From Nitrosospira sp. Nsp2 (GTDB lineage: Bacteria; Pseudomonadota; Gammaproteobacteria; Burkholderiales; Nitrosomonadaceae), in assembly GCF_003050965.1 (NCBI RefSeq), contig NZ_QAOU01000008.1, positions 1 through 64,000 of the forward strand: a stretch of DNA of 64,000 nucleotides. Direction: 5' to 3'. This document shows, one piece after another, positions 1 through 64,000 of the stretch; position 1 is the first letter of the stretch; each line of letters opens with the position of its first letter. Under the pieces are notes generated by a model. That model had not been told where the DNA came from. It worked only from the letters and a program-made list of their open reading frames with translations, and did no database searches. The translations under genes were made by a program, and so were the position numbers.

Positions 1-512
1 TGAAATACCAATATCAATACCAATGTTACATATACTTTACATACCCACAACCCTGTAAAGACTATCCGCGAAGATCAACCAAGTCAAGCAGTTTGTCAGC
101 ACTACAATACTCAGCAATATCCCCGCATCCCCTGACGAAAAGAGCGCCTAATGGCTCAGCCTTCTTCTCAACGTTTTTTGGCCCTTGATAAGAAAACCGA
201 AATCCGTTGTTGCCATTACCCCAGCGGAATCGATCCGTCCACTAGCGTGCGGCACGGACAGTGCATCGCTTCGGTTAAAAGCATATCTTATGCCAACCCC
301 TAGTGGATTCCGTAAATCAAGAGCTTGAGAAACAAAAACAGGCTTACCCGGGTACAATGTAAGAAGTCCCGACACGCCAACCCCAGATCCGGCGCGGAAT
401 TAAGCCGGTAACTGTCGGGGTTAAATTCCCCACCTTACTGCGATCGCCTCTCACGTCACCGCGGCGTCCGGGCATAATTGTCTGTTTCACTGGCTCCAGT
501 GTCCATATTCCC
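1..512. other. Gene-poor left edge upstream of priA
   Basis: I recognise no gene here. Two short leftward reading frames (148-375 and 344-553) lack a convincing ribosome binding site and resemble no family I know; the first would need a GTG start. The first 30 bases hold a short imperfect tandem repeat built on ATACCAAT. The stretch presumably carries the priA promoter, but I cannot point to clear -35/-10 boxes. Confidence 0.5.
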
Positions 513-2708
513 ATGCCTATCATTCGCGTTGCACTCGATGTTCCTGTGAACACCTTGTTCGACTACCTAGCACCTGACGAAATATCCGCGCGAGACATCG
601 GCCTTCGTGTGCGCGTTCCATTCGGCAAAAATACGCTCACGGGCGTAATCATAGAAGTGATGGCTCACTCCGCCGTGCCGCCCCAACGGCTCCGCTATGC
701 CAGTCATGTTTTCCGCGATGTCCCTCCCCTGCCAAAGGACCTGCTCGATCTATTCCGTTTTTGTAGCGATTATTACCATCATCCTCTGGGCGAGGTCGTC
801 CTCAACGGGTTGCCCTCCAGGTTGCGCAGCAATAAACCCTTTGTAAAAAGGGCTGACGCTGATTTGCGATATCGCCTCACGGCGACAGGGGAATCGACTG
901 ATTTATCCCACGTTCCCGCGCGGAGTATCGTCAAGCGCAGGCTTTTGGCACGCCTGCAAGGACAAGGCGGGATGAGCATGAGCGAGGCAAGAGAAATCTC
1001 CAGCCGGGCTGTGAAGGCTATCAAGGACTTCATCGCCGCAGGATGGGTGGAAGAAATCCCGGTTTCATGCCCCGGCTACAGGATCTTCGACGAATCAAAG
1101 ACATCGCCCGTGCTGACCCCCGCTCAGAAAAACGCGGTCGATGCCATCACGACGAAAGCAAATGAATTCCACGTCTGGCTATTGCATGGAATCACGGGGA
1201 GTGGAAAAACAGAGGTCTACCTGCGCCTTATATCGCTTTTACTCCGGCAAGCGCGGCAAACGCTCGTACTGGTGCCTGAAATCAACCTCACGCCACAATT
1301 GGAAGCCAGCTTCCGCGCCCGCTTTCCAGCTGTGCGATTGGTAAGCCTCCACAGCGGGCTCAACCCGTCTGAGCGTGCAACCGGCTGGCTGCAAGCGCAA
1401 CAGGCAGAAGCTCAGCTCATACTTGGAACGCGTCTCGCAGTTTTTACCCCACTGCCAAAGCTGGGATTGATAATAGTGGATGAGGAGCATGATCCGTCGT
1501 TTAAACAACAGGAGGGATTGCGCTATTCTGCCCGAGATGTGGCGGTATTTCGTGCCAAACAAGCTGGCGTGCCGGTGATATTGGGATCCGCCACCCCTTC
1601 TCTGGAGAGTTACCATGCCGCTCTGAGCGGCCGCTACACCCGACTTCGATTACCGTTACGCGCGGTGAAGAACGCCTCGCTGCCGGTCGTACGTTGTGTT
1701 GATATGCGGACCACCCGAGCCAAGGACGGCCTTTCGGCTCCAGCGACCGCCGCACTGGCAAGATGTCTGGCATTAAACCAGCAAAGTCTTGTGTTTATCA
1801 ACCGCCGCGGCTACTCGCCAGTATTGCTGTGCAGATCGTGCGGATGGGCGGCGGCTTGCCATCGCTGCGCCAGCCGCTTGGTGGTATACCTGCGCGAAAA
1901 ACAATTGCGTTGCCACCATTGCGGGCACCGGGAACGCTTCCCCAACGCCTGTCCCCAATGCGGCGATCAGGATATCGCGCCTTTCGGACACGGCACGCAA
2001 CGCGTGGCGGCCACGCTGGCAGAATGCTTTCCTGACGCCCGCGTCATGCGCATTGATCGCGACAGCACGCGCCGTAAAGATGCGTGGCCACAGATGCTGA
2101 AAGACATCCAGGAAAAGCGGGTGGACATTCTTGTCGGAACGCAGATTCTAGCCAAGGGGCATGATTTCCCCAATCTGTCGCTCGTGGCCATACTGAATTC
2201 GGACGCTTCGCTATACAGTACCGATTTTCGTGCTTCCGAGCGTTTATTTGCGCAGTTGATGCAAGTCGCTGGCCGTGCGGGACGCTCGGGTATTGAAGGA
2301 GAGGTATTGATTCAAACGGAGTTCCCTGGTCATCCGCTATATCATGCGCTTCAGAAGCAGGATTATGACGCGCTAGCCCGAACGTTGCTGGAAGAGAGAA
2401 GAGCGGCGGGATTCCCGCCTTTCGTGTATCAGGCTTTATTGCGAGCGGAGGCGCCGGAGATTGGCGTGGCGCTGAGTTTTCTCGCCAGCGCGGCATCTAT
2501 CGCGCAGGCGCCGGAAGAAGTCGAAGTATTCGATCCTGTGCCCGCCCAAATGTCACGCCTCAAGGGAATGGAGCGGGCGTATCTGCTGGCGCAGTGCGGC
2601 TCCCGCAAACAACTACAGGCATTCCTCGCGGGGTGGAGATCAAGACTCGACGCGCTTCCGAGCCGCAAGGTGCGGTGGATATTGGACGTAGATCCCCTTG
2701 AGTTTTGA
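513..2708 (+). CDS. priA: Primosomal protein N' (replication restart helicase PriA)
   Basis: PriA is a 3'-5' superfamily 2 DNA helicase that recognises stalled or collapsed forks and loads the primosome so that DnaB can be reloaded. The 731-residue length is normal for the family. An N-terminal DNA-binding region precedes a Walker A motif GITGSGKT at residues 226-233 and a Walker B/DEAH-type motif DEEHDPSF. A zinc-binding module follows at about residues 439-484 with paired cysteines (CRSC, CHRC, CHHC, CPQC). Helicase motifs V and VI are seen in GTQILAKGHDFPN and QVAGRAGRSG. The start MPIIRVALDVPV matches the usual PriA N-terminus. It is followed, 173 bases on, by argH on the same strand. Confidence 0.97.
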   Translation: MPIIRVALDVPVNTLFDYLAPDEISARDIGLRVRVPFGKNTLTGVIIEVMAHSAVPPQRLRYASHVFRDVPPLPKDLLDLFRFCSDYYHHPLGEVVLNGLPSRLRSNKPFVKRADADLRYRLTATGESTDLSHVPARSIVKRRLLARLQGQGGMSMSEAREISSRAVKAIKDFIAAGWVEEIPVSCPGYRIFDESKTSPVLTPAQKNAVDAITTKANEFHVWLLHGITGSGKTEVYLRLISLLLRQARQTLVLVPEINLTPQLEASFRARFPAVRLVSLHSGLNPSERATGWLQAQQAEAQLILGTRLAVFTPLPKLGLIIVDEEHDPSFKQQEGLRYSARDVAVFRAKQAGVPVILGSATPSLESYHAALSGRYTRLRLPLRAVKNASLPVVRCVDMRTTRAKDGLSAPATAALARCLALNQQSLVFINRRGYSPVLLCRSCGWAAACHRCASRLVVYLREKQLRCHHCGHRERFPNACPQCGDQDIAPFGHGTQRVAATLAECFPDARVMRIDRDSTRRKDAWPQMLKDIQEKRVDILVGTQILAKGHDFPNLSLVAILNSDASLYSTDFRASERLFAQLMQVAGRAGRSGIEGEVLIQTEFPGHPLYHALQKQDYDALARTLLEERRAAGFPPFVYQALLRAEAPEIGVALSFLASAASIAQAPEEVEVFDPVPAQMSRLKGMERAYLLAQCGSRKQLQAFLAGWRSRLDALPSRKVRWILDVDPLEF

Positions 2709-2881
2709 ACGCACCGGACCATATCGGGCGAGCGTAATCGGTCAACGGCTCTTCCGCTGGAGTCAAAAAACGACGGCCGCCATCAGCGCATGGGGGGAGC
2801 GGATGTTTTGTTTTATACTCGCGTTCTTTAAATAGCAAAGGAGCGTTTGGAAAATTTAATATTTCCATTCCAGCAAGAATA

Positions 2882-4318
2882 ATGGCAACCACCCACAAGA
2901 ACAGCGCGTCGATCGAAAACACCAACGCCACCTGGTCAGGGCGCTTCGCGGAACCGGTTTCGGAACTGGTGCAACGGTACACCGCATCGGTGAATTTTGA
3001 CCAACGGCTGGCGGAGTATGACATCCAGGGGTCTCTCGCCCACGCGGGCATGCTTGCAGCCGGAGGCATCATTAGCGCCGATGACCTGGCTGCGATCGAG
3101 TCTGGTTTAGCTGAGATTTTGAACGAAATACGGCGCGGCGAGTTTACCTGGAAGCTGGAACTGGAAGACGTGCATCTCAATATCGAGAAACGTCTTATCA
3201 CTCTTATTGGAGATGCCGGCAAGCGCTTGCATACCGCGCGGTCGCGCAATGACCAGGTGGCGACGGATGTGCGCCTGTATCTGCGCGCCGCCATCGACAA
3301 TATCGTTGATCTCATACATGCGCTTCAGCGCGCGCTGCTCGATCTGGCTGAAGCGCATGTGGATACGCTGATGCCGGGTTTCACGCACTTGCAAGTCGCG
3401 CAACCCGTCGTATTCGGTCACCATCTCATGGCTTATTTCGAGATGTTGAAGCGGGATGCTCAACGCTTGTCCGACTGCAGAAAGCGCGTGAACAAACTGC
3501 CGTTGGGAGCAGCAGCATTGGCGGGTACAAGTTATTCAATCAACCGCGAAATGGTAGCGCGACAATTGGGGTTCGACGGGGTTTGCGAAAATTCCCTCGA
3601 CGCGGTTTCCGACCGTGATTTTGCGATTGAGTTCTGTGCCGCGGCAACACTCGTGATGACGCACCTGTCGCGCTTATCAGAAGAATTGATCTTATGGATG
3701 AACCCCTCCTTCGGCTTTATCGACCTTCCCGACCGGTTCTGCACCGGCTCATCCATCATGCCGCAAAAAAAGAACCCCGATGTGCCGGAGCTGGTGCGTG
3801 GAAAGACAGGGCGCGTTAATGGACATCTCATTGCCCTGCTCACGCTGATGAAGGCTCAGCCGCTGGCATACAACAAGGACAACCAGGAAGACAAGGAGCC
3901 GCTGTTTGATACGGTAGACACGCTCATGGACACGCTGCGAATCTATGCGGACTTGATAGCGGGCATTAGGGTCAACCGGGACGCGATGCGCGACGCGGCT
4001 ATGCGGGGCTACGCCACGGCTACTGATCTGGCCGATTATCTGACAAAAAAAGGGTTGCCTTTCCGCGAGGCGCACGAGGCAGTAGCCCAAGCCGTGCGCT
4101 TCTCCGACGGAAGCGGCCGCGACCTCAGCGCACTCAGCCTGCCCGAGTTGCAGCAATTTTCGAGTCTAATCGACGATGATATCTTTGCGTTGCTAACGCT
4201 TCAGGGGTCGGTCGACAGCCGCAACCACATCGGTGGAACAGCGCCGGTACAGGTAAGCGCGGCGATCGCAAGGGCAAGGACATGGCTGGCCGGCGACGAA
4301 CAGCTGCAAAGCGGATAA
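2882..4318 (+). CDS. argH: Argininosuccinate lyase
   Basis: Catalyses the last step of arginine biosynthesis, cleaving argininosuccinate to arginine and fumarate; a cytosolic homotetramer of the fumarase/aspartase superfamily. The protein has 478 residues, usual for the family. The superfamily signature [16 protein letters not shown] lies at about residue 289, and the [12 protein letters not shown] substrate loop is present near residue 117. The N-terminus [19 protein letters not shown] is typical, with about 17 extra residues before it. The best Shine-Dalgarno-like run (AAGGAG near 2838) is too far from this ATG, so initiation may be weak. Only 9 bases separate it from the next gene. Confidence 0.97.
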
Positions 4319-4327
4319 CGTATATTC

Positions 4328-5212
4328 ATGACGTCATGGACCGAAATTGCCGCGCAGATCTCCAGTTCAGAAGGGATTCCGTTTGTTGTGGAGAAAGTTG
4401 CGTCCATCGGCGGCGGCTGCATCAACCGAACTTATAGGGTGGGGGGCAGCGGACGCGAGTTTTTTGTCAAATTGAACAACGCGGATGCCTTGGCCATGTT
4501 CGAGGCGGAAGCGGCAGGGCTCAAGGAAATCCTGGGATCCCGGTCCCTGCGTGCTCCGGCGCCACTGTGCTGGGGGACCAATAGCACTGAGGCGTGGCTG
4601 GTGCTGGAGTATCTGGAGATGAACGATGCTGGTCGGAGCGGCGCAATCGCCCTGGGGCAGCGACTTGCCACGATGCATCGTTTCTCGTCGCAAAAATTCG
4701 GGTGGATACGCGACAACACGATTGGCTCTACCCCCCAGATCAACAAATTCTCAACCGGATGGACAGAGTTCTGGCGCGAACGCCGTCTGGGTTATCAGCT
4801 GAGGCTGGCGAGAGCGAATGGCTATACGGGCAGGCTACAGAAGCAAGGTGAGCAATTGATGGAACGGCTCGACCATTTTTTTCCAGGTCCGCAGCCGATT
4901 CCCTCTCTATTGCACGGCGATTTATGGGCGGGTAATTTTCGTTTCGACGACTCGGGACAACCGGTGGTATTTGATCCTGCCGTGTATTACGGCGACCGTG
5001 AGACGGATATTGCCATGACCGAGCTATTCGGCGGATTTGCGAATTCGTTTTATGCGGCTTATGGGGAAGCATACCCCCTGGAACCCGAGTACGAGACCCG
5101 TAAAACACTCTACAATCTCTATCACATACTAAACCATCTCAATCTGTTTGGGGGCGGCTACCTTCGCCAGGCGGAACAGACGACGGGTAGGCTGCTGGCG
5201 GAAGTCAGCTAA
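4328..5212 (+). CDS. Fructosamine kinase family protein
   Basis: Belongs to the fructosamine-3-kinase/ketosamine kinase family, which phosphorylates ketosamines formed by glycation so that they fall off proteins or free amines. The 294-residue protein shows the aminoglycoside-phosphotransferase-like fold signatures: an N-terminal IGGGCINRTYRV nucleotide loop, a lysine in FFVKLN, the catalytic HGDLWAGN, and the metal-binding FDPAVYYGDRETD near residue 220. Starting 9 bases after argH on the same strand, it is probably co-transcribed, though no link to arginine synthesis is known to me. The exact substrate cannot be read from sequence. Confidence 0.9.
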   Translation: MTSWTEIAAQISSSEGIPFVVEKVASIGGGCINRTYRVGGSGREFFVKLNNADALAMFEAEAAGLKEILGSRSLRAPAPLCWGTNSTEAWLVLEYLEMNDAGRSGAIALGQRLATMHRFSSQKFGWIRDNTIGSTPQINKFSTGWTEFWRERRLGYQLRLARANGYTGRLQKQGEQLMERLDHFFPGPQPIPSLLHGDLWAGNFRFDDSGQPVVFDPAVYYGDRETDIAMTELFGGFANSFYAAYGEAYPLEPEYETRKTLYNLYHILNHLNLFGGGYLRQAEQTTGRLLAEVS

Positions 5213-5305
5213 TAAGCTTGATCCATCCGCCCCAAGGCTACACACCCCGGTGGAAGGAATGCTTCTTCAATCAGATCGCGCGCAGCAATGCCTCTGGGTG
5301 GTGTC

Positions 5306-6904
5306 TTACGCACACTGAAATACCAGCCCCGCGTGCTCTCGCATTCGGTGGAAACGGATGGTTTCCCAGCTTTCCTCGGCAACGCTCAGTTCAGCGCCAA
5401 ATGATGCAAGGAAGGCCGGGGCGTTGACTGCGTCATACGCCACCCGATGCGCGTTGGAATCGATAAAGCGCCTGAGTTCGCGTTCGTCTTCCGCGGTAAC
5501 CCAACGCGCAAGCTGGAACTTGGAGGGGACGAGCATCGCGTCGACGCCATACTCGTGTTTGAGTCGGTGCGCCACCACGTCGAACTGCAGGGTACCCACG
5601 GCGCCCAGCAGCAGAGTACTGCTGGAATGCGGCCGAAATACCTGGATCGCGCCCTCCTCGCCCAATTGGGCGAGTCCCAATTTGAGCTGCTTGCTCCGCA
5701 TCGGGTCCGCAATTTCCACCGTCTGAAAGATTTCGGGGGCAAAAAAAGGCAAGCCGGTAAACTGCAGGCGTTCACCTTCTGTCAAAGTATCCCCCAATTG
5801 TAGCGTTCCATGGTTGGGGATGCCGATGATATCGCCGGGATAGGCGATGTCTAGCAAGTCCCGCCTCTGAGAGAGAAACGATACGACCCCGTTCGTCCGA
5901 ATGTCCTTATCGTTACGCACGATTTTCAGATTCATGCCGCGCTCGAACCGCCCCGAACAGATCCTGACGAAGGCGATTCGATCACGGTGGGCTGGGTTCA
6001 TGTTGGCCTGAATCTTGAAGACCACCCCGGAAAACCTCTGCTCGCCGGGTTGCACTTCGCGCTGCAGGGCCATGCGTGATCCCGGCGGCGGCGCGAGACC
6101 TACCAGCGCATCAAGGACTTCACAGATGCCGAAGTTGTTGATGGCCGAGCCAAAAAATACCGGTGTTTGCTTCCCGGCAAGGAAGGCGGCTTGGTCGAAT
6201 TCAGGGGACGCCCCGCGTATAAGCTCGATTTCCTGCTGCATTTCGGCGGCGGTATCCCCAAACCGAAGTGCGATTGCGGGGTTATCCAGACCGTGGATGA
6301 TTTCGTCATCCTCATCCAGCCGATCCGAGCCCGGACGAAAAACGCGCATCTGGTCGCGCTGCAAGTCGAATACGCCGTTGAAACTGCGACCCATGCCCAC
6401 AGGCCAGGTAAACGGCACTGCCGCCATGCGCAGCGTTCGTTCGATCTCATCAATTAGATCCAGCGGGGGTCGCACCTCCCGGTCCATCTTGTTAATGAAC
6501 GTGATGATAGGCGTATTACGCGCCCGGCATACGTCCAGCAAGCGTAACGTCTGCGCTTCGACACCGTTGGCTGCATCGATCACCATCAAGGCTGCATCCA
6601 CGGCAGTCAGGACACGATACGTATCTTCGGAGAAATCCTGATGCCCGGGGGTATCCAGAAGGTTGATGACGCAGCCAGCGTACTCCATCTGCATAACCGA
6701 ACTGGCTACCGAGATACCACGCTGTTTCTCGATTTCCATCCAGTCCGAGGTGGCGTGCCGGCTTGCCTTGCGCGCCTTGACACTCCCGGCGATATGAATT
6801 GCGCCGGCAAACAAAAGCAGCTTTTCGGTAAGCGTCGTCTTACCCGCGTCCGGATGAGAAATTATCGCAAACGTGCGACGCCGCGCCACTTCCTGACTGA
6901 CCAT
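5306..6904 (-). CDS. prfC: Peptide chain release factor 3
   Basis: RF3 is a translational GTPase that removes RF1/RF2 from the ribosome after peptide release. The 532-residue length fits. G-domain motifs are clear: G1 SHPDAGKTTLTEKLL (residues 16-30), G3 DTPGHQDFSEDTYR and G4 NKMDRE, followed by the EF-G-like beta-barrel domain II and the RF3 C-terminal domain. It starts 12 bases after the stop of the peptide ABC transporter ATPase, so it is probably transcribed as the last gene of that operon. It ends 93 bases from the convergent kinase gene. Confidence 0.97.
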   Translation of the reverse strand: MVSQEVARRRTFAIISHPDAGKTTLTEKLLLFAGAIHIAGSVKARKASRHATSDWMEIEKQRGISVASSVMQMEYAGCVINLLDTPGHQDFSEDTYRVLTAVDAALMVIDAANGVEAQTLRLLDVCRARNTPIITFINKMDREVRPPLDLIDEIERTLRMAAVPFTWPVGMGRSFNGVFDLQRDQMRVFRPGSDRLDEDDEIIHGLDNPAIALRFGDTAAEMQQEIELIRGASPEFDQAAFLAGKQTPVFFGSAINNFGICEVLDALVGLAPPPGSRMALQREVQPGEQRFSGVVFKIQANMNPAHRDRIAFVRICSGRFERGMNLKIVRNDKDIRTNGVVSFLSQRRDLLDIAYPGDIIGIPNHGTLQLGDTLTEGERLQFTGLPFFAPEIFQTVEIADPMRSKQLKLGLAQLGEEGAIQVFRPHSSSTLLLGAVGTLQFDVVAHRLKHEYGVDAMLVPSKFQLARWVTAEDERELRRFIDSNAHRVAYDAVNAPAFLASFGAELSVAEESWETIRFHRMREHAGLVFQCA

Positions 6905-6916
6905 TCTGAATATTCC

Positions 6917-9076
6917 TTATGCTTGCTGAGAATCTTGTTCCTGGGGATACAAATAGCAACGCGCGGTATGCGTTGAACTAAATGTGCTTGTTGCGGGGTA
7001 AATTTCTCGGCACACGGGCATGGCGTGCGGGCACCGGGGGTGAAAATGACAGCCAGCAGGCGGATGCGCAGGTGAGGGAAGATCGCCGTGCAAATGGATA
7101 ATATGGCGTTTTGATTCGAGCTCGATCACCGGCACCGCCGACAGCAGGGCCTGAGTATAAGGGTGCTTGGGGCTGGTCAGCACTTCATCCACCGTTCCGC
7201 GTTCGACGATTCTTCCCAGATACATCACAGCGACTTCATCAGCGAGATATTCCACCACGGAGATATTGTGGGTTATGAATAGATACGCCAAGCCGAGATT
7301 GCTCTGCAATTCCTTCAACAGATTCAAAATCTGGGCTTGCACGGAGACGTCCAGCGCGCTGGTGGGCTCATCGCAAATGATAAGCTTCGGGTTGACGGCC
7401 AAAGCTCGGGCGATTGCAATACGCTGGCGCTGCCCCCCGGAAAATTCATGCGGATAGCGCCACTTGGCTTCGGGCGGCAACCCGACGCTATCCAATAGCG
7501 CATCCATACTCTGTCCCTGAGGTATCTTTCGCTGCGGTATCTTTCGTGGAAACACCCCAGCCTGAAGCTCCGCCGCTCTTCCGTCGCTTCCATTGCCGAC
7601 ATTCAGTGAATTAATGCCTTCTTCGATGATGTCGACGATGCGCATCCTCGGATTGAGCGAGGAATACGGGTCTTGGAATATTAGCTGGAACTCGGCACGC
7701 ATGCGTCTAAGCCGGTTGCGTTCCAGCCCTACCAGTTCCAGCCCGTTGTAGCGTACGCTGCCCGAGGTGGGTGGAATGAGTTGCAGGATACTCTTCCCGA
7801 CTGTTGTCTTCCCGCAACCGGACTCGCCCACCAGCGCCAGCGTCTTTCCCCGACCAATGTGAAGCGATACGCCATCCACCGCTTTGACGTATCCCACCAC
7901 GTTTTTCATCAGCCCCTTGCGGATGGGAAAGTGGACCTTCAGGTCCGTAACCGACAGCAAATATGCGTCGGTGGTGGTTGCACCGGCAGGCGGATGCGAC
8001 CCGATCTGCGCTGTAAACTCGTCCACAGCGCCAGGGTTATCAACGGTATTGGTGTTCTCCCGGAGCTGCCGGCCGGACGCTTGCTCGGCGGCGAGTGATC
8101 CGGCGTCCGCACCATAAAGATGACATCTTACGTGATGTTCCCCGGCTACAATGGACCAGCCCGGTGCCGCCTCATGACATAAGTCCCATGCATGCTCGCA
8201 GCGGTCCGCGAAACGACAGCCGACAAATTCCTGCGATAAGGGGGGCACGTTCCCGCTTATGGCTGCCAGGCGCAAACCTTGCCGGCGCCTGTTTCTCCCC
8301 GGAAGGGAAGCGAGCAACTTGCGCGAATAGGGATGCGCGGGAGCCTGAAAAAACGCATCCCGTGCGGCAGTCTCCACGATTTCGCCAGCGTACATTATTC
8401 CTACCCGATGCGCCATTTCGGCGGCAACGCCAAGATCGTGCGTAATGAGCAGAATCGCCATACCGTCACGCTGTTGGAGAGTACGCATGAGGTCAAGCAC
8501 CTGCGCCTGGATGGTCACATCTAGGGCAGTCGTCGGCTCATCGGCGATTAGAAGCTCGGGTTGTCCCGCCAGCGCCATGGCTATCATCATCCGCTGCTTC
8601 ATTCCACCCGAGAACTGAAACGGATATTCATGCATGCGGCGCGGCGCGTCGGGTATTCCCACTTGATTCAAGATTTCCACGATGCGCTCTTGCTCGGCCA
8701 TACCGCGAAGATCGAAGTGGCGGCGAAGAACCTCGCCGATTTGCTCCGCCACGGTCATGACCGGATTCAGGCTTAGCATTGGCTCCTGAAAGATCATGCT
8801 GATGCGCTTTCCACGAACGCCGCGCATGGCCGCTTCCGGCAGCAGAAGCAAATCCTTTTCGCCCAGCCTGACCGACCCTCCCACAATTTCGCCCGACTCG
8901 GGCAGAAGCCGCATTATGGAAAGAGCGGTCATGGATTTACCGCAACCTGATTCGCCTAGCAAGGCGAAAGTCTCGCCTTTCCCAATCTCCAGCGTAAGCC
9001 CATCCACCGCATGTACCACCGTTGTATCGGTGTAGAGAATGGTTTCGAGATTTTGTATTCTCAATACCGGGCTCAT
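6917..9076 (-). CDS. yejF: Peptide ABC transporter, fused double ATP-binding protein (YejF-like)
   Basis: Energises import of oligopeptides. Two complete ABC ATPase domains are fused. The first has Walker [13 protein letters not shown] near residue 42 and signature [10 protein letters not shown]. The second has Walker [12 protein letters not shown] and signature [15 protein letters not shown]. Each half ends with the cysteine-containing oligopeptide-transporter C-terminal module ([14 protein letters not shown] and [14 protein letters not shown]), as expected for the OppD/OppF-like class and for the fused YejF arrangement. The ATG at 9076 overlaps the stop of the upstream permease by one base (TGATG); an in-frame GTG three bases earlier is the alternative start. 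The clearest relatives are the E. coli Yej system, which imports peptide antibiotics such as microcin C; the natural substrate here is unknown. Confidence 0.93.
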
Positions 9077-10590
9077 CACAAAAATGAGTCCTCGGGCCTG
9101 GCTGAAGCGGTTTCAACTTCTGGCTTTTTCTGGATTTTTTTTCGGTGGAAGGCTTTAACCCTTGTCGACAAGTTCTTGGCTCGGGGGTCAAAAGCATTCT
9201 GTACCGCATCAGCGAATAGATTGGCGCTCAATACCAACGCAAACATGAAGCTGAAAGCGGCGAGCAATGCCCACCATACCATCGGCTCGCGCGCCATTTC
9301 CATGCGCGCGGCGTTAATCATAGTGCCAAAACTGATCATGGAGGGGTCCACGCCGACGCCTACGTAAGAAAGCACGGCCTCGGCCAGAACCAGACCGCTG
9401 AAGTCCATTACCGTCGATATCAGCACGATATGCATCACGTTGGGAAGGATGTGGCGGCTGATAATCCGCCAATGAGACACACCGAACGCATGGGCCGCTT
9501 GAATATACTCCATCTCCCTCAGTTTCAGGGTTTCACCGCGCAACAGCCGACACAAGCCGGTCCAGCTCGTTACCCCGAGTATGACGCACAGAAACAGCAG
9601 ACGCAGGTCGGCGCGTGCCGCAACCGTGTCGAACAACTCCGGACGAGTTTCGATATATACCTGCATCATCAATACGGCGGCGGCAATCAGCAAAACGCTG
9701 GGAATCGAACTGAGCGTCGTATACAGGTATTGAATCACATCATCCACCCAGCCACGGAAATATCCCGCAGTGATACCCAGGAGCAGCGCAAAAGGCAACA
9801 TCATCAATGTGGTGAGCGTGCCAATCACGAGCCCGGTGCGGATGCTTTTAAGCGATAGATAAAAAACGTCCTGCCCCACCTTATCCGTGCCGAATATATG
9901 GTAACTGCTGCACAACGCCAATGCCGCGCCGAGTAATACCAGTATCAGCGCGAGCATGATGCTAACGGCGTACCATGGGGTTGCGGTGGTACGGCACCGT
10001 ATCGCGGCAAGTGCGGACATGAACGTTTCATTTCTTTGTCGCGCCAATGTCACAGCTAGCAAGGCGATCAGGACACCGCAGAGGAGCAGCCCCCCTACTG
10101 CGCCCGTCGCAGCCCTCGCCATAATGTCCGGCATAAGCTCTAGTTCCGGGTCCTGTAAATGCGCTCCGCCGTACTTCAGTCGAGGAAACTCGCGCGTCTG
10201 CCCGCCATCCGGAAGCTCTACCGTTTCGCGCGCATACAGATGAGCGGCAAACGGCGCGGAATAGGTCTTTTCCACGCGCGTGCGGAGAGGAGCCGCAATT
10301 AGGTCCAGCAAGCTCAGCACTTCAACGCTGTAAGCTGTCTCACTAACCGCGCCGTTGTCGCCGTTGCCAAGTTCGGTAGCGGGACGGAAATGTACCGTAT
10401 CAAGTAATCCGGTAATGATAAAGAAGACCAGCACCGTGAGCGCGGACATACCGCTCGCGCTATGGCCCACGCGCCGCCACGGAGCCAGAAGGTGCTCGTT
10501 TCGCCGTATATGCCAGACAAGCACGAGCACAACCGCTACCAGCAGGTAGACGAGTGCGTCTGTCCACAGGACTACGGGTTTGAAAGACAT
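9076..10590 (-). CDS. yejE: Peptide ABC transporter permease (YejE-like), enlarged
   Basis: Inner-membrane permease of the dipeptide/oligopeptide class. The C-terminal two thirds carry the standard permease: a FGTDKVGQDV loop, several membrane helices and an EAA-type coupling segment (EYIQAAHAFGVSHWRIISRH). At 504 residues it is clearly longer than E. coli YejE, which I recall as about 340. The extra length is at the N-terminus: two additional membrane helices (about residues 9-26 and 45-64) and a hydrophilic domain of roughly 90 residues before a further helix. It sits between yejB (22-base gap) and yejF (overlapping stop/start). Confidence 0.9.
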   Translation of the reverse strand: MSFKPVVLWTDALVYLLVAVVLVLVWHIRRNEHLLAPWRRVGHSASGMSALTVLVFFIITGLLDTVHFRPATELGNGDNGAVSETAYSVEVLSLLDLIAAPLRTRVEKTYSAPFAAHLYARETVELPDGGQTREFPRLKYGGAHLQDPELELMPDIMARAATGAVGGLLLCGVLIALLAVTLARQRNETFMSALAAIRCRTTATPWYAVSIMLALILVLLGAALALCSSYHIFGTDKVGQDVFYLSLKSIRTGLVIGTLTTLMMLPFALLLGITAGYFRGWVDDVIQYLYTTLSSIPSVLLIAAAVLMMQVYIETRPELFDTVAARADLRLLFLCVILGVTSWTGLCRLLRGETLKLREMEYIQAAHAFGVSHWRIISRHILPNVMHIVLISTVMDFSGLVLAEAVLSYVGVGVDPSMISFGTMINAARMEMAREPMVWWALLAAFSFMFALVLSANLFADAVQNAFDPRAKNLSTRVKAFHRKKIQKKPEVETASARPEDSFL

Positions 10591-10612
10591 GACAACTGCC
10601 GCGATCGCTCCA

Positions 10613-11590
10613 TTATTCCATTCTTATTCTGGGGTCGACCAGCGTATAGGAAATATCCGTCAATATCAGCCCGACGATATACAACAGGGATCCAAGAAAA
10701 ACCATAGCCCGCACCACCGCAAAATCCTGTGAATTGATCGCATCGATGGTATAACTCCCCAAACCCGGGATGCCAAAAAAGGACTCGGCAATGAGACTGC
10801 CCAGAAAAAGCAAAGGGATCACGACCACCGTTCCAGTCAATATCGGTATGAGCGCATTTCTCAGCACGTGCCCAAACAGCACGATACGCTCTGATAAACC
10901 CTTGGCCCGCGCGGTGCGGACGTAATCCCTGCTCATTTCTTCAAGAAAGATCGTGCGGTACCAGCGAGTATTGGCTCCGGCGCCGCTAATCACGCCGATA
11001 ATCACGGGCAGTATGAGGAACTTCGCAGCGTCCATCCCGTAGCCGTAACCTGAAATAGGTACGAGATGCCATAGTTTGCTGATCAGGAATTGTCCGCCGA
11101 TAATGTAGAAGAGGCTGGAGATGGACATTAGCGCGACGCATAGTACCACACCCCAGAAATCCACATACGTCGCCCGAAAAAACACCATCGTCAGCGCAAA
11201 CACGATATAGACGCCCAGTCCCAGCAAGAATACCGGCAGCGCAATTGAAAGACTGGGTATCATCCGTTTTCTTATCTCATAGGCAATATCGCGCCCGTCG
11301 TCGGCCCGGCCAAAACGGAACGCAAACATGGATACCGACTTCTCAAAAAAAACCGTCCGGGTCAGTTTGGAGAAACCTTGCTCGGCATTATTGAACATCA
11401 ACGGCTTGTCGTATCCACGCTCCTGCTTCCACCGGACGATGGCCTCGGGCGTCACGCGCTTGATGCCAAGCTGCATCCGAGCCATATCGTCGGGCGTATT
11501 CACCACGAAAAACAAGGTGAAAGTAATCAGGTTAACGCCAATCAGAATTGGAATCGCGTAAAACAAACGCCGGACAATGTAGTTAAGCAT
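10613..11590 (-). CDS. yejB: Peptide ABC transporter permease (YejB-like)
   Basis: Inner-membrane permease pairing with the YejE-like subunit to form the translocation pore. The 325-residue protein begins MLNYIVRRLFYAIPILIGVN, the typical first helix of DppB/OppB/YejB permeases. A periplasmic region follows, then a block of membrane helices and the coupling motif RDYVRTARAKGLSERIVLFG. The C-terminal ISYTLVDPRIRME is the usual DPR ending of this permease class. Gaps of about 22 bases on either side indicate a single transcript with yejA and yejE. Confidence 0.93.
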   Translation of the reverse strand: MLNYIVRRLFYAIPILIGVNLITFTLFFVVNTPDDMARMQLGIKRVTPEAIVRWKQERGYDKPLMFNNAEQGFSKLTRTVFFEKSVSMFAFRFGRADDGRDIAYEIRKRMIPSLSIALPVFLLGLGVYIVFALTMVFFRATYVDFWGVVLCVALMSISSLFYIIGGQFLISKLWHLVPISGYGYGMDAAKFLILPVIIGVISGAGANTRWYRTIFLEEMSRDYVRTARAKGLSERIVLFGHVLRNALIPILTGTVVVIPLLFLGSLIAESFFGIPGLGSYTIDAINSQDFAVVRAMVFLGSLLYIVGLILTDISYTLVDPRIRME

Positions 11591-11613
11591 CTAATCTTGA
11601 TTTTAGGCGGTGC

Positions 11614-13878
11614 TCAAGCGGGCTTGATGTCGCGGCTGGTTATTCCCGCGCTCCGTTCCCTGTGGCGATAAACCATTACCGCGGGGATCAGGCTGGCCAA
11701 AAGCAGTATTGCTACCAGCACAACCGGCCACAGCACTGGTTCATTCCATTCTCGCCGTTTCTCGGCTCTCAAGCTGCCATCTATGCGGAAGTATTTAATA
11801 TTGTTGTGTGACAGTCTGTTCGGCTTAACATTCTCGTACCACGCGTGATATAACCCGTACTCCTTGGGGTGATAACCCCATAGCCAAGGCGCATCGCGAC
11901 GCAGGATGCTCACCATGCGGTCAATGATGCGTTGGCGTTCCGGGCCGTTCTCCATATTCTTCATCTGCTCGAACAATCGGTTGTATTCGGAATTAGAGTA
12001 ATTTGAGGCGTTTTCGCCCTCGCTCCCCGCCTTTCGCTGCGGACCGTGCAGAAGGAACAGGAAATTCTCCGCGTCCGGGTAGTCCGCATTCCATCCCCAC
12101 TCGAAAATTTGCGCATTGCCCTTGCGTATCTTGTCCTGGAAACGGTTGTAGTCTGTACTTCGGACCACGAGCTGGATATTGAGTTTCTGAAATTGTTTCC
12201 GCATCCAGTCGAGACTTGATTTATCCTCGGCGCTACGGGCGGTAACGTCAAAGTACAGTACCAGCGGCGCTCCCGTCCGGGCATCCCTGCCGTTCGGATA
12301 GCCCGCCTCAGCCAGAAGCGCTTTTGCAGCTTCGATCGGTTTGCGCCGGGCACGTCCATTGACCCAATCGTACACTACTGGGTTCACACCCTCCTTGCCC
12401 TCGCGATGGCCTGCGATACCCGGCGGGATCGGCCCTTGCGCCGGAATGCCACGGCCGTTGGCAAATATCGAAACGTACTCTTCGTAATCAACTGCAATCG
12501 AGATCGCCTGCCGCAGCTTTCTTGCCGCCTCCTGTCCCTGCTTACCTACACCGCCTACTACCGGGTCTAACATATTAAAACCCATATAATTGGTGGACGC
12601 TGCCACAGCGGTTTCCAGCCTGATGCCCTGCTGCTTCATCGCTTCCGTCACTGTGGCTTCTCCCTGCCCCGTCAGTTGTACTGCCTGATCGAAACTGTCG
12701 GAACCAATGGCGGAAGCGTCATAGTATCCCTGGAGGAACTTGTTCCAGCGCGGAATGCTTTCCTTGTCACGGCTGTATATGACTTTCTCAATGAATGGCA
12801 ACGGCTTGCCGGCATCCTTCAGCAAGCCCTCGTCTACGTCCTCGGGTGGGCCTTCCGTCGGATAGGCTTCGCCGTGAAAATTCGGGTTTTTCTCAAGTAT
12901 CATTACGCGGTTTGGATCGTTTTCGGTCAACATATAGGGACCAGTACCCACGGGGTACCAGTCCAGTGTGATGTTTTTTTCCGCCATTCCGCGTTGACCG
13001 TAAAAACGCTCCGCCTCCCACGGGATGGGCGCAAAAAAAGGCATTGCCAGCCAGTACAGGAACTGCGGGTATTTCCCCTTGATCTTGATGCGATAAGTAT
13101 GCGTATCCACAACCTGGGCGCCCTCGAGAGGGAAACTGTGGAGGTCCAGATAGGTGTCCGCGCCTTTTTGGTTGAACTGCGCCTGGGCCGTTACAGTCTC
13201 CAGCGTTGCTGAATATTCCTTAAGTCCGACGATATAGTCCGACATCAAACCCAATATCGGTGAATGCAGCTTCGGATGCGCCAACCGCTTAACCTGGAAA
13301 ACGTAGTCATGAGCCGTGAGTTCCCGCGAGCCGCTAAGGGGAAAGTCACTCAGCTTGTAAATGCCCGCAAGATCCTTTGCTGACAGGGAATGATAGAGAA
13401 GTTCACCGCCCTCGTTTCTGGCAAATGCGGGGTGAGGTTGGTAACGAATTCCGGGCTTGATCGAAATTTCATAAACCGTATAGGCGATCTGCGCTGCATT
13501 GGCGTCATCCGCCAGCCGCTCCCCGCTCTGGCCGAAATATTGTACCACCGGCATTTTTGCTGCTGCCGATGGGATCAGTTCATAAGGACGCTTCAGATAA
13601 TGGTATTGCAGCGGCGGCTCGTAGATCTGAGCCGTAAACAGAATTTCGTTTGAGCTATAGGACTGCACCGGGTCCAGGTGCTTGGGGCGTTCCGCAAAGG
13701 CGCTATAAAGTATATTTTTGTCTGCATCCGCGGCAGGGTAGGGGCTATTCCAGGGGTTGCCGCTGCACGCGCTAACCAGAATCACGGGCAGTACCGGAAC
13801 ATATTTCAGGGCCGCCTTAATAACGCGCCCGAGACGTGAGCCGCGGGAAAAACCAGATGGCGTGGCCGATGAGCGCAT
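11614..13878 (-). CDS. yejA: Peptide-binding lipoprotein (YejA-like, SBP family 5) with C-terminal membrane helix
   Basis: Extracytoplasmic binding component of the peptide ABC transporter. I place the start at 13878, giving 754 residues, because the next residues form a lipoprotein signal (basic stretch, then VPVLPVILVSACSG, with the lipobox cysteine near residue 36). The frame stays open 270 bases further upstream, but that part does not look like a signal peptide. SBP_bac_5 features follow: VGTGPYMLTENDP, RKLRQAISIAVDYEEY and the tail RRDAPWLWGYHPKEYGLYH. Unusually, a hydrophobic helix (VLWPVVLVAILLLASLIP) and the basic MVYRHRERSAG lie near the C-terminus, suggesting a second membrane anchor. 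First gene of yejABEF-prfC. Confidence 0.9.
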   Translation of the reverse strand: MRSSATPSGFSRGSRLGRVIKAALKYVPVLPVILVSACSGNPWNSPYPAADADKNILYSAFAERPKHLDPVQSYSSNEILFTAQIYEPPLQYHYLKRPYELIPSAAAKMPVVQYFGQSGERLADDANAAQIAYTVYEISIKPGIRYQPHPAFARNEGGELLYHSLSAKDLAGIYKLSDFPLSGSRELTAHDYVFQVKRLAHPKLHSPILGLMSDYIVGLKEYSATLETVTAQAQFNQKGADTYLDLHSFPLEGAQVVDTHTYRIKIKGKYPQFLYWLAMPFFAPIPWEAERFYGQRGMAEKNITLDWYPVGTGPYMLTENDPNRVMILEKNPNFHGEAYPTEGPPEDVDEGLLKDAGKPLPFIEKVIYSRDKESIPRWNKFLQGYYDASAIGSDSFDQAVQLTGQGEATVTEAMKQQGIRLETAVAASTNYMGFNMLDPVVGGVGKQGQEAARKLRQAISIAVDYEEYVSIFANGRGIPAQGPIPPGIAGHREGKEGVNPVVYDWVNGRARRKPIEAAKALLAEAGYPNGRDARTGAPLVLYFDVTARSAEDKSSLDWMRKQFQKLNIQLVVRSTDYNRFQDKIRKGNAQIFEWGWNADYPDAENFLFLLHGPQRKAGSEGENASNYSNSEYNRLFEQMKNMENGPERQRIIDRMVSILRRDAPWLWGYHPKEYGLYHAWYENVKPNRLSHNNIKYFRIDGSLRAEKRREWNEPVLWPVVLVAILLLASLIPAVMVYRHRERSAGITSRDIKPA

Positions 13879-14277
13879 CGGGAAAAGTCTGCAACTCGGC
13901 AGGCTTCGAAATTGTTCCGCTCGGCGGTAACGCTCTGTAGTACCGGAGTCGCCACCGGACGCTGGACATTGGGATGCCCATGCGAGGATCTTTTTAGTCA
14001 AATATCTGGAAATCAGGTTACGCGAAACTGACCCGCTCCGCCCGCGCGCGCCTCGGCTTCGACACGTTCCGTTTCGCCACGCTGCCGCCGCGCCTGCGCA
14101 TTGCGCAACCGTGGATTTACTAGGGGGATCCGCTAAAGCTGCCTTCATTGATGCAAGTGTAGCGTATAACCGACATGGAGACTGAGCACCGGCCAGCTAA
14201 AATTCGATGATTCCACAAGCGCCAATAACTTGACGCTATAATCCCCCCGATCGTTCAATACATTGCAAGGATATAAC
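13879..14277. other. Divergent intergenic region between yejA-like gene and fabI
   Basis: About 400 bases separating two divergently transcribed genes, which must hold both promoters. A TATAAT box at about 14238-14243 could serve fabI, though no good -35 stands at the right distance. A GC-rich stretch (about 14030-14123) reads on the plus strand like the end of a protein and may be a gene remnant; it is listed separately. I see no intact gene. Confidence 0.5.
13998..14123 (+). pseudogene. Possible 3' remnant of a vanished gene
   Basis: A plus-strand open frame with no start codon near its beginning runs from just after a TAG at 13995-13997 to a TAG at 14121-14123. Its translation ends in ARLGFDTFRFATLPPRLRI plus AQPWIY, which has natural-looking composition rather than that of random antisense. 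It has no ribosome binding site and cannot be assigned to a family. It could be the tail of a deleted gene or transposase, or simply a chance frame in GC-rich DNA opposite the upstream extension of the yejA frame. Confidence 0.25.
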
Positions 14278-15072
14278 ATGACACTGCTCGCCGATAAGCG
14301 GATCCTCATCGCCGGATTGCTCAGTAATCGCTCCATTGCTTATGGAATTGCGAAGGCGATGCATCGCGAAGGCGCGAAATTGGCCTTCACTTATCAGGGA
14401 GAGGGAATCCGCGAACGCGTTGCTAAACTCATCACCGAGTTTGATAGCGATTTGCTATTTCCTTGCGATGTTTCAAATGATGAGGACATTGCGAAGTGTT
14501 TCGACAGCCTGGGACAACACTGGGATGGCCTTGACGGCATCGTTCACTCCATCGCTTTTGCGCCACGGGAGGCTTTGAGCGGAGACTATCTGGAAAGTGT
14601 CAATCGGGAAGCTTTTCGCATCGCGCACGATGTAAGCTCCTATAGCTTCGCAGCTTTGGCAAAAGCCGGCCTGCCGCTGATGCAGGGGCGCAATGGTGCC
14701 CTTCTCACGCTTACCTACCTGGGCTCGGCTCGCGTTATGCCGAGTTACAACGTCATGGGACTGGCTAAGGCAAGTCTTGAGGCAAACGTGCGCTTCATGG
14801 CATCCAGCCTTGGGCCCAAGGGGATACGGGTCAATGCCATTTCCGCTGGTCCAATCAAAACCCTGGCCGCAGCCGGAATCAGCAACTTCGGAAAATTGTT
14901 GAGCTATACCGAAAAAGTCGCCCCGTTACGTCGAAATGTTTCGATCATGGAGGTAGGCAACACGGCCGCCTTTTTGTGCAGCGACCTCGCGAGCGGCATC
15001 ACCGGAGAAATTACCCATGTGGACGCGGGGTTCAACACGATAGCGTTTGACGTCATCGACTCCTGCCCTTAG
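14278..15072 (+). CDS. fabI: Enoyl-[acyl-carrier-protein] reductase (NADH), FabI
   Basis: Catalyses the final reduction in each cycle of type II fatty acid synthesis, converting trans-2-enoyl-ACP to acyl-ACP with NADH. The 264-residue protein begins [20 protein letters not shown], the atypical SDR cofactor loop of FabI. The catalytic Tyr and Lys appear in [11 protein letters not shown], with the FabI-type six-residue spacing, and the substrate loop [14 protein letters not shown] follows. The start at 14278 is favoured by an AAGGATATAAC Shine-Dalgarno region directly before the ATG; the frame is open 15 bases further upstream. It converges on ppiD, the two stops being 15 bases apart. Confidence 0.97.
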
Positions 15073-15087
15073 TGGATAAATGCCTTT

Positions 15088-16965
15088 CTAGTTAACGCTC
15101 CTGACCGAAACGTCATAACGCGTCCTAACACCCGCTAAATAGGATGTCAGTTCCTCCTGGGTAAGCAACTGCTGCAGTTGTTTCGCAAAAGCTCTGCGTG
15201 TAGCCACGTCTGGCACCTCTGGCTGAACGACACGACTGACCCGAATCAAAGTGAAACCGCCTTTAGGATTCTCCACCCCCGTATAAGATGGCAATGCCGC
15301 GGTATCAGTCTTGAATGCGGCGCGCAGCGTATCGTTATCGAGACCCTGCGGATCCTTTCGCGAGACCCGCTGAGCTGCGCTCCAGGTAATGTCGGTTCGC
15401 TTTCCCGCATGTAACTGCGCAAGCTTTTCCTTGCCCTCCTTAGTCGCCAGCGCTCGCGCTTCCTGCTGCGCTACCACCGCAGAAATTTTATCCTTCAACT
15501 CCGCAATAGAGGGCATCCGGGCTGGTCTATGGTCAAGGACCCTCGCCGCAACCAGGGTGTTGGGCGCGACCTCGACCGCTTCCGTGTTGCGCTTGTTCTT
15601 TAGTGCATCCTCCGCGAATATCGCCTGCAGCAGTCTCGCGTTGGTCAAGTATGGTGGCTGGCCCGAGTCTCTGCCTATCCAGTCACTTCGCTGAACAGGT
15701 AAGTTAAATTTTTCCACGGCGGGCTGAAGGCTATCGCTCTGCTCATAAACTAAATTGCTGAAGCCATCCGCTACTTCGCCGAAAAGCTTGCCGGCTTTCT
15801 CGTTTTTGATTTGCTGCTCAACCTGACCTTTTACCTCGTTAAAATCAACCGCCTTCGCACCTTTGATCGCCGTGAGTTTAATGATGTGAAAACCAAAGTC
15901 TGTCTCGACGATATTACTGATGTCATCCGGCTTCATCTGGAAAACAACGTCCTCAAAAGCCTTGACCATCATATTGCGTCCAAAATAGCCAAGATCCCCG
16001 CCATTGGCTGCCGAGCCCGGGTCTTGGGAATTCTGCTTGGCAAGCTCGGCAAAATTTTGCGGGGCTTTCCTCGCCTGGATGAGTAATTGCTCGGCTTTGG
16101 CCCGCGCTGCCTGCCGCTCGGCGTCGGAGGCGGATGCCGGAGCGCTTAGCAGGATGTGGCTGGCGCGTCGTTCTTCCGTCTGGCCGAATTCACTCCTGTG
16201 CTCGTCAAAATATTTCATCGCCTCTTCTGTACTCACGGGCGATTGTTCAGCTAATTTTTCCAGCGAAAGCACCACGTATTCAACTTGTACTTGTTCCGGC
16301 AGCTGGAACTCAGCCTGGTGGGAGTCGTAATAAGCCTTGATGGCCGCATCGTCGGGTTTGACACGCCCCAGGAACTCGGCCGGTAGTATTTGAACAAGGC
16401 TGATTTCGCGCTGTTCTTCGCTCAGCCTTAGCAATTTTTCCGCTACTGTGTCTGAAACGAAGCCATTTTCGCCATAAGGCGCAATCAGTTGCTGGCGCAT
16501 GAGTTCCTGCCGCACCCGGGCTTCAAATGTTCGCGGAGTCATACCCTGGCCCCGCAGCAACTCTTCGTAGCGCTGCTTCGAAAACTTGCCATCTTCCTGA
16601 AAAGCGGAAATGTTTTGTATCATCTCCACCAATTGCGGGTCGAGTACGGCTAAGCCTGCGCTGGATGCCTCATGCTTTAACAAGCGTTGCTGAATCAGCC
16701 CCTCAAGGACCGCGGTTCGCACTTCGGGCCTGTCCAGCATGGTATCGTTAAAATTCTCTCCCATCGTTGCTCGCATGCTTTCCTGCTGATTGCGCATCGC
16801 CTGGTCGAATTCCTGGCGCTGGATTTTCTCTCCTGCGGCCATGGCGATGAAATCTTCGCCCTCATTGCTCTGATACGACTCGAGGCCCCAGAACAGGAAC
16901 GGCAGCACGGCAAGACCCATGATGATCTGGACGATTCGTCTTTTTCTATGGACAAAATCAAACAT
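15088..16965 (-). CDS. ppiD: Periplasmic folding chaperone / peptidyl-prolyl isomerase PpiD
   Basis: Membrane-anchored periplasmic chaperone with a parvulin domain, active near the SecYEG exit. I place the start at 16965 (625 residues): MFDFVHRKRR is followed by a single membrane anchor IVQIIMGLAVLPFLFWGLES. The frame is open 54 bases further upstream, but that extension would begin at the tRNA terminator and is unlikely. A SurA_N-like domain covers about residues 30-240. The parvulin domain follows (RASHILLSAP, GGDLGYFGRNMMVKAFED, ETDFGFHIIKLT), then a C-terminal parvulin-like region. It lies downstream of lon-hupB-tRNAs, the standard order in proteobacteria, behind a terminator. Confidence 0.93.
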   Translation of the reverse strand: MFDFVHRKRRIVQIIMGLAVLPFLFWGLESYQSNEGEDFIAMAAGEKIQRQEFDQAMRNQQESMRATMGENFNDTMLDRPEVRTAVLEGLIQQRLLKHEASSAGLAVLDPQLVEMIQNISAFQEDGKFSKQRYEELLRGQGMTPRTFEARVRQELMRQQLIAPYGENGFVSDTVAEKLLRLSEEQREISLVQILPAEFLGRVKPDDAAIKAYYDSHQAEFQLPEQVQVEYVVLSLEKLAEQSPVSTEEAMKYFDEHRSEFGQTEERRASHILLSAPASASDAERQAARAKAEQLLIQARKAPQNFAELAKQNSQDPGSAANGGDLGYFGRNMMVKAFEDVVFQMKPDDISNIVETDFGFHIIKLTAIKGAKAVDFNEVKGQVEQQIKNEKAGKLFGEVADGFSNLVYEQSDSLQPAVEKFNLPVQRSDWIGRDSGQPPYLTNARLLQAIFAEDALKNKRNTEAVEVAPNTLVAARVLDHRPARMPSIAELKDKISAVVAQQEARALATKEGKEKLAQLHAGKRTDITWSAAQRVSRKDPQGLDNDTLRAAFKTDTAALPSYTGVENPKGGFTLIRVSRVVQPEVPDVATRRAFAKQLQQLLTQEELTSYLAGVRTRYDVSVRSVN

Positions 16966-16983
16966 TAATCGAGAAAAATGAAC

Positions 16984-17007
16984 AAAAAAGGCGAACTTGC
17001 GTTCGCC
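16984..17007 (-). terminator. Rho-independent terminator after tRNA-Val/tRNA-Asp
   Basis: Read on the minus strand, the perfect 7-base stem GGCGAAC/GTTCGCC with loop GCAA is followed by six T residues. It stands 17 bases beyond the tRNA-Asp CCA end and 19 bases before the ppiD start. It should end the tRNA transcript, so ppiD needs its own promoter or readthrough. Confidence 0.9.
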
Positions 17008-17024
17008 CTGGTTTAACACAAAGC

Positions 17025-17101
17025 TGGCGGAGTGGACGGGACTCGAACCCGCGACCCCCGGCGTGACAGGCCGGTATTCTAACCAACTGAACTACCACTC
17101 C
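17025..17101 (-). tRNA. tRNA-Asp (GTC anticodon)
   Basis: A 77-base cloverleaf including the encoded CCA. The acceptor stem begins GGAGTGG and pairs with CCACTCC before GCCA. The anticodon arm reads CCTGTCACGCCGG region with GTC in the loop, and the T arm contains GGTTCGAGTCC. It lies 20 bases after tRNA-Val and just before a strong terminator, so the two tRNAs are probably one transcript. Confidence 0.97.
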
Positions 17102-17121
17102 AACAATCTAATAATTTTCGC

Positions 17122-17197
17122 TGGTGGGTGCTGACGGGGTCGAACCGCCGACATTCGCCTTGTAAGGGCGACGCTCTACCAACTGAGCTAAGCACCC
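17122..17197 (-). tRNA. tRNA-Val (TAC anticodon)
   Basis: A 76-base cloverleaf with encoded CCA. The acceptor stem GGGTGCT pairs with AGCACCC. The D arm contains AGCTCAGTTGGTAGAGC, the anticodon loop CTTACAA carries TAC, and the T arm contains GGTTCGACCC. It lies 14 bases after hupB in the usual hupB-tRNA-Val-tRNA-Asp order. Confidence 0.97.
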
Positions 17198-17211
17198 CGG
17201 CTAAAAGACTT

Positions 17212-17484
17212 CTAGTTTACTGCATCCTTGAGCGCCTTGCCAGCGCTGAATTTCGGGACTTTCGCAGCCTTGATCTTGATCGCTGCGCCCGTCCGGGGAT
17301 TACGGCCCGTACGAGCCGCACGCTTGCCCACCCTGAAGGTTCCAAAGCCGACGAGGGTTACACTCTCGCCTTTCTTGAGAGCGGCTTTAATAGCGGATAA
17401 TGCGCCGTCCAACGCTTGTCCCGCAGAGGCTTTGGAAATATCGGAAGACTTGGCGATGGCATCGATGAGTTCGGCTTTGTTCAC
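17212..17484 (-). CDS. hupB: DNA-binding protein HU-beta
   Basis: Small basic nucleoid protein that bends DNA as a dimer. The 90 residues are full length for the HU/IHF family. [19 protein letters not shown] begins the dimerising helices, and the conserved arm signature [20 protein letters not shown] appears near residues 46-65. The start codon is GTG, supported by an AAAGGGGAACC Shine-Dalgarno region directly upstream. It lies 159 bases downstream of lon and just before tRNA-Val, the usual arrangement. Confidence 0.97.
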
Positions 17485-17643
17485 GTGGTTCCCCTTTCGT
17501 TATTGTTAAAATACTTTTGACCCTGCAATCGGTTTATATCAAGCCGCTTGGGCTTGGTCAAGATTATTCAGGATAAAAACGGGCTCAACGGCGACACCTG
17601 GAGTTTAACCCAGCCCGCCGTCGAACCCGAACACATTTTTTTC

Positions 17644-20055
17644 CTAGTGCTTAATCACCGTGCTGGTCACATCCCCCTCAACCGCAACAGGTGCAGGAAC
17701 AGCCGAGGCGGACGCGGGGAGCGGCTCCGGCTTCCGTTCCAGGGCGAAATCGAGTACCTGATCGATCCATTTTACCGGGTGGATATCCAGCCGGTTTTTA
17801 ATGTTCTCGGGGATTTCGGTCAAATCCTTGACGTTGTCCTCGGGGATCAGTACGGATTTGATACCTCCACGGTGAGCCGCCAACAGTTTTTCCTTGAGTC
17901 CTCCAATAGGCAAAACCTCACCTCGCAAAGTGATTTCCCCTGTCATCGCCACCGTCGCTCGAGCAGCAATGCCTGTCAGCGCCGACACCATGGCTATACA
18001 AATGCCGATTCCGGCGCTCGGACCATCCTTCGGGGTCGCCCCCTCCGGCAAGTGGATATGAATATCGCTCTTCTGGTAAAAATCCTCGGAAATACCCAGT
18101 GTCCTCGAACGGCTGCGCACAACGGACAGCGCGGCCTGGATTGACTCCTGCATCACCTCGCCCAATTTTCCTGTGGTAATCGTTTTTCCCTTCCCAGGCA
18201 GCACGACTGCCTCAATGGTCAGCAGCTCCCCTCCCACTTCCGTCCACGCCAGACCGGTAACGTGTCCCACCTGATTTTTCTCTTCAGCCACCCCATAGGT
18301 GTAGCGCCGTACGCCAAGATACTTATCGAGATTGCGACCGGTGACCGTGACCTTTTTCTGACCGCTTTTCAAAAGTAGCGCCTTAACCACTTTTCGGCAT
18401 ATTTTGGAGATTTCCCGTTCCATGGCACGAACCCCGGCCTCACGCGTGTAATAGCGGGTGATATCTCGTAATGCCGATTCCGATACCGCCAGTTCCTGCT
18501 CCTTCAATCCATGATTTTTCATTTGCTTGGGCAGCAGGTAGCGCATGGCGATGTTGAGCTTCTCATCCTCCGTATATCCCGAGAGCCTAATCACCTCCAT
18601 CCGGTCCAGCAGGGCTGGGGGTATGTTAAGCGTGTTCGCCGTTGCCACAAACATGACATCCGACAAATCATACTCAACCTCAACATAATGATCCACGAAT
18701 GAATTGTTCTGTTCCGGATCCAGCACTTCCAGGAGCGCCGAGGAAGGATCCCCGCGAAAATCCATGCCCATCTTGTCGACTTCATCAAGCAGGAACAAGG
18801 GATTCTTGACACCCACCTTGGTCATGTTCTGCAAGATCTTGCCTGGCATGGATCCGATATAGGTCCGCCGATGACCGCGTATTTCGGCCTCATCCCGAAC
18901 GCCTCCCAGGGACATGCGCACAAACTTCCGATTGGTGGCTCGGGCAATGGACTGGCCGAGCGATGTCTTACCCACTCCCGGCGGGCCCACAAGGCAGAGA
19001 ATGGGCGCTTTCAACTTATCCACACGCTGCTGCACCGCCAGGTACTCGACAATGCGCTCCTTGACTTTTTCAAGACCATAATGGTCTTGTTCCAGCACGA
19101 CTTCTGCGGCAGAAAGATTTTTACTGATTTTGCTTTTTTTCTTCCATGGCAACGCCACCAGTGCGTCAATATAATTGCGCACGACGGTGGCTTCTGCAGA
19201 CATGGGAGACATCAGGCGCAGTTTTTTCAGTTCGGCTTCAGCCTTGGCGCGCGCATCCTTCGGCATCTGAGCGGACTTGATTTTCTTATCGACCTCTTCG
19301 AGATCAGCGCCATCTTCGCCTTCACCCAGTTCTTTCTGGATGGCTTTTACCTGTTCGTTGAGATAGTAGTCGCGCTGACTTTTCTCCATCTGGCGCTTCA
19401 CCCTGCCCCGGATGCGTTTTTCGACTTGAAGAATATCAAGTTCGGTCTCAAGCAACCCCAACAGATGCTCGAGCCGTTTCGGCACATCAAAAATTTCCAG
19501 CACCTCCTGCTTCTGCTCGAGTTTCAGCGGCAAATGCGCGGCGATCGTGTCAGCCAAACGTCCCGCTTCATCGATGCCGCTTAATGAGGTCAGAATCTCG
19601 GGTGGTATTTTTTTGTTGAGCTTTACATACTGGTCGAATTGCGCGAGCAATGCTCGACGCATTGCTTCAACCTCATGGTTGTCCACCGCATCCGGCGGGA
19701 GTAGCGAAGCCTGGCCAGTGAAATAATTGCCGTCATCGACGACCTTTATAATGCGGGCACGACGCCCGCCTTCAACCAGCACCTTGACGGTACCGTCCGG
19801 CAATTTGAGCATCTGGAGCAGATTGGCGACGCTGCATACGCTGTAGAGATCGTCCGGCGCAGGCTCGTCCTTGGCCGCGAATTTCTGCGCCACGAGCAGT
19901 ATACTCTTGCCCGACTCCATGGCGACTTCCAGCGCCTTTATCGACTTTGGCCGTCCGACAAAAAGGGGGATCACCATGTGCGGAAAGACAACGACATCCC
20001 GCAATGGCAATAGCGGCAACGAAATTTGACTAGGATCAATGATTGAAGAGGACAT
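17644..20055 (-). CDS. lon: ATP-dependent protease La
   Basis: Cytosolic AAA+ serine protease that degrades misfolded and regulatory proteins. The N-terminal Lon domain begins LPLLPLRDVVVFPHMVIPL. The AAA module carries Walker A GPPGVGKTSLGQ near residue 357. The protease domain has the catalytic Ser in PKDGPSAGIGI at about residue 679 and Lys in GGLKEKLLAA at about residue 722, matching E. coli numbering closely. I prefer the ATG at 20055 (803 residues); a GTG 12 bases upstream is in frame. It follows clpX on the same strand. Confidence 0.97.
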   Translation of the reverse strand: MSSSIIDPSQISLPLLPLRDVVVFPHMVIPLFVGRPKSIKALEVAMESGKSILLVAQKFAAKDEPAPDDLYSVCSVANLLQMLKLPDGTVKVLVEGGRRARIIKVVDDGNYFTGQASLLPPDAVDNHEVEAMRRALLAQFDQYVKLNKKIPPEILTSLSGIDEAGRLADTIAAHLPLKLEQKQEVLEIFDVPKRLEHLLGLLETELDILQVEKRIRGRVKRQMEKSQRDYYLNEQVKAIQKELGEGEDGADLEEVDKKIKSAQMPKDARAKAEAELKKLRLMSPMSAEATVVRNYIDALVALPWKKKSKISKNLSAAEVVLEQDHYGLEKVKERIVEYLAVQQRVDKLKAPILCLVGPPGVGKTSLGQSIARATNRKFVRMSLGGVRDEAEIRGHRRTYIGSMPGKILQNMTKVGVKNPLFLLDEVDKMGMDFRGDPSSALLEVLDPEQNNSFVDHYVEVEYDLSDVMFVATANTLNIPPALLDRMEVIRLSGYTEDEKLNIAMRYLLPKQMKNHGLKEQELAVSESALRDITRYYTREAGVRAMEREISKICRKVVKALLLKSGQKKVTVTGRNLDKYLGVRRYTYGVAEEKNQVGHVTGLAWTEVGGELLTIEAVVLPGKGKTITTGKLGEVMQESIQAALSVVRSRSRTLGISEDFYQKSDIHIHLPEGATPKDGPSAGIGICIAMVSALTGIAARATVAMTGEITLRGEVLPIGGLKEKLLAAHRGGIKSVLIPEDNVKDLTEIPENIKNRLDIHPVKWIDQVLDFALERKPEPLPASASAVPAPVAVEGDVTSTVIKH

Positions 20056-20169
20056 ATCGGCTCGCACCTATGAGAACAAACAGAGTTAAGAGGTTATGGG
20101 GGCACCGCGGTAAAATTCAAGACACGGGCCCAACCAAGCCGGGCAAATAATGAACGTGAGCTACGCCGG

Positions 20170-21447
20170 TTAACAGCTCTTGGCCACCTTCGGTTTATCC
20201 GAATAAATCAGGATTGGTTTGACATCGCCGTTGACTGAGCCGTAATCAATTACCACTTTGGCTACATTTTCCAATGACGGCAAATCGAACATCGTATCAA
20301 GCAAGGTACTCTCCAGAATCGAGCGTAAGCCGCGAGCGCCCGTTTTTCGGGCCAGCGCTCTCCTGGCAATCGCTTTGAGGGCCTGCTCCCGAAACTCGAG
20401 ATCGACGCCGCCTTCCATATGGAACATTTTCTGATATTGTTTGATAAGCGCGTTCTTTGGTTCGGTCAGAATTTGAATCAATGCTGACTCATCCAGCTCT
20501 TCAAGGGTGGCGACCACCGGCAACCGCCCCACAAATTCCGGGATCAGGCCATACTTGACTAAATCTTCCGGCTCAACACCCCGCAGAAGCGCACCGACGT
20601 CCTTGCGGTTCTCCTGGCTTTGCACATTCGCGCCAAAACCAATCCCGCCCTTTTCCGAACGGGCGCGTATCACCTTGTCCAGGCCATCAAAAGCACCGCC
20701 GCAAATAAAGAGAATGTTGGTCGTATCGACCTGCACGAACTCCTGATTGGGATGCTTTCTCCCTCCCTGAGGCGGTACCGACGCGATTGTGCCCTCGATC
20801 AACTTGAGCAGAGCCTGCTGAACCCCCTCTCCCGAAACGTCGCGGGTGATGGAAGGATTGTCCGATTTACGCGAAATTTTATCAATTTCGTCTATATAGA
20901 CAATTCCTTGCTGAGCCTTTTCGGCGTCATAATTACATTTTTGAAGCAGCTTCTGAATAATATTTTCAACGTCTTCGCCGACATAGCCCGCTTCCGTAAG
21001 GGTGGTCGCGTCAGCCATGACAAAAGGCACATCAAGCAGTCGGGCCAATGTCTGCGCAAGCAGTGTCTTGCCAGAACCCGTGGGCCCAATCAGCAAAATG
21101 TTGCTCTTCGATAGCTCGATGTCGTCTGAATCGCCCGACTTTGAGAGATTTCTCAGGCGCTTGTAGTGATTGTATACCGCCACAGACAGTATTTTTTTCG
21201 CCTGCTCCTGGCCAATTACGTACTGGTCGAGAATCTGGCGAATCTCGTGCGGAACCGGCAGGTCCGACTTGGTAAGTTTGGCGGCCTCGGCTCCCTGTAT
21301 TTCCTCACGGATAATATCGTTGCAAAGCTCAATACACTCGTCGCAAATAAATACCGATGGACCGGCAATAAGCTTCTTCACTTCGTGCTGGCTTTTGCCA
21401 CAGAACGAACAATAAAGCAGTTTTTCCCCGCCAGTTTTCTCCGACAT
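20170..21447 (-). CDS. clpX: ATP-dependent Clp protease ATP-binding subunit ClpX
   Basis: AAA+ unfoldase that feeds substrates to ClpP. The 425-residue protein starts with a zinc-binding domain ([11 protein letters not shown] and CDECIELC, residues about 13-42). The AAA+ core has Walker [16 protein letters not shown] and Walker [10 protein letters not shown]. The GYVGEDVE pore loop is present, and an [12 protein letters not shown] region contains the IGF-type ClpP-binding loop. It lies 255 bases downstream of clpP, in the tig-clpP-clpX order common to proteobacteria; that gap may contain its own promoter. Confidence 0.97.
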
Positions 21448-21702
21448 AGTCTTTATCCCGCATTATCCGAGCGAGCGCGCTCGTAGCTAAGGAACCTCTG
21501 AACCGGTGCTCTGTCGAGCGCCTGCCTGGCATCAGTTTCCTGCTCATTATATGCAGCGTGAAAGCGGCAATATGCGGCTCCACTTTCGCGGCGACGCCAG
21601 ACGTTACGACGCGGCACGCATCTTTCTTTGTCGCAATCTAACAACATGACATCCCGTCTAACCGCTCCGGAGGTTCCTTCATAAATCCCCCCATATTAGA
21701 TT

Positions 21703-22347
21703 TTAACCCGGACCCTCACTTCTGGAGGTTAGCACAGCATCGACCAGGCCGTATGTCACCGATTGCTCAGCACTGAGAAAATTATCCCGATCAGTATCTC
21801 TCTCAATGGTTTCTATGCTTTGGCCACTGTGTTTCGCCAGTAACTCATTCAAGCGTCGCTTTAGAAACAGGATCTCTTTAGCATGTATTTCGATATCCGA
21901 GGCCTGCCCCTGGAAGCCACCCAATGGCTGATGGATCATCACTCGCGAGTTAGTAAGGCAATAGCGTTTACCCTTTGTGCCCGCAGTAAGCAGCAGCGAC
22001 CCCATACTTGCGGCCTGCCCGATACAGAGCGTGCTGACATCCGGTTTTATATACTGCATGGTATCGTAAATCGCCATGCCAGCCGAAACCAGACCACCCG
22101 GAGAATTAATGTAAAAGTGGATATCCTTGTCCGCGTTTTCCGATTCCAGAAACAAGAGTTGAGCCACAATCAGGTTGGCAGATGCCTCTGTGACCGGGCC
22201 GACAAGAAATATGACCCTCTCTTTCAACAGACGGGAATAAATGTCATATGCGCGCTCCCCCCTCCCGCTGGTTTCGATCACCATAGGGATCAGGCCGAGG
22301 CCAGATGTATCGAGAGATTGCTGCGTCCAATGAAGCTGTTGCATCAT
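21703..22347 (-). CDS. clpP: ATP-dependent Clp protease proteolytic subunit ClpP
   Basis: Serine peptidase that forms the tetradecameric chamber used by ClpX or ClpA. It has 214 residues. The catalytic Ser lies in [12 protein letters not shown] (about residue 112) and the His in [14 protein letters not shown] (about residue 137). The Asp is in [11 protein letters not shown] near the C-terminus. Two ATGs in a row (22347 and 22344) are possible starts. One base separates it from the tig stop, so the two are probably translationally coupled. Confidence 0.97.
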
Positions 22348-22348
22348 G

Positions 22349-23653
22349 TCATGATCTTCCCATTAACTCGTCCAAAGACATTTCCTTATCCGCCACCTTA
22401 ACATTTTCCAACACCCACTTCACGACGTTGTCTTCCAGCGCCGCCGACTCGATCTCGCTGAGTCGTTCCGGGGCTGAATAATGCCATTTGGTAACCTCGG
22501 CGGGATTTTCGTAACTTTGCGCGAGATCTTCCACCACCGCGCGCACCTGCTCGGGTCTCGGATGCAAGTTATGGGCCTTCACCAGTTCCCCCAAGATCAA
22601 CCCAAGACCGACTCGACGCTGCGCGCGCTCCTTGAGCAATTCCTGCGGCAATGGCATATTCTTGGCAGCAAGGCCGCGGGACGCCAACTCGTTATGCGCA
22701 TCCTGTGTTAAACGCTCCAGCTCAAGCTCCACCAATGCTTTCGGAGACTCGATACTGGTACTATCGAGGAGCGCCTGCATCACCTGCTCCTTGAGTTTTG
22801 CATTTACCCGCTTGGATGCCTCTCGCTTGAGATTAGCCTCAATCTCGCGGCGCATTGTTTCGATATCGCCGTTCGCGACACCTAGCGATGTTGCAAATTC
22901 AGCGTTAACTTCCGGCAGCCTCGGTGACTCAACTCCGTTGAGTCTGACTTCAAACGTCGCGGTTTTGCCCGCAACCTCCTTACCATGATAATCCGCCGGA
23001 AATGTAACTTCAAATGTTTTGCTTTCGCCTGCCCTCATCCCGATAAGGGGAGCTTCAAAGTCCTTGAGCAGTCGGCCCTCTCCGAGTACCAGTGTAAAAT
23101 TCTCAGCTTTATTGCCTGCAAATTCTATCCCGTCGATAACGCCACTATAATCGATACCAATTCGATCCCCCGCCTGCGCAGGATCATCGCCAGCTTCGAA
23201 CTGAACACGTTGCCTGCGAAGTACCTCTATCGTTTTATCGACATCAGCAAGTGTGACGTTCACCACGGGCCTTGCCACCTCGATGTCGCTTAAGTCACCC
23301 AGCACCACATCCGGATAGACCTCGAATGTCGCACTAAATTCAATGGGGGAAATATCCCCATCCGCAGCTTTCGGTTCGAAATGAGGATAGCCTGCAACCC
23401 GAAGGTTATTTTCGCGCACGGCCTCATTGAAATTCTTCTTCAGTGCATCCCCTATTACTTCCTGGCGAACCTGCGGGCCGTATTGCTGCAAGACTACCTT
23501 GTAGGGCACCTTGCCGGGCCGAAACCCGTGCAGTTTAGCCGTGCGAGCCAGTCGCTTCAGGCGGTTTTCCACCTCCGTCTGGATTTTCTCCTGAGGAATT
23601 GAAACGTTGATGCGGCGTTCCAGCGCGCCCAATTGTTCGACATTCGTTTGCAT
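22349..23653 (-). CDS. tig: Trigger factor
   Basis: Ribosome-bound chaperone and peptidyl-prolyl isomerase that meets nascent chains first. I place the start at 23653 (434 residues): [20 protein letters not shown] is the usual N-terminus, whereas 23 further in-frame upstream residues are not family-like. The ribosome-binding signature [19 protein letters not shown] lies in the N-terminal domain. A central FKBP-like domain ([20 protein letters not shown]) and a helical C-terminal domain complete it. First gene of tig-clpP-clpX, preceded by tRNA-Leu. Confidence 0.96.
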
Positions 23654-23754
23654 TACATTTCCTGATGGTTGGGGGTAACGATCGCGCGGCATCTGCGGTC
23701 GGAGAGGCACGACAGCCCGCATGAAGGCTTATCCGACACCGCCTAGCGAATCCC

Positions 23755-23839
<85 letters not shown>

Positions 23840-23899
23840 AGGGTTTTTTCCGCTGTTGTATGTAAATTATACCTTTTTCTCTCCGCCGCAGCAGCCATA

Positions 23900-24658
23900 C
23901 TATACACGGCCCTGGCAAATTACTGTTTCGCCGCGGACCGTTATACTATCCGGCCCCATCAGATATAAATAATACGGCATGAGATCCTGTGGCTGAAGCA
24001 GGCTATGCTTGATCTCTGCGGGGTGTGTCCGGGTGCGCTGCGGAGTGTGCGTGGGTCCTGGAATGATGACGTTTATATGCAAATTCGGAAGTATTTCCCA
24101 TTCCTGCGCCTGAATCCTTGCCAAAGCCTCGAGGCCCGCCTTGGCCACCGCGAAACCGCCCCAGTACGCTGCGGGCGCATGACCATGCGAGTCCGATGTC
24201 ATTATCACGTGAGCATCCGGAGATGCCTTTAGCAGTCCAAGACAGGCTCGCGTCAGAGCGAACGGTGCAATCAGGTTGACACGCAGCAGGGCCTGCCATT
24301 GCTCCATTGTCTGGGAGTGCAGCGGCGTCAGGTTAAACAGTAATGCTGCATTGTGCAAAATTCCATCCAGCCTGCCAAGTTGCTGCTTGATGGCGTGGGC
24401 AATTGCCAAAAAATCCTTGTCCTCGGCTTTTTCCAGATCGAGTGGAAAGATTGCTGGCTGAGCGCCACCTGCCGCCTCAATCTCGTCATACACGCCCTCC
24501 AATTTCTGGACATTGCGGCCGTGTAGTATAACGGTAGCACCATGCATCGCGTAAGTGAGCGCCGCAGTACGGCCTATCCCCTGCCCGGCACCGGTGACCA
24601 TAACGACGCGATTCTTCAGCAGATCCTTCGAAGGACTGTAACTTTTCAGATCTTTCAT
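23900..24658 (-). CDS. YciK-like short-chain dehydrogenase with Tyr to Phe change in the active site
   Basis: SDR-fold protein most like the YciK group of unknown substrate. I start at 24658 (252 residues, the length of E. coli YciK); the frame is open 84 bases further upstream without family-like sequence. The cofactor loop VTGAGQGIGR spans residues 21-30, with an NAAL motif near 103 and a TSDSHG segment near 154. Where SDRs carry YxxxK, this protein reads WGGFAVAK: the catalytic Tyr position is Phe169 (codon TTC), Lys173 being kept. Classical oxidoreductase activity is therefore doubtful. It ends 60 bases upstream of tRNA-Leu. Confidence 0.88.
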   Translation of the reverse strand: MKDLKSYSPSKDLLKNRVVMVTGAGQGIGRTAALTYAMHGATVILHGRNVQKLEGVYDEIEAAGGAQPAIFPLDLEKAEDKDFLAIAHAIKQQLGRLDGILHNAALLFNLTPLHSQTMEQWQALLRVNLIAPFALTRACLGLLKASPDAHVIMTSDSHGHAPAAYWGGFAVAKAGLEALARIQAQEWEILPNLHINVIIPGPTHTPQRTRTHPAEIKHSLLQPQDLMPYYLYLMGPDSITVRGETVICQGRV

Positions 24659-24869
24659 AAACGGATGACACGATGGGAAACCATGATGTACGTTTAGCAA
24701 AATGATGCAAAGGCGAGATATGCTGTTCCACTCAACGTTCACCGACGGAATGCTGAATCCTTTTAAATAGCCTAATATCGGCTCACACTAAGAAGAACAA
24801 TACTGCGGAACCTGTGCGTTGCAGCAGTTCCAACGTTTAGAAGCAGGCGGGCGCGAGACAGCAGGACGC

Positions 24870-25715
24870 CTATCCCCTCATCCATGTGATCCACGCGATC
24901 CACAATTTGCGTACCGGTGTCAGGCTGACCCGTTGATGAAGGACATGGCAACCGTCTTGCTTGATTTCCGTCAATAACGATCGGTAGATCGCCGCCATGA
25001 CGATGCCTGGCCTCTGCTTTTTTCGATCCTCATCAGGCAATGCTGCAAACGCCCGGGTGTAGTAACTTTCAGCCCGCTCGATCTGAAACTCCATCAATCT
25101 CTTGAATTCTTCGGTTTCGCGACTATTGAGGATGTCGCCCTCGGTTACCCCGAACCGCGCAAGCTCATCTTGCGGTAGATAAATACGGTCGCGACGGGCG
25201 TCTTCGCCTACGTCACGTATGATGTTGGTAAGCTGAAACGCGAGCCCGAGATCCTCGGCGTACTTTAATGTATCCGGATTTCGATAACCGAATATCTCTG
25301 CCGAACATAATCCCACCACGCTTGCCACATGATAGCAGTAGTGCCGCAAGGTATCGAAGTCGGCGTAACGATTATAGTTGAGGTCCATTTCCATGCCATC
25401 GATTATCTGATTCAGTCGCTCGGCAGTGAGATTGAACGTATGCGACACATTAGCCAGCGCTTTCGCCACGGGATGGCTGGGCTTGGTTGGACTTTCGGCA
25501 CTAAACATGGAATTGACTTCCTGCCGCCACCACGCAAGCTTGGCGCGCGCCACCGCCTCATCGCTGCATTCGTCCACAACGTCATCCACTTCGCGGCAAA
25601 AGGCATATAACGCAGTGATCGCACGCCGCTTTTCGGCTGGTAAGTAGAGAAAACTGTAGTAGAAACTGGAGCCGCTCTGGACAGCTTTTTCCTGACAATA
25701 CTGTTCTGGTGTCAT
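24870..25715 (-). CDS. hpnD: Presqualene diphosphate synthase HpnD
   Basis: Squalene/phytoene synthase family; in the hopanoid pathway HpnD condenses two farnesyl diphosphates to presqualene diphosphate, which HpnC and HpnE turn into squalene. The 281-residue protein begins MTPEQYCQEKAVQSGSSFYY, typical of HpnD. It has both aspartate-rich motifs, CREVDDVVDE near residue 40 and DVGEDARRDRIYLP near residue 166. Neither hpnC, hpnE nor shc is in this window, so the gene stands apart from its pathway partners. The assignment to HpnD rather than another family member rests on overall resemblance. Confidence 0.85.
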   Translation of the reverse strand: MTPEQYCQEKAVQSGSSFYYSFLYLPAEKRRAITALYAFCREVDDVVDECSDEAVARAKLAWWRQEVNSMFSAESPTKPSHPVAKALANVSHTFNLTAERLNQIIDGMEMDLNYNRYADFDTLRHYCYHVASVVGLCSAEIFGYRNPDTLKYAEDLGLAFQLTNIIRDVGEDARRDRIYLPQDELARFGVTEGDILNSRETEEFKRLMEFQIERAESYYTRAFAALPDEDRKKQRPGIVMAAIYRSLLTEIKQDGCHVLHQRVSLTPVRKLWIAWITWMRG

Positions 25716-26047
25716 GATAAGAAGTTAAATCGAGGTGCGCCCTATCGGCAGGCAGTGGAAAGTAGAGATTATCTCATCCAATTGCCTCCATTTCTCATAG
25801 TATCGCCCAACGCCCGCAACTGGATCGAAAATCAGCAAAGGGAGGGGCAATACCAGCGAAACAACAATAATGGCAATCTCAGCGCCGTTCGGAGCGCGCC
25901 GAAGCATGAAACTCAAAGTGATTCGGCGCTGCGGCAGGCCCAATGCGCTGACCGCAAAATTCGTATAATCAATCTTGCGGCAGCTTTGGCACAACAAAAA
26001 ACCCCACCGGAGCGGGGTTTTTGTTGTACTGCCGTTGTGCGACCAAC
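25716..26047. other. Intergenic region between hpnD and groEL
   Basis: It contains the groEL terminator at its right end. A leftward frame (25725-25997) could encode up to 90 residues with one hydrophobic stretch (IAIIVVSLVLPLPLLIF), but it would start with TTG inside the terminator, or with an ATG at 25907 that has no Shine-Dalgarno sequence. I do not accept it as a gene. The hpnD promoter presumably lies here. Confidence 0.5.
25991..26027 (-). terminator. Rho-independent terminator of groESL
   Basis: An inverted repeat of about 14 bases per arm, with ACAACAAAAACCCC-type and GGGGTTTTTTGTTGT-type arms around a short GC-rich loop, lies 20 bases past the groEL stop. The GC core (CCCC/GGGG) is flanked by A and T tracts, so it could work in both directions. 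Confidence 0.9.
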
Positions 26048-27709
<1,662 letters not shown>

Positions 27710-27759
27710 TTAATTCTCCTAAATGTTCGGAAATCTTGTGTAAGGCCGTCGCTGGTAAA

Positions 27760-28050
27760 TTAACCTTCGATAACGCCCATAATGTCTTCCTCGCGCATTA
27801 CCAGAAGCTCCTCCCCCTCTACCTTCACTGTTTGTCCGGAATACTTGCCGAACAGCACCTTGTCGCCGACTTTCACTTCCAGCACGCGCACGTTGCCATC
27901 GTCGCCGACCTTGCCTTTACCTACGGCTATAATTTCCCCTTGATCGGGCTTCTCTGCAGCACTGTCAGGGATGACAATACCGGACGCGGTCTTGCGCTCT
28001 TCTTCCAGCCGCTTGACAATAACGCGGTCGTGTAAGGGACGAATCCTCAT
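27760..28050 (-). CDS. groES: Co-chaperonin GroES (Hsp10)
   Basis: Heptameric lid of the GroEL chamber. The 96 residues are full length: [20 protein letters not shown] at the N-terminus, the mobile loop [20 protein letters not shown], and the roof/C-terminal segment [20 protein letters not shown]. It is the first gene of groESL, preceded by a Shine-Dalgarno GGAGAGTG and, about 75 bases upstream of the start, by a CIRCE operator. Confidence 0.98.
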
Positions 28051-28125
28051 GTTTTCACTCTCCTGTCTGAAATTAAAACGATGAAATCTCGGAACAACTG
28101 TTCGCAGCTGAATTCATACGAATTA

Positions 28126-28152
28126 TTAGCACTCACCGCGAACGAGTGCTAA
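28126..28152 (-). promoter_or_regulatory. CIRCE operator (HrcA binding site) of groESL
   Basis: A perfect 9-9-9 inverted repeat: TTAGCACTC, nine bases, GAGTGCTAA. This is the exact CIRCE consensus bound by the heat-shock repressor HrcA. It begins at the -10 box of the groE promoter, so bound HrcA would block initiation. The hrcA gene is not in this window. Confidence 0.97.
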
Positions 28153-28180
28153 TAATAGTTGGTGTGGGACGGGATTTCAA
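28152..28180 (-). promoter_or_regulatory. Sigma-70-type promoter of groESL
   Basis: On the minus strand TTGAAA (28175-28180) and TATTAT (28152-28157) are separated by exactly 17 bases, a near-consensus vegetative promoter. The CIRCE repeat starts at the last base of the -10 box, fitting HrcA repression of a sigma-70 promoter rather than sigma-32 control. Confidence 0.8.
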
Positions 28181-28552
28181 GTAGAAGGCAATAAAACATA
28201 TTTGAGCGCTGCCTTGAGGGCTCTGCGACAGCTCATCATTTCGTGAAGGTCTCCGCCCTTCCCTTTGCCGCCTCACGAGGAAGCCAGGAGATAAGGTCGA
28301 CGAGGCAGCAGGCAGGGGTACGGTACAGTGAGCCAGGTATCCAGACACCGCGCTTGGTCATGTAAAGTCGACTTCGCGCTTAGCGTAGTACAGGAAAATT
28401 CTCCGCGAGGATGATACACTTCCAACGACCCCTTTTTCAGCGGGCGCCGTTGCAGTCGCAACCGCACCTGATATCCGCAAAATTGCGCTTTATCTCACTT
28501 CCCGCTCATACACGCGTCGTCCTTTTAATGCGCAATCGCCAGAATACCGACA

Positions 28553-29869
28553 ATGAGTAGTAAACACTTGCCGGAGCAGAGCTTAAGCTCGGTCTGGCAC
28601 CCCTGCACCCAGATGAAGCAGCATGAGACGCTGCCGCTGGTCGCCATCGCGCGAGGCAAAGGCGTGTGGCTTTATGACTATGAAGGGAAACGCTACCTCG
28701 ATGCAATCGGTTCCTGGTGGGTGAATCTGTTCGGTCACACCAATGCACGCATCAACGCCGCCCTCCGCGATCAGCTTGACAGGCTGGAACATGTGATGCT
28801 TGCCGGCTTCACGCATGAGCCGGTGGTGCAGCTATCGGCGCGCCTGAGTAAACTGGTTTCGGGTAACCTGGGGCACTGCTTCTATAGCAGCGACGGCGCG
28901 TCCGCAATTGAAACCGCGTTAAAGATGAGTTTTCATTATTGGCGCAACCGCGGGCTACCTGAAAAAAACCGTTTTGTCAGCCTGCAGAATGGCTACCACG
29001 GCGAAACGCTGGGCGCGCTGTCAGTCACCGATGTGGCATTATTTACGGATGCCTATGGGCCGCTGCTGCGCCACAATGCGCGCGTGCCCACTCCAGACTG
29101 GCGTCATGCGGCCGGAGGGGAATCCCCCCGTGAATATGCGATTCGCGCAGCCAGTGCGCTCGACGCTCACCTGGCCGAACATCATGCGGAAACCGCAGCG
29201 CTTATCGTCGAACCGCTGGTGCAGGGCGCAGCCGGAATGGCTATGTATCACCCCGAGTATCTCAAGCTCGCACGTAGGATATGCGACGAGTACCAGGTAC
29301 ATCTCATCGCCGACGAGATTGCAGTTGGTTTCGGCAGAACAGGAACGATGTTCGCCTGCGAGCAGGCGAACATCGTTCCAGATTTCTTGTGCCTGGGGAA
29401 GGGGCTGACCGCCGGTTATCTGCCGCTGTCCGTGGTGATGACCACAGACGGCGTTTATCGCGGGTTTTACCACGACAAGACCGCCCTCGGCTTTCTACAT
29501 TCGCATACTCATGCAGGTAACGCATTAGCATGTCGCGCCGCCCTCGCGACACTGGATATCTTCGAACAGGACAAAATCATCGATGCTAACCGCGTCACGG
29601 CAGATTATCTCAACAAGGCGGTACGTCCAATTACACTCCATCCAAAGGTGAAGAACTTTCGCAATTGCGGCATGATCTGGGCATTCGAAGTTGAGACCTC
29701 CGATCCCGCTTTTGCCGCAACTTTTTTTCAGGCAGCGCTTAAGCAGGAGTTATCGTTGCGCCCGCTGGGTAATACGGTCTACTTTATGCCGCCATACGTC
29801 ATCACTCAACAGGAATTGGATTTTCTGGTGAAGGGGACGCTGCGCGTGCTCGACCTATGCCAAAAATAG
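28553..29869 (+). CDS. bioA: Adenosylmethionine-8-amino-7-oxononanoate aminotransferase
   Basis: PLP-dependent class III aminotransferase that makes 7,8-diaminopelargonate in biotin synthesis, using S-adenosylmethionine as amino donor. The 438-residue protein contains the BioA N-terminal segment WHPCTQMKQHETLPL, the cofactor loop YSSDGASAIETALKM and LIADEIAVGFGRTG. The PLP lysine is in CLGKGLTAGYLPLS, and FLHSHTHAGNALACRAAL follows. No other biotin gene is nearby; dacB follows 114 bases later. The lone bioA suggests a scattered biotin pathway. Confidence 0.96.
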   Translation: MSSKHLPEQSLSSVWHPCTQMKQHETLPLVAIARGKGVWLYDYEGKRYLDAIGSWWVNLFGHTNARINAALRDQLDRLEHVMLAGFTHEPVVQLSARLSKLVSGNLGHCFYSSDGASAIETALKMSFHYWRNRGLPEKNRFVSLQNGYHGETLGALSVTDVALFTDAYGPLLRHNARVPTPDWRHAAGGESPREYAIRAASALDAHLAEHHAETAALIVEPLVQGAAGMAMYHPEYLKLARRICDEYQVHLIADEIAVGFGRTGTMFACEQANIVPDFLCLGKGLTAGYLPLSVVMTTDGVYRGFYHDKTALGFLHSHTHAGNALACRAALATLDIFEQDKIIDANRVTADYLNKAVRPITLHPKVKNFRNCGMIWAFEVETSDPAFAATFFQAALKQELSLRPLGNTVYFMPPYVITQQELDFLVKGTLRVLDLCQK

Positions 29870-29983
29870 ACCTCGTGAGCCGTACTCAATTTCGGTTCCC
29901 GGCTCATGTCATGTGGTAGAAACGCCGTACTTACAGTTTCCGGTGGACGGCGGAATGTTCCAGGGTGACACAGCAGAGACCTG

Positions 29984-31537
29984 ATGCTCGAATTTTTCAA
30001 CCGGAGTGCAACCCTTGCGTGGCAAGCATACGCCGCCATCGCATGGGGTTTTCGATGTGGCATTCTTGCTCTTCTATCGCTGCCGGCGCTTGCTCATAAC
30101 CTGCCTGCGCCGGTCAGCCTTGCGCTCAAACAGGCCGGGATTCCCACATCTGCGACTGCGGTTTACGTACATGAGATCGGCACGGCCCAACCGCGGCTAG
30201 CAGTGAACGCCGGGACCGGTATGAACCCGGCGTCGGTGATGAAGCTCGTCACGACTTTTGCCGGGCTGGAACTGTTGGGACCGGCCTATACCTGGAAAAC
30301 CGAGCTATATGTAAATGGCGTACTGAATGGCGATACCCTTCAGGGCGACCTTATCATCAAGGGTTATGGCGATCCCAAGCTGAATCTGGAAAACTTTTGG
30401 CTGCTCACCCGGCGACTGCGTCAAACTGGGCTACGCGAGATCACCGGAGATCTGGTGCTGGATGGCAGCCATTTCGAGCTGCCGAGTGCTGACCCGGCGG
30501 CTTTCGACGGCAAACCACACCGCTCCTATAATGTACTCCCTGAGGCGCTACTCGTGAATTACCGGACGCTTGCGCTGCGCCTGATTCCGCAACCGGCGAG
30601 CAAAACCGTCAGGATTGTCGCCGATCCTTTCCTTGGGTCACTTGACCTCAAAAACGGCCTGACCCTGGTAAGCGGCCCATGTAACGTATGGCGCGATGCA
30701 CTCGATACTGATATTCGTACCGCCGCTAGCGGCAATGTCCGGGGCTTGATTGCCCTCAGCGGCATTTATTCCAGCGATTGCGGTGAAAAAACCCTTTATC
30801 TAAGCGTGCACGATACTACCGATTATATCTTCAGCCTGTTCAAGCAATTATGGGAAGAGCAAGGCGGCACATTTCGCGGCAGGGTACGCACGGGCACTGT
30901 TCCCGAAGGAATAACGCCACTGGAAACCCATCAATCTCCCCCGCTTGCAGATATCGTGCGGGATATCAATAAATTCAGTAATAACACAGCAGCACGGCAA
31001 CTATACCTTGCGCTGGGGTTAACCAGTGGTCCTGCTTCGGGAGTGGGCGCGGGGGGGACCGATATGATACTGAACAGCGCAACAAATGGCGCAGCCAGCA
31101 GCCCTGACAAGCCACGCGCAACGCTCGAAAAATCGGCCATGGCGATGCAGCGGTGGCTGACGTCCCGTCGGCTCAGCTTTCCCGAACTGGTGATCGAAAA
31201 CGGCTCAGGGTTATCACGCAATGAACGTATCAGCGCCGGGCACCTCGGCGCACTTTTACTCTCGGCCTTCCAGAGTCCCGTCATGCCGGAGTTCATTTCG
31301 TCTTTGCCGATCGCGGCGGTGGACGGCACCATGAAGAAACGGCTTAACGGCAGCGGTGCCGCTGGTCAGGCGCATATAAAGACCGGTCTGCTGGAGGGAG
31401 TAAGAACCATGAGTGGATATGTTCTCGATAAAGCCGGCAAACGCGTGGTCGTGGTTTTTTTTGTGAACCACCCTCGGTCGGGAAATGCGCAGCCCGCAAT
31501 GGATGCGTTGCTGCATTGGGTGCACGAGGGGCGTTAA
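29984..31537 (+). CDS. dacB: D-alanyl-D-alanine carboxypeptidase/endopeptidase (PBP4 family)
   Basis: Periplasmic low-molecular-mass class C penicillin-binding protein that trims and cleaves peptidoglycan cross-links. The 517-residue protein has an N-terminal signal sequence with hydrophobic core GILALLSLPALAHN. The SxxK motif is in NPASVMKLVTTFAG (about residue 84), SxN in SNNTAARQLYLALG, and KTG in HIKTGLLEGVRTMSGY. Between SxxK and SxN lies the PBP4-specific inserted domain. It converges with trpE, 31 bases separating the stops. Confidence 0.95.
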   Translation: MLEFFNRSATLAWQAYAAIAWGFRCGILALLSLPALAHNLPAPVSLALKQAGIPTSATAVYVHEIGTAQPRLAVNAGTGMNPASVMKLVTTFAGLELLGPAYTWKTELYVNGVLNGDTLQGDLIIKGYGDPKLNLENFWLLTRRLRQTGLREITGDLVLDGSHFELPSADPAAFDGKPHRSYNVLPEALLVNYRTLALRLIPQPASKTVRIVADPFLGSLDLKNGLTLVSGPCNVWRDALDTDIRTAASGNVRGLIALSGIYSSDCGEKTLYLSVHDTTDYIFSLFKQLWEEQGGTFRGRVRTGTVPEGITPLETHQSPPLADIVRDINKFSNNTAARQLYLALGLTSGPASGVGAGGTDMILNSATNGAASSPDKPRATLEKSAMAMQRWLTSRRLSFPELVIENGSGLSRNERISAGHLGALLLSAFQSPVMPEFISSLPIAAVDGTMKKRLNGSGAAGQAHIKTGLLEGVRTMSGYVLDKAGKRVVVVFFVNHPRSGNAQPAMDALLHWVHEGR

Positions 31538-31568
31538 ATACCACAGAGTCACGTCCTGCCAGTCTGCA

Positions 31569-33053
31569 TTACTCGACCTTGCTGTCCAATCCCGCTTCAG
31601 CAATCTCTGCCGCTCGCAACAACGCCTTGGCCTTATTTTTTGTTTCGACCCATTCGCTTTGAGGAACGGAATCGGCAACAATGCCAGCCCCGGCCTGAAC
31701 ATGTAGTGTACCGTCCTTGATAATGCCGGTGCGAATCGCGATGGCGAGATCCATATCGCCGTTAAATCCAAGATAGCCCACGGCACCGGCGTAAATGCCC
31801 CGCTGCGAGACTTCGAGTTCATCGATAATTTCCATTGCCCGTACTTTCGGGGCTCCGCTTACAGTGCCCGCAGGAAATGTCGCACGCAGCACGTCCATTG
31901 CGTTCAGGCCGGGTTTCAGCTTGCCCTCCACGTTCGAAACGATATGCATGACGTGCGAGTAATTCTCGATTTGCATGTTCTCGGTGACTTTAACGGAGCC
32001 GGTCTGCGCAACACGACCGACGTCGTTGCGCCCGAGATCCATCAGCATGACATGTTCCGCCCGTTCTTTTGGATCAGCGAGCAGATCGGCGGCCAGCGCC
32101 GAGTCCTCCTGCATGGTTTTTCCGCGCGGGCGGGTGCCTGCGATGGGCCTTACCGTTACGCTATCGCTCTCCAGACGCACCAGAATCTCGGGCGAGGCGC
32201 CTACCACGTGAAAGTTGCCAAAATGGTAGTAAAACATGTAGGGAGAAGGATTCAAGCTGCGCAGGGCGCGGTACAGTGCCAGCGGCGATGCGCCAAATGA
32301 TTTGCTGGTACGCTGCGAAAGCACAACCTGCATGATATCGCCATCGAAAATATAGCGCTTTGCACGCTCCACTGCCGCGATAAAATCCGCCTCGCTGAAT
32401 TCGGAAACAGCCTCTCCCGGCTTGCCGGGCGCCTCCGCAGGGATGTCTACCGGTTCGCGCAGACTTGCCAGAAGTTGTTTCAAGCGTCCCTTGGCCGCCA
32501 GGTACGAGCCAGCGAGGGCGGGATTCGCATAAACGATAAGGTAGAGCTTGCCGGAAAGGTTATCCACCACTGCAAGTTCTTCAGATAGCAGCAAGGATAT
32601 GTCCGGGGTACCGAGCCCGGCCGGACGTGCCTTTGCATGGGGATGAGCAGCGAGCTTGCGCTCGATATAACGCACAGTATCGTAGGAGAAATAGCCCGCG
32701 AGGCCGCCGCAGAAACGCGGCAAACCCGGATAAGGCGCCACCTTGAAACGTGACAGATAGGATTGAATGAAAGCCAGCGGGTCCTCCGCCTCGATATCTT
32801 GCGCTTCAGCGTCACCGATAAGGCGGATAAGAGTGCCGCAGGCCTCAAGCCGGGTCTTCGCCGGGAGGCCGATAAAGGAGTAGCGTCCAAAGCGCTCCCC
32901 GCCCTGCACGGATTCCAGCAAGTATGAATATGGACGATTTGCCAGCTTCAGATAAACCGACAAGGGTGTGTCGAGGTCGGCAAAAGTCTCGAGGACCATC
33001 GGGACACGGTTGTAGCCCTGTGCGGCAAGATCATTGAATTCGATTTCGGTCAT
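31569..33053 (-). CDS. trpE: Anthranilate synthase component I
   Basis: Converts chorismate to anthranilate, using ammonia supplied by the TrpG glutaminase, at the entry of tryptophan synthesis. The 494-residue protein has the chorismate-binding core: [50 protein letters not shown] and [18 protein letters not shown]. It is most likely TrpE rather than PabB, given its place behind rpe-gph as in many Betaproteobacteria. Unusually, no trpG, trpD or trpC follows; the convergent dacB does. Confidence 0.93.
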
Positions 33054-33220
33054 GACTCAACTCCGCGATCACAGAAAGAAAGGAAAAATACGCGACGAGG
33101 CGCAGAAACTCGACGTTGGAACCGGCCTGGAGATTCCTAGGCACGCCAACAATCGGAGCGGCGGCGCCAACAGCGCCAGGCTCTAGGCACGTATTCGATC
33201 ATTTCCGTTGTTTTCGTTGA

Positions 33221-33979
33221 TCATGACAATTTCTGGATCAGCCTTGTTGCTTCGAATAACGAAGGGACGATAGCGTCGCAATCGAGTTCGCGCACGTCTC
33301 GTCCTTCATTATATCCGTACGGTACGCAGAAGACGCAGCAGCCCGCCGCGCGCGCCGCCTGCGCATCGTTAAGCGAGTCGCCGATCAGCAGCATCTCGCT
33401 CGGCTGAATACCAAAGTGCGTACAGGCATGCAGAAGGGGCATAGGATCAGGCTTCTTCCGGGGCAGACTATCCCCTGCAAGGACAATATCGAAAAAATCC
33501 AGCAGGCCGGTAGCACGAAGCAGCGGCGTGGTAAAAGCCTCAGCCTTGTTGGTAACACAGGCCAGCTGAAAAGCACCCTCACGCAGGATGTTCAATCCTT
33601 CCAATACGCCGGGATAGGGCCGCGTGCTCATGCACAGCGTTTTGGCATAGTTGCGCTCGTACAGTGGCATCGCTTTGTCCAACAGGTCGGCATCTGGCTC
33701 TCCATCCAGGGTCCCGGTAAGCGAGCGCTTTACCAGCTTTTGGATGCCTTTCCCGATGTACGATTTTATGGTTTCGAGCGGAAGCTCCGCCTTGCCGAGT
33801 TCCCTTAGCATCATGTTCGCCGCGGCAGCCAGATCCCCCGCGGTGTCTAAAAGGGTTCCGTCCAGATCAACCATCACAGCCTTGACGGAAATGGGAAATT
33901 TTATTTCAACCGCAGAGGTATCGGTCGTGGGGGAAAAGCTCTTGTTCAAGTTTAGTGGTCTCGGATAAATATCAATCAT
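33221..33979 (-). CDS. gph: Phosphoglycolate phosphatase
   Basis: HAD-superfamily phosphatase removing 2-phosphoglycolate, made by Rubisco oxygenation or from DNA-end repair. I prefer the ATG at 33979 (252 residues). The frame is open 90 bases upstream, but that part is low-quality coding, and even the first 35 residues of my choice precede the domain. The nucleophile motif is VMVDLDGTLLDTAGD (about residue 36), with ACVTNKAEAF as motif II and GDSLPRKKPDPMPLL and LIGDSLNDAQAARAAG as motifs III and IV. It lies between rpe and trpE, a standard order. Confidence 0.93.
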   Translation of the reverse strand: MIDIYPRPLNLNKSFSPTTDTSAVEIKFPISVKAVMVDLDGTLLDTAGDLAAAANMMLRELGKAELPLETIKSYIGKGIQKLVKRSLTGTLDGEPDADLLDKAMPLYERNYAKTLCMSTRPYPGVLEGLNILREGAFQLACVTNKAEAFTTPLLRATGLLDFFDIVLAGDSLPRKKPDPMPLLHACTHFGIQPSEMLLIGDSLNDAQAARAAGCCVFCVPYGYNEGRDVRELDCDAIVPSLFEATRLIQKLS

Positions 33980-34183
33980 ATGACAGCACGCCCGTCCGAA
34001 GCGACGGGATTTTTCGGGATGCTGCGGAACCGTCCGCTCACCACAACAGCGCCTTGCACTGCCCTGCAATAATCAGCCCGGCGAATTCCTTCCGAATGGA
34101 TAGGGCAAGCCGGGCACCTCACGTAGCAAACGCTTGAGCCGAGTTAGGCTCTTATGCCTCGTGCCCGATCAAGCTCAGCCAAT

Positions 34184-34867
34184 TCAGACTTTAGCCAACT
34201 CTGCCCGGAGTGCGCCCACGACTGTATCATAACGATGTGGGTCACTGTCCCGGCCCGCGCCGTAAATCGCGGAACCAGCAACGAAAGTATCTGCGCCTGC
34301 ACGCGCAATTTCCGCGATGTTGTCCACTTTTACGCCGCCATCAATCTCGAGAAGAACCTTCCTGCCGCTTTCGTCTATGCGCTTGCGTACCGCCCTGAGT
34401 TTCGCCAACGCTTCGGGGATAAACTTCTGGCCGCCGAAACCGGGATTTACAGACATGATCAGCACCAGGTCCAGCTTATCCAGTACGTGGTCCAGGTAAT
34501 TCAAGGGAGTGGCAGGGTTGAACACGAGGCCCGCTTGGCATCCTTGCTCCTTGATGAGCCCAATCGTGCGGTCGATATGGTTGGATGCCTCCGGGTGAAA
34601 GGAAATAATATTGGCTCCCGCCTTGGCGAAGTCCGGAACAATACGATCCACCGGCTCAACCATCAAATGCACGTCGATAACTGCATCCGTCAACGGTCGG
34701 ATTGCCTCGCAGACCAGCGGCCCAATGGTCAGATTGGGCACATAGTGGTTATCCATCACATCAAAGTGAATGAAATCCGCACCTGAATCGATGACAGCGG
34801 TGATCTCCTCGCCTAACTTGGCAAAGTTTGCAGAGAGAATACTCGGGGCGATGCGATAGTTAGCCAT
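34184..34867 (-). CDS. rpe: Ribulose-phosphate 3-epimerase
   Basis: Interconverts ribulose 5-phosphate and xylulose 5-phosphate in the pentose phosphate and Calvin cycles. A 227-residue TIM barrel beginning [20 protein letters not shown]. Signatures include [19 protein letters not shown] (metal-binding His and Asp), DVHLMVEP, and [17 protein letters not shown]. The ATG at 34867 is preferred because AAAGG stands 9 bases before it, whereas the in-frame ATG at 34876 abuts that sequence. First gene of the rpe-gph-trpE set; apaG is divergent. Confidence 0.96.
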
Positions 34868-35073
34868 GAAGGGCATCCTTTAGTCGAAAATTCGCAATTT
34901 TAACCGCAAATGGCAATCTCGCGTTAACTCGCTCGACAAACGAGTATTTTGCAGGTTTGCCTACATCCACGATGGAGATCCCGTCACCCTGAATACCCCG
35001 CCGTTCGGCCTTTTCAACTTATTTTGTCGGAACCACCCTTGCCGTGAGGCAAAAAATAGTGTGCAATGTAGCT

Positions 35074-35457
35074 ATGGATGAAGGAAAAAAGTACGAAATT
35101 ATTGTCAAGGTTCAAACCACATATCTTCCGGAACAGTCGGACGAGGCGCTCGATCGTTATGTTTTTGCCTATACCATCGTCCTCTCCAACACCGGCACCG
35201 TTCCGGCGCAGCTCATCAGCCGTCACTGGATTATTGCGGATGGAAGCGGCGGCGTGCAGGAGGTACGCGGACTGGGAGTGGTGGGAGAACAACCCCTGTT
35301 GAAACCGGGCGACAGCTACGAATACACCAGCGGCACTGCTATTTCCACACCGGTTGGATCCATGAAGGGCAGTTACCAGATGGTCGCTGAAGACGGCCTC
35401 CGTTTCGACGCATCCATTCCAGAGTTTATCCTGAGCGTTCCCCGAGTGTTACATTAG
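35074..35457 (+). CDS. apaG: ApaG domain protein (Co2+/Mg2+ efflux protein family)
   Basis: A stand-alone ApaG/DUF525 beta-sandwich protein of 127 residues; its biochemical role is not settled, mutants elsewhere affecting metal tolerance and Ap4A metabolism. The chosen start reads MDEGKKYEIIVKVQTTYLPE, and the family core YVFAYTIVLSNTG, SRHWIIADGSGGVQEVRG, GVVGEQPLLKPGDSYEYTSG and MKGSYQM follows. The frame is open 30 bases upstream. It faces away from rpe, the usual betaproteobacterial arrangement, and converges on der. Confidence 0.93.
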   Translation: MDEGKKYEIIVKVQTTYLPEQSDEALDRYVFAYTIVLSNTGTVPAQLISRHWIIADGSGGVQEVRGLGVVGEQPLLKPGDSYEYTSGTAISTPVGSMKGSYQMVAEDGLRFDASIPEFILSVPRVLH

Positions 35458-35540
35458 GGCGCTTCCTTCTCGCCCTTTCCGCCTTTCTTTTGTATCCCGT
35501 TAACAACGATACTGCCGCTGGCGCTTGCGCCATCCCAATC

Positions 35541-36941
35541 TCAGCTATAATGCTTTCTTCCGTATCTGCGACGGCGGTGCGCCTGTTTTGCGTCGGCCTC
35601 GCTTAAAGGAGCAGGCCGCTTCCCGGCAAAAGGATTCCGGCCCGTTTTAAACTCCACCCGCAAAGGCGTCCCTTCCAGCTGGAAAGTTTCGCGAAACATA
35701 TTTTCGAGATACCGCTGATAGGTCTCCGGCACCTGATCCAGGGCGCTGCCATGGATTATGATCAATGGCGGATTGGAACCGCCCTGGTGGGCATAGCGCA
35801 ATTTCGGCCGCGAGGCGCCACTGCGCGGCGGAGGTTGCTTCTCTACCGCTGCAATCAGTGCCCGGGTGAGCTTGGGGGTCGGTAAATGCGCCATCGCGGC
35901 GTTGTAGGCTGCGTTTATTGATGGCAACAGGCCTCTTATGCCGCTACCAAGCAGCGCGGAAATATAGTGAAATTTTGCGAAACTCATCAGAAAGGGCAGT
36001 TTCCGGGCTATGCTGGTCTTGATCACGTCACGTTGATGATTGTCCAGGCCGTCCCACTTGTTAATCGCCACCACCAGCGCACGACCCGTCTCAAGGATGA
36101 ATCCGGCGATGTGCGCGTCCTGATCCGATATCTCGCTGCTCGCATCCAGCACCAGTATTACGACATTCGCGTCTTCCACTGATTGCAGCGTTTTAACTAC
36201 CGAAAACTTCTCCACCGTTTCGAGCACCTTCCCGCGCCGACGCAAACCAGCGGTATCAATCAGGGTATACCTGCGGCCGTTGCGTTCGAAATCGATATAA
36301 ATGCTGCTGCGAGTGGTCCCAGGCTGATCAAAAGCGATAACGCGATCCTCGCCCAGCAAGGTATTCACGAGCGTTGATTTGCCAACGTTCGGGCGTCCGA
36401 CAATGGCTATTTTCGGCTGCTCCTCCTGTTTTTCGGCTTCCTGCTCCTGAGGAAAATCAAGTAGGGCCAACTCGACCAGTTCACTGACGTTATCGCCGTG
36501 CTCGGCTGAAATTGCGCAGGGCTGCCCCAGTCCAAGTTCGTGAAATTCAGCAGTAACGACGGAGGATGACATGCCTTCCGTCTTGTTCACCACCAAAAGT
36601 ATTCCGCGCCCGGTTTTACGCAGTTGCTCCCCTATGATTCTGTCTTGTGGAGTCAAACCGGTCCTGCCATCAACAATGAAAAGGACCAGGTCGGCCTCGT
36701 CGATCGCCTGTCGTGTCTGCTTGGCCATTTCATGCAATATGCCCTCGGTGGCCATGGGTTCGAAACCGCCTGTATCCACCACCAGGTAGGGCTTTTCGCC
36801 CAGCCTGCCGTGACCGTAATGACGGTCTCGCGTCAGACCGGGAATATTCGCGACGATCGCGTCGCGGCTGCGCGTCAGGCGGTTAAAAAGTGTCGATTTC
36901 CCGACATTGGGCCGCCCGACCAGAACAAGGGTAGGTTTCAT
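35541..36941 (-). CDS. der: Ribosome biogenesis GTPase Der (EngA)
   Basis: Essential GTPase for maturation of the 50S subunit, unique in having two tandem G domains. The 466-residue protein shows [17 protein letters not shown] at residue 8 and a second [17 protein letters not shown] near residue 182. DTGGF and DTAGLRRRG are the G3 motifs, NKTEG and NKWDG the G4 motifs. A KH-like C-terminal domain and a basic tail ([15 protein letters not shown]) follow. It is the last gene of a long operon; hfq, which often follows, is absent and apaG converges instead. Confidence 0.97.
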
Positions 36942-37032
36942 GGTTCAGGCTATGCTGAAGACTAAAATACTCAAGAGGAGAAAAAGTAAACCGTCCGCGT
37001 TAAACGCGGTTGAATGACTGGCGGTCAGCGGT

Positions 37033-38262
37033 CTACAGCCCGAATGCGAAGATACCGCCTTTCCTGGTTTGAACCGCGAAGCCGTTCGGCAGAGATACCG
37101 GTCGGGTAACAATCGGACTGTCGTCACTGGCAGAGCGCGAAATCATGTCGCCGTTCTCACTCTTTATGACATTAACGTGCCCTTGGGAATCCCCGACTAC
37201 AATATGATTCCCTTGAAGAAGAGGCGGAGACAATTTCATGCCGTTAAGCAGCTCCTGTTTCCAGATCGAAGTGCCATCCCGTTTGTCATAGGCCGAGATA
37301 CTGCCGCGATTCTCGCTGACATAAACATAATTATTGTCCATGGCGAGACCTGCATTGCTCGATACATCCTTCGCCCAGAGCTGGTTACCCGTACCAATTT
37401 CAAAGCAGGCGACCCGCCCCTGATAGGCGACAGCGCATACCTGCTGTTCATCGATCATCGGCGGACTGGTGATATCGGCAATACGCTCCAGTTCCGTGGC
37501 CCCTCGCGGCCTTGCTACCACCGCTTCCCAGCCCGCCACACCGTTGGATAAGTTTATTGTTACCAGCTTGCCACCCGCAAAGCCCGAGTATACGGTATCC
37601 CCCGAGATCAGGACACCGGCAAAGTTGCGCACGGTGAGCGATGGGGTGGCACCCTGGTAAACCCACTTGCGTTTGCCGCTGCCGGCTTCCAGGCCAAAAA
37701 TCCGGCCATCCCCGGCTCGAACGACGACCATGCCGCCGGCTGCCTGCGGCGGACTCAGCACCTCGCTGGAGACTTGGGCGGTCCATAAGGGCTTACCATT
37801 TTCCCTGTCGTATGCCAGCACCTCGCCTTTGAAAGTTCCAACCATCAACATGTTTTCCCCGGTGCCGATACCGCCCGAGAGCCGCCCCTTGGTGTCGATC
37901 GTTCCTTCTTCCTTCCCCGATGCCGAATTGAAACGCACAAGACGGCCCTCGGTGGATGCCGCGTAAACCGCACCATTTTCGAATACGGGAAAAAATACCG
38001 CCGCTTGACTCTCTTCCAAAGCGTTGCGCCACAACGGGCGGGCGGGTGGAATCTTTACCAGCTGCGCGGTCTGTTCCGGACTCAACTCAACCTTACCACC
38101 CCCGAAGAGGTCGGTGACACCTGACACATCGATATCTGCAAGGCCGGTTATCACGTCGCGTGCCAATTCGGTAACGCCTGCGCACCCGGATAACGCGAAG
38201 ATCGAAACTCCCAGCACGATATGCTGGCGAATGACGTTAGACACGGGCTTGCCTGATGGCAT
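37033..38262 (-). CDS. bamB: Outer membrane protein assembly factor BamB
   Basis: Lipoprotein of the BAM complex that inserts beta-barrel proteins into the outer membrane. The 409-residue protein has a signal peptide with lipobox (SIFALSGCAGVTE, Cys about residue 27). Repeats of a PQQ-type eight-bladed propeller follow, recognisable by motifs such as GKPLWTAQVSSEV, GSGKRKWVYQG, GNQLWAKDVSS and GTSIWKQELLNG. It stands between yfgM and der in the standard order, 91 bases before der. Confidence 0.95.
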   Translation of the reverse strand: MPSGKPVSNVIRQHIVLGVSIFALSGCAGVTELARDVITGLADIDVSGVTDLFGGGKVELSPEQTAQLVKIPPARPLWRNALEESQAAVFFPVFENGAVYAASTEGRLVRFNSASGKEEGTIDTKGRLSGGIGTGENMLMVGTFKGEVLAYDRENGKPLWTAQVSSEVLSPPQAAGGMVVVRAGDGRIFGLEAGSGKRKWVYQGATPSLTVRNFAGVLISGDTVYSGFAGGKLVTINLSNGVAGWEAVVARPRGATELERIADITSPPMIDEQQVCAVAYQGRVACFEIGTGNQLWAKDVSSNAGLAMDNNYVYVSENRGSISAYDKRDGTSIWKQELLNGMKLSPPLLQGNHIVVGDSQGHVNVIKSENGDMISRSASDDSPIVTRPVSLPNGFAVQTRKGGIFAFGL

Positions 38263-38389
38263 TGTTATTGTTCAAAACAAATAGGTATCGTTACGTTGAT
38301 GGATTTGACTGCATCACTTACTGCCGGAACAGAAGAAGCTGTTTGCCGCCCCTTTCACGCGAGCTTCCCGCGCGCGATTCCAAACCCGG

Positions 38390-39028
38390 TTATTTCGCGT
38401 CGAGCAAAGCGTCGAGCTTCATTTGAACGATATTGAAGTACGTCCCCTTCCCACCCATCTTATCGAGCGCCATTTGATAAGCAACCCGCGCTTCGGGAAT
38501 TCTTCCCGCTGCGGAGAGCACATCACCTTTAAGATCAGCGTAGAGACCGTCAAAAGATGTACCGTGCTTTGTTTCCAATATCCGCAGGGCATCATCGTAT
38601 TTTTTCTCATCCAGCAGGATGCCGGCGAGTCGCAGCCGAGCAAGATTCTTCAGCTCATCTTCCTTCGAATTGTCCAGCACCCACTGCAGCCGGCTCTTTG
38701 CGTTTTGCAAGTCACGCGCGTCGAAGCTCGCTCGTGCCGAGATTATCGCTGCCCGCGAGGCATAGCCGCTGCCGGGAAAGCCTTCCATGAGCAACCCCGC
38801 GGCATCGTTGATCTTCTTGGGGTCGCCGCTTGTCTGGAGTTGCAGTAGCGAATCGAATAGTTCCGCCGCCTGCCCGGTTTTTTGACTCTGGTAGTACTTC
38901 CACGCCTGCACGCCCGCGATGCTGGCGGCAAAGACCGCCAAGCCAATGACGATGAGCGTGCCGTATCTTCTCCACCAGGCTTTCAGTTCGTCTATTTTTT
39001 CCTGCTCTTCCAGATCATAAACTGCCAT
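38390..39028 (-). CDS. yfgM: YfgM family tetratricopeptide protein
   Basis: Single-pass inner-membrane protein with a periplasmic TPR-like domain; in E. coli YfgM associates with PpiD and SecYEG. The 212-residue protein begins MAVYDLEEQEKIDELKAWWR, the family signature. A membrane helix TLIVIGLAVFAASIAGVQAW follows, then helical repeats to the C-terminus. It lies 14 bases after hisS and 127 bases before bamB. ppiD is also in this window, so both partners are present. Confidence 0.93.
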   Translation of the reverse strand: MAVYDLEEQEKIDELKAWWRRYGTLIVIGLAVFAASIAGVQAWKYYQSQKTGQAAELFDSLLQLQTSGDPKKINDAAGLLMEGFPGSGYASRAAIISARASFDARDLQNAKSRLQWVLDNSKEDELKNLARLRLAGILLDEKKYDDALRILETKHGTSFDGLYADLKGDVLSAAGRIPEARVAYQMALDKMGGKGTYFNIVQMKLDALLDAK

Positions 39029-39042
39029 TTAGAGTGTCCCCA

Positions 39043-40332
39043 TCAAGAACCTGTTACTCCCGAACCTCTGAGCAAGTCGGCCGCTTCCGCGAGCGCGACT
39101 CTTACCTGTTCGGCTGCTTCGCGCAGGGGCTTGATGCTTATCTCGCCCGCTTGCACTTCCTCATCGCCTATAATGACTGCAAAACGTGCCCCACTGGCAT
39201 CTGCTTTTTTCATCTGCGCCTTGAAGCTGCCGGTGCCGCAATGGAGAATTGCCTGCAACCCTCTTTCCCGCAGATGCCTCACGGTTTTCCAGGCGAAGCC
39301 ATCCGCAGCCTCGCCCTGATGCACTACATAGGCATCGGGCACAGGACCCGGTATATTTATGCCGCTTTCCGCCATCAACGCCAGCACTCTTTCAATGCCC
39401 ATGGCAAAACCGCAAGCGGGGGCCGCTGATCCCTTCCCGCCGCCGATCTGCTCCACCAAGCCGTCATAGCGGCCGCCGGCGCATATCGTACCTTGCGCGC
39501 CGAGCCTGCCGGTGATCCATTCAAATACGGTGCGGTTGTAATAATCCAGTCCCCTCACCAAGCGCGGGTTGATCTCAAAGTCTATCCCCTGATTGCGCAG
39601 GATTTTCTGCAATCCCTCGAAATGCGCGAGGGAATCCTCGTCCAGATCATCGAGTAACCGCGGTGCTCCATCGATGATCTCGCTCATTTCAGGATTCTTG
39701 CTGTCCAGTATTCGTAACGGGTTGCTGTGCAATCGCCTGGAGGCATCGTCATCAAGCTTGCCCAGATGGCGCTCCAGATACTCAATCAACCGGTGTCGAT
39801 GCACTGCACGGGACGCGGTGCTGCCAAGTGTGCCGATCTCAAGGCGCACATCAGAGATACCCAATCTTCTCCATAACTCCGAACACATAATAATGAGTTC
39901 GGCATCGATATCCGGGCCTGCGTAACCCAGCGCTTCGACCCCTACCTGATGGAATTGACGGTAACGTCCTTTTTGCGGCCGCTCATGACGAAACATAGGT
40001 CCGGAATAATACAATCGTTGGGGGCCGGCATAGAGCAGGTTATGTTCCAGAACCGCACGTACGCAGGACGCGGTTCCTTCTGGACGCAACGTCAGGCTGT
40101 CGCCATTGAGATGGTCCAGAAAGCTATACATCTCCTTCTCGACGATGTCGGTCACCGCACCGATCGAACGTACGAACAGGTCGGTCTGTTCGACTATTGG
40201 CATGCGGATATTACGGTAACCGTAAGCCCCCATGGAGTCGCGGACAACCTGCTCGAAGAACTCCCAAAGGTATATCTGGTCAGGCAGGACGTCGTTCATC
40301 CCGCGGATGGCTTGAATCCCCCTAGTGGACAT
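39043..40332 (-). CDS. hisS: Histidine--tRNA ligase
   Basis: Class II aminoacyl-tRNA synthetase charging tRNA-His. The 429-residue protein has motif 1 region [13 protein letters not shown], motif 2 [12 protein letters not shown] followed by [20 protein letters not shown], the HisRS signatures [15 protein letters not shown] and [14 protein letters not shown], and motif 3 [12 protein letters not shown]. The anticodon-binding domain follows. Its start overlaps the end of ispG by 11 bases, indicating coupling. Confidence 0.97.
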
Positions 40333-41572
40333 TACCTGCTTTCTTCGGGTACTTCATTTGCACGTATTCATCGACTATCTGGCGAAACTCTCCGGCGATG
40401 TTGTCGCCTTTCAGCGTCACCGATTTTTGCCCATCCACGTACACCGGCGCCACCGGCCGCTCGCCAGACCCGGGAAGACTGATCCCGATGTTGGCGTGCT
40501 TGCTTTCACCCGGGCCGTTGACCACGCAGCCCATCACCGCCAGGGTCATATTCTCCACCCCATCATACTCCTCGCGCCATACCAGCATCTGGTTGCGAAC
40601 ATAACCCTGAATGCTCTCCGCCAACTCCTGAAAATATGTACTGGTGGTACGCCCACAGCCGGGACAGGCGGCCACCAGGGGCACAAAGGCGCGCAGCCCG
40701 GTAGTTTGCAGGATCTCCTGCGCGACGATCACCTCACGCGAACGGTCGCCGCCCGGCTCGGGTGTCAGCGATATGCGAATGGTATCGCCGATTCCATCGA
40801 GCAGCAGCACCGACAGCGCAGCGGTAGATGCCACGATTCCTTTTGATCCCATCCCCGCTTCTGTCAATCCGAGATGCAGGGCATAATCGCACCGCGCAGC
40901 AAGGTCGCGGTAAACTGCGATCAGATCCCTTACGCCGCTCATCTTGCAGGATAATATGATCTTGTCGCGGCCCAACCCGATCTCCTCGGCTCTCGCTGCG
41001 CTTTGCAGCGCGGAGGTGATCAATGCTTCATGCATAACCACTGACGCCTCCTTGGGGTCGCCTGAGCGCGCGTTCTCATCCATCATCCTGGCCAGCAACT
41101 CCGGATCGAGGCTACCCCAGTTGACCCCGATACGCACCGGCTTGTCATATTTGCAGGCGGTCTCGATCAAGATGGAGAACTGCTCATCGCGTTTCCTCCC
41201 ATGACCCACATTACCGGGATTGATTCGGTATTTGGCCAGCGCCCTCGCGCAATCGGGATATTCCGTCACCAGCTTGTGACCGTTGAAGTGAAAGTCGCCT
41301 ATCAGGGGCACATGACAGCCCATGTCATCAAGCCGCGCCCGTATCGCAGGCACTGCTTTGGCTGCCGCGGGGGTATTGACGGTAATCCGCACCAGTTCCG
41401 ATCCGGCACGCGAGAGTTGGGCCACTTGCGTTGCCGTGGAAATTTCGTCTTCCGTATCGGTATTGGTCATGGACTGAACCACTACCGGGGCGCCGCCCCC
41501 GATCGTTATGGTATCGACGCGCACGCCGACACTGTTGCGGCGGGGCGGAAAAATATCTTGTGACTTAATCAT
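40322..41572 (-). CDS. ispG: 4-hydroxy-3-methylbut-2-enyl diphosphate synthase (GcpE)
   Basis: [4Fe-4S] enzyme of the methylerythritol phosphate isoprenoid pathway, making HMBPP from the cyclic diphosphate. The 416-residue protein contains [19 protein letters not shown] and GVNWGSLD segments of the TIM-barrel domain. The cluster cysteines are in [10 protein letters not shown] (about residue 300) and [17 protein letters not shown]. Isoprenoid supply links functionally to hpnD elsewhere in the window. It sits between rodZ and hisS. Confidence 0.97.
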
Positions 41573-41604
41573 GATAAGTATGAAAATCCGTAAATTTAAG
41601 AATC

Positions 41605-42585
41605 CTATTCTAGCGACAGACGTGCAGTTCCCCCATACACGTTGATGTGGGGCGTCAAATCAACCGGGTTGCTATTGTAGACTAGCTTGACCTCGGCAGC
41701 GTTGCCGATCTTCAGAGAGAATGGCGGCGTGCCGCGCAGCACCTGCTCGGTACCCCGGGCATTAACCCGCGACAATAGCAGCCTCCCCTTTCCGTCCCTG
41801 GCTTCAACCCAGGACTCCCCCTCGAATATCAAGCGCACGACACCCGGCCCTTCGTCCGCCAATTCCCGCGAGGGCGCATCAGCCGACCTGGAAGCGGCGG
41901 GTTGCTGGGCGGGTTGCTGGGCCGCTTGCGGCGCCGCCGGCACGACCGGAGAAGACGCAGAACGCACGGGCGGGGGCTGAACATCGGGCTTTGGTTCAGA
42001 CGCGGCAGGCCTGCCGGCAGAAGCCGCGATATCAGCTCCGTCAGCCGTAATTTCCGGGGGCGCCTCGAATAATGACGCGTCTGAAGTTTGCTCCGTCTCC
42101 ACTCTGCTCTCCACATTGCCGCCTGGCGCTTTTTCGATATTCGCCTCGCTGCCGCGGTAAATTTCATACACAAGCAGTAGCAACGCCAGAACGATCGCTA
42201 CCCCGATAATCAGGTTGCGCTTACCGTGGTCCCGATTTGATGGAAAGGGAATTCCCTCGATTGGATACGAAATGGTTTGGGTAGGCGGCGGGGGGGGAAG
42301 GGATTGCTCTAGTCGCTGCAACAACGGCGCCGCATCCATTTGCAGCAGCTTAGCATAGTTGCGCACGAACCCGCGGAGAAATGTGCCGCTTGCAACCTTG
42401 GAGTAGTCGTCCTCTTCCAGTGCTGTAACCTGCCTCACCGATAACCGCAATTGCCGCGCGATATCCTCTATGCTCAAACCGCGTTCCAGCCGCCCGGCAC
42501 GCAATGATTGGCCCGGGCCCGATTCGGTTTGCGCTGGTTTTGGTTCGGCTATTTCGCCGAAGTTGTTATCTTGAGGATCCGTCAT
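41605..42585 (-). CDS. rodZ: RodZ-like cytoskeletal protein (HTH domain, single membrane helix, DUF4115)
   Basis: Bitopic protein of the RodZ family, linking MreB to the cell-wall elongation machinery. I start at 42585 (326 residues), since the frame upstream overlaps rlmN and is not family-like. An N-terminal helix-turn-helix domain ([20 protein letters not shown]) includes [17 protein letters not shown] membrane helix [20 protein letters not shown] lies near residue 145. A Pro/Ala/Gln-rich linker follows, then a C-terminal beta domain ([18 protein letters not shown]). In many Betaproteobacteria pilW precedes it; here rlmN does. Confidence 0.9.
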
Positions 42586-42682
42586 CAGCTGGACACACCA
42601 CTGCCTGGCACAAGTACTTTCATGCCTTCCTGAACCATGCATCCGATTGCCGTTTCCGCCGCAAAATGAGCCATGGTCCGCC

Positions 42683-43780
42683 TCATCTTGCCGGTTCCGA
42701 TAACCTGCGGTTTGCGCGCCGCGTCTTGTCCAGCACTTTTCCGGCAAGCTGACCACAGGCTGCAGCAATGTCATCGCCGCGTGTCTTCCTTACCGTCGTT
42801 ACCAGGCCAGCTTGCATCAGCACATCTCGAAAGCGCGAGACCGCTTCTGCCGAAGAACGTTTATAGCCGGAATCCGGGAAGGGATTGAATGGAATCAGGT
42901 TGAATTTACAAGGCGTATGCCGTACCACTTGCACCAATTCCCGCGCATGAGCCACGCTGTCATTAACACCATCCAGCATGACGTACTCAAAGGTGATGAA
43001 GTCCCGCGGCGCTGATTCGAGATAGCGTTCGCACGCCGCCAATAATTCCTTGATGGGGTATTTCCTGTTGATCGGCACCAACTGATCGCGCAGCGTATCG
43101 TTCGGCGCGTGCAAGGATACGGCCAGTGCAACAGGGCAGCGTTCGCGCAGCCGATCCATGGCAGGCACCAGTCCCGAAGTGCTCACCGTCACGCGCCGCC
43201 TGGAAAGGCCATAGGCATTATCGTCCAGCATCAGATCGAGTGCTGTAACCACATTTTCAAAATTGGCGAGCGGCTCGCCCATGCCCATCATCACCACATT
43301 GGTAACGGCACGCTCCCGCACAGGTTCGTTTTCTGACTCCTCGGCCAGGGCTTTATTGGCCCACCACAGCTGGCCAATGATTTCTGCGACAGTCAAGTTG
43401 CGGTTGAATCCCTGTCTGCCGGTAGAGCAGAAGCTGCATGCGAGCGCACATCCAACCTGGCTGGAGATACAGAGGGTTCCGCGATGCGTTTCAGGTATGA
43501 AAACCGTCTCGATACCGTTACCCGCTCCAACCGACAAAAGCCACTTGCGCGTACCGTCGGCAGCGATATTATCGCTGATAACCTGGGGAGGATTGACCAC
43601 GGCGGCCGCGGCGAGCTTATCCCTTAACCCCTTCGCCAAATCGCTCATCGCGGCAAAATCCGCCTCGCCCGAACGGTGTATCCAGCGCAGCAATTGGCGC
43701 GCGCGAAACGGCTTCTCGCCTATTTCCTTACAAAAACCGGCAAGAGATTTCGCATCGAAATCGAGGAGATTGACGCTCAT
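42683..43780 (-). CDS. rlmN: Dual-specificity 23S rRNA/tRNA methyltransferase RlmN
   Basis: Radical SAM enzyme methylating C2 of A2503 in 23S rRNA and A37 in some tRNAs. The 365-residue protein has the CxxxCxxC cluster motif in [16 protein letters not shown] (about residue 111). It also has [15 protein letters not shown] and the C-terminal catalytic cysteine in [15 protein letters not shown]. It follows ndk by 20 bases and precedes rodZ by 97 bases in the same operon. Confidence 0.97.
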
Positions 43781-43800
43781 ATGGTGAGCTGCGTTCCGTC

Positions 43801-44226
43801 CTATCGGGAATAAATATTTAGTTCAGGGAAAAAGTACGCGATCTCGACCGCTGCCGTTTCAGGCGCATCGGAGCCATGCACGGCGTTGGCATCGATACTG
43901 TCTGCGAAATCGGCCCGTATTGTTCCCTCCTCGGCCTTCTTGGGATCGGTCGCGCCCATCAGTTCACGGTTCTTCCTGATTGCGTCGTCACCCTCCAGTA
44001 CCTGCACCATCACCGGTCCTGAAATCATGAATTTCACCAGATCATTAAAAAACGGACGGCTTCGATGCACCGCGTAAAAACCCTCTGCCTCAGTCTCGGA
44101 CAGGCGCGCCATGCGTGCCGCGATGATTTTCAACCCACCGCCTTCAAAGCGTGAATAGATTTCCCCGATCACGTTTTTTATCACCGCGTCAGGCTTGATA
44201 ATGGAAAGGGTTCTTTCGACCGCCAT
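43801..44226 (-). CDS. ndk: Nucleoside-diphosphate kinase
   Basis: Balances NTP pools by phosphate transfer through an active-site histidine. The 141-residue protein reads [20 protein letters not shown] at the N-terminus. The catalytic His is in [12 protein letters not shown] near residue 117, a canonical signature. The ATG at 44226 has a well placed GGAG upstream; the in-frame TTG before it is unlikely. First gene of the ndk-rlmN-rodZ-ispG-hisS-yfgM-bamB-der run. Confidence 0.98.
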
Positions 44227-44411
44227 CAAATTCTCCTACTAAATTTATGAAAATAAGTATATTTTAACAAAAAACCGGTTCCAAAGTCGGTAAATGAGAA
44301 AACCCCTGCCGACGGGGCTTCTCGGGGCAGGTAACGGATCAGTCAATGGCTTTTTCGATTCGGCTGGATACGCACCAGATCCGAAACGGTATATTTCCGG
44401 CTTGAAGACCA

Positions 44412-46511
44412 TTAGTCCAGCTTTACGACCTGCGAGCGTGTGGGCCACGCACCACGATTGATCACCTTTGCGCCATCAAACACCACATAGCTCTGGCGGC
44501 CGTAATGGGGCAGCGGCCGTGCCAATGCAGCAAGTGAGGGAACATCCGCCGCAGACACCATCGCGAGGGTCACACCATCAGGTCGACTCACCGTCCATGC
44601 TTGCGCCGAGCCCTTGCCCTTCATAACGTCGGGACGCGCCGGCAGACGATGCTTAGCAAGCCAGGCATCCACCTGGTCCGCCAGGCCAATAACCAGCAGG
44701 GGTACAGCCGGCAGGTTATCGTCATCTGCTCGCATGGCCATTTTTGGCGCGCGGTTTTGCATTTTGGCCGCGAGCGTTTCGGCCGCGCTGCGCGCCTCTC
44801 CGTTTTCCGGCAGCAAAATCGTCTCAGCTCTGTGATCTACCATCACCTGGCGCAGGATTGGCGGGGCCTCATCGGGCATCAGGCGGCGGAATATGCGGAG
44901 ATCCGGGTCAAGGATTATCTCCATTGGCCGGCTGCGAACGTCAACGGTAAATGCCTGGCGCGCACTCTCCAGGTCAAGCACGTGAACTTCCTCGCTCTCG
45001 GCGGTGCGGATCCCAACCGGTACACGCAAACGGTACACTGGCTCAGCTTGCTCAAGGGTAACCGTAACCCGATGGCTACCCGAGCCCGGCTTCGCCAGCG
45101 CCGCGTCCGCTATTCGAAGGACCGGCGCGCCCGGTCGCGTAAGCCATTGGTCAAAAAATGGACCGAGATTCTGCCCGGACGCTTTCTCGAAGGCCTGCCG
45201 CAGGTCCGCCCACGAGGCGATACGGAAGCGCTGCTCGCGCCAGAAGGTTTGAAGCGCCCGATCGAAGGTATCCTGCCCGAGCATGTCGCGCAGCATCAAA
45301 AACAGCATCGCGGCCTTGTTATAGCCGACAATCTGCGTCGCACCATGCAAACGCGAAGTAAATGTCGTGAGTGGTTTATCCTGCCCAGGCGCCAGCGCGG
45401 CAAAATCACGCAGCCAGCCACGCCGCATATCACGGGCAGCATCGGCGCTTTCACGCTCCTTGTACGCATAGTCCGCCATGAACGTGGTGAGCCCTTCCGA
45501 CCAGTTTCCTTGAGCGTAATCAGGGTACACGCCGTTCCCCCACCAGTTGTGCAGCACCTCATGACCCAGCGAGGTGCCGCGGATGAAGGGCAACCTCAGC
45601 ACTTCCACTCCGAGATAAGTAAGCGTAGGCATACCGAAACCCGTCGGCGTCGGGCTCGATACCACGCTGAATTCACTGAACGGGTACTCGCCGATCCACG
45701 ATTCGTAGAGTCCGAGATAGCCTTTCACCGAATCCAGGTACGCCGGTGCAAGATCCGCAATTGACGAATGGAAGTAGGTTCGTAGCTGTATGGGCTTGCC
45801 GCCTGCCCCCCGTACTGTGCGCGTATCGACAACATAGGGACCCGCCATGAGATCGATTCCGCCCGTTGGAGCCGGAAACTCGAACCGTGCGCGATACCCC
45901 TCGGCCGTTTCGGTTTCCTCGACAAGACGACCGGGCACGATACCGCGTTGCCCGGCAGGCAACTCGATAGTCAGATTGTAGCTGGCAAGCTTATCCGCCA
46001 GAAAGGGGTACCAGCCGCTCGAATCCGGCAGAAAAGTACCCGCTTCCCCGCTGGCTGGGTCATTCCGTCCCAGTGTCTGATGATGGTCGAGCGCCGTATC
46101 GAGGGCAGCAAGCTCCCCGCGCCAATGGATCTCGATACGGCGGGGCAGTTTTTTATCGCCTAAGATCCGCCAGCCTCGCATTCTACCCATGGTCGCGGCT
46201 GGCCCAAACGGCTCGGCATCTACTCGTCCACGCATGACTTCGAAGCGGCGGCCGATCACCAGCGTCAACTCTTCGGGTGTGTTGGCCGTGATAACACTGC
46301 GTCCTTCAATCTTGCGCGCAACAGGATCCAGGCGCACGGTAATGTCATAGTGGACCTCGGCACTAACCGGCGTGGCGCCAGAAGTAGCGGATGAGGTCGC
46401 GGACGACGTAGCAAAGACTGTGGTCGCCATAAGCATCGAAAACAGGAAACCGACTACACCTTTCATGTACGTGAGACGTGCGTGCAGCATGGGCTTGTTC
46501 CTTGGGTTCAT
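44412..46511 (-). CDS. M1-family-like zinc metallopeptidase, secreted
   Basis: Gluzincin-type peptidase of about 699 residues. An N-terminal signal (GVVGFLFSMLMATTVFA) implies export. After a beta-rich N-terminal domain, the zinc motif HEVLHNWWGNGVYPDYAQGN (HExxH) occurs near residue 315, with the third ligand Glu in WSEGLTTFM. The catalytic domain is followed by a helical region and a C-terminal part unlike classical aminopeptidase N. The substrate is unknown. Its ATG overlaps the stop of the ChaN-PDZ gene (ATGA), so the two proteins are translationally coupled and possibly act together in the periplasm. Confidence 0.87.
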   Translation of the reverse strand: MNPRNKPMLHARLTYMKGVVGFLFSMLMATTVFATSSATSSATSGATPVSAEVHYDITVRLDPVARKIEGRSVITANTPEELTLVIGRRFEVMRGRVDAEPFGPAATMGRMRGWRILGDKKLPRRIEIHWRGELAALDTALDHHQTLGRNDPASGEAGTFLPDSSGWYPFLADKLASYNLTIELPAGQRGIVPGRLVEETETAEGYRARFEFPAPTGGIDLMAGPYVVDTRTVRGAGGKPIQLRTYFHSSIADLAPAYLDSVKGYLGLYESWIGEYPFSEFSVVSSPTPTGFGMPTLTYLGVEVLRLPFIRGTSLGHEVLHNWWGNGVYPDYAQGNWSEGLTTFMADYAYKERESADAARDMRRGWLRDFAALAPGQDKPLTTFTSRLHGATQIVGYNKAAMLFLMLRDMLGQDTFDRALQTFWREQRFRIASWADLRQAFEKASGQNLGPFFDQWLTRPGAPVLRIADAALAKPGSGSHRVTVTLEQAEPVYRLRVPVGIRTAESEEVHVLDLESARQAFTVDVRSRPMEIILDPDLRIFRRLMPDEAPPILRQVMVDHRAETILLPENGEARSAAETLAAKMQNRAPKMAMRADDDNLPAVPLLVIGLADQVDAWLAKHRLPARPDVMKGKGSAQAWTVSRPDGVTLAMVSAADVPSLAALARPLPHYGRQSYVVFDGAKVINRGAWPTRSQVVKLD

Positions 46512-47764
46512 TTCCGCACCGCCGGAAACTTGGCAATAATCTCGCTCGTATCGCTGCCGCGTTTTAATGTAAGCGGCAACCAAGTGCCCGGTGGCTGGCG
46601 TTTGACTGTCTCTACAATATCCTCGGTCCGCTTGACCGGCACGCCAGCTGCTTCGACAATAATGTCGGCGTCGCGAATACCAGCCGTCTCCGCAATGCTC
46701 CCCTTCTCCACCTGCAGCACGCGCGCACCGCCATCCTGGGCCATTTCAAAGCGGATCCCCAGGCGCGGCCGCGAGGAAAGTTCCGGGGTGGCAGGCGATA
46801 GCGATGCGATACCAAAAACTGCGTCTGCCATTCCGGTCGCTATTTGACCACACCCGGTGCCGCTATTCCACGGCAAGAGGGTCCCTACATCGCCCACCCC
46901 CAGGTCCTTCAGTTGGTGGGGAACGCCATAGCCATGCCTGATGTGCCCCGAGCCCATGATTCCGACTACAAGGGGACGACCCGGACGCTCCAGGGCTGAG
47001 TGTATCGCTTGGGCCATTGCGCGGTCCCAGAGTTGCTGACCTTCAACAAAGCGCAGAAAATCCGGGTCATCCGGCTTGGTATCGCCCCGCTTCTTGCCAC
47101 TGCGGTCGTGCTCGCCATAAATCGGCAGGAGATAACCCAGGTAAGCGGCGCTGGGCGCAGCGGGCTGGGTCACGCCTTCGCGCTCCTTCTCAGCCACGCC
47201 CGCAAAGCCCTTCGAAGCGACCGTCCGCCTTAAACGCGTGTCGATATTAAGGGCCACCATGGGTATCCGGTTCATGCGGGCAAAATGAAATAATGGCAAG
47301 TAAAGATTCGCGTCCGTGCTCCAGACGGTGCCCCAGTCGGCAGCGGCAAGAAACTGAGCCTCGGTAAGGTCTCCAGCCACCCATTGATCAAGCGCTTTTT
47401 GCACACGCCGCGGAAACATCTCGAAACCGATAACCATTTCTGGCCGTGCAGCATGCAACGCAGCCAGCGTCTGCAATTGCCAGCGGTGATGCTCAGCGTT
47501 ATCGTGCATTTCGCCCAGCAGCACTACCGGGCGTTTGGCTGCCTTGGAGATGACCTCAGACTCGGTAATCTTTCCTCCGCCCGGCACGACCCAGTTCCCG
47601 ACCGGGGCGCAGTCGACGCTTTCTCTTTCCTTGTTATCCACTTTCGTCTCCGCTAATGCAAGGTTGAGGGGCACGCTAACGGCAGTTATCGTCATTGCCG
47701 ATAATGCGCCAACCAAGGCAAAGAAAACGTTCCGGATAATTTTCAAGCTGATGCTCCTTATCAT
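46508..47764 (-). CDS. ChaN family (haem-regulated) protein fused to a PDZ domain
   Basis: A 418-residue exported protein with an N-terminal signal (NVFFALVGALSAMTITAVSV). The ChaN/DUF399 domain follows, recognised by VVLLGEMHDNAEHHRWQLQT, MVIGFEMFPRRVQKALDQW and VVGIMGSGHIRHGYGVP; characterised ChaN proteins bind haem and are linked to iron uptake. The C-terminal 100 residues form a PDZ-like domain (VEKGSIAETAGIRDADIIVE, RQPPGTWLPLTLKRG). No lipobox cysteine is evident. It is coupled by ATGA overlap to the M1-like peptidase and lies 91 bases after purL. Confidence 0.88.
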   Translation of the reverse strand: MIRSISLKIIRNVFFALVGALSAMTITAVSVPLNLALAETKVDNKERESVDCAPVGNWVVPGGGKITESEVISKAAKRPVVLLGEMHDNAEHHRWQLQTLAALHAARPEMVIGFEMFPRRVQKALDQWVAGDLTEAQFLAAADWGTVWSTDANLYLPLFHFARMNRIPMVALNIDTRLRRTVASKGFAGVAEKEREGVTQPAAPSAAYLGYLLPIYGEHDRSGKKRGDTKPDDPDFLRFVEGQQLWDRAMAQAIHSALERPGRPLVVGIMGSGHIRHGYGVPHQLKDLGVGDVGTLLPWNSGTGCGQIATGMADAVFGIASLSPATPELSSRPRLGIRFEMAQDGGARVLQVEKGSIAETAGIRDADIIVEAAGVPVKRTEDIVETVKRQPPGTWLPLTLKRGSDTSEIIAKFPAVRK

Positions 47765-47855
47765 TTGTCGTACTCATTCGCACGCGTTCTCAAACTCACC
47801 TGTCGTCTATCAGCTTTGCCGCGAGCACAGTTTCCGATCGCTTCGGCAGTGGCGC

Positions 47856-50800
47856 TTACCCCACCCATTTGCGCGCATTCCGGAACATGCGCATCCACGA
47901 TGCGTCTTCGCCCCAGTCAGGATGCCATGAGTGCTGGACGGTTCTAAACCCGCGCTCCGGATGGGGCATGAGTATGCTGAAGCGGCCATCCGGCGTGGTG
48001 ACACCAGCAGTAGCTGCGGGCGAGCCGTTGGGATTGAGCGGGTAAATCTCGGCAATTTTGCCGCGGTTATCGACGTAACGGAGCGTCACCAGGGATGAGA
48101 TGACTGAGACAGCTTTCTCATCGGAGAATTCAGCGCGACCTTCACCATGCGCAACGGCAATGGGCATCCGGCTGCCAGTCATGCCCTCGAAAAACAGCGA
48201 CGGGCTTTCCTGCACCTCCACCATGACAAGGCGAGCCTCGAACTGCTCCGATTTGTTCCGCCCGAATTTGGGCCAATGTTCGGCACCGGGAATAATCTGA
48301 TGCAAATTGCTCATCATCTGGCAGCCATTGCACACGCCAAGAGCAAAAGTATCGCCGCGTGCGAAAAAAGCTTCGAAGTCATCGCGAGTACGGCCATTGA
48401 ACAGTATCGAACTGGCCCATCCCTCCCCTGCCCCCAGAACATCACCGTAGGAGAAACCGCCGCAGGCGGCAAAGCCCGCGTAGTCCTTCAGCGAAATCCG
48501 TGCGGCGATGATGTCGCTCATGTGTACGTCAGTCGCGGAAAATCCGGCCCGGTCGAAGGCTGCCGCCATCTCCACATGCCCGTTCACGCCCTGTTCGCGC
48601 AAGATCGCGACGCGAGGTCTGGCACCGGTGGAGATATAAGGGGCGGATATGTCGTCGTCTACATCGAAACTCAATTGCGCATGCAAACCGGGGTCATCGG
48701 CGTCGAGTATGCGGTCATATTCCTGTTGCGCGCACTCGGGATTGTCGCGCAGCTTCTGCATCTGATAAGTCGTTTCTGACCAGGCGCGATGAAGGTCGAC
48801 GCGTTTCTCAGCAAAAACCGGTTTATTGTTACGCAAAAAACGGATCTCATCCTTGTCGTTAACCCCGCCAATGATGAAGCTAACGTCTCGCAAGCCATAC
48901 TCCGCGAGCACACTCAGCACATCGAGGCGCTCCGCGGTCTTTACCTGGATTACGGCGCCTAGTTCTTCATGGAACAAGACACGGAGGATACGCTCCACAA
49001 ATCTCCCGCTCAGCGCTTCTGGCCGGAGTTCATGACCATCCACATCATTCGCAGAAGCATCGAAGCACAGCTGATCGAGATTTATGCTAATTCCCGCGCG
49101 GCTGGCAAACGACATCTCGCATAAAGTGGCGAAAATCCCGCCGTCCGAGCGGTCATGATAAGCCAGTATTCTGCTTTCACCGTTTAAACGTTGTATGGCA
49201 GAGAAAAATCCCTTGAGTTTCTCCGCCCCCTCGGGAACTTTTATATCCGGCGCGTCATCGCCCACTTGCTTGTAGACCTGGGCGAGCGCCGAGCCCCCCA
49301 GCCGGTTCCTGCCCTCACCAAGATCAATCAGGATCAACTCGGTCTCGCCACAGTCGGTGCGCAACTGAGGGGTGAGTGTTCTGCGCGTATCCGTTACTCT
49401 TGCAAAAGCGGAAATAACCAGCGACAGGGGGGCGGTCACTTCCTTTCTGATTGCCCCCTCCCGCTTGCCGGCCCCGCCAGCGACGCTTGTCCCGGCTTGC
49501 CATACCGTCTTCATCGACATTGAATCCTTACCCACCGGGATACTGATGCCCAGCCTGGGACACAGCTCCATGCCGACTGAGTGCACCGCATCGAACAGGG
49601 CCGCATCCTCGCCGGGATGCCCTGCCGCTGCCATCCAGTTTGCCGATAGCTTGATCTCTCCGATAGTTGCTATCGATGCCGCGGCGATGTTGGTAATCGC
49701 TTCACCGACCGCCATCCGCGCCGAGGCCGCCGGATCAACCAGAGCCACCGGGGCGCGCTCGCCGATCGCGAACGCTTCCCCCAGATAGGTTTGATACCCC
49801 ATCGAGGTTACTGCCACATCCGCTACCGGGACCTGCCATGGACCCACCATCTGATCGCGCACGCTCATGCCCCCGACGGTACGATCGCCGATACTGATGA
49901 GAAAGGTTTTATCCGCCACAGCTGGCAGCCGAAGGACCCGATAGGCGGCTTCCCGTACATCCAGCCCCGCGGTATGAAACGGCAACAGCGGTTTTTGGAT
50001 ATGTATAACCTCTCGGATCATTTTTGGCGGTTTGCCCAGCAGCACAGAGAGATTCATATCTGCCGGACGGTTGTCGAACACCGGATCAATCACAACAAGC
50101 TGTTCGTCCGCGGTGGCAATACCTACCACCGCAAACGGACAGCGTTCACGCTCGCAAATTTCACTGAACAATTCCAGCGATTCCGGCCGGATCGCAAGCA
50201 CATAGCGCTCCTGAGACTCGTTGCTCCAGATTTGCATGGGAGACATCCCCGGTTCCTCCGAGGGAATATCGCGCAAATTCACCCGACCTCCCCTATCGGA
50301 CCCGTGCAAAAGCTCCGGCACCGCGTTCGACAGGCCGCCCGCGCCCACATCGTGGATGCTGAGAATCGGATTAGGTTCGCCTCGTCGTTCCATCTGCCAG
50401 CAACTGTCGATGACCTCCTGCGCGCGCCGCTCCATTTCGGCATTGCCGCGCTGAACGGAATCGAAATCGAGCCTCTCCGCATTTGTTCCTGTATCCATGC
50501 TCGACGCCGCCCCACCGCCGAGACCGATCAACATACCGGGTCCACCGAGCTGAATCAGCAGTGCGTCAGGTGAAAATTTCTCCTTAAGCGAGTGTTGCCC
50601 GGCAATATGGCCGATGCCTCCAGCAAGCATGATCGGCTTATGGTAACCGCGCATTTCGCCTGCGACGTGCTCCTCGAAAGTGCGGAAGTATCCCGCCAGG
50701 TTCGGACGTCCGAATTCGTTATTAAACGCCGCTCCGCCGATCGGACCCTCAAGCATGATCTGAAGGGCCGAAGCAATACGGCCCGGCTTGCCGTAATCTC

Positions 50801-51896
50801 CCTTGCCCGATGGCGCGCCCGCTTCCCAAGGCTGAATAAAACCGGCGATATTGAGGTTGGAAACGGAAAAGCCGCTGAGTCCGGCCCTCGGTTTTGCCCC
50901 TCTGCCGGTGGCGCCTTCGTCGCGAATTTCGCCTCCGACCCCGGTTGCGGCGCCGGCGAAGGGGGCAATCGCCGTGGGGTGATTATGGGTTTCCACCTTC
51001 ATCAGGATATGTGTCTGCTCCTCGCTGTACCCATAGGCGTTCTCCCTGCCCGGGTAAAAGCGAGCGATATTCGCGCCCTCGATAACCGATGAGTTGTCTG
51101 CGTACGCCACCACGGTACCTTGAGGGTTTTGCTGGTGCGTGTTGCGGATCATCGAGAACAGCGATCTCGTTCGAGGCTCGCCGTCTATTATCCAGTCGGC
51201 GTTGAATATCTTGTGGCGGCAGTGCTCGGAATTGGCCTGGGCAAACATCATCAATTCCACATCCGTGGGATTGCGGCCGATGCGCAGAAAATAGTCCGCG
51301 AAATAATCTATTTCATCTGGAGACAAGGCAAGCCCTGCCTCGCTGTTGGCCTTTTGCAGCGCCTCGGCGCCTCCGGTCAGTACATCAATTATTTGAAGCG
51401 GCGCAGACGGAAAATGCCGGAACAACTTCTCTGCATCATCCAGGGAGTTGAACACCGACTCGGTCATGCGATCGTGTATCAGCGGGAGCAGCACTCCCCT
51501 GACTCGAGCCGGTAAGCCGGAGGGAGAACCTTCGGTTTGTACATAGACGGCGACCCCACGCTCCAATCGCTCCACTGCTTCCAATCCGCAATGGTGAGCG
51601 ATATCAGTCGCCTTCGTGGACCAGGGCGAGATCGTACCGGGGCGGGGCACGACCAGCAACAACTCGCCCTCGGGATTTTGCATCGTTTGAGCCAGGTGTG
51701 GCTTGGGGGGACATTTGAGCAATTGCTCAAGGATGGCCATTTCCTCTTCGCGCAAACTACGCGTAGCCGCGCAAAAATACCAGTATTCCGTCGAAATATG
51801 GGAAACTTGCGAGGCTTCAGTTTTAAGAGCACCGACCAGTTTTTCCAGACGGAACGGTGAAAGCGCGCGGCCACCACGAATGCGAAGCATCAGCAT
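47856..51896 (-). CDS. purL: Phosphoribosylformylglycinamidine synthase
   Basis: Large single-chain enzyme of purine synthesis that converts FGAR to FGAM with glutamine. I start at 51896 (1346 residues), reading [20 protein letters not shown], like E. coli PurL; an in-frame ATG 42 bases upstream and another 6 bases downstream are alternatives. Seen are the N-terminal PurS-like region, AIR-synthetase-like ATP domains ([20 protein letters not shown]) and the glutaminase domain with catalytic Cys in [12 protein letters not shown] (about residue 1187) and the [11 protein letters not shown] segment. Divergent from nnrDE. Confidence 0.97.
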
Positions 51897-52071
51897 GAGT
51901 CGGTTAGAGTGAAAAAATAGGGGCGCTGGGTTGTGCAAAGACCGGACTTATTCAGCAGATCCTAGATTTTACACGAGAGGCAGGCGCGCCGCAGCCCGGC
52001 AACTCTGTGTGCCCTTCAAATTCACAAGAACGTGAAATCAGTTCAATGGAAGCTGGATTATCAGACACCGC

Positions 52072-53595
52072 ATGATCACCTCAGCCCATCAGGAACTCAA
52101 CGCTGTCTATTTCACCGCTGAAATCCGGGAAATCGAGCGGCTGGCCGCTGCTCTGCCCGACCCCCCGCCACTCATGGAGAAAGCGGGCCTCGCTGCGGCC
52201 GAAGTCGCCCGGGACAAACTGCTGAATCAGGGCAAAACCAATGTGCTGGTGCTCGCCGGGCCCGGGAACAACGGAGGTGATGCATTCGTCGCAGCTCGCC
52301 ATCTGCGCTCATGGGGGTACAAGATTACGCTGGTATTTACCGGCGAGCGCTGCAACCTATCTGACGACGCGCGACACATGCTGGACCTGTGGATCGCCAG
52401 CGGAGGTGAAATAACAGGGGCAATTCCACTAGACGAAGAATGGGACGCGGTAATCGATGGCCTGTTCGGCATCGGGCTTGACCAACGGGTGGGGCGGGAT
52501 CTCTCAGGTAAATATCTTGCCCTGGTCAATTCAGTGAATGCAATGAAAGTGCCCGTTCTTGCCCTTGATATTCCGAGCGGCCTGGGCAGCGATACAGGCA
52601 TAGTACGTGGCGCGGCGATCCGGGCTGCAATTACGGTCACATTCATCGGCCTCAAACCGGGCCTGCTCACGCATTGCGGTCCTGATCATTGCGGCGAAAT
52701 CTTCGTCCGTAATCTCGATCTGGACGCCCCCGCGCTCAAGACCCCGAGTTCATGGGCAGTGGATTACGCATACGCCACAACACTGCTGCCAGCCCCGCGT
52801 CCCGCTGATAGCCATAAAGGTATGTTCGGCAGCATAGGGATCGTTGGCGGATCAGCAGGAATGACCGGTGCGGCGCTTCTGGCGGGGGCCTCAGCATTGA
52901 AGCTGGGAGCGGGCCGCGTCTATCTGGGCTTGATGGCTGCGAACGCGGTCGGCGTGGATACCTCCCAGCCTGAACTGATGCTGCGCCCGATCCATGAATT
53001 GTTCAAGGCTGGTCATCTCAACTGCCTTGTTATCGGCCCAGGACTGGGAACAGAACCTGACGCATGTTTCTGGCTTAACTGCGCACTGGAGTCCACCCTG
53101 CCGCTGGTGCTGGATGCAGATGCTTTAAACCTCATCGCCGCGTGGTCCGATATTGCCAGCTTGTTACGACACCGCCAGACACCTTCCGTTCTCACCCCTC
53201 ATCCCGCGGAAGCGGCGCGCTTGCTGGGTCGCGAGACTGGCTCGATCCAGAATGACCGGATGGGCGCCGTACGCGAGCTGGCCGAGCGGTTCAACTGCTG
53301 CGTGGTACTGAAAGGTGCTGGCAGCGTTTGCGCCGTACCCGGCGGTAAAAGGTATATCAACACGAGCGGGAACCCGGGTTTGAGCAGCGCGGGTACGGGT
53401 GACGTACTGTCTGGTTTGATCGGCTCCTTTTTAGCCCAAAAATTAAGTGCCGAACACGCGCTATTACTCGCCGTCTATCTGCACGGCTCAGCGGCCGACG
53501 TGTTGTGGATGCAGAATGGCGGACCAGTCGGCATGACCGCCTCGGAACTAGCCGATGCGGCACGAGGCCTGCTGAACCGTTGGGTCTATACTTAG
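52072..53595 (+). CDS. nnr: Bifunctional NAD(P)H-hydrate epimerase / ADP-dependent dehydratase
   Basis: Repairs hydrated NAD(P)H: the N-terminal YjeF domain epimerises R- and S-NAD(P)HX and the C-terminal kinase-like domain dehydrates the S form using ADP. The 507-residue protein has LAGPGNNGGDAFVAARHL (about residue 62) and DIPSGLGSDTG in the first domain. The second has GSIGIVGGSAGMTGAALLAG, TPHPAEAARLLG and SAGTGDVLSGLIGSFLAQ. It is divergent from purL and precedes the peroxiredoxin gene. Confidence 0.95.
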   Translation: MITSAHQELNAVYFTAEIREIERLAAALPDPPPLMEKAGLAAAEVARDKLLNQGKTNVLVLAGPGNNGGDAFVAARHLRSWGYKITLVFTGERCNLSDDARHMLDLWIASGGEITGAIPLDEEWDAVIDGLFGIGLDQRVGRDLSGKYLALVNSVNAMKVPVLALDIPSGLGSDTGIVRGAAIRAAITVTFIGLKPGLLTHCGPDHCGEIFVRNLDLDAPALKTPSSWAVDYAYATTLLPAPRPADSHKGMFGSIGIVGGSAGMTGAALLAGASALKLGAGRVYLGLMAANAVGVDTSQPELMLRPIHELFKAGHLNCLVIGPGLGTEPDACFWLNCALESTLPLVLDADALNLIAAWSDIASLLRHRQTPSVLTPHPAEAARLLGRETGSIQNDRMGAVRELAERFNCCVVLKGAGSVCAVPGGKRYINTSGNPGLSSAGTGDVLSGLIGSFLAQKLSAEHALLLAVYLHGSAADVLWMQNGGPVGMTASELADAARGLLNRWVYT

Positions 53596-53769
53596 ACACT
53601 GCAGGTACCCGGGGCTGAGCTACCATCCTATTCCGGTATTTGTACAACCTGATTTCGGCAAGAAATACGAGATTTCGCAAAACGGGTAGAAAATGTTCTA
53701 ATCTTAGGACTGCCCGCGCACACGACTCGTGGCAGCGCCGATTCGATTAATTTACAGAGGAGAATGTCA

Positions 53770-54372
53770 ATGTCCGTACTTGTTACTCATCTTGCCCCTG
53801 ACTTTACCAAGCCCGCCGTCCTTGCGGATGGCACTTTCAATGACGCTTTTAACTTTCATACGGAAATCTCGGGCAAATACGCGATGCTATTCTTTTATCC
53901 GCTCGATTTTACCTTTGTTTGCCCCTCGGAAATTCTCGCTCACTCGCACCGCGCTGAAGAGTTTCGTAAGCGCAACGTGGAGGTTATCGGCGTTTCGGTC
54001 GACTCGCAGTTCACCCATTACGCATGGCGCAACACGCCCATCGATAAAGGCGGCATTGGCCCCGTGGGGATTACGCTGGTCTCGGATGTCGGGGGGGATG
54101 TCATGCATGCATATGGCATCAGCCATCCCGATCACGTCGCTTTGCGAGCTTCCTTCCTGATTGATAAAAACGGCATTGTGCGCCATGAGGTGGTGAACGA
54201 TCTACCGCTCGGGCGGGACGTGGATGAGATGTTGCGCATGGTGGACGCACTGCAATTCCATGAAAGCCATGGTGAGGTTTGCCCCGCCGGCTGGAAAAGC
54301 GGGGAGCCCGGCATGAAGGCGAGTCCGGAGGGGGTAGCCGAATATCTGGGCACTCACGCGGAGCAGCTATGA
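53770..54372 (+). CDS. 2-Cys peroxiredoxin (AhpC/Prx1 type)
   Basis: Thiol peroxidase reducing hydrogen peroxide and organic peroxides. The protein has 200 residues from the ATG at 53770, chosen because GGAG stands 7 bases upstream; the ATG at 53764 is too close to it. The peroxidatic Cys51 lies in PLDFTFVCPSEILAHS, and the resolving Cys in HGEVCPAGWKSG near residue 171. The C-terminal extension is that of typical 2-Cys enzymes. The ferritin-like gene 122 bases downstream suggests a peroxide and iron protection pair. Confidence 0.94.
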   Translation: MSVLVTHLAPDFTKPAVLADGTFNDAFNFHTEISGKYAMLFFYPLDFTFVCPSEILAHSHRAEEFRKRNVEVIGVSVDSQFTHYAWRNTPIDKGGIGPVGITLVSDVGGDVMHAYGISHPDHVALRASFLIDKNGIVRHEVVNDLPLGRDVDEMLRMVDALQFHESHGEVCPAGWKSGEPGMKASPEGVAEYLGTHAEQL

Positions 54373-54494
54373 AGCACAGCAGGCTTTTTGAAAGGTGAGA
54401 CAACCGAAAAACAGCGCGGCAAGGCCACTTGCCGCGCGAGGATGATCGAAAAGACCCATCCTGGGTTTCTTGCAATGATTTAAGGAGAAGCTAA

Positions 54495-54959
54495 ATGGAC
54501 TTCGATAAAGAAAGAGCGGTTGCAGTATTGAACAGAATCATGGAACTGGAACTGGCTGGGGTGGTGCGGTACACGCACTATTCCTTGATGGTCTACGGCT
54601 ATAATCGGATCCCAGTTGTCGAATGGCTCCAGAAACAGGCCGAAGAGGGTCTGCTACATGCACACAGGGCGGGGGAACTGGTCACGCTGCTGGGCGGATA
54701 TCCGTCGTTGTCGATTGGCCCCCTGCTTGAGACTCACCATCATGACATTGGCGACATACTTAGGGAATCTTTGGCGCATGAAGGCGCATCATGCGCAGCC
54801 TACTATGAGCTTCTGGAACTGACCCAGGGTAAATCGGTACTGTTGGAAGATTACGCGCGGAGCCTGATCGTCGAAGAAGAGATGCATGCCGACGAGGTGA
54901 ATAAAATGCTACGCCGGACCGGTACCACTGGCGTATATGAAGCGCCTAAAGGCCGATAG
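54495..54959 (+). CDS. Ferritin-like / bacterioferritin-type protein
   Basis: A 154-residue four-helix protein of the ferritin-like superfamily, probably storing iron or protecting DNA and proteins from iron-driven oxidation. MDFDKERAVAVLNRIMELEL is followed by VVRYTHYSLMVYG, EEGLLHAHRAGE, ESLAHEGASCAAYYELLEL and IVEEEMHADEV, which supply the expected Glu and His ligands. The second-helix ligand spacing (ExxxH) differs from classical Bfr (ExxH), and the haem-binding Met of Bfr is not obvious. A GGAG Shine-Dalgarno precedes it. It differs clearly from the true bfr at 62.6 kb. Confidence 0.88.
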   Translation: MDFDKERAVAVLNRIMELELAGVVRYTHYSLMVYGYNRIPVVEWLQKQAEEGLLHAHRAGELVTLLGGYPSLSIGPLLETHHHDIGDILRESLAHEGASCAAYYELLELTQGKSVLLEDYARSLIVEEEMHADEVNKMLRRTGTTGVYEAPKGR

Positions 54960-55019
54960 GCGTTGATGGGAACGAGAGATCGCCGGTTTAACAAGTACCT
55001 GTATTAACGTAAAGCCGTG

Positions 55020-55238
55020 CTATTCGGCGGCTCTCATGTCGCTCTGCACCATTCCGCTTAACTGGATCATGAGATCTACTTCGCTTTCTTCTTCATCCAG
55101 GATCTGGCTGGATTCATACATTTTCATCAGGGAGCAAAGCGCGTCAACGTTGTTTAGATCAACCGAAGGGGAAGTACAGGAAGTATGGACGTCAATCTCG
55201 CTCAGATTCCGTCCTGCCTCTAGTCTGCTGATAGTCAT
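55020..55238 (-). CDS. Small acidic protein of unknown function (72 residues)
   Basis: I recognise no family. The protein starts MTISRLEAGRNLSEIDVHT and its C-terminal half is acidic and likely helical (LDEEESEVDLMIQLSGMV). A GGAGGG Shine-Dalgarno 8 bases before the ATG supports it. The ATG directly follows the stop of the 43-codon gene (TGAATG), implying coupled translation. It has no signal peptide or membrane helix and two cysteines. It is the last of three small genes read towards the convergent ferritin-like gene. Confidence 0.65.
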   Translation of the reverse strand: MTISRLEAGRNLSEIDVHTSCTSPSVDLNNVDALCSLMKMYESSQILDEEESEVDLMIQLSGMVQSDMRAAE

Positions 55239-55370
55239 TCAGAATCCCTCCGTAAAAGTGTTCCCGGGACCAGGTGTCGCCAGGGGCAGTATCACGCCCG
55301 GCGAAACAGTCAGCGTTGGCGAAAGATCCGGCAGAGGTCCGTATAGAAGCTGAAATTTAATACGCTCCAT
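55239..55370 (-). CDS. 43-residue small protein of unknown function
   Basis: Short frame from an ATG at 55370 to a TGA at 55239-55241. The N-terminus reads MERIKFQLLYGPLPDLSPTL, and the rest is rich in Pro, Gly, Thr and Val with no charged segment until the end. An AGGGTGA sequence about 4 bases before the ATG is a fair Shine-Dalgarno site. It starts 16 bases after the stop of the 89-residue gene and ends immediately before the 72-residue gene, so the three are packed as an operon. No family is recognised; only the packing and ribosome binding site argue that it is real. Confidence 0.5.
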   Translation of the reverse strand: MERIKFQLLYGPLPDLSPTLTVSPGVILPLATPGPGNTFTEGF

Positions 55371-55386
55371 CGCGTCACCCTATCCC

Positions 55387-55659
55387 TTATCCGAATCGTT
55401 TTTTCTTGCTTCTAGCCCACGGGGAGCCACGAACGATGGGCGGTTTAAGACCATCGACCTCATGGGGAGGGGCGGAGCCGTAGACGGACGACGACGCTTC
55501 AGCGGAATCAGGGACGCCTGCTTCGCCGACTGCGGGTGTTGGGTCAAGGCCGAAGCTTCGGCCGGGCTGTATGGCACGTCGTTGGACGCTGTCAGCGGCC
55601 TGAACAGGCTTCCGGAATTCCGACAGCAGCATTATTAACGCGGGTAGCTGGGATTTCAT
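55387..55659 (-). CDS. Small protein of unknown function (89 residues, basic tail)
   Basis: Begins MKSQLPALIMLLSEFRKPVQ with a perfect AGGAGG Shine-Dalgarno 4 bases before the ATG, one of the best ribosome binding sites in the window; an in-frame start 33 bases upstream lacks one. The N-terminal 20 residues are partly hydrophobic but not a clear signal peptide. The middle is Ser/Ala/Pro-rich and the C-terminus is strongly basic (GSPWARSKKKRFG). No family is recognised. It is the first of three packed small genes downstream of the AHL synthase unit, and a large inverted repeat lies just upstream. Confidence 0.6.
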   Translation of the reverse strand: MKSQLPALIMLLSEFRKPVQAADSVQRRAIQPGRSFGLDPTPAVGEAGVPDSAEASSSVYGSAPPHEVDGLKPPIVRGSPWARSKKKRFG

Positions 55660-55673
55660 GTTCCCTCCTAAGT

Positions 55674-55718
55674 GAACAGGTTTCGCCAGCACAATCTTGG
55701 TATTTCGCTGGCCTGTTC
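55674..55718 (-). repeat. Imperfect inverted repeat upstream of the small-gene operon
   Basis: GAACAG at 55674-55679 pairs with CTGTTC at 55713-55718, and GCCAGC at 55685-55690 pairs with GCTGGC at 55707-55712, with a small bulge on one side and a loop of 16 bases. It ends 6 bases before the AGGAGG site of the 89-residue gene. It could fold in the leader RNA or be an operator; no T tract follows, so a terminator is less likely. Confidence 0.6.
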
Positions 55719-55873
55719 AGGCTACCGGGAACACATGGCGTTCAGATGTAAGTTTTGTGAACGTTTTATAAATAATCGAGATGCTTGCCGGCATGAGTGC
55801 CCTGGTGATGAGGGGTAGGAGGCGAGCAGATGAGTTGTCTAGCTGGTGCTTCTGGTTCCCATTTCCTTTACGC

Positions 55874-56341
55874 TCAACCATTACTCCGGCGCCGGCCTGC
55901 ATATTCGAAAGTAATCGGCTCCAGCAACGGGCGCTCGCACTCCTCGCGCATCAATGCCGCGGTTTCGCCTAAAGCAATTTCACGCAGGCGGCAGCGCATG
56001 TTCAATACCCCATTGCCGGACTCAAAGATTCCACAGGTATGTTGCAGCGCTTCGTCGTGCCGATCACATTCTTCGTTGACTACCTGAGATCCGATATTGT
56101 TCATCACCGCTACAGGCAGATGCGGAAAACGCCGCCTTGCCTCCCGGATCCAGTGCAGGAGATTTACCTGTTGCGTGCAATCCTGAACCGCGCCATCCAC
56201 CAGTACCATATCGTAGGTTTTCAGATCTCGTTGCGGAAAATCCTCCAGCGAAATCCGCTCCAGTCTGTGCCTGGATTTATCCAGCAGCATTTGCAGAATT
56301 TGGCGCGTATCCTGTCTCTCACCCACCAGCAGGATATTCAC
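55874..56341 (-). CDS. Degenerate receiver-domain-like protein coupled to the AHL synthase
   Basis: A 155-residue protein with a response-regulator-like beginning: strand MNILLVGERQDTRQILQMLL and a second strand-plus-aspartate YDMVLVDGAVQD (Asp49). The acidic pair expected near residues 8-9 is reduced to one Glu, and no Thr/Ser plus Lys pair is visible in the later strands. Phosphorylation is therefore uncertain. No output domain is present; the last 50 residues are charged and unassigned. Its ATG overlaps the stop of the luxI-type gene (ATGA), so both are made from one message. The family assignment is tentative. Confidence 0.7.
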   Translation of the reverse strand: MNILLVGERQDTRQILQMLLDKSRHRLERISLEDFPQRDLKTYDMVLVDGAVQDCTQQVNLLHWIREARRRFPHLPVAVMNNIGSQVVNEECDRHDEALQHTCGIFESGNGVLNMRCRLREIALGETAALMREECERPLLEPITFEYAGRRRSNG

Positions 56342-56952
56342 GCTGCTTTCCTCTGCGCATTTTCTGGAAGCGTACCGAATAAGGCGAATTCTGTAATCTC
56401 GTCAATTTCGATGTAGCAAGCCACCGTCATCACCCGACCAATCTTGATCGGGGGACCCAGCCTTGAAACGTTGACTCCGAGCCTGCGTACCAATCTCTCT
56501 ACCGCAACGGTCGTCACGGTGACATAGCGCTTGATGCCGTTATGCTGGGCGAAGCGGAATAAGGTCTGCATCATCTTTACGGGAATTTCGCTGAAACCGA
56601 AACCGGCGCTTTCATACTTCGGTACCGTAACCGCGAAGCGGCTCAGCTCCCAGACATCGGATTGGTGCGGCGCGTGCTGTCCATGCAACAGTTGTGGAAA
56701 CGTGTCCCTCAGCATATTAGGGCCCATGGTCGGGAGTAGCCGCCAGCAGCCCAGCACCTCATCTTCGTCGCCTTTTGCAAGTACATAAATGGGATCAGCG
56801 TGGTCGAACTCGTCGTGTTCCATTCCATTATCCGTGGTGACCTCCCAGCCTAACCGATCGTGGAAAACTTCATGTCGCAGCCGGTACATTCCTGTCGCTG
56901 CCCGCTGATCCAAAGAACCATTCCCGTGTTGCGCAAGCATGATCTGTCCCAT
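56338..56952 (-). CDS. Acyl-homoserine-lactone synthase (LuxI family)
   Basis: Makes an acyl-homoserine-lactone signal from S-adenosylmethionine and acyl-ACP. The 204-residue protein carries the invariant LuxI residues in order: Arg26 and Phe30 (YRLRHEVF), Trp36, Glu45, Asp47 and Asp50 (MEHDEFD), Arg71 (CWRLLPT), Phe85, Glu102 and Arg105 (WELSRFAV). It resembles the synthase known from Nitrosospira multiformis. A start at the ATG four codons in (56940) is also possible. A lux box lies 66 bases upstream. No luxR is adjacent; the stop overlaps the receiver-like gene instead. The acyl chain cannot be predicted here. Confidence 0.93.
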   Translation of the reverse strand: MGQIMLAQHGNGSLDQRAATGMYRLRHEVFHDRLGWEVTTDNGMEHDEFDHADPIYVLAKGDEDEVLGCWRLLPTMGPNMLRDTFPQLLHGQHAPHQSDVWELSRFAVTVPKYESAGFGFSEIPVKMMQTLFRFAQHNGIKRYVTVTTVAVERLVRRLGVNVSRLGPPIKIGRVMTVACYIEIDEITEFALFGTLPENAQRKAA

Positions 56953-57017
56953 TTGTTTCGCATCCGTCGTTGGTTATGACGGTGCTATGAAACAACGGAA
57001 CGAGACCCCGGGGATAG

Positions 57018-57033
57018 CTGTAAAATCTTACAG
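57018..57033 (-). promoter_or_regulatory. Lux box upstream of the AHL synthase gene
   Basis: The sequence CTGTAAAATCTTACAG has the exact lux-box core arms CTGTA and TACAG separated by six bases. Over 20 bases (57016-57035) I count 15 matches to the Vibrio fischeri luxI box. Its near edge is 66 bases from the synthase ATG, a usual distance for LuxR-type activation. I could not identify a clear -10 box. Confidence 0.85.
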
Positions 57034-57050
57034 GAACAAATGCTGAGTAT

Positions 57051-57085
57051 CCTCTGAAACCGTTGCCTGTAGCAGGTTTCAGAGG
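57051..57085. repeat. Perfect 11-base inverted repeat behind the lux box
   Basis: CCTCTGAAACC (57051-57061) and GGTTTCAGAGG (57075-57085) are perfect complements around a 13-base loop. It lies 17 bases upstream of the lux box with respect to the synthase gene. There is no T tract on either side, so it looks more like an operator or an RNA hairpin than a classical terminator. Confidence 0.75.
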
Positions 57086-57606
57086 TTAGCAGCGTTAAGC
57101 TTCTCCCCGCTTTTTAAGGTGTAATTCCTCCCCAAAAATAGAAGTACTGTCGCTGGTTTCGCATTTCATCAGTAAAAATTCGCCCGGCGACAGACCTCAG
57201 AAGGATGCGTTCAAGACTCGGCAGTGACGTACCCTATCGCCGTGCTTTGTATATCCGCTTACATCGTGGGTAAATTGTGGTAGCCGGACCCGAGTGACTG
57301 GATCTCCGGGCCGCCAAGTGCGCGGACGCGCAAGCCCCGTATGGAAGGATCGAGCTGCCGCAGCGGCGCGCCCCGGCCAGCATTGCGTACCATGCTCTGC
57401 ACCCGGAACACTGCGACGTCCACGCAGCCATGGGTGAGGCTTACTTGATTGCAAGCTCCACAGACAAAATACTGCCTGGTTTTTTTTCGAAAAGAGGAAA
57501 TGGCCGGCGCAGCGAATTCGTACTTACGGTTGCCCTGCTGCACCCGGCGCCCTGCCGCGACGCCGGGGATGCAAGGCAACAGTGTACTTTCTGAAAAGTC
57601 TGTTTC

Positions 57607-59784
57607 TTAATTGAAATTGAAACGGATCGAACCGTACGCGCTAAGCGGGTCCCCAGGCAATGCACCGGCAAACGTCGCGTTGGTAAAGTAGGTCTTGTCC
57701 GTCAGGTTTCTGATATTGACCGCGAGATCCATTCTTTTTACCCGATAGGAAACCGCAGCATCAAAAACGACATAAGACGGCACCCTCAAAAGGTTCAGGC
57801 TATCGGCAAACGTATCGCCCTTGTACGTTACCCCGAAGCCGAATGTGAGACCGCGGGCCAAGCCGCTTTGGATCTGATAAGTACTCCATAAGTTGGCCGC
57901 GTGAGTAGCGACTCCAACAGGCCGCGTCCCGTAAACGCTTCCGGTGATGCCAAGAACGGCATTGGTAGCCACATTGAGCGCCAACGTCTCAGGATCCATC
58001 CATACGCCGCTACCGATAATATTCAAGCCCGCCAAAGGTCTGAAACCCAGCGAAAGTTCCACTCCCCTCGATCGATCCTTGCCATCCTGGGTAGCCTGCC
58101 CCCCCGAACCGGGCAAAATGACGAAGTAGTTGTTGCGGCTGGTTTGAAAAAGCGCCACGTTTAAATCGGCCTTGCCGTCCAGCAGAGAGGTTTTTGCGCC
58201 CACTTCTATCTGATCGGATGTTTCCGGGGCGCGGGAGACTGCCTGCGCTTCCGTGGCGAGATTAATAAACGCGCCGGTGCTGTAGCCGGCGTAAAACGCC
58301 AGATTTTCGGTGGGCTGGTATACACCCCCGGTTGAATAGGTTGTCAAGGATTTGGTCTGAACGATCTCGCGATAGCCGTAACTTCCCGATACCAGCTGAA
58401 ATCCCTTGTCGCTGTACTGTACCAGATCGTTTCTTATTCCGAGACGGAGCTTGAATTGCTTCGTCAAGTCTATCTGATCCTGCGCATAGAACGACGTTTG
58501 ATCGCTTGTAATCCTGCGATCAAAGATGGGCCTGCGCGTGAGTCCGTTCAAGGAGGTTTCTACATTTACAGGATTAAAAACATTGATGGACGATAAGGTG
58601 TAATCACCGCGCACCGTATTGATGTCCGTGTTCTTGTATTCAAATCCTCCCAAAAACGTGTGTTTAACCGGACCAGTGGTTGTTTTCCATATGAATTCGT
58701 TCTGCAATATGGTGTAACCCGCCCTATCGAATTGCTGACGCGCGTCACGCCCGGTCGACACACCGAGCGCATTCCCTTGATTGCCGCCGCCGTTTCGCAC
58801 GATCTCAAGGGTACGCGCATCGTATACGAATGCGGTACGCATGCTCAAGTCATCTGATATTGCCCAGTTATGGGTAAGTCCCAGGCGATTGATCGTATGG
58901 TCCGTCTTGTTGAACGGGCTGTAGTACCGGTTATTGCGCGACACATTGGCGATATTGGCATTGAAATCGAAAAGTATGCCGTAGTTATCCGGCTTGATCT
59001 TCATTTCCCGGTGATCGTAGTCAATCAGGAGCGTTTTATTGTCGGCCAACCGCCAGAGCAGGCTAGGGGACGCTTCAAAAACATTGCGTTCAAGCCCGCG
59101 AAATCCGTCGGTATGCTCAAGGTTGCCAATGGCGCGGCCGGCGAAACGCTGACCCAGAGGGCCCGTCAAATCGACAAACCCATTCCGGGTTCCGAAACTG
59201 CCAAGCATGGTGCCTGCAGTCAACTCGAACTGGTTTTGCGGCTTTTTGGTAATGATGTTCATGCTGCCCCCCGGTCCGGCAACACCGAACAGCGCTGACC
59301 CAGGCCCTTTCAATACTTCGATGCGGTCAACGTCATACATCGTGCGGAAGTAACTGTTTTGGGCAGACCCGTCCGGGATATCGTCGCGTAAAAAACTGAG
59401 GGAAAGACCGCGCGAAGTAAAACTGTTCCCGAACCCATACCCGCCTCCCATCAGCGGCTGAACACTGGGTACGTTGCGCATGGCATCGTTCATGGTGATG
59501 GCCCCTTGCTCCTTTAACACGCTGGCCGGCACGACGTCGACGGTAGCGGGGATATCGCGTAGTGGAGTATCGGTCTTGCTCCCTGTACGCGCTACATCCT
59601 CCAGCGTGCCGGGACGAACCCGGCCCGTGGTGACTTTTATCTCCGGCAAGGGGTTATGTTTTTCCTTGTCGACCCGGGTCTCCTGAGCAACCGCGCTTAA
59701 CGGCGTTGCCATTATCCCCAGATACAATAAGGTAATAGGGCCAATCCGTCGCGATCTGCGTTTGAAACTGCGAAAATGTTTCAC
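57607..59784 (-). CDS. TonB-dependent siderophore receptor
   Basis: Outer-membrane gated channel for a ferric siderophore or similar chelate. The 725-residue protein has a signal sequence (PITLLYLGIMATPLSAVAQE) and a possible TonB box EIKVTTGR. The plug domain reads IPATVDVVPASVL, NVPSVQPLMGG, SFTSRGLSLSF and RIEVLKGPGSALFGV. A beta-barrel follows, ending in the outer-membrane signature GSIRFNFN. The start codon is GTG with a weak purine-rich site upstream. It follows the PepSY-protein gene on the same strand after 167 bases. The ligand cannot be told from sequence, and I see no Fur box directly upstream. Confidence 0.93.
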   Translation of the reverse strand: MKHFRSFKRRSRRIGPITLLYLGIMATPLSAVAQETRVDKEKHNPLPEIKVTTGRVRPGTLEDVARTGSKTDTPLRDIPATVDVVPASVLKEQGAITMNDAMRNVPSVQPLMGGGYGFGNSFTSRGLSLSFLRDDIPDGSAQNSYFRTMYDVDRIEVLKGPGSALFGVAGPGGSMNIITKKPQNQFELTAGTMLGSFGTRNGFVDLTGPLGQRFAGRAIGNLEHTDGFRGLERNVFEASPSLLWRLADNKTLLIDYDHREMKIKPDNYGILFDFNANIANVSRNNRYYSPFNKTDHTINRLGLTHNWAISDDLSMRTAFVYDARTLEIVRNGGGNQGNALGVSTGRDARQQFDRAGYTILQNEFIWKTTTGPVKHTFLGGFEYKNTDINTVRGDYTLSSINVFNPVNVETSLNGLTRRPIFDRRITSDQTSFYAQDQIDLTKQFKLRLGIRNDLVQYSDKGFQLVSGSYGYREIVQTKSLTTYSTGGVYQPTENLAFYAGYSTGAFINLATEAQAVSRAPETSDQIEVGAKTSLLDGKADLNVALFQTSRNNYFVILPGSGGQATQDGKDRSRGVELSLGFRPLAGLNIIGSGVWMDPETLALNVATNAVLGITGSVYGTRPVGVATHAANLWSTYQIQSGLARGLTFGFGVTYKGDTFADSLNLLRVPSYVVFDAAVSYRVKRMDLAVNIRNLTDKTYFTNATFAGALPGDPLSAYGSIRFNFN

Positions 59785-59859
59785 TTGTAGTCTCTCTGTT
59801 GTTTTGTTGTGAGTTGGCTGGCTACAAGCGGAGGGCTTACTGGCTGGCTACGAACGCCT

Positions 59860-59881
59860 CTGCCCCGGTTGAGGGGGGCAG
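59860..59881. repeat. GC-rich hairpin between PepSY and TonB receptor genes
   Basis: CTGCCCC and GGGGCAG pair perfectly around an 8-base loop. No T tract follows on either strand. In the leftward transcript it would fold about 75 bases before the receptor start, where it might affect stability or relative expression. Short direct repeats of GGCTGGCTAC lie next to it (about 59812-59851). Confidence 0.5.
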
Positions 59882-59951
59882 GGACGGAAAAATTTTAGAT
59901 ATTTGCTCTTCGACCTCAGGATTGATGTTCAACTGTCGAAAAAAACTGCTT

Positions 59952-60707
59952 TCATGACAGCGACAGGGTCGTAAGCATCAGAATGGCTGACGCGGTGAGC
60001 GTCGTACCGATCAGTCCCGCAGCCACAAGCCGGGGTCCATGCAAGCGGCTCCATAGCAGCGTGCCGGTTATTGCCAGCACCAGTAAACCGCCAGCCAGCG
60101 TGTCGGTAAGCAATATCCAGGCATTCGACATACCGCTCCCTTTGTGAAAGTTGGCCAGTGTTGCCCAGGCATTGGCTTCCTTTTGCTCGATATGAGCCTC
60201 AGTATCGCCCTGCCAGTATTCGGCATTCAGGCTGAGATTGGGCGTGGTCAGCGTAACGCGCCAGTTCTCGGGTTGCACTATTTGACCGCCCCCCCAGGGC
60301 ACCGGCCCGCCCGGCTTCTTCTGGACGCGGGATTTGGCGTGCGGCAGTTTAAACTTCACGCGCAGCCATGCCTCCAACGCTTCGGCAGATTGCAGACTCG
60401 CGACGGGCGGAGCCACTACCTGGCGAGTTTCGTGCTGACTGGCAAGCGGGATTTTCATTTCATTGCGATGGTTCAACAGAATGCCCGAGGCGCCGAACAC
60501 CAAGCCAAGCACTGCGCCCCAGAGTCCTACCCACGCGTGTGTCCGCCGCAGCCAGACGAGAAAGCGGCCCCGCTTCATGCTAAGCGGCAGAAACAGATAC
60601 CCGCGTGGCTCGGCCGCCGGTGGCAGGCCACCGTTCTGCCCGCGAGCACGTTGCTCGGTTGCCTCAGTCGGCTCAGTTGGGCGGGCATGCGACTGAGACA
60701 TGCTCAT
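59952..60707 (-). CDS. PepSY-associated membrane protein, iron-uptake linked
   Basis: A 251-residue inner-membrane protein of the PepSY-TM type, commonly found beside TonB-dependent siderophore receptors, where related proteins are proposed to reduce ferric siderophores. A cytoplasmic, Pro/Glu-rich start is followed by the family motif LRRTHAWVGLWGAVLGLVFG, then ASGILLNHR. A periplasmic domain leads to HKGSGMSNAWILLTDTLAGG, then two more membrane helices. Its start overlaps the upstream stop by four bases (ATGA). With three to four helices it is at the small end of the family. Confidence 0.85.
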   Translation of the reverse strand: MSMSQSHARPTEPTEATEQRARGQNGGLPPAAEPRGYLFLPLSMKRGRFLVWLRRTHAWVGLWGAVLGLVFGASGILLNHRNEMKIPLASQHETRQVVAPPVASLQSAEALEAWLRVKFKLPHAKSRVQKKPGGPVPWGGGQIVQPENWRVTLTTPNLSLNAEYWQGDTEAHIEQKEANAWATLANFHKGSGMSNAWILLTDTLAGGLLVLAITGTLLWSRLHGPRLVAAGLIGTTLTASAILMLTTLSLS

Positions 60708-61351
60708 TTGTAAAGACTGAGCGTAACCTTGTGACTCTCTACCGCGTATGCCTTGCCCTCGAATTCACCTGGCTTATTCAGCTCATATTTGGCCTCGACG
60801 ACGTATAAGCCGGATTCCGGTGGCGAAAAAGAAGCTTCACCTTTCTCATCCGTACGCAAATGCTTCTCCCATCCACTGGGGGCGATAACAACAATCTCAG
60901 CCTTGGGCACGGGCTCCCCCTTGAAAGTCAGGCGCAGCAGGTTGCCGCTGGCCTGTAAATCGAGAGGCAAGCTGCCTCCGTTACCCAAACGCGCATACAG
61001 AAAGCGTCTCTGGACGGGCGCCGGAGCAGCACCCTCCTGAGGCTCGCGTATGGGCTGGCGGCGTGCCTGAACCAGTACCGTCGCGCCAGCCGGTAGCGAA
61101 AAGTGCGTATTTTCACGGCTTGGGCTGATCGTTTTTGCCGTTCCTGCCTGGTCGATGATCGTGGCCTCCGGGTCAACGATACTGTCGAGCCTTCCCGGTG
61201 AGGTTTCCCGCAGGTTCTCCGCATATTCGCCAAAATAAAGCTTGCTGGCCGGCGTTCCGCTCTCCAACCATAATGCATGGGCTCCAGCGTGAAGGCTGAG
61301 CGCACAGCCGAGGACGGCCGCAGTGCCGGAGACAAATGAGGCAAGTTTCAT
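60704..61351 (-). CDS. DUF4198-like periplasmic protein
   Basis: A 215-residue exported protein with signal MKLASFVSGTAAVLGCALSL ending near the Ala-His-Ala segment, then HALWLESG, typical of DUF4198 proteins often found with metal-uptake genes. The C-terminal half looks like an immunoglobulin-type beta domain (LTFKGEPVPKAEIVVIAPSG, ESGLYVVEAKYEL). No catalytic residues are evident. It is the first of three leftward genes with the PepSY protein (overlapping stop/start) and the TonB receptor, suggesting one uptake module. The function is inferred only from context. Confidence 0.75.
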   Translation of the reverse strand: MKLASFVSGTAAVLGCALSLHAGAHALWLESGTPASKLYFGEYAENLRETSPGRLDSIVDPEATIIDQAGTAKTISPSRENTHFSLPAGATVLVQARRQPIREPQEGAAPAPVQRRFLYARLGNGGSLPLDLQASGNLLRLTFKGEPVPKAEIVVIAPSGWEKHLRTDEKGEASFSPPESGLYVVEAKYELNKPGEFEGKAYAVESHKVTLSLYK

Positions 61352-61523
61352 GTTTTTCCTTTAGATTGATTTTTGGTTATTTATTTATAGACGCGTAGGA
61401 TAGTCGAAATGCACGAGCATTTGAGTCCGACAACAAGATCAGCGGACGCGTTTATATCATGCTTAAGGTTCATCGGCTAGGGTCTTTGGCTAGCAAACTG
61501 CGTTTTACCGGGACGAACGAGGG

Positions 61524-62444
61524 TCAGTCGACTGGAACTGGTGTCCGGTCGCCGGCCCGGACTGCTACCAGCTCAGCGAGCGTGGCGACACCCTTGCGGA
61601 AGGTCGATATATCGGAACGGTCGAGCACGACGTAAGGCGTGCCGGAGTATTTGCAGTAGCGTTTTGTCGTGAAGTAAGCTTCGTGATTTACGCAATCGAC
61701 CGGACATACCACCATGTCGGCCTGGGCAAGCAGCTTGGATAGCCTCCGGCTGCTGGTGGGCCGAGGATCGCTTCGATAAAAGAATAAAGTGGCCCCCGAA
61801 GCTTCAACCACGCGGCGGTACTGGGGATATAGGGCTGCTTTTCCCCCCACGCATAGGACCTTCCGCTCGGCAAGATCAAAACTGCCCTTCAGTACCGCCT
61901 TTTTCCTGTCGCACGCGGCGCGTTCCGATGCGGCCATTAACCCCCTTCCGGCCCTTTTCGTAGCGGCGCCCAACCTCGAGCAGGAGGTGTCGGGGTTCTT
62001 GACGAGCGGAACCCAATCTGTTTCATGCGGCACGGAAATGCTCGCATCGGCGAGCTTCCGCTCAAGCAGATCAATACGTTCCAGTAATGCTTGACGGTCA
62101 TCAGCAATTACCCGACCCGCCGCACCCCTGGTCAGCAGACCCGCTCCGTTACCCGCACCTGCCTGCGTACGTGTTGTCGGAGCCGGTCCAGCGCGACCCG
62201 AGCGCCACCGTGTGCCCGCAACACGGAAAATTTGTTTGATTACTCTCCCAAGAGAAAACACGTTCGGAAGAATGCTCGGCTTTTTCGCGCTACCTGAGCG
62301 TTCCTGCGAGTGGGATACCAGAACGGCGGAGATGGCTTTTATGCCCCGCAGAGGGGCTAACAGAATTGAGCCAGCGCGAGGCGCTTTTAATACCAGAAAG
62401 GGGAGGGTGACGCTCGAAACCGCCGAGGTTGTTATCTGTTCCAC
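61524..62444 (-). CDS. DUF2325 domain protein
   Basis: A protein of up to 306 residues with a C-terminal DUF2325 domain: RKVLCVGGKAALYPQYRRVV, FFYRSDPRPTSSRRL, ADMVVCPVDCVNHEAYFTTK and GTPYVVLDRSDISTF. The N-terminal 130 residues are basic and low in complexity, with a coiled-coil-like ALLERIDLLERKLADA before the domain. The first codon is GTG without a good ribosome binding site, so the true start may be further in. DUF2325 proteins have no settled role. It follows bfr by 107 bases on the same strand, linking it loosely to the iron genes. Confidence 0.75.
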   Translation of the reverse strand: MEQITTSAVSSVTLPFLVLKAPRAGSILLAPLRGIKAISAVLVSHSQERSGSAKKPSILPNVFSLGRVIKQIFRVAGTRWRSGRAGPAPTTRTQAGAGNGAGLLTRGAAGRVIADDRQALLERIDLLERKLADASISVPHETDWVPLVKNPDTSCSRLGAATKRAGRGLMAASERAACDRKKAVLKGSFDLAERKVLCVGGKAALYPQYRRVVEASGATLFFYRSDPRPTSSRRLSKLLAQADMVVCPVDCVNHEAYFTTKRYCKYSGTPYVVLDRSDISTFRKGVATLAELVAVRAGDRTPVPVD

Positions 62445-62550
62445 AGCCCATACTCCGCGAAAAGTCAGAAAAAAGCTGGCTTGCCGTCGGTACAGGCTGG
62501 CTGGCTGAAAGCCGCTGGCTTAGAAGAAAGCCAGCGACAGCGGACAAAAC

Positions 62551-63015
62551 TTACATCTGGCTTTGCAACCAGTTCTGGACACCGACTTTCTGCATGACTT
62601 CTAACTGGGTTTCCAGCCAGTCGATATGTTCTTCTGTGTCTTCCAGAATTTCCTTGAAAATCTCCCGCGAAACGTAGTCCTTCGCTGCTTCACACGCGGC
62701 AATCCCGCCGAGCAATGTCTCGCGCGCGGTCATCTCCGCCCTGAGGTCGCACTCGACACACTCTTCTGCCTTCTCGCCGATCAACAGCTTGCCAAGCTCT
62801 TGCAGATTGGGCAGACCTTCCAGAAACAGGATACGCTCAATCAATGCGTCGGCATGCTTCATCTCCTCGATCGATTCCTCGTATTCATGCTTTCCAAGGC
62901 TGTCGAAGCCCCAGTTCTTGTACATGCGGGCGTGGAGAAAATACTGATTGATGGCGGTCAGTTCATGTTGAAGCTGACGGTTTAGCCATTGAATAATGTC
63001 TGCGCTACTCTTCAT
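62551..63015 (-). CDS. bfr: Bacterioferritin
   Basis: Haem-containing iron-storage protein forming a 24-subunit shell. The 154-residue protein aligns throughout with E. coli Bfr: AINQYFLHARMYKNWGFDSL, ESIEEMKHADALIERILFLE (ferroxidase Glu51 and His54, haem ligand Met52), GLPNLQELGKLLIGE, and EILEDTEEHIDWLETQLEVM. A GAGGAGG Shine-Dalgarno lies 6 bases before the ATG. It follows bfd by 42 bases, and with hemP forms an apparent iron-responsive operon. Confidence 0.96.
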   Translation of the reverse strand: MKSSADIIQWLNRQLQHELTAINQYFLHARMYKNWGFDSLGKHEYEESIEEMKHADALIERILFLEGLPNLQELGKLLIGEKAEECVECDLRAEMTARETLLGGIAACEAAKDYVSREIFKEILEDTEEHIDWLETQLEVMQKVGVQNWLQSQM

Positions 63016-63057
63016 GTTTGCCTCCTCAGGCGAGATCTCGCATTTAAGCGAGTGGGT

Positions 63058-63255
63058 TTATGTGGAATGGCGTTGCGCCAAGGTTTTCTGCATCAGTGCC
63101 TGTTCCAGCACCTGCTTGGCGTGGCACGCACATATTCCGCATTGCTCGCTCACGCCCAGGTTGGCTTTCAGATCGCGCATCCGGTCGGCGCCTCCATGAT
63201 GCACGGCTTCGCGGATGGCAGTATCGGTTACACCTTTGCAGACACAAATATACAT
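63058..63255 (-). CDS. bfd: Bacterioferritin-associated ferredoxin
   Basis: Small [2Fe-2S] protein that reduces bacterioferritin to release stored iron. The 65 residues carry four cysteines in the Bfd pattern: CVCKGVTD at the N-terminus and QCGICACHAKQVLEQAL near residue 40. It lies 42 bases upstream of bfr and 19 bases after hemP, so all three are probably transcribed together. Its context makes the assignment firm. Confidence 0.93.
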   Translation of the reverse strand: MYICVCKGVTDTAIREAVHHGGADRMRDLKANLGVSEQCGICACHAKQVLEQALMQKTLAQRHST

Positions 63256-63274
63256 GATGAGCGCCTTAAGTCTA

Positions 63275-63460
63275 CTATTTAGTCAAAATAAGCTTGCCGT
63301 TACGAGTGCGTCGCAGACGATACTGCTCGCCCTGGTGCTGAATAAATACCTCGTCACCGTGCGAGAAAAGCGCATCGCTGTAAATGCGCCTGTTCCGGTC
63401 CAGCATAACGACGTTTTGTTTCTCCAGGGTCGTTTCCGGTATCGTGTTTAACTTATCCAT
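63275..63460 (-). CDS. hemP: Hemin uptake protein HemP
   Basis: A small conserved protein of 61 residues; HemP family members are induced by iron shortage and needed for haem uptake in several proteobacteria. The family core is RIYSDALFSHGDEVFIQHQG followed by YRLRRTRNGKLILTK. It is the first gene of hemP-bfd-bfr, and a Fur-like box lies 17 bases upstream. No haem receptor gene is directly adjacent. Confidence 0.9.
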   Translation of the reverse strand: MDKLNTIPETTLEKQNVVMLDRNRRIYSDALFSHGDEVFIQHQGEQYRLRRTRNGKLILTK

Positions 63461-63477
63461 TTGGGCCGTTCCGCAAT

Positions 63478-63496
63478 ATTAATGAGAATGATTCGT
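63478..63496 (-). promoter_or_regulatory. Fur-box-like site upstream of hemP
   Basis: The segment containing AATGAGAATGATTCGT matches 12 of 19 positions of the palindromic Fur consensus, including the AATGA-AAT-ATT core. It lies 17 bases upstream of the hemP ATG in an A/T-rich stretch, a fitting place for iron-dependent repression of hemP-bfd-bfr. Confidence 0.65.
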
Positions 63497-63862
63497 AATT
63501 ATATTAAACCTTGCACGAAATGCAAGCGTTATTGAATAATTTTAAAAAAGTAATTTGCGGAGACTTTGAACGAACCCGGGCCTGACCCCGGTCAACAATC
63601 AGCTGGAAACATCAGGTCAGTGGGTAGCGAAAGGTTGGCGGTAGCTTTTGGGCGAAAAGCGGTCTGGAGACAATCTTTAACGCTGGGCTGTTCTTTATTT
63701 TTCCCGTGTTCTATCCGTTAAGCCTGTTGGCAGAAAATCTAATCAGCAATATGGATCGGAGCTCGGGTAAACAAAGGTCTTGGAACCAGACTCGTCATGT
63801 CAAAAATCTGGAAAAAATGTTTTGAATATGCGCAGCGAGGGGAAAATTGTCCTGTGAATCAC

Positions 63863-63985
63863 TTAAAGAACTGACCCTCTTAAATTGGAAGGCCTGTAGT
63901 GGTCGGCTACATTGCTGGGGGGATGAGTTGCATTTCAGGGGCCCAGAGCTGCCGCTTAATACGTTTAAAAGCTCTGACCCCTCTT
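63863..63985. repeat. Imperfect direct repeat pair with TGACCC core
   Basis: TTAAAGAACTGACCCTCTT at 63863-63881 and a copy at 63965-63985 beginning TTAAAAGCTCTGACCCCTCT share a TTAAA...CTGACCC...CTCTT pattern. Similar TGACCCC tracts are often seen around REP-type elements, but no hairpin or transposase is visible here. Confidence 0.45.
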
Positions 63986-64000
63986 CCACTGATACCTCTG

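Follow-up and report, generated by a model that had tools for sequence, protein, structure and literature searches.

A complete LuxI/LuxR circuit whose two genes have been parted in the Nitrosospira lineage, and whose box-led promoters are directed to cyclic-di-GMP and matrix genes, is the reading of this DNA that we favor, with a probability of about 0.7 for the picture as a whole. It is built from gene content, boxes, promoter geometry, co-occurrence and conservation, all of them read from sequence. The window, by which we mean the whole 64,000-nucleotide stretch analysed (G000:C8:1–64000), is part of a 111.6-kb contig in a genome of 3.46 Mb and 21 contigs that is 99.96% complete.

Table 1. 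Positions of luxI, orf2, luxR, the luxI promoter elements and two box-linked genes
Feature	Position	Strand	Remarks
luxI, AHL synthase, 204 aa	56338..56952	–	PF00765, 4.3e-39; LasI, 9.4e-47
orf2, 155 aa	55874..56341	–	4-bp overlap with the luxI stop; weak resemblance to receivers in the N-terminal half
lux box core CTGTAAGATTTTACAG	57018..57033 (20-bp form, 57016–57035)	–	upstream of luxI; no other exact CTGTN8ACAG match in the window
putative luxI –10 hexamer, TTTCAT	56987..56992	–	starts 26 nt after the box
luxR, 244 aa	C8:92560–93294, outside the window		Autoind_bind, 9.4e-43; GerE, 6.5e-19
PEP-CTERM/exosortase acyltransferase, TIGR03694	L103:2582–3367	–	box-linked; start 641 bp from the box; hexamer TCTTAT
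tyrosinase-domain protein, PF00264	L124:2670–4463	+	box-adjacent in 9 other Nitrosospira genomes

The synthase itself is ordinary; it is the arrangement of its gene that is unusual. LuxI matches the PF00765 profile over its full length with 134.4 bits, above the curated cut-off of 24, and the nearest solved chain is LasI (1ro5), matched at residues 4–194. The residues R26 (the arginine of the LR..VF block), F30, W36, D47, D50, R71, E102, S104 and R105 (counting from the start codon), which we take to be the invariant residues of the LuxI family, are all found; R24 is variable. The profile match, the similarity to LasI and the residue check together bear out the intact synthase proposed in the preliminary description, and the enzyme would be expected to produce an AHL. 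LuxI also matches the PEP-CTERM/exosortase acyltransferase family TIGR03694, below the cut-off for that family. Its relatives at 15 named loci, every one from Nitrosospira or Nitrosovibrio, are 85–95% identical, and the genome falls with Nitrosospira, a genus of soil ammonia oxidisers. By eye, the region upstream of luxI holds a TonB-dependent-receptor-like ORF (57607–59784), small membrane ORFs and a bacterioferritin-like ORF (62551–63015), and the stretch 57607–63015 looks like an iron gene neighbourhood; beyond orf2 lie a second ferritin-like ORF (54495–54959) and a peroxiredoxin-like ORF (53764–54372).

The only PF03472 match in the genome (C8:92605–93042) falls beyond the window, in which we found no autoinducer-binding LuxR and none of the genome's 12 GerE matches. 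The protein carries both domains expected of an AHL receptor (Table 1), LasR is its nearest relative among solved chains, and the residues WYDPWG/ELG, presumably the ligand and DNA residues of LuxR receptors, are present. It is encoded on the same contig as luxI, ∼36 kb away, and is likely to be the cognate receptor. The preliminary description had placed the LuxR-type regulator outside the window, correctly, and the genome-wide search that it proposed returns exactly one PF03472 protein; with this single gene found on the contig of luxI, we dropped the ideas of a LuxR solo and of a receptor from an unknown source.

The distance between the two genes is a property of the genus. A LuxI match is present in all 23 genus genomes surveyed (in G015, which is 80% complete, it is spread over two frames, L042 and L043), and 22 of them also have a LuxR match above the cut-off, with at most one per genome; the 260-contig assembly G013 has none that high. 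Both genes share a contig in 20 genomes; in these, among which G012 belongs to the same species as the window, luxI and luxR are divergent in every case and lie 28.0–42.0 kb apart, not side by side as in the classical arrangement. The genes are on separate contigs in G015 and G019. The LuxR frame of G020 (L069) stops at 159 aa, close to the end of its contig, which may reflect a broken gene or an assembly error.

Relatives outside the genus suggest how this arrangement arose. Across 125 family genomes, strong LuxI matches are confined to Nitrosospira and to four of the nine genomes of one sister genus; the remaining PF00765 matches, taken as a group, are below 33 bits. In those four genomes luxR, luxI and orf2 form a tandem, and a box occupies the gap between luxR and luxI. 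The same tandem and spacer box occur in G425 and G253, members of other families which, together with two Nitrosospira, are the only four matches to an ORF2 profile among 399 genomes drawn from the order. The split looks derived within the Nitrosospira lineage because these four sister-genus and two other-family genomes keep the three genes adjacent; this, too, corrects the picture of an unknown LuxR solo. Alternatively, a Nitrosospira ancestor could have gained or regained luxI-orf2 and luxR separately, so that they never formed one cluster there, a history that would leave the circuit unchanged. We consider this unlikely. In its favor, the LuxI of G425 is 73% identical, closer than the 66–69% of the sister genus, and the outgroup clusters share no neighbours beyond luxR, luxI and orf2 with the window's contig (the one contig compared). 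Against it, the three genes stay together in all six relatives outside the genus, and LuxI and LuxR distances correlate with an r of 0.93 over 26 genomes, a value uncorrected for shared descent that includes the truncated G020 LuxR.

The third member of the cluster, orf2, was missed in the preliminary description. The 4-bp overlap between its start and the luxI stop is found here and at 14 of the 15 named loci, the mean column identity of ORF2 is 74% (16 members), and the gene also adjoins luxI in six genomes outside the genus. No Pfam family, the PF00072 receiver profile included, matches ORF2 at 0.001, and a comparison with NCBIfam gave a single, unconvincing line (0.26). The predicted model is weak (pLDDT 57), and a fold search with it returned receivers among its matches, the top matches being other proteins and none reaching an E of 0.001. 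An ordinary receiver is not what Pfam or NCBIfam profiles support. To have ORF2 tune LuxI or LuxR would be guesswork; quorum-sensing modulators of the RsaM or RsaL type are conceivable comparisons.

All 22 luxI promoters compared carry the box, displaced upstream and with two mismatches in L025, which confirms the near-perfect lux box described for this promoter. Loose matching carries no signal alone, because CTGTN8ACAG with one mismatch gives 21 matches in the window where 15.3 are expected, and the one-mismatch search was discarded as evidence. Genome-wide, the bare CTGTN8ACAG is mildly enriched (32 sites, compared with 22 for the reversed control). The exact 16-mer CTGTAAGATTTTACAG occurs at three places in the genome, with five more at one mismatch and another five at two; at three mismatches the control likewise matches. 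At no more than one mismatch, the box is present in 27/27 luxI-bearing family genomes and in 4/98 others (one each), whereas the reversed control matches in 2/125.

Our sample comprised 80 regions with boxes from 12 other Nitrosospira genomes and 10 from this genome, drawn from the part of the boxes that was listed. G002 contributed one region, and the sample omitted three listed G010 sites, one G014 site, the luxI sites and the genomes G006, G013 and G015–G022. Of 87 boxes with at most one mismatch, 83 lie outside ORFs of at least 120 aa, which cover 77% of those loci; the four exceptions include the PAS-GGDEF box of this genome, which falls within a different ORF, at its 3' end. The two letters flanking the box on each side, A[C/G] and [C/G]T, are conserved and were absent from the search query. 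Because orthologues make up many of these boxes, the counts lack independence. The scan for further boxes that had been suggested thus points to about ten well-supported boxes in the genome. Positive feedback on the synthase, as first proposed, remains likely from the conserved luxI box, but that box would not be solely a feedback site. The original picture of a synthase with its own box and a LuxR encoded elsewhere is thus supported in part; it overlooked the overlapping gene at 55874–56341, the receptor ∼36 kb away and these additional boxes.

The sequence that follows the box has a regular geometry. A block like CCGTTGTYTCATA trails the box in the 22 luxI promoters, and a similar block is present on the acyltransferase side of the box in 11 genomes. 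Among 85 non-luxI boxes with at most two mismatches (G012 and L111 left aside), 62 have CTA after the box on one side, 9 have it on both sides and 14 on neither. The CTA side has T, T, A and T at nucleotides 25, 27, 29 and 30 in 88, 87, 91 and 96% of cases, respectively, and the non-CTA side shows no letter preference at these positions. The hexamer T.T[AC]AT starts at nucleotides 24–26 at 61/85 boxes (one-sided at 60, two-sided at one), many of which are orthologous, compared with 0.94% of 20,000 random places. Class II lux promoters have geometry of this kind, and the box promoters resemble them. The one-sided hexamer also suggests which adjoining gene is driven.

In this genome the strict hexamer stands behind eight boxes, those of luxI, a PAS kinase, a hybrid kinase, a polysaccharide pyruvyl transferase, a 138-aa protein, a GT4 glycosyltransferase, a PAS-GGDEF protein and cheW, the last with a hexamer on both sides. 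Imperfect hexamers follow the box of the acyltransferase and that of a protein with a below-cut-off ATP-grasp match, and sites L106 and L111, which have no hexamer after the box, are doubtful; C1:806143, at two mismatches, is a candidate site. At C2:174524 an 854-aa right-hand ORF was dropped as the target because the hexamer points the other way, toward the 138-aa protein, which has no Pfam match. The long stretch ahead of the acyltransferase gene might have held a small RNA, an idea rejected because an Rfam search of five sources yielded nothing but tRNAs.

The same targets recur across the genus. In the 12 nearly fully sampled genomes, a box lies beside the PAS histidine kinase gene in 12/12, at rnr or the acyltransferase gene in 12/12 (both seen in 10) and beside cheW in 10/12. 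A tyrosinase-like gene, which is not among the box targets observed in this genome, adjoins a box in 8/12 and in G002. These observations bear on the possibility that the luxI box alone matters, the others being mostly weak, such that the circuit does little past self-regulation. The luxI-bearing sister-genus genomes have one box match apiece, at luxI, and in Nitrospira the majority of the predicted lux boxes assayed gave no response, with 2/61 responding and one more when a sigma factor was added, according to the portion of that study available (PMC8553950). The recurrence of targets, the conserved outer letters, the position of the boxes between genes and a hexamer kept at a fixed distance on one side nevertheless make so limited a circuit improbable. 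We give far less credence still to the idea that the boxes are read by another regulator and LuxR acts elsewhere: luxR has no box at three or fewer mismatches in its own 3.4-kb locus, but box presence tracks luxI over the 125 genomes and the box of the relatives sits between luxR and luxI.

The genes behind the boxes suggest what a LuxR-driven set of promoters of this kind would do. The PAS kinase, response regulator and REC-GGDEF-EAL genes overlap one another; the hybrid kinase gene is followed after 12 bp by a REC-GGDEF gene; the cheW run reads CheW-CheR-CheW-MCP-CheA-CheB-REC/GAF/GGDEF/EAL; and the acyltransferase gene has a dCache-GGDEF-EAL ORF downstream of it on the same strand. Downstream of nine oriented boxes, 5/23 GGDEF genes fall within 10 kb (0.27 expected, P 7e-6), 4/23 within 6 kb (P 2e-5) and 1/23 within 3 kb (P 0.08), in a test that was picked after the genes had been seen and whose boxes take in the two with imperfect hexamers and omit that of the pyruvyl transferase. 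In the one sister-genus genome examined, the orthologue of the last chemosensory gene (53% over 991 positions) lies behind luxI-orf2, and in G425 a PAS-GGDEF-EAL gene occupies this place. From these neighbours we infer that the AHL circuit feeds cyclic-di-GMP and matrix genes.

The favored working model is as follows. LuxI would make an AHL that is bound by the single LuxR, which would recognize A[C/G]CTGTAARATYTTACAG[C/G]T and activate class-II-like promoters whose –10-like hexamer, TYTMAT, begins ∼25 nt beyond the core of the box. A promoter of this kind would drive luxI-orf2 and so provide positive feedback. About nine others are predicted to drive the histidine kinase-response regulator-GGDEF/EAL run, the hybrid kinase-REC/GGDEF run, the PAS-GGDEF protein, a putative CheW-CheR-CheW-MCP-CheA-CheB-GGDEF/EAL operon, glycan genes, the exosortase-type acyltransferase and two little-characterised proteins. 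The outcome would probably be a density-dependent shift in cyclic-di-GMP and surface matrix. A bolder version, to which we give somewhat less than even odds, is that AHL signalling in Nitrosospira mainly serves a cyclic-di-GMP programme. The box would then have expanded after the split from a single autoregulatory site to about ten kinase, chemosensory, GGDEF/EAL and matrix operons, and ORF2, behind luxI in each lineage examined, would be a new receiver-like partner in the circuit.

The conserved box and the oriented promoters yield a short, testable target list for AHL signalling in Nitrosospira, and the targets point to surface-associated life and cyclic-di-GMP. The genus also offers a synthase–receptor pair retained throughout although its genes are not neighbours, beside relatives in which they are adjacent. 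An AHL synthase of Nitrosospira multiformis was reportedly described by Gao in 2014, and Mellbye is said to have surveyed quorum sensing in nitrifiers in 2017. A review table (PMC9095614) gives AHLs for N. multiformis and N. briensis, names no target genes and enters the function in N. briensis as 'Unknown', and the N. briensis genome paper (PMC4964001) yielded no passage for quorum-sensing or matrix terms. The titles and abstract openings listed for Nitrosospira quorum sensing, the lux box, exosortase and cyclic-di-GMP describe neither the split nor the regulon. Nitrosospira AHLs were thus already on record, and what is added here is a split pair with a well-marked predicted regulon.

The closest known system is the N. 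multiformis synthase attributed to Gao (2014), which is the same enzyme in the same genus as the LuxI of the window. LasI and LasR of Pseudomonas aeruginosa are the best solved relatives of the two proteins; unlike them, the proteins of this genome are encoded ∼36 kb apart, with orf2 after luxI. Very few examples of genetically unlinked luxI and luxR are counted in the available part of one review (PMC10134790), and the distance here is conserved across a genus, with adjacent-gene relatives at hand. In the Nitrospira NspI/NspR1 system, as far as the accessible text of its report goes (PMC8553950), a reporter showed a lux box common to the synthase gene and a GGDEF/EAL gene, a feature also predicted here. 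Nitrospira belongs to another phylum and its box is ACCTGGCGGTTCCGCCAGGT, whereas in this genome several separate predicted boxes lead to GGDEF/EAL genes.
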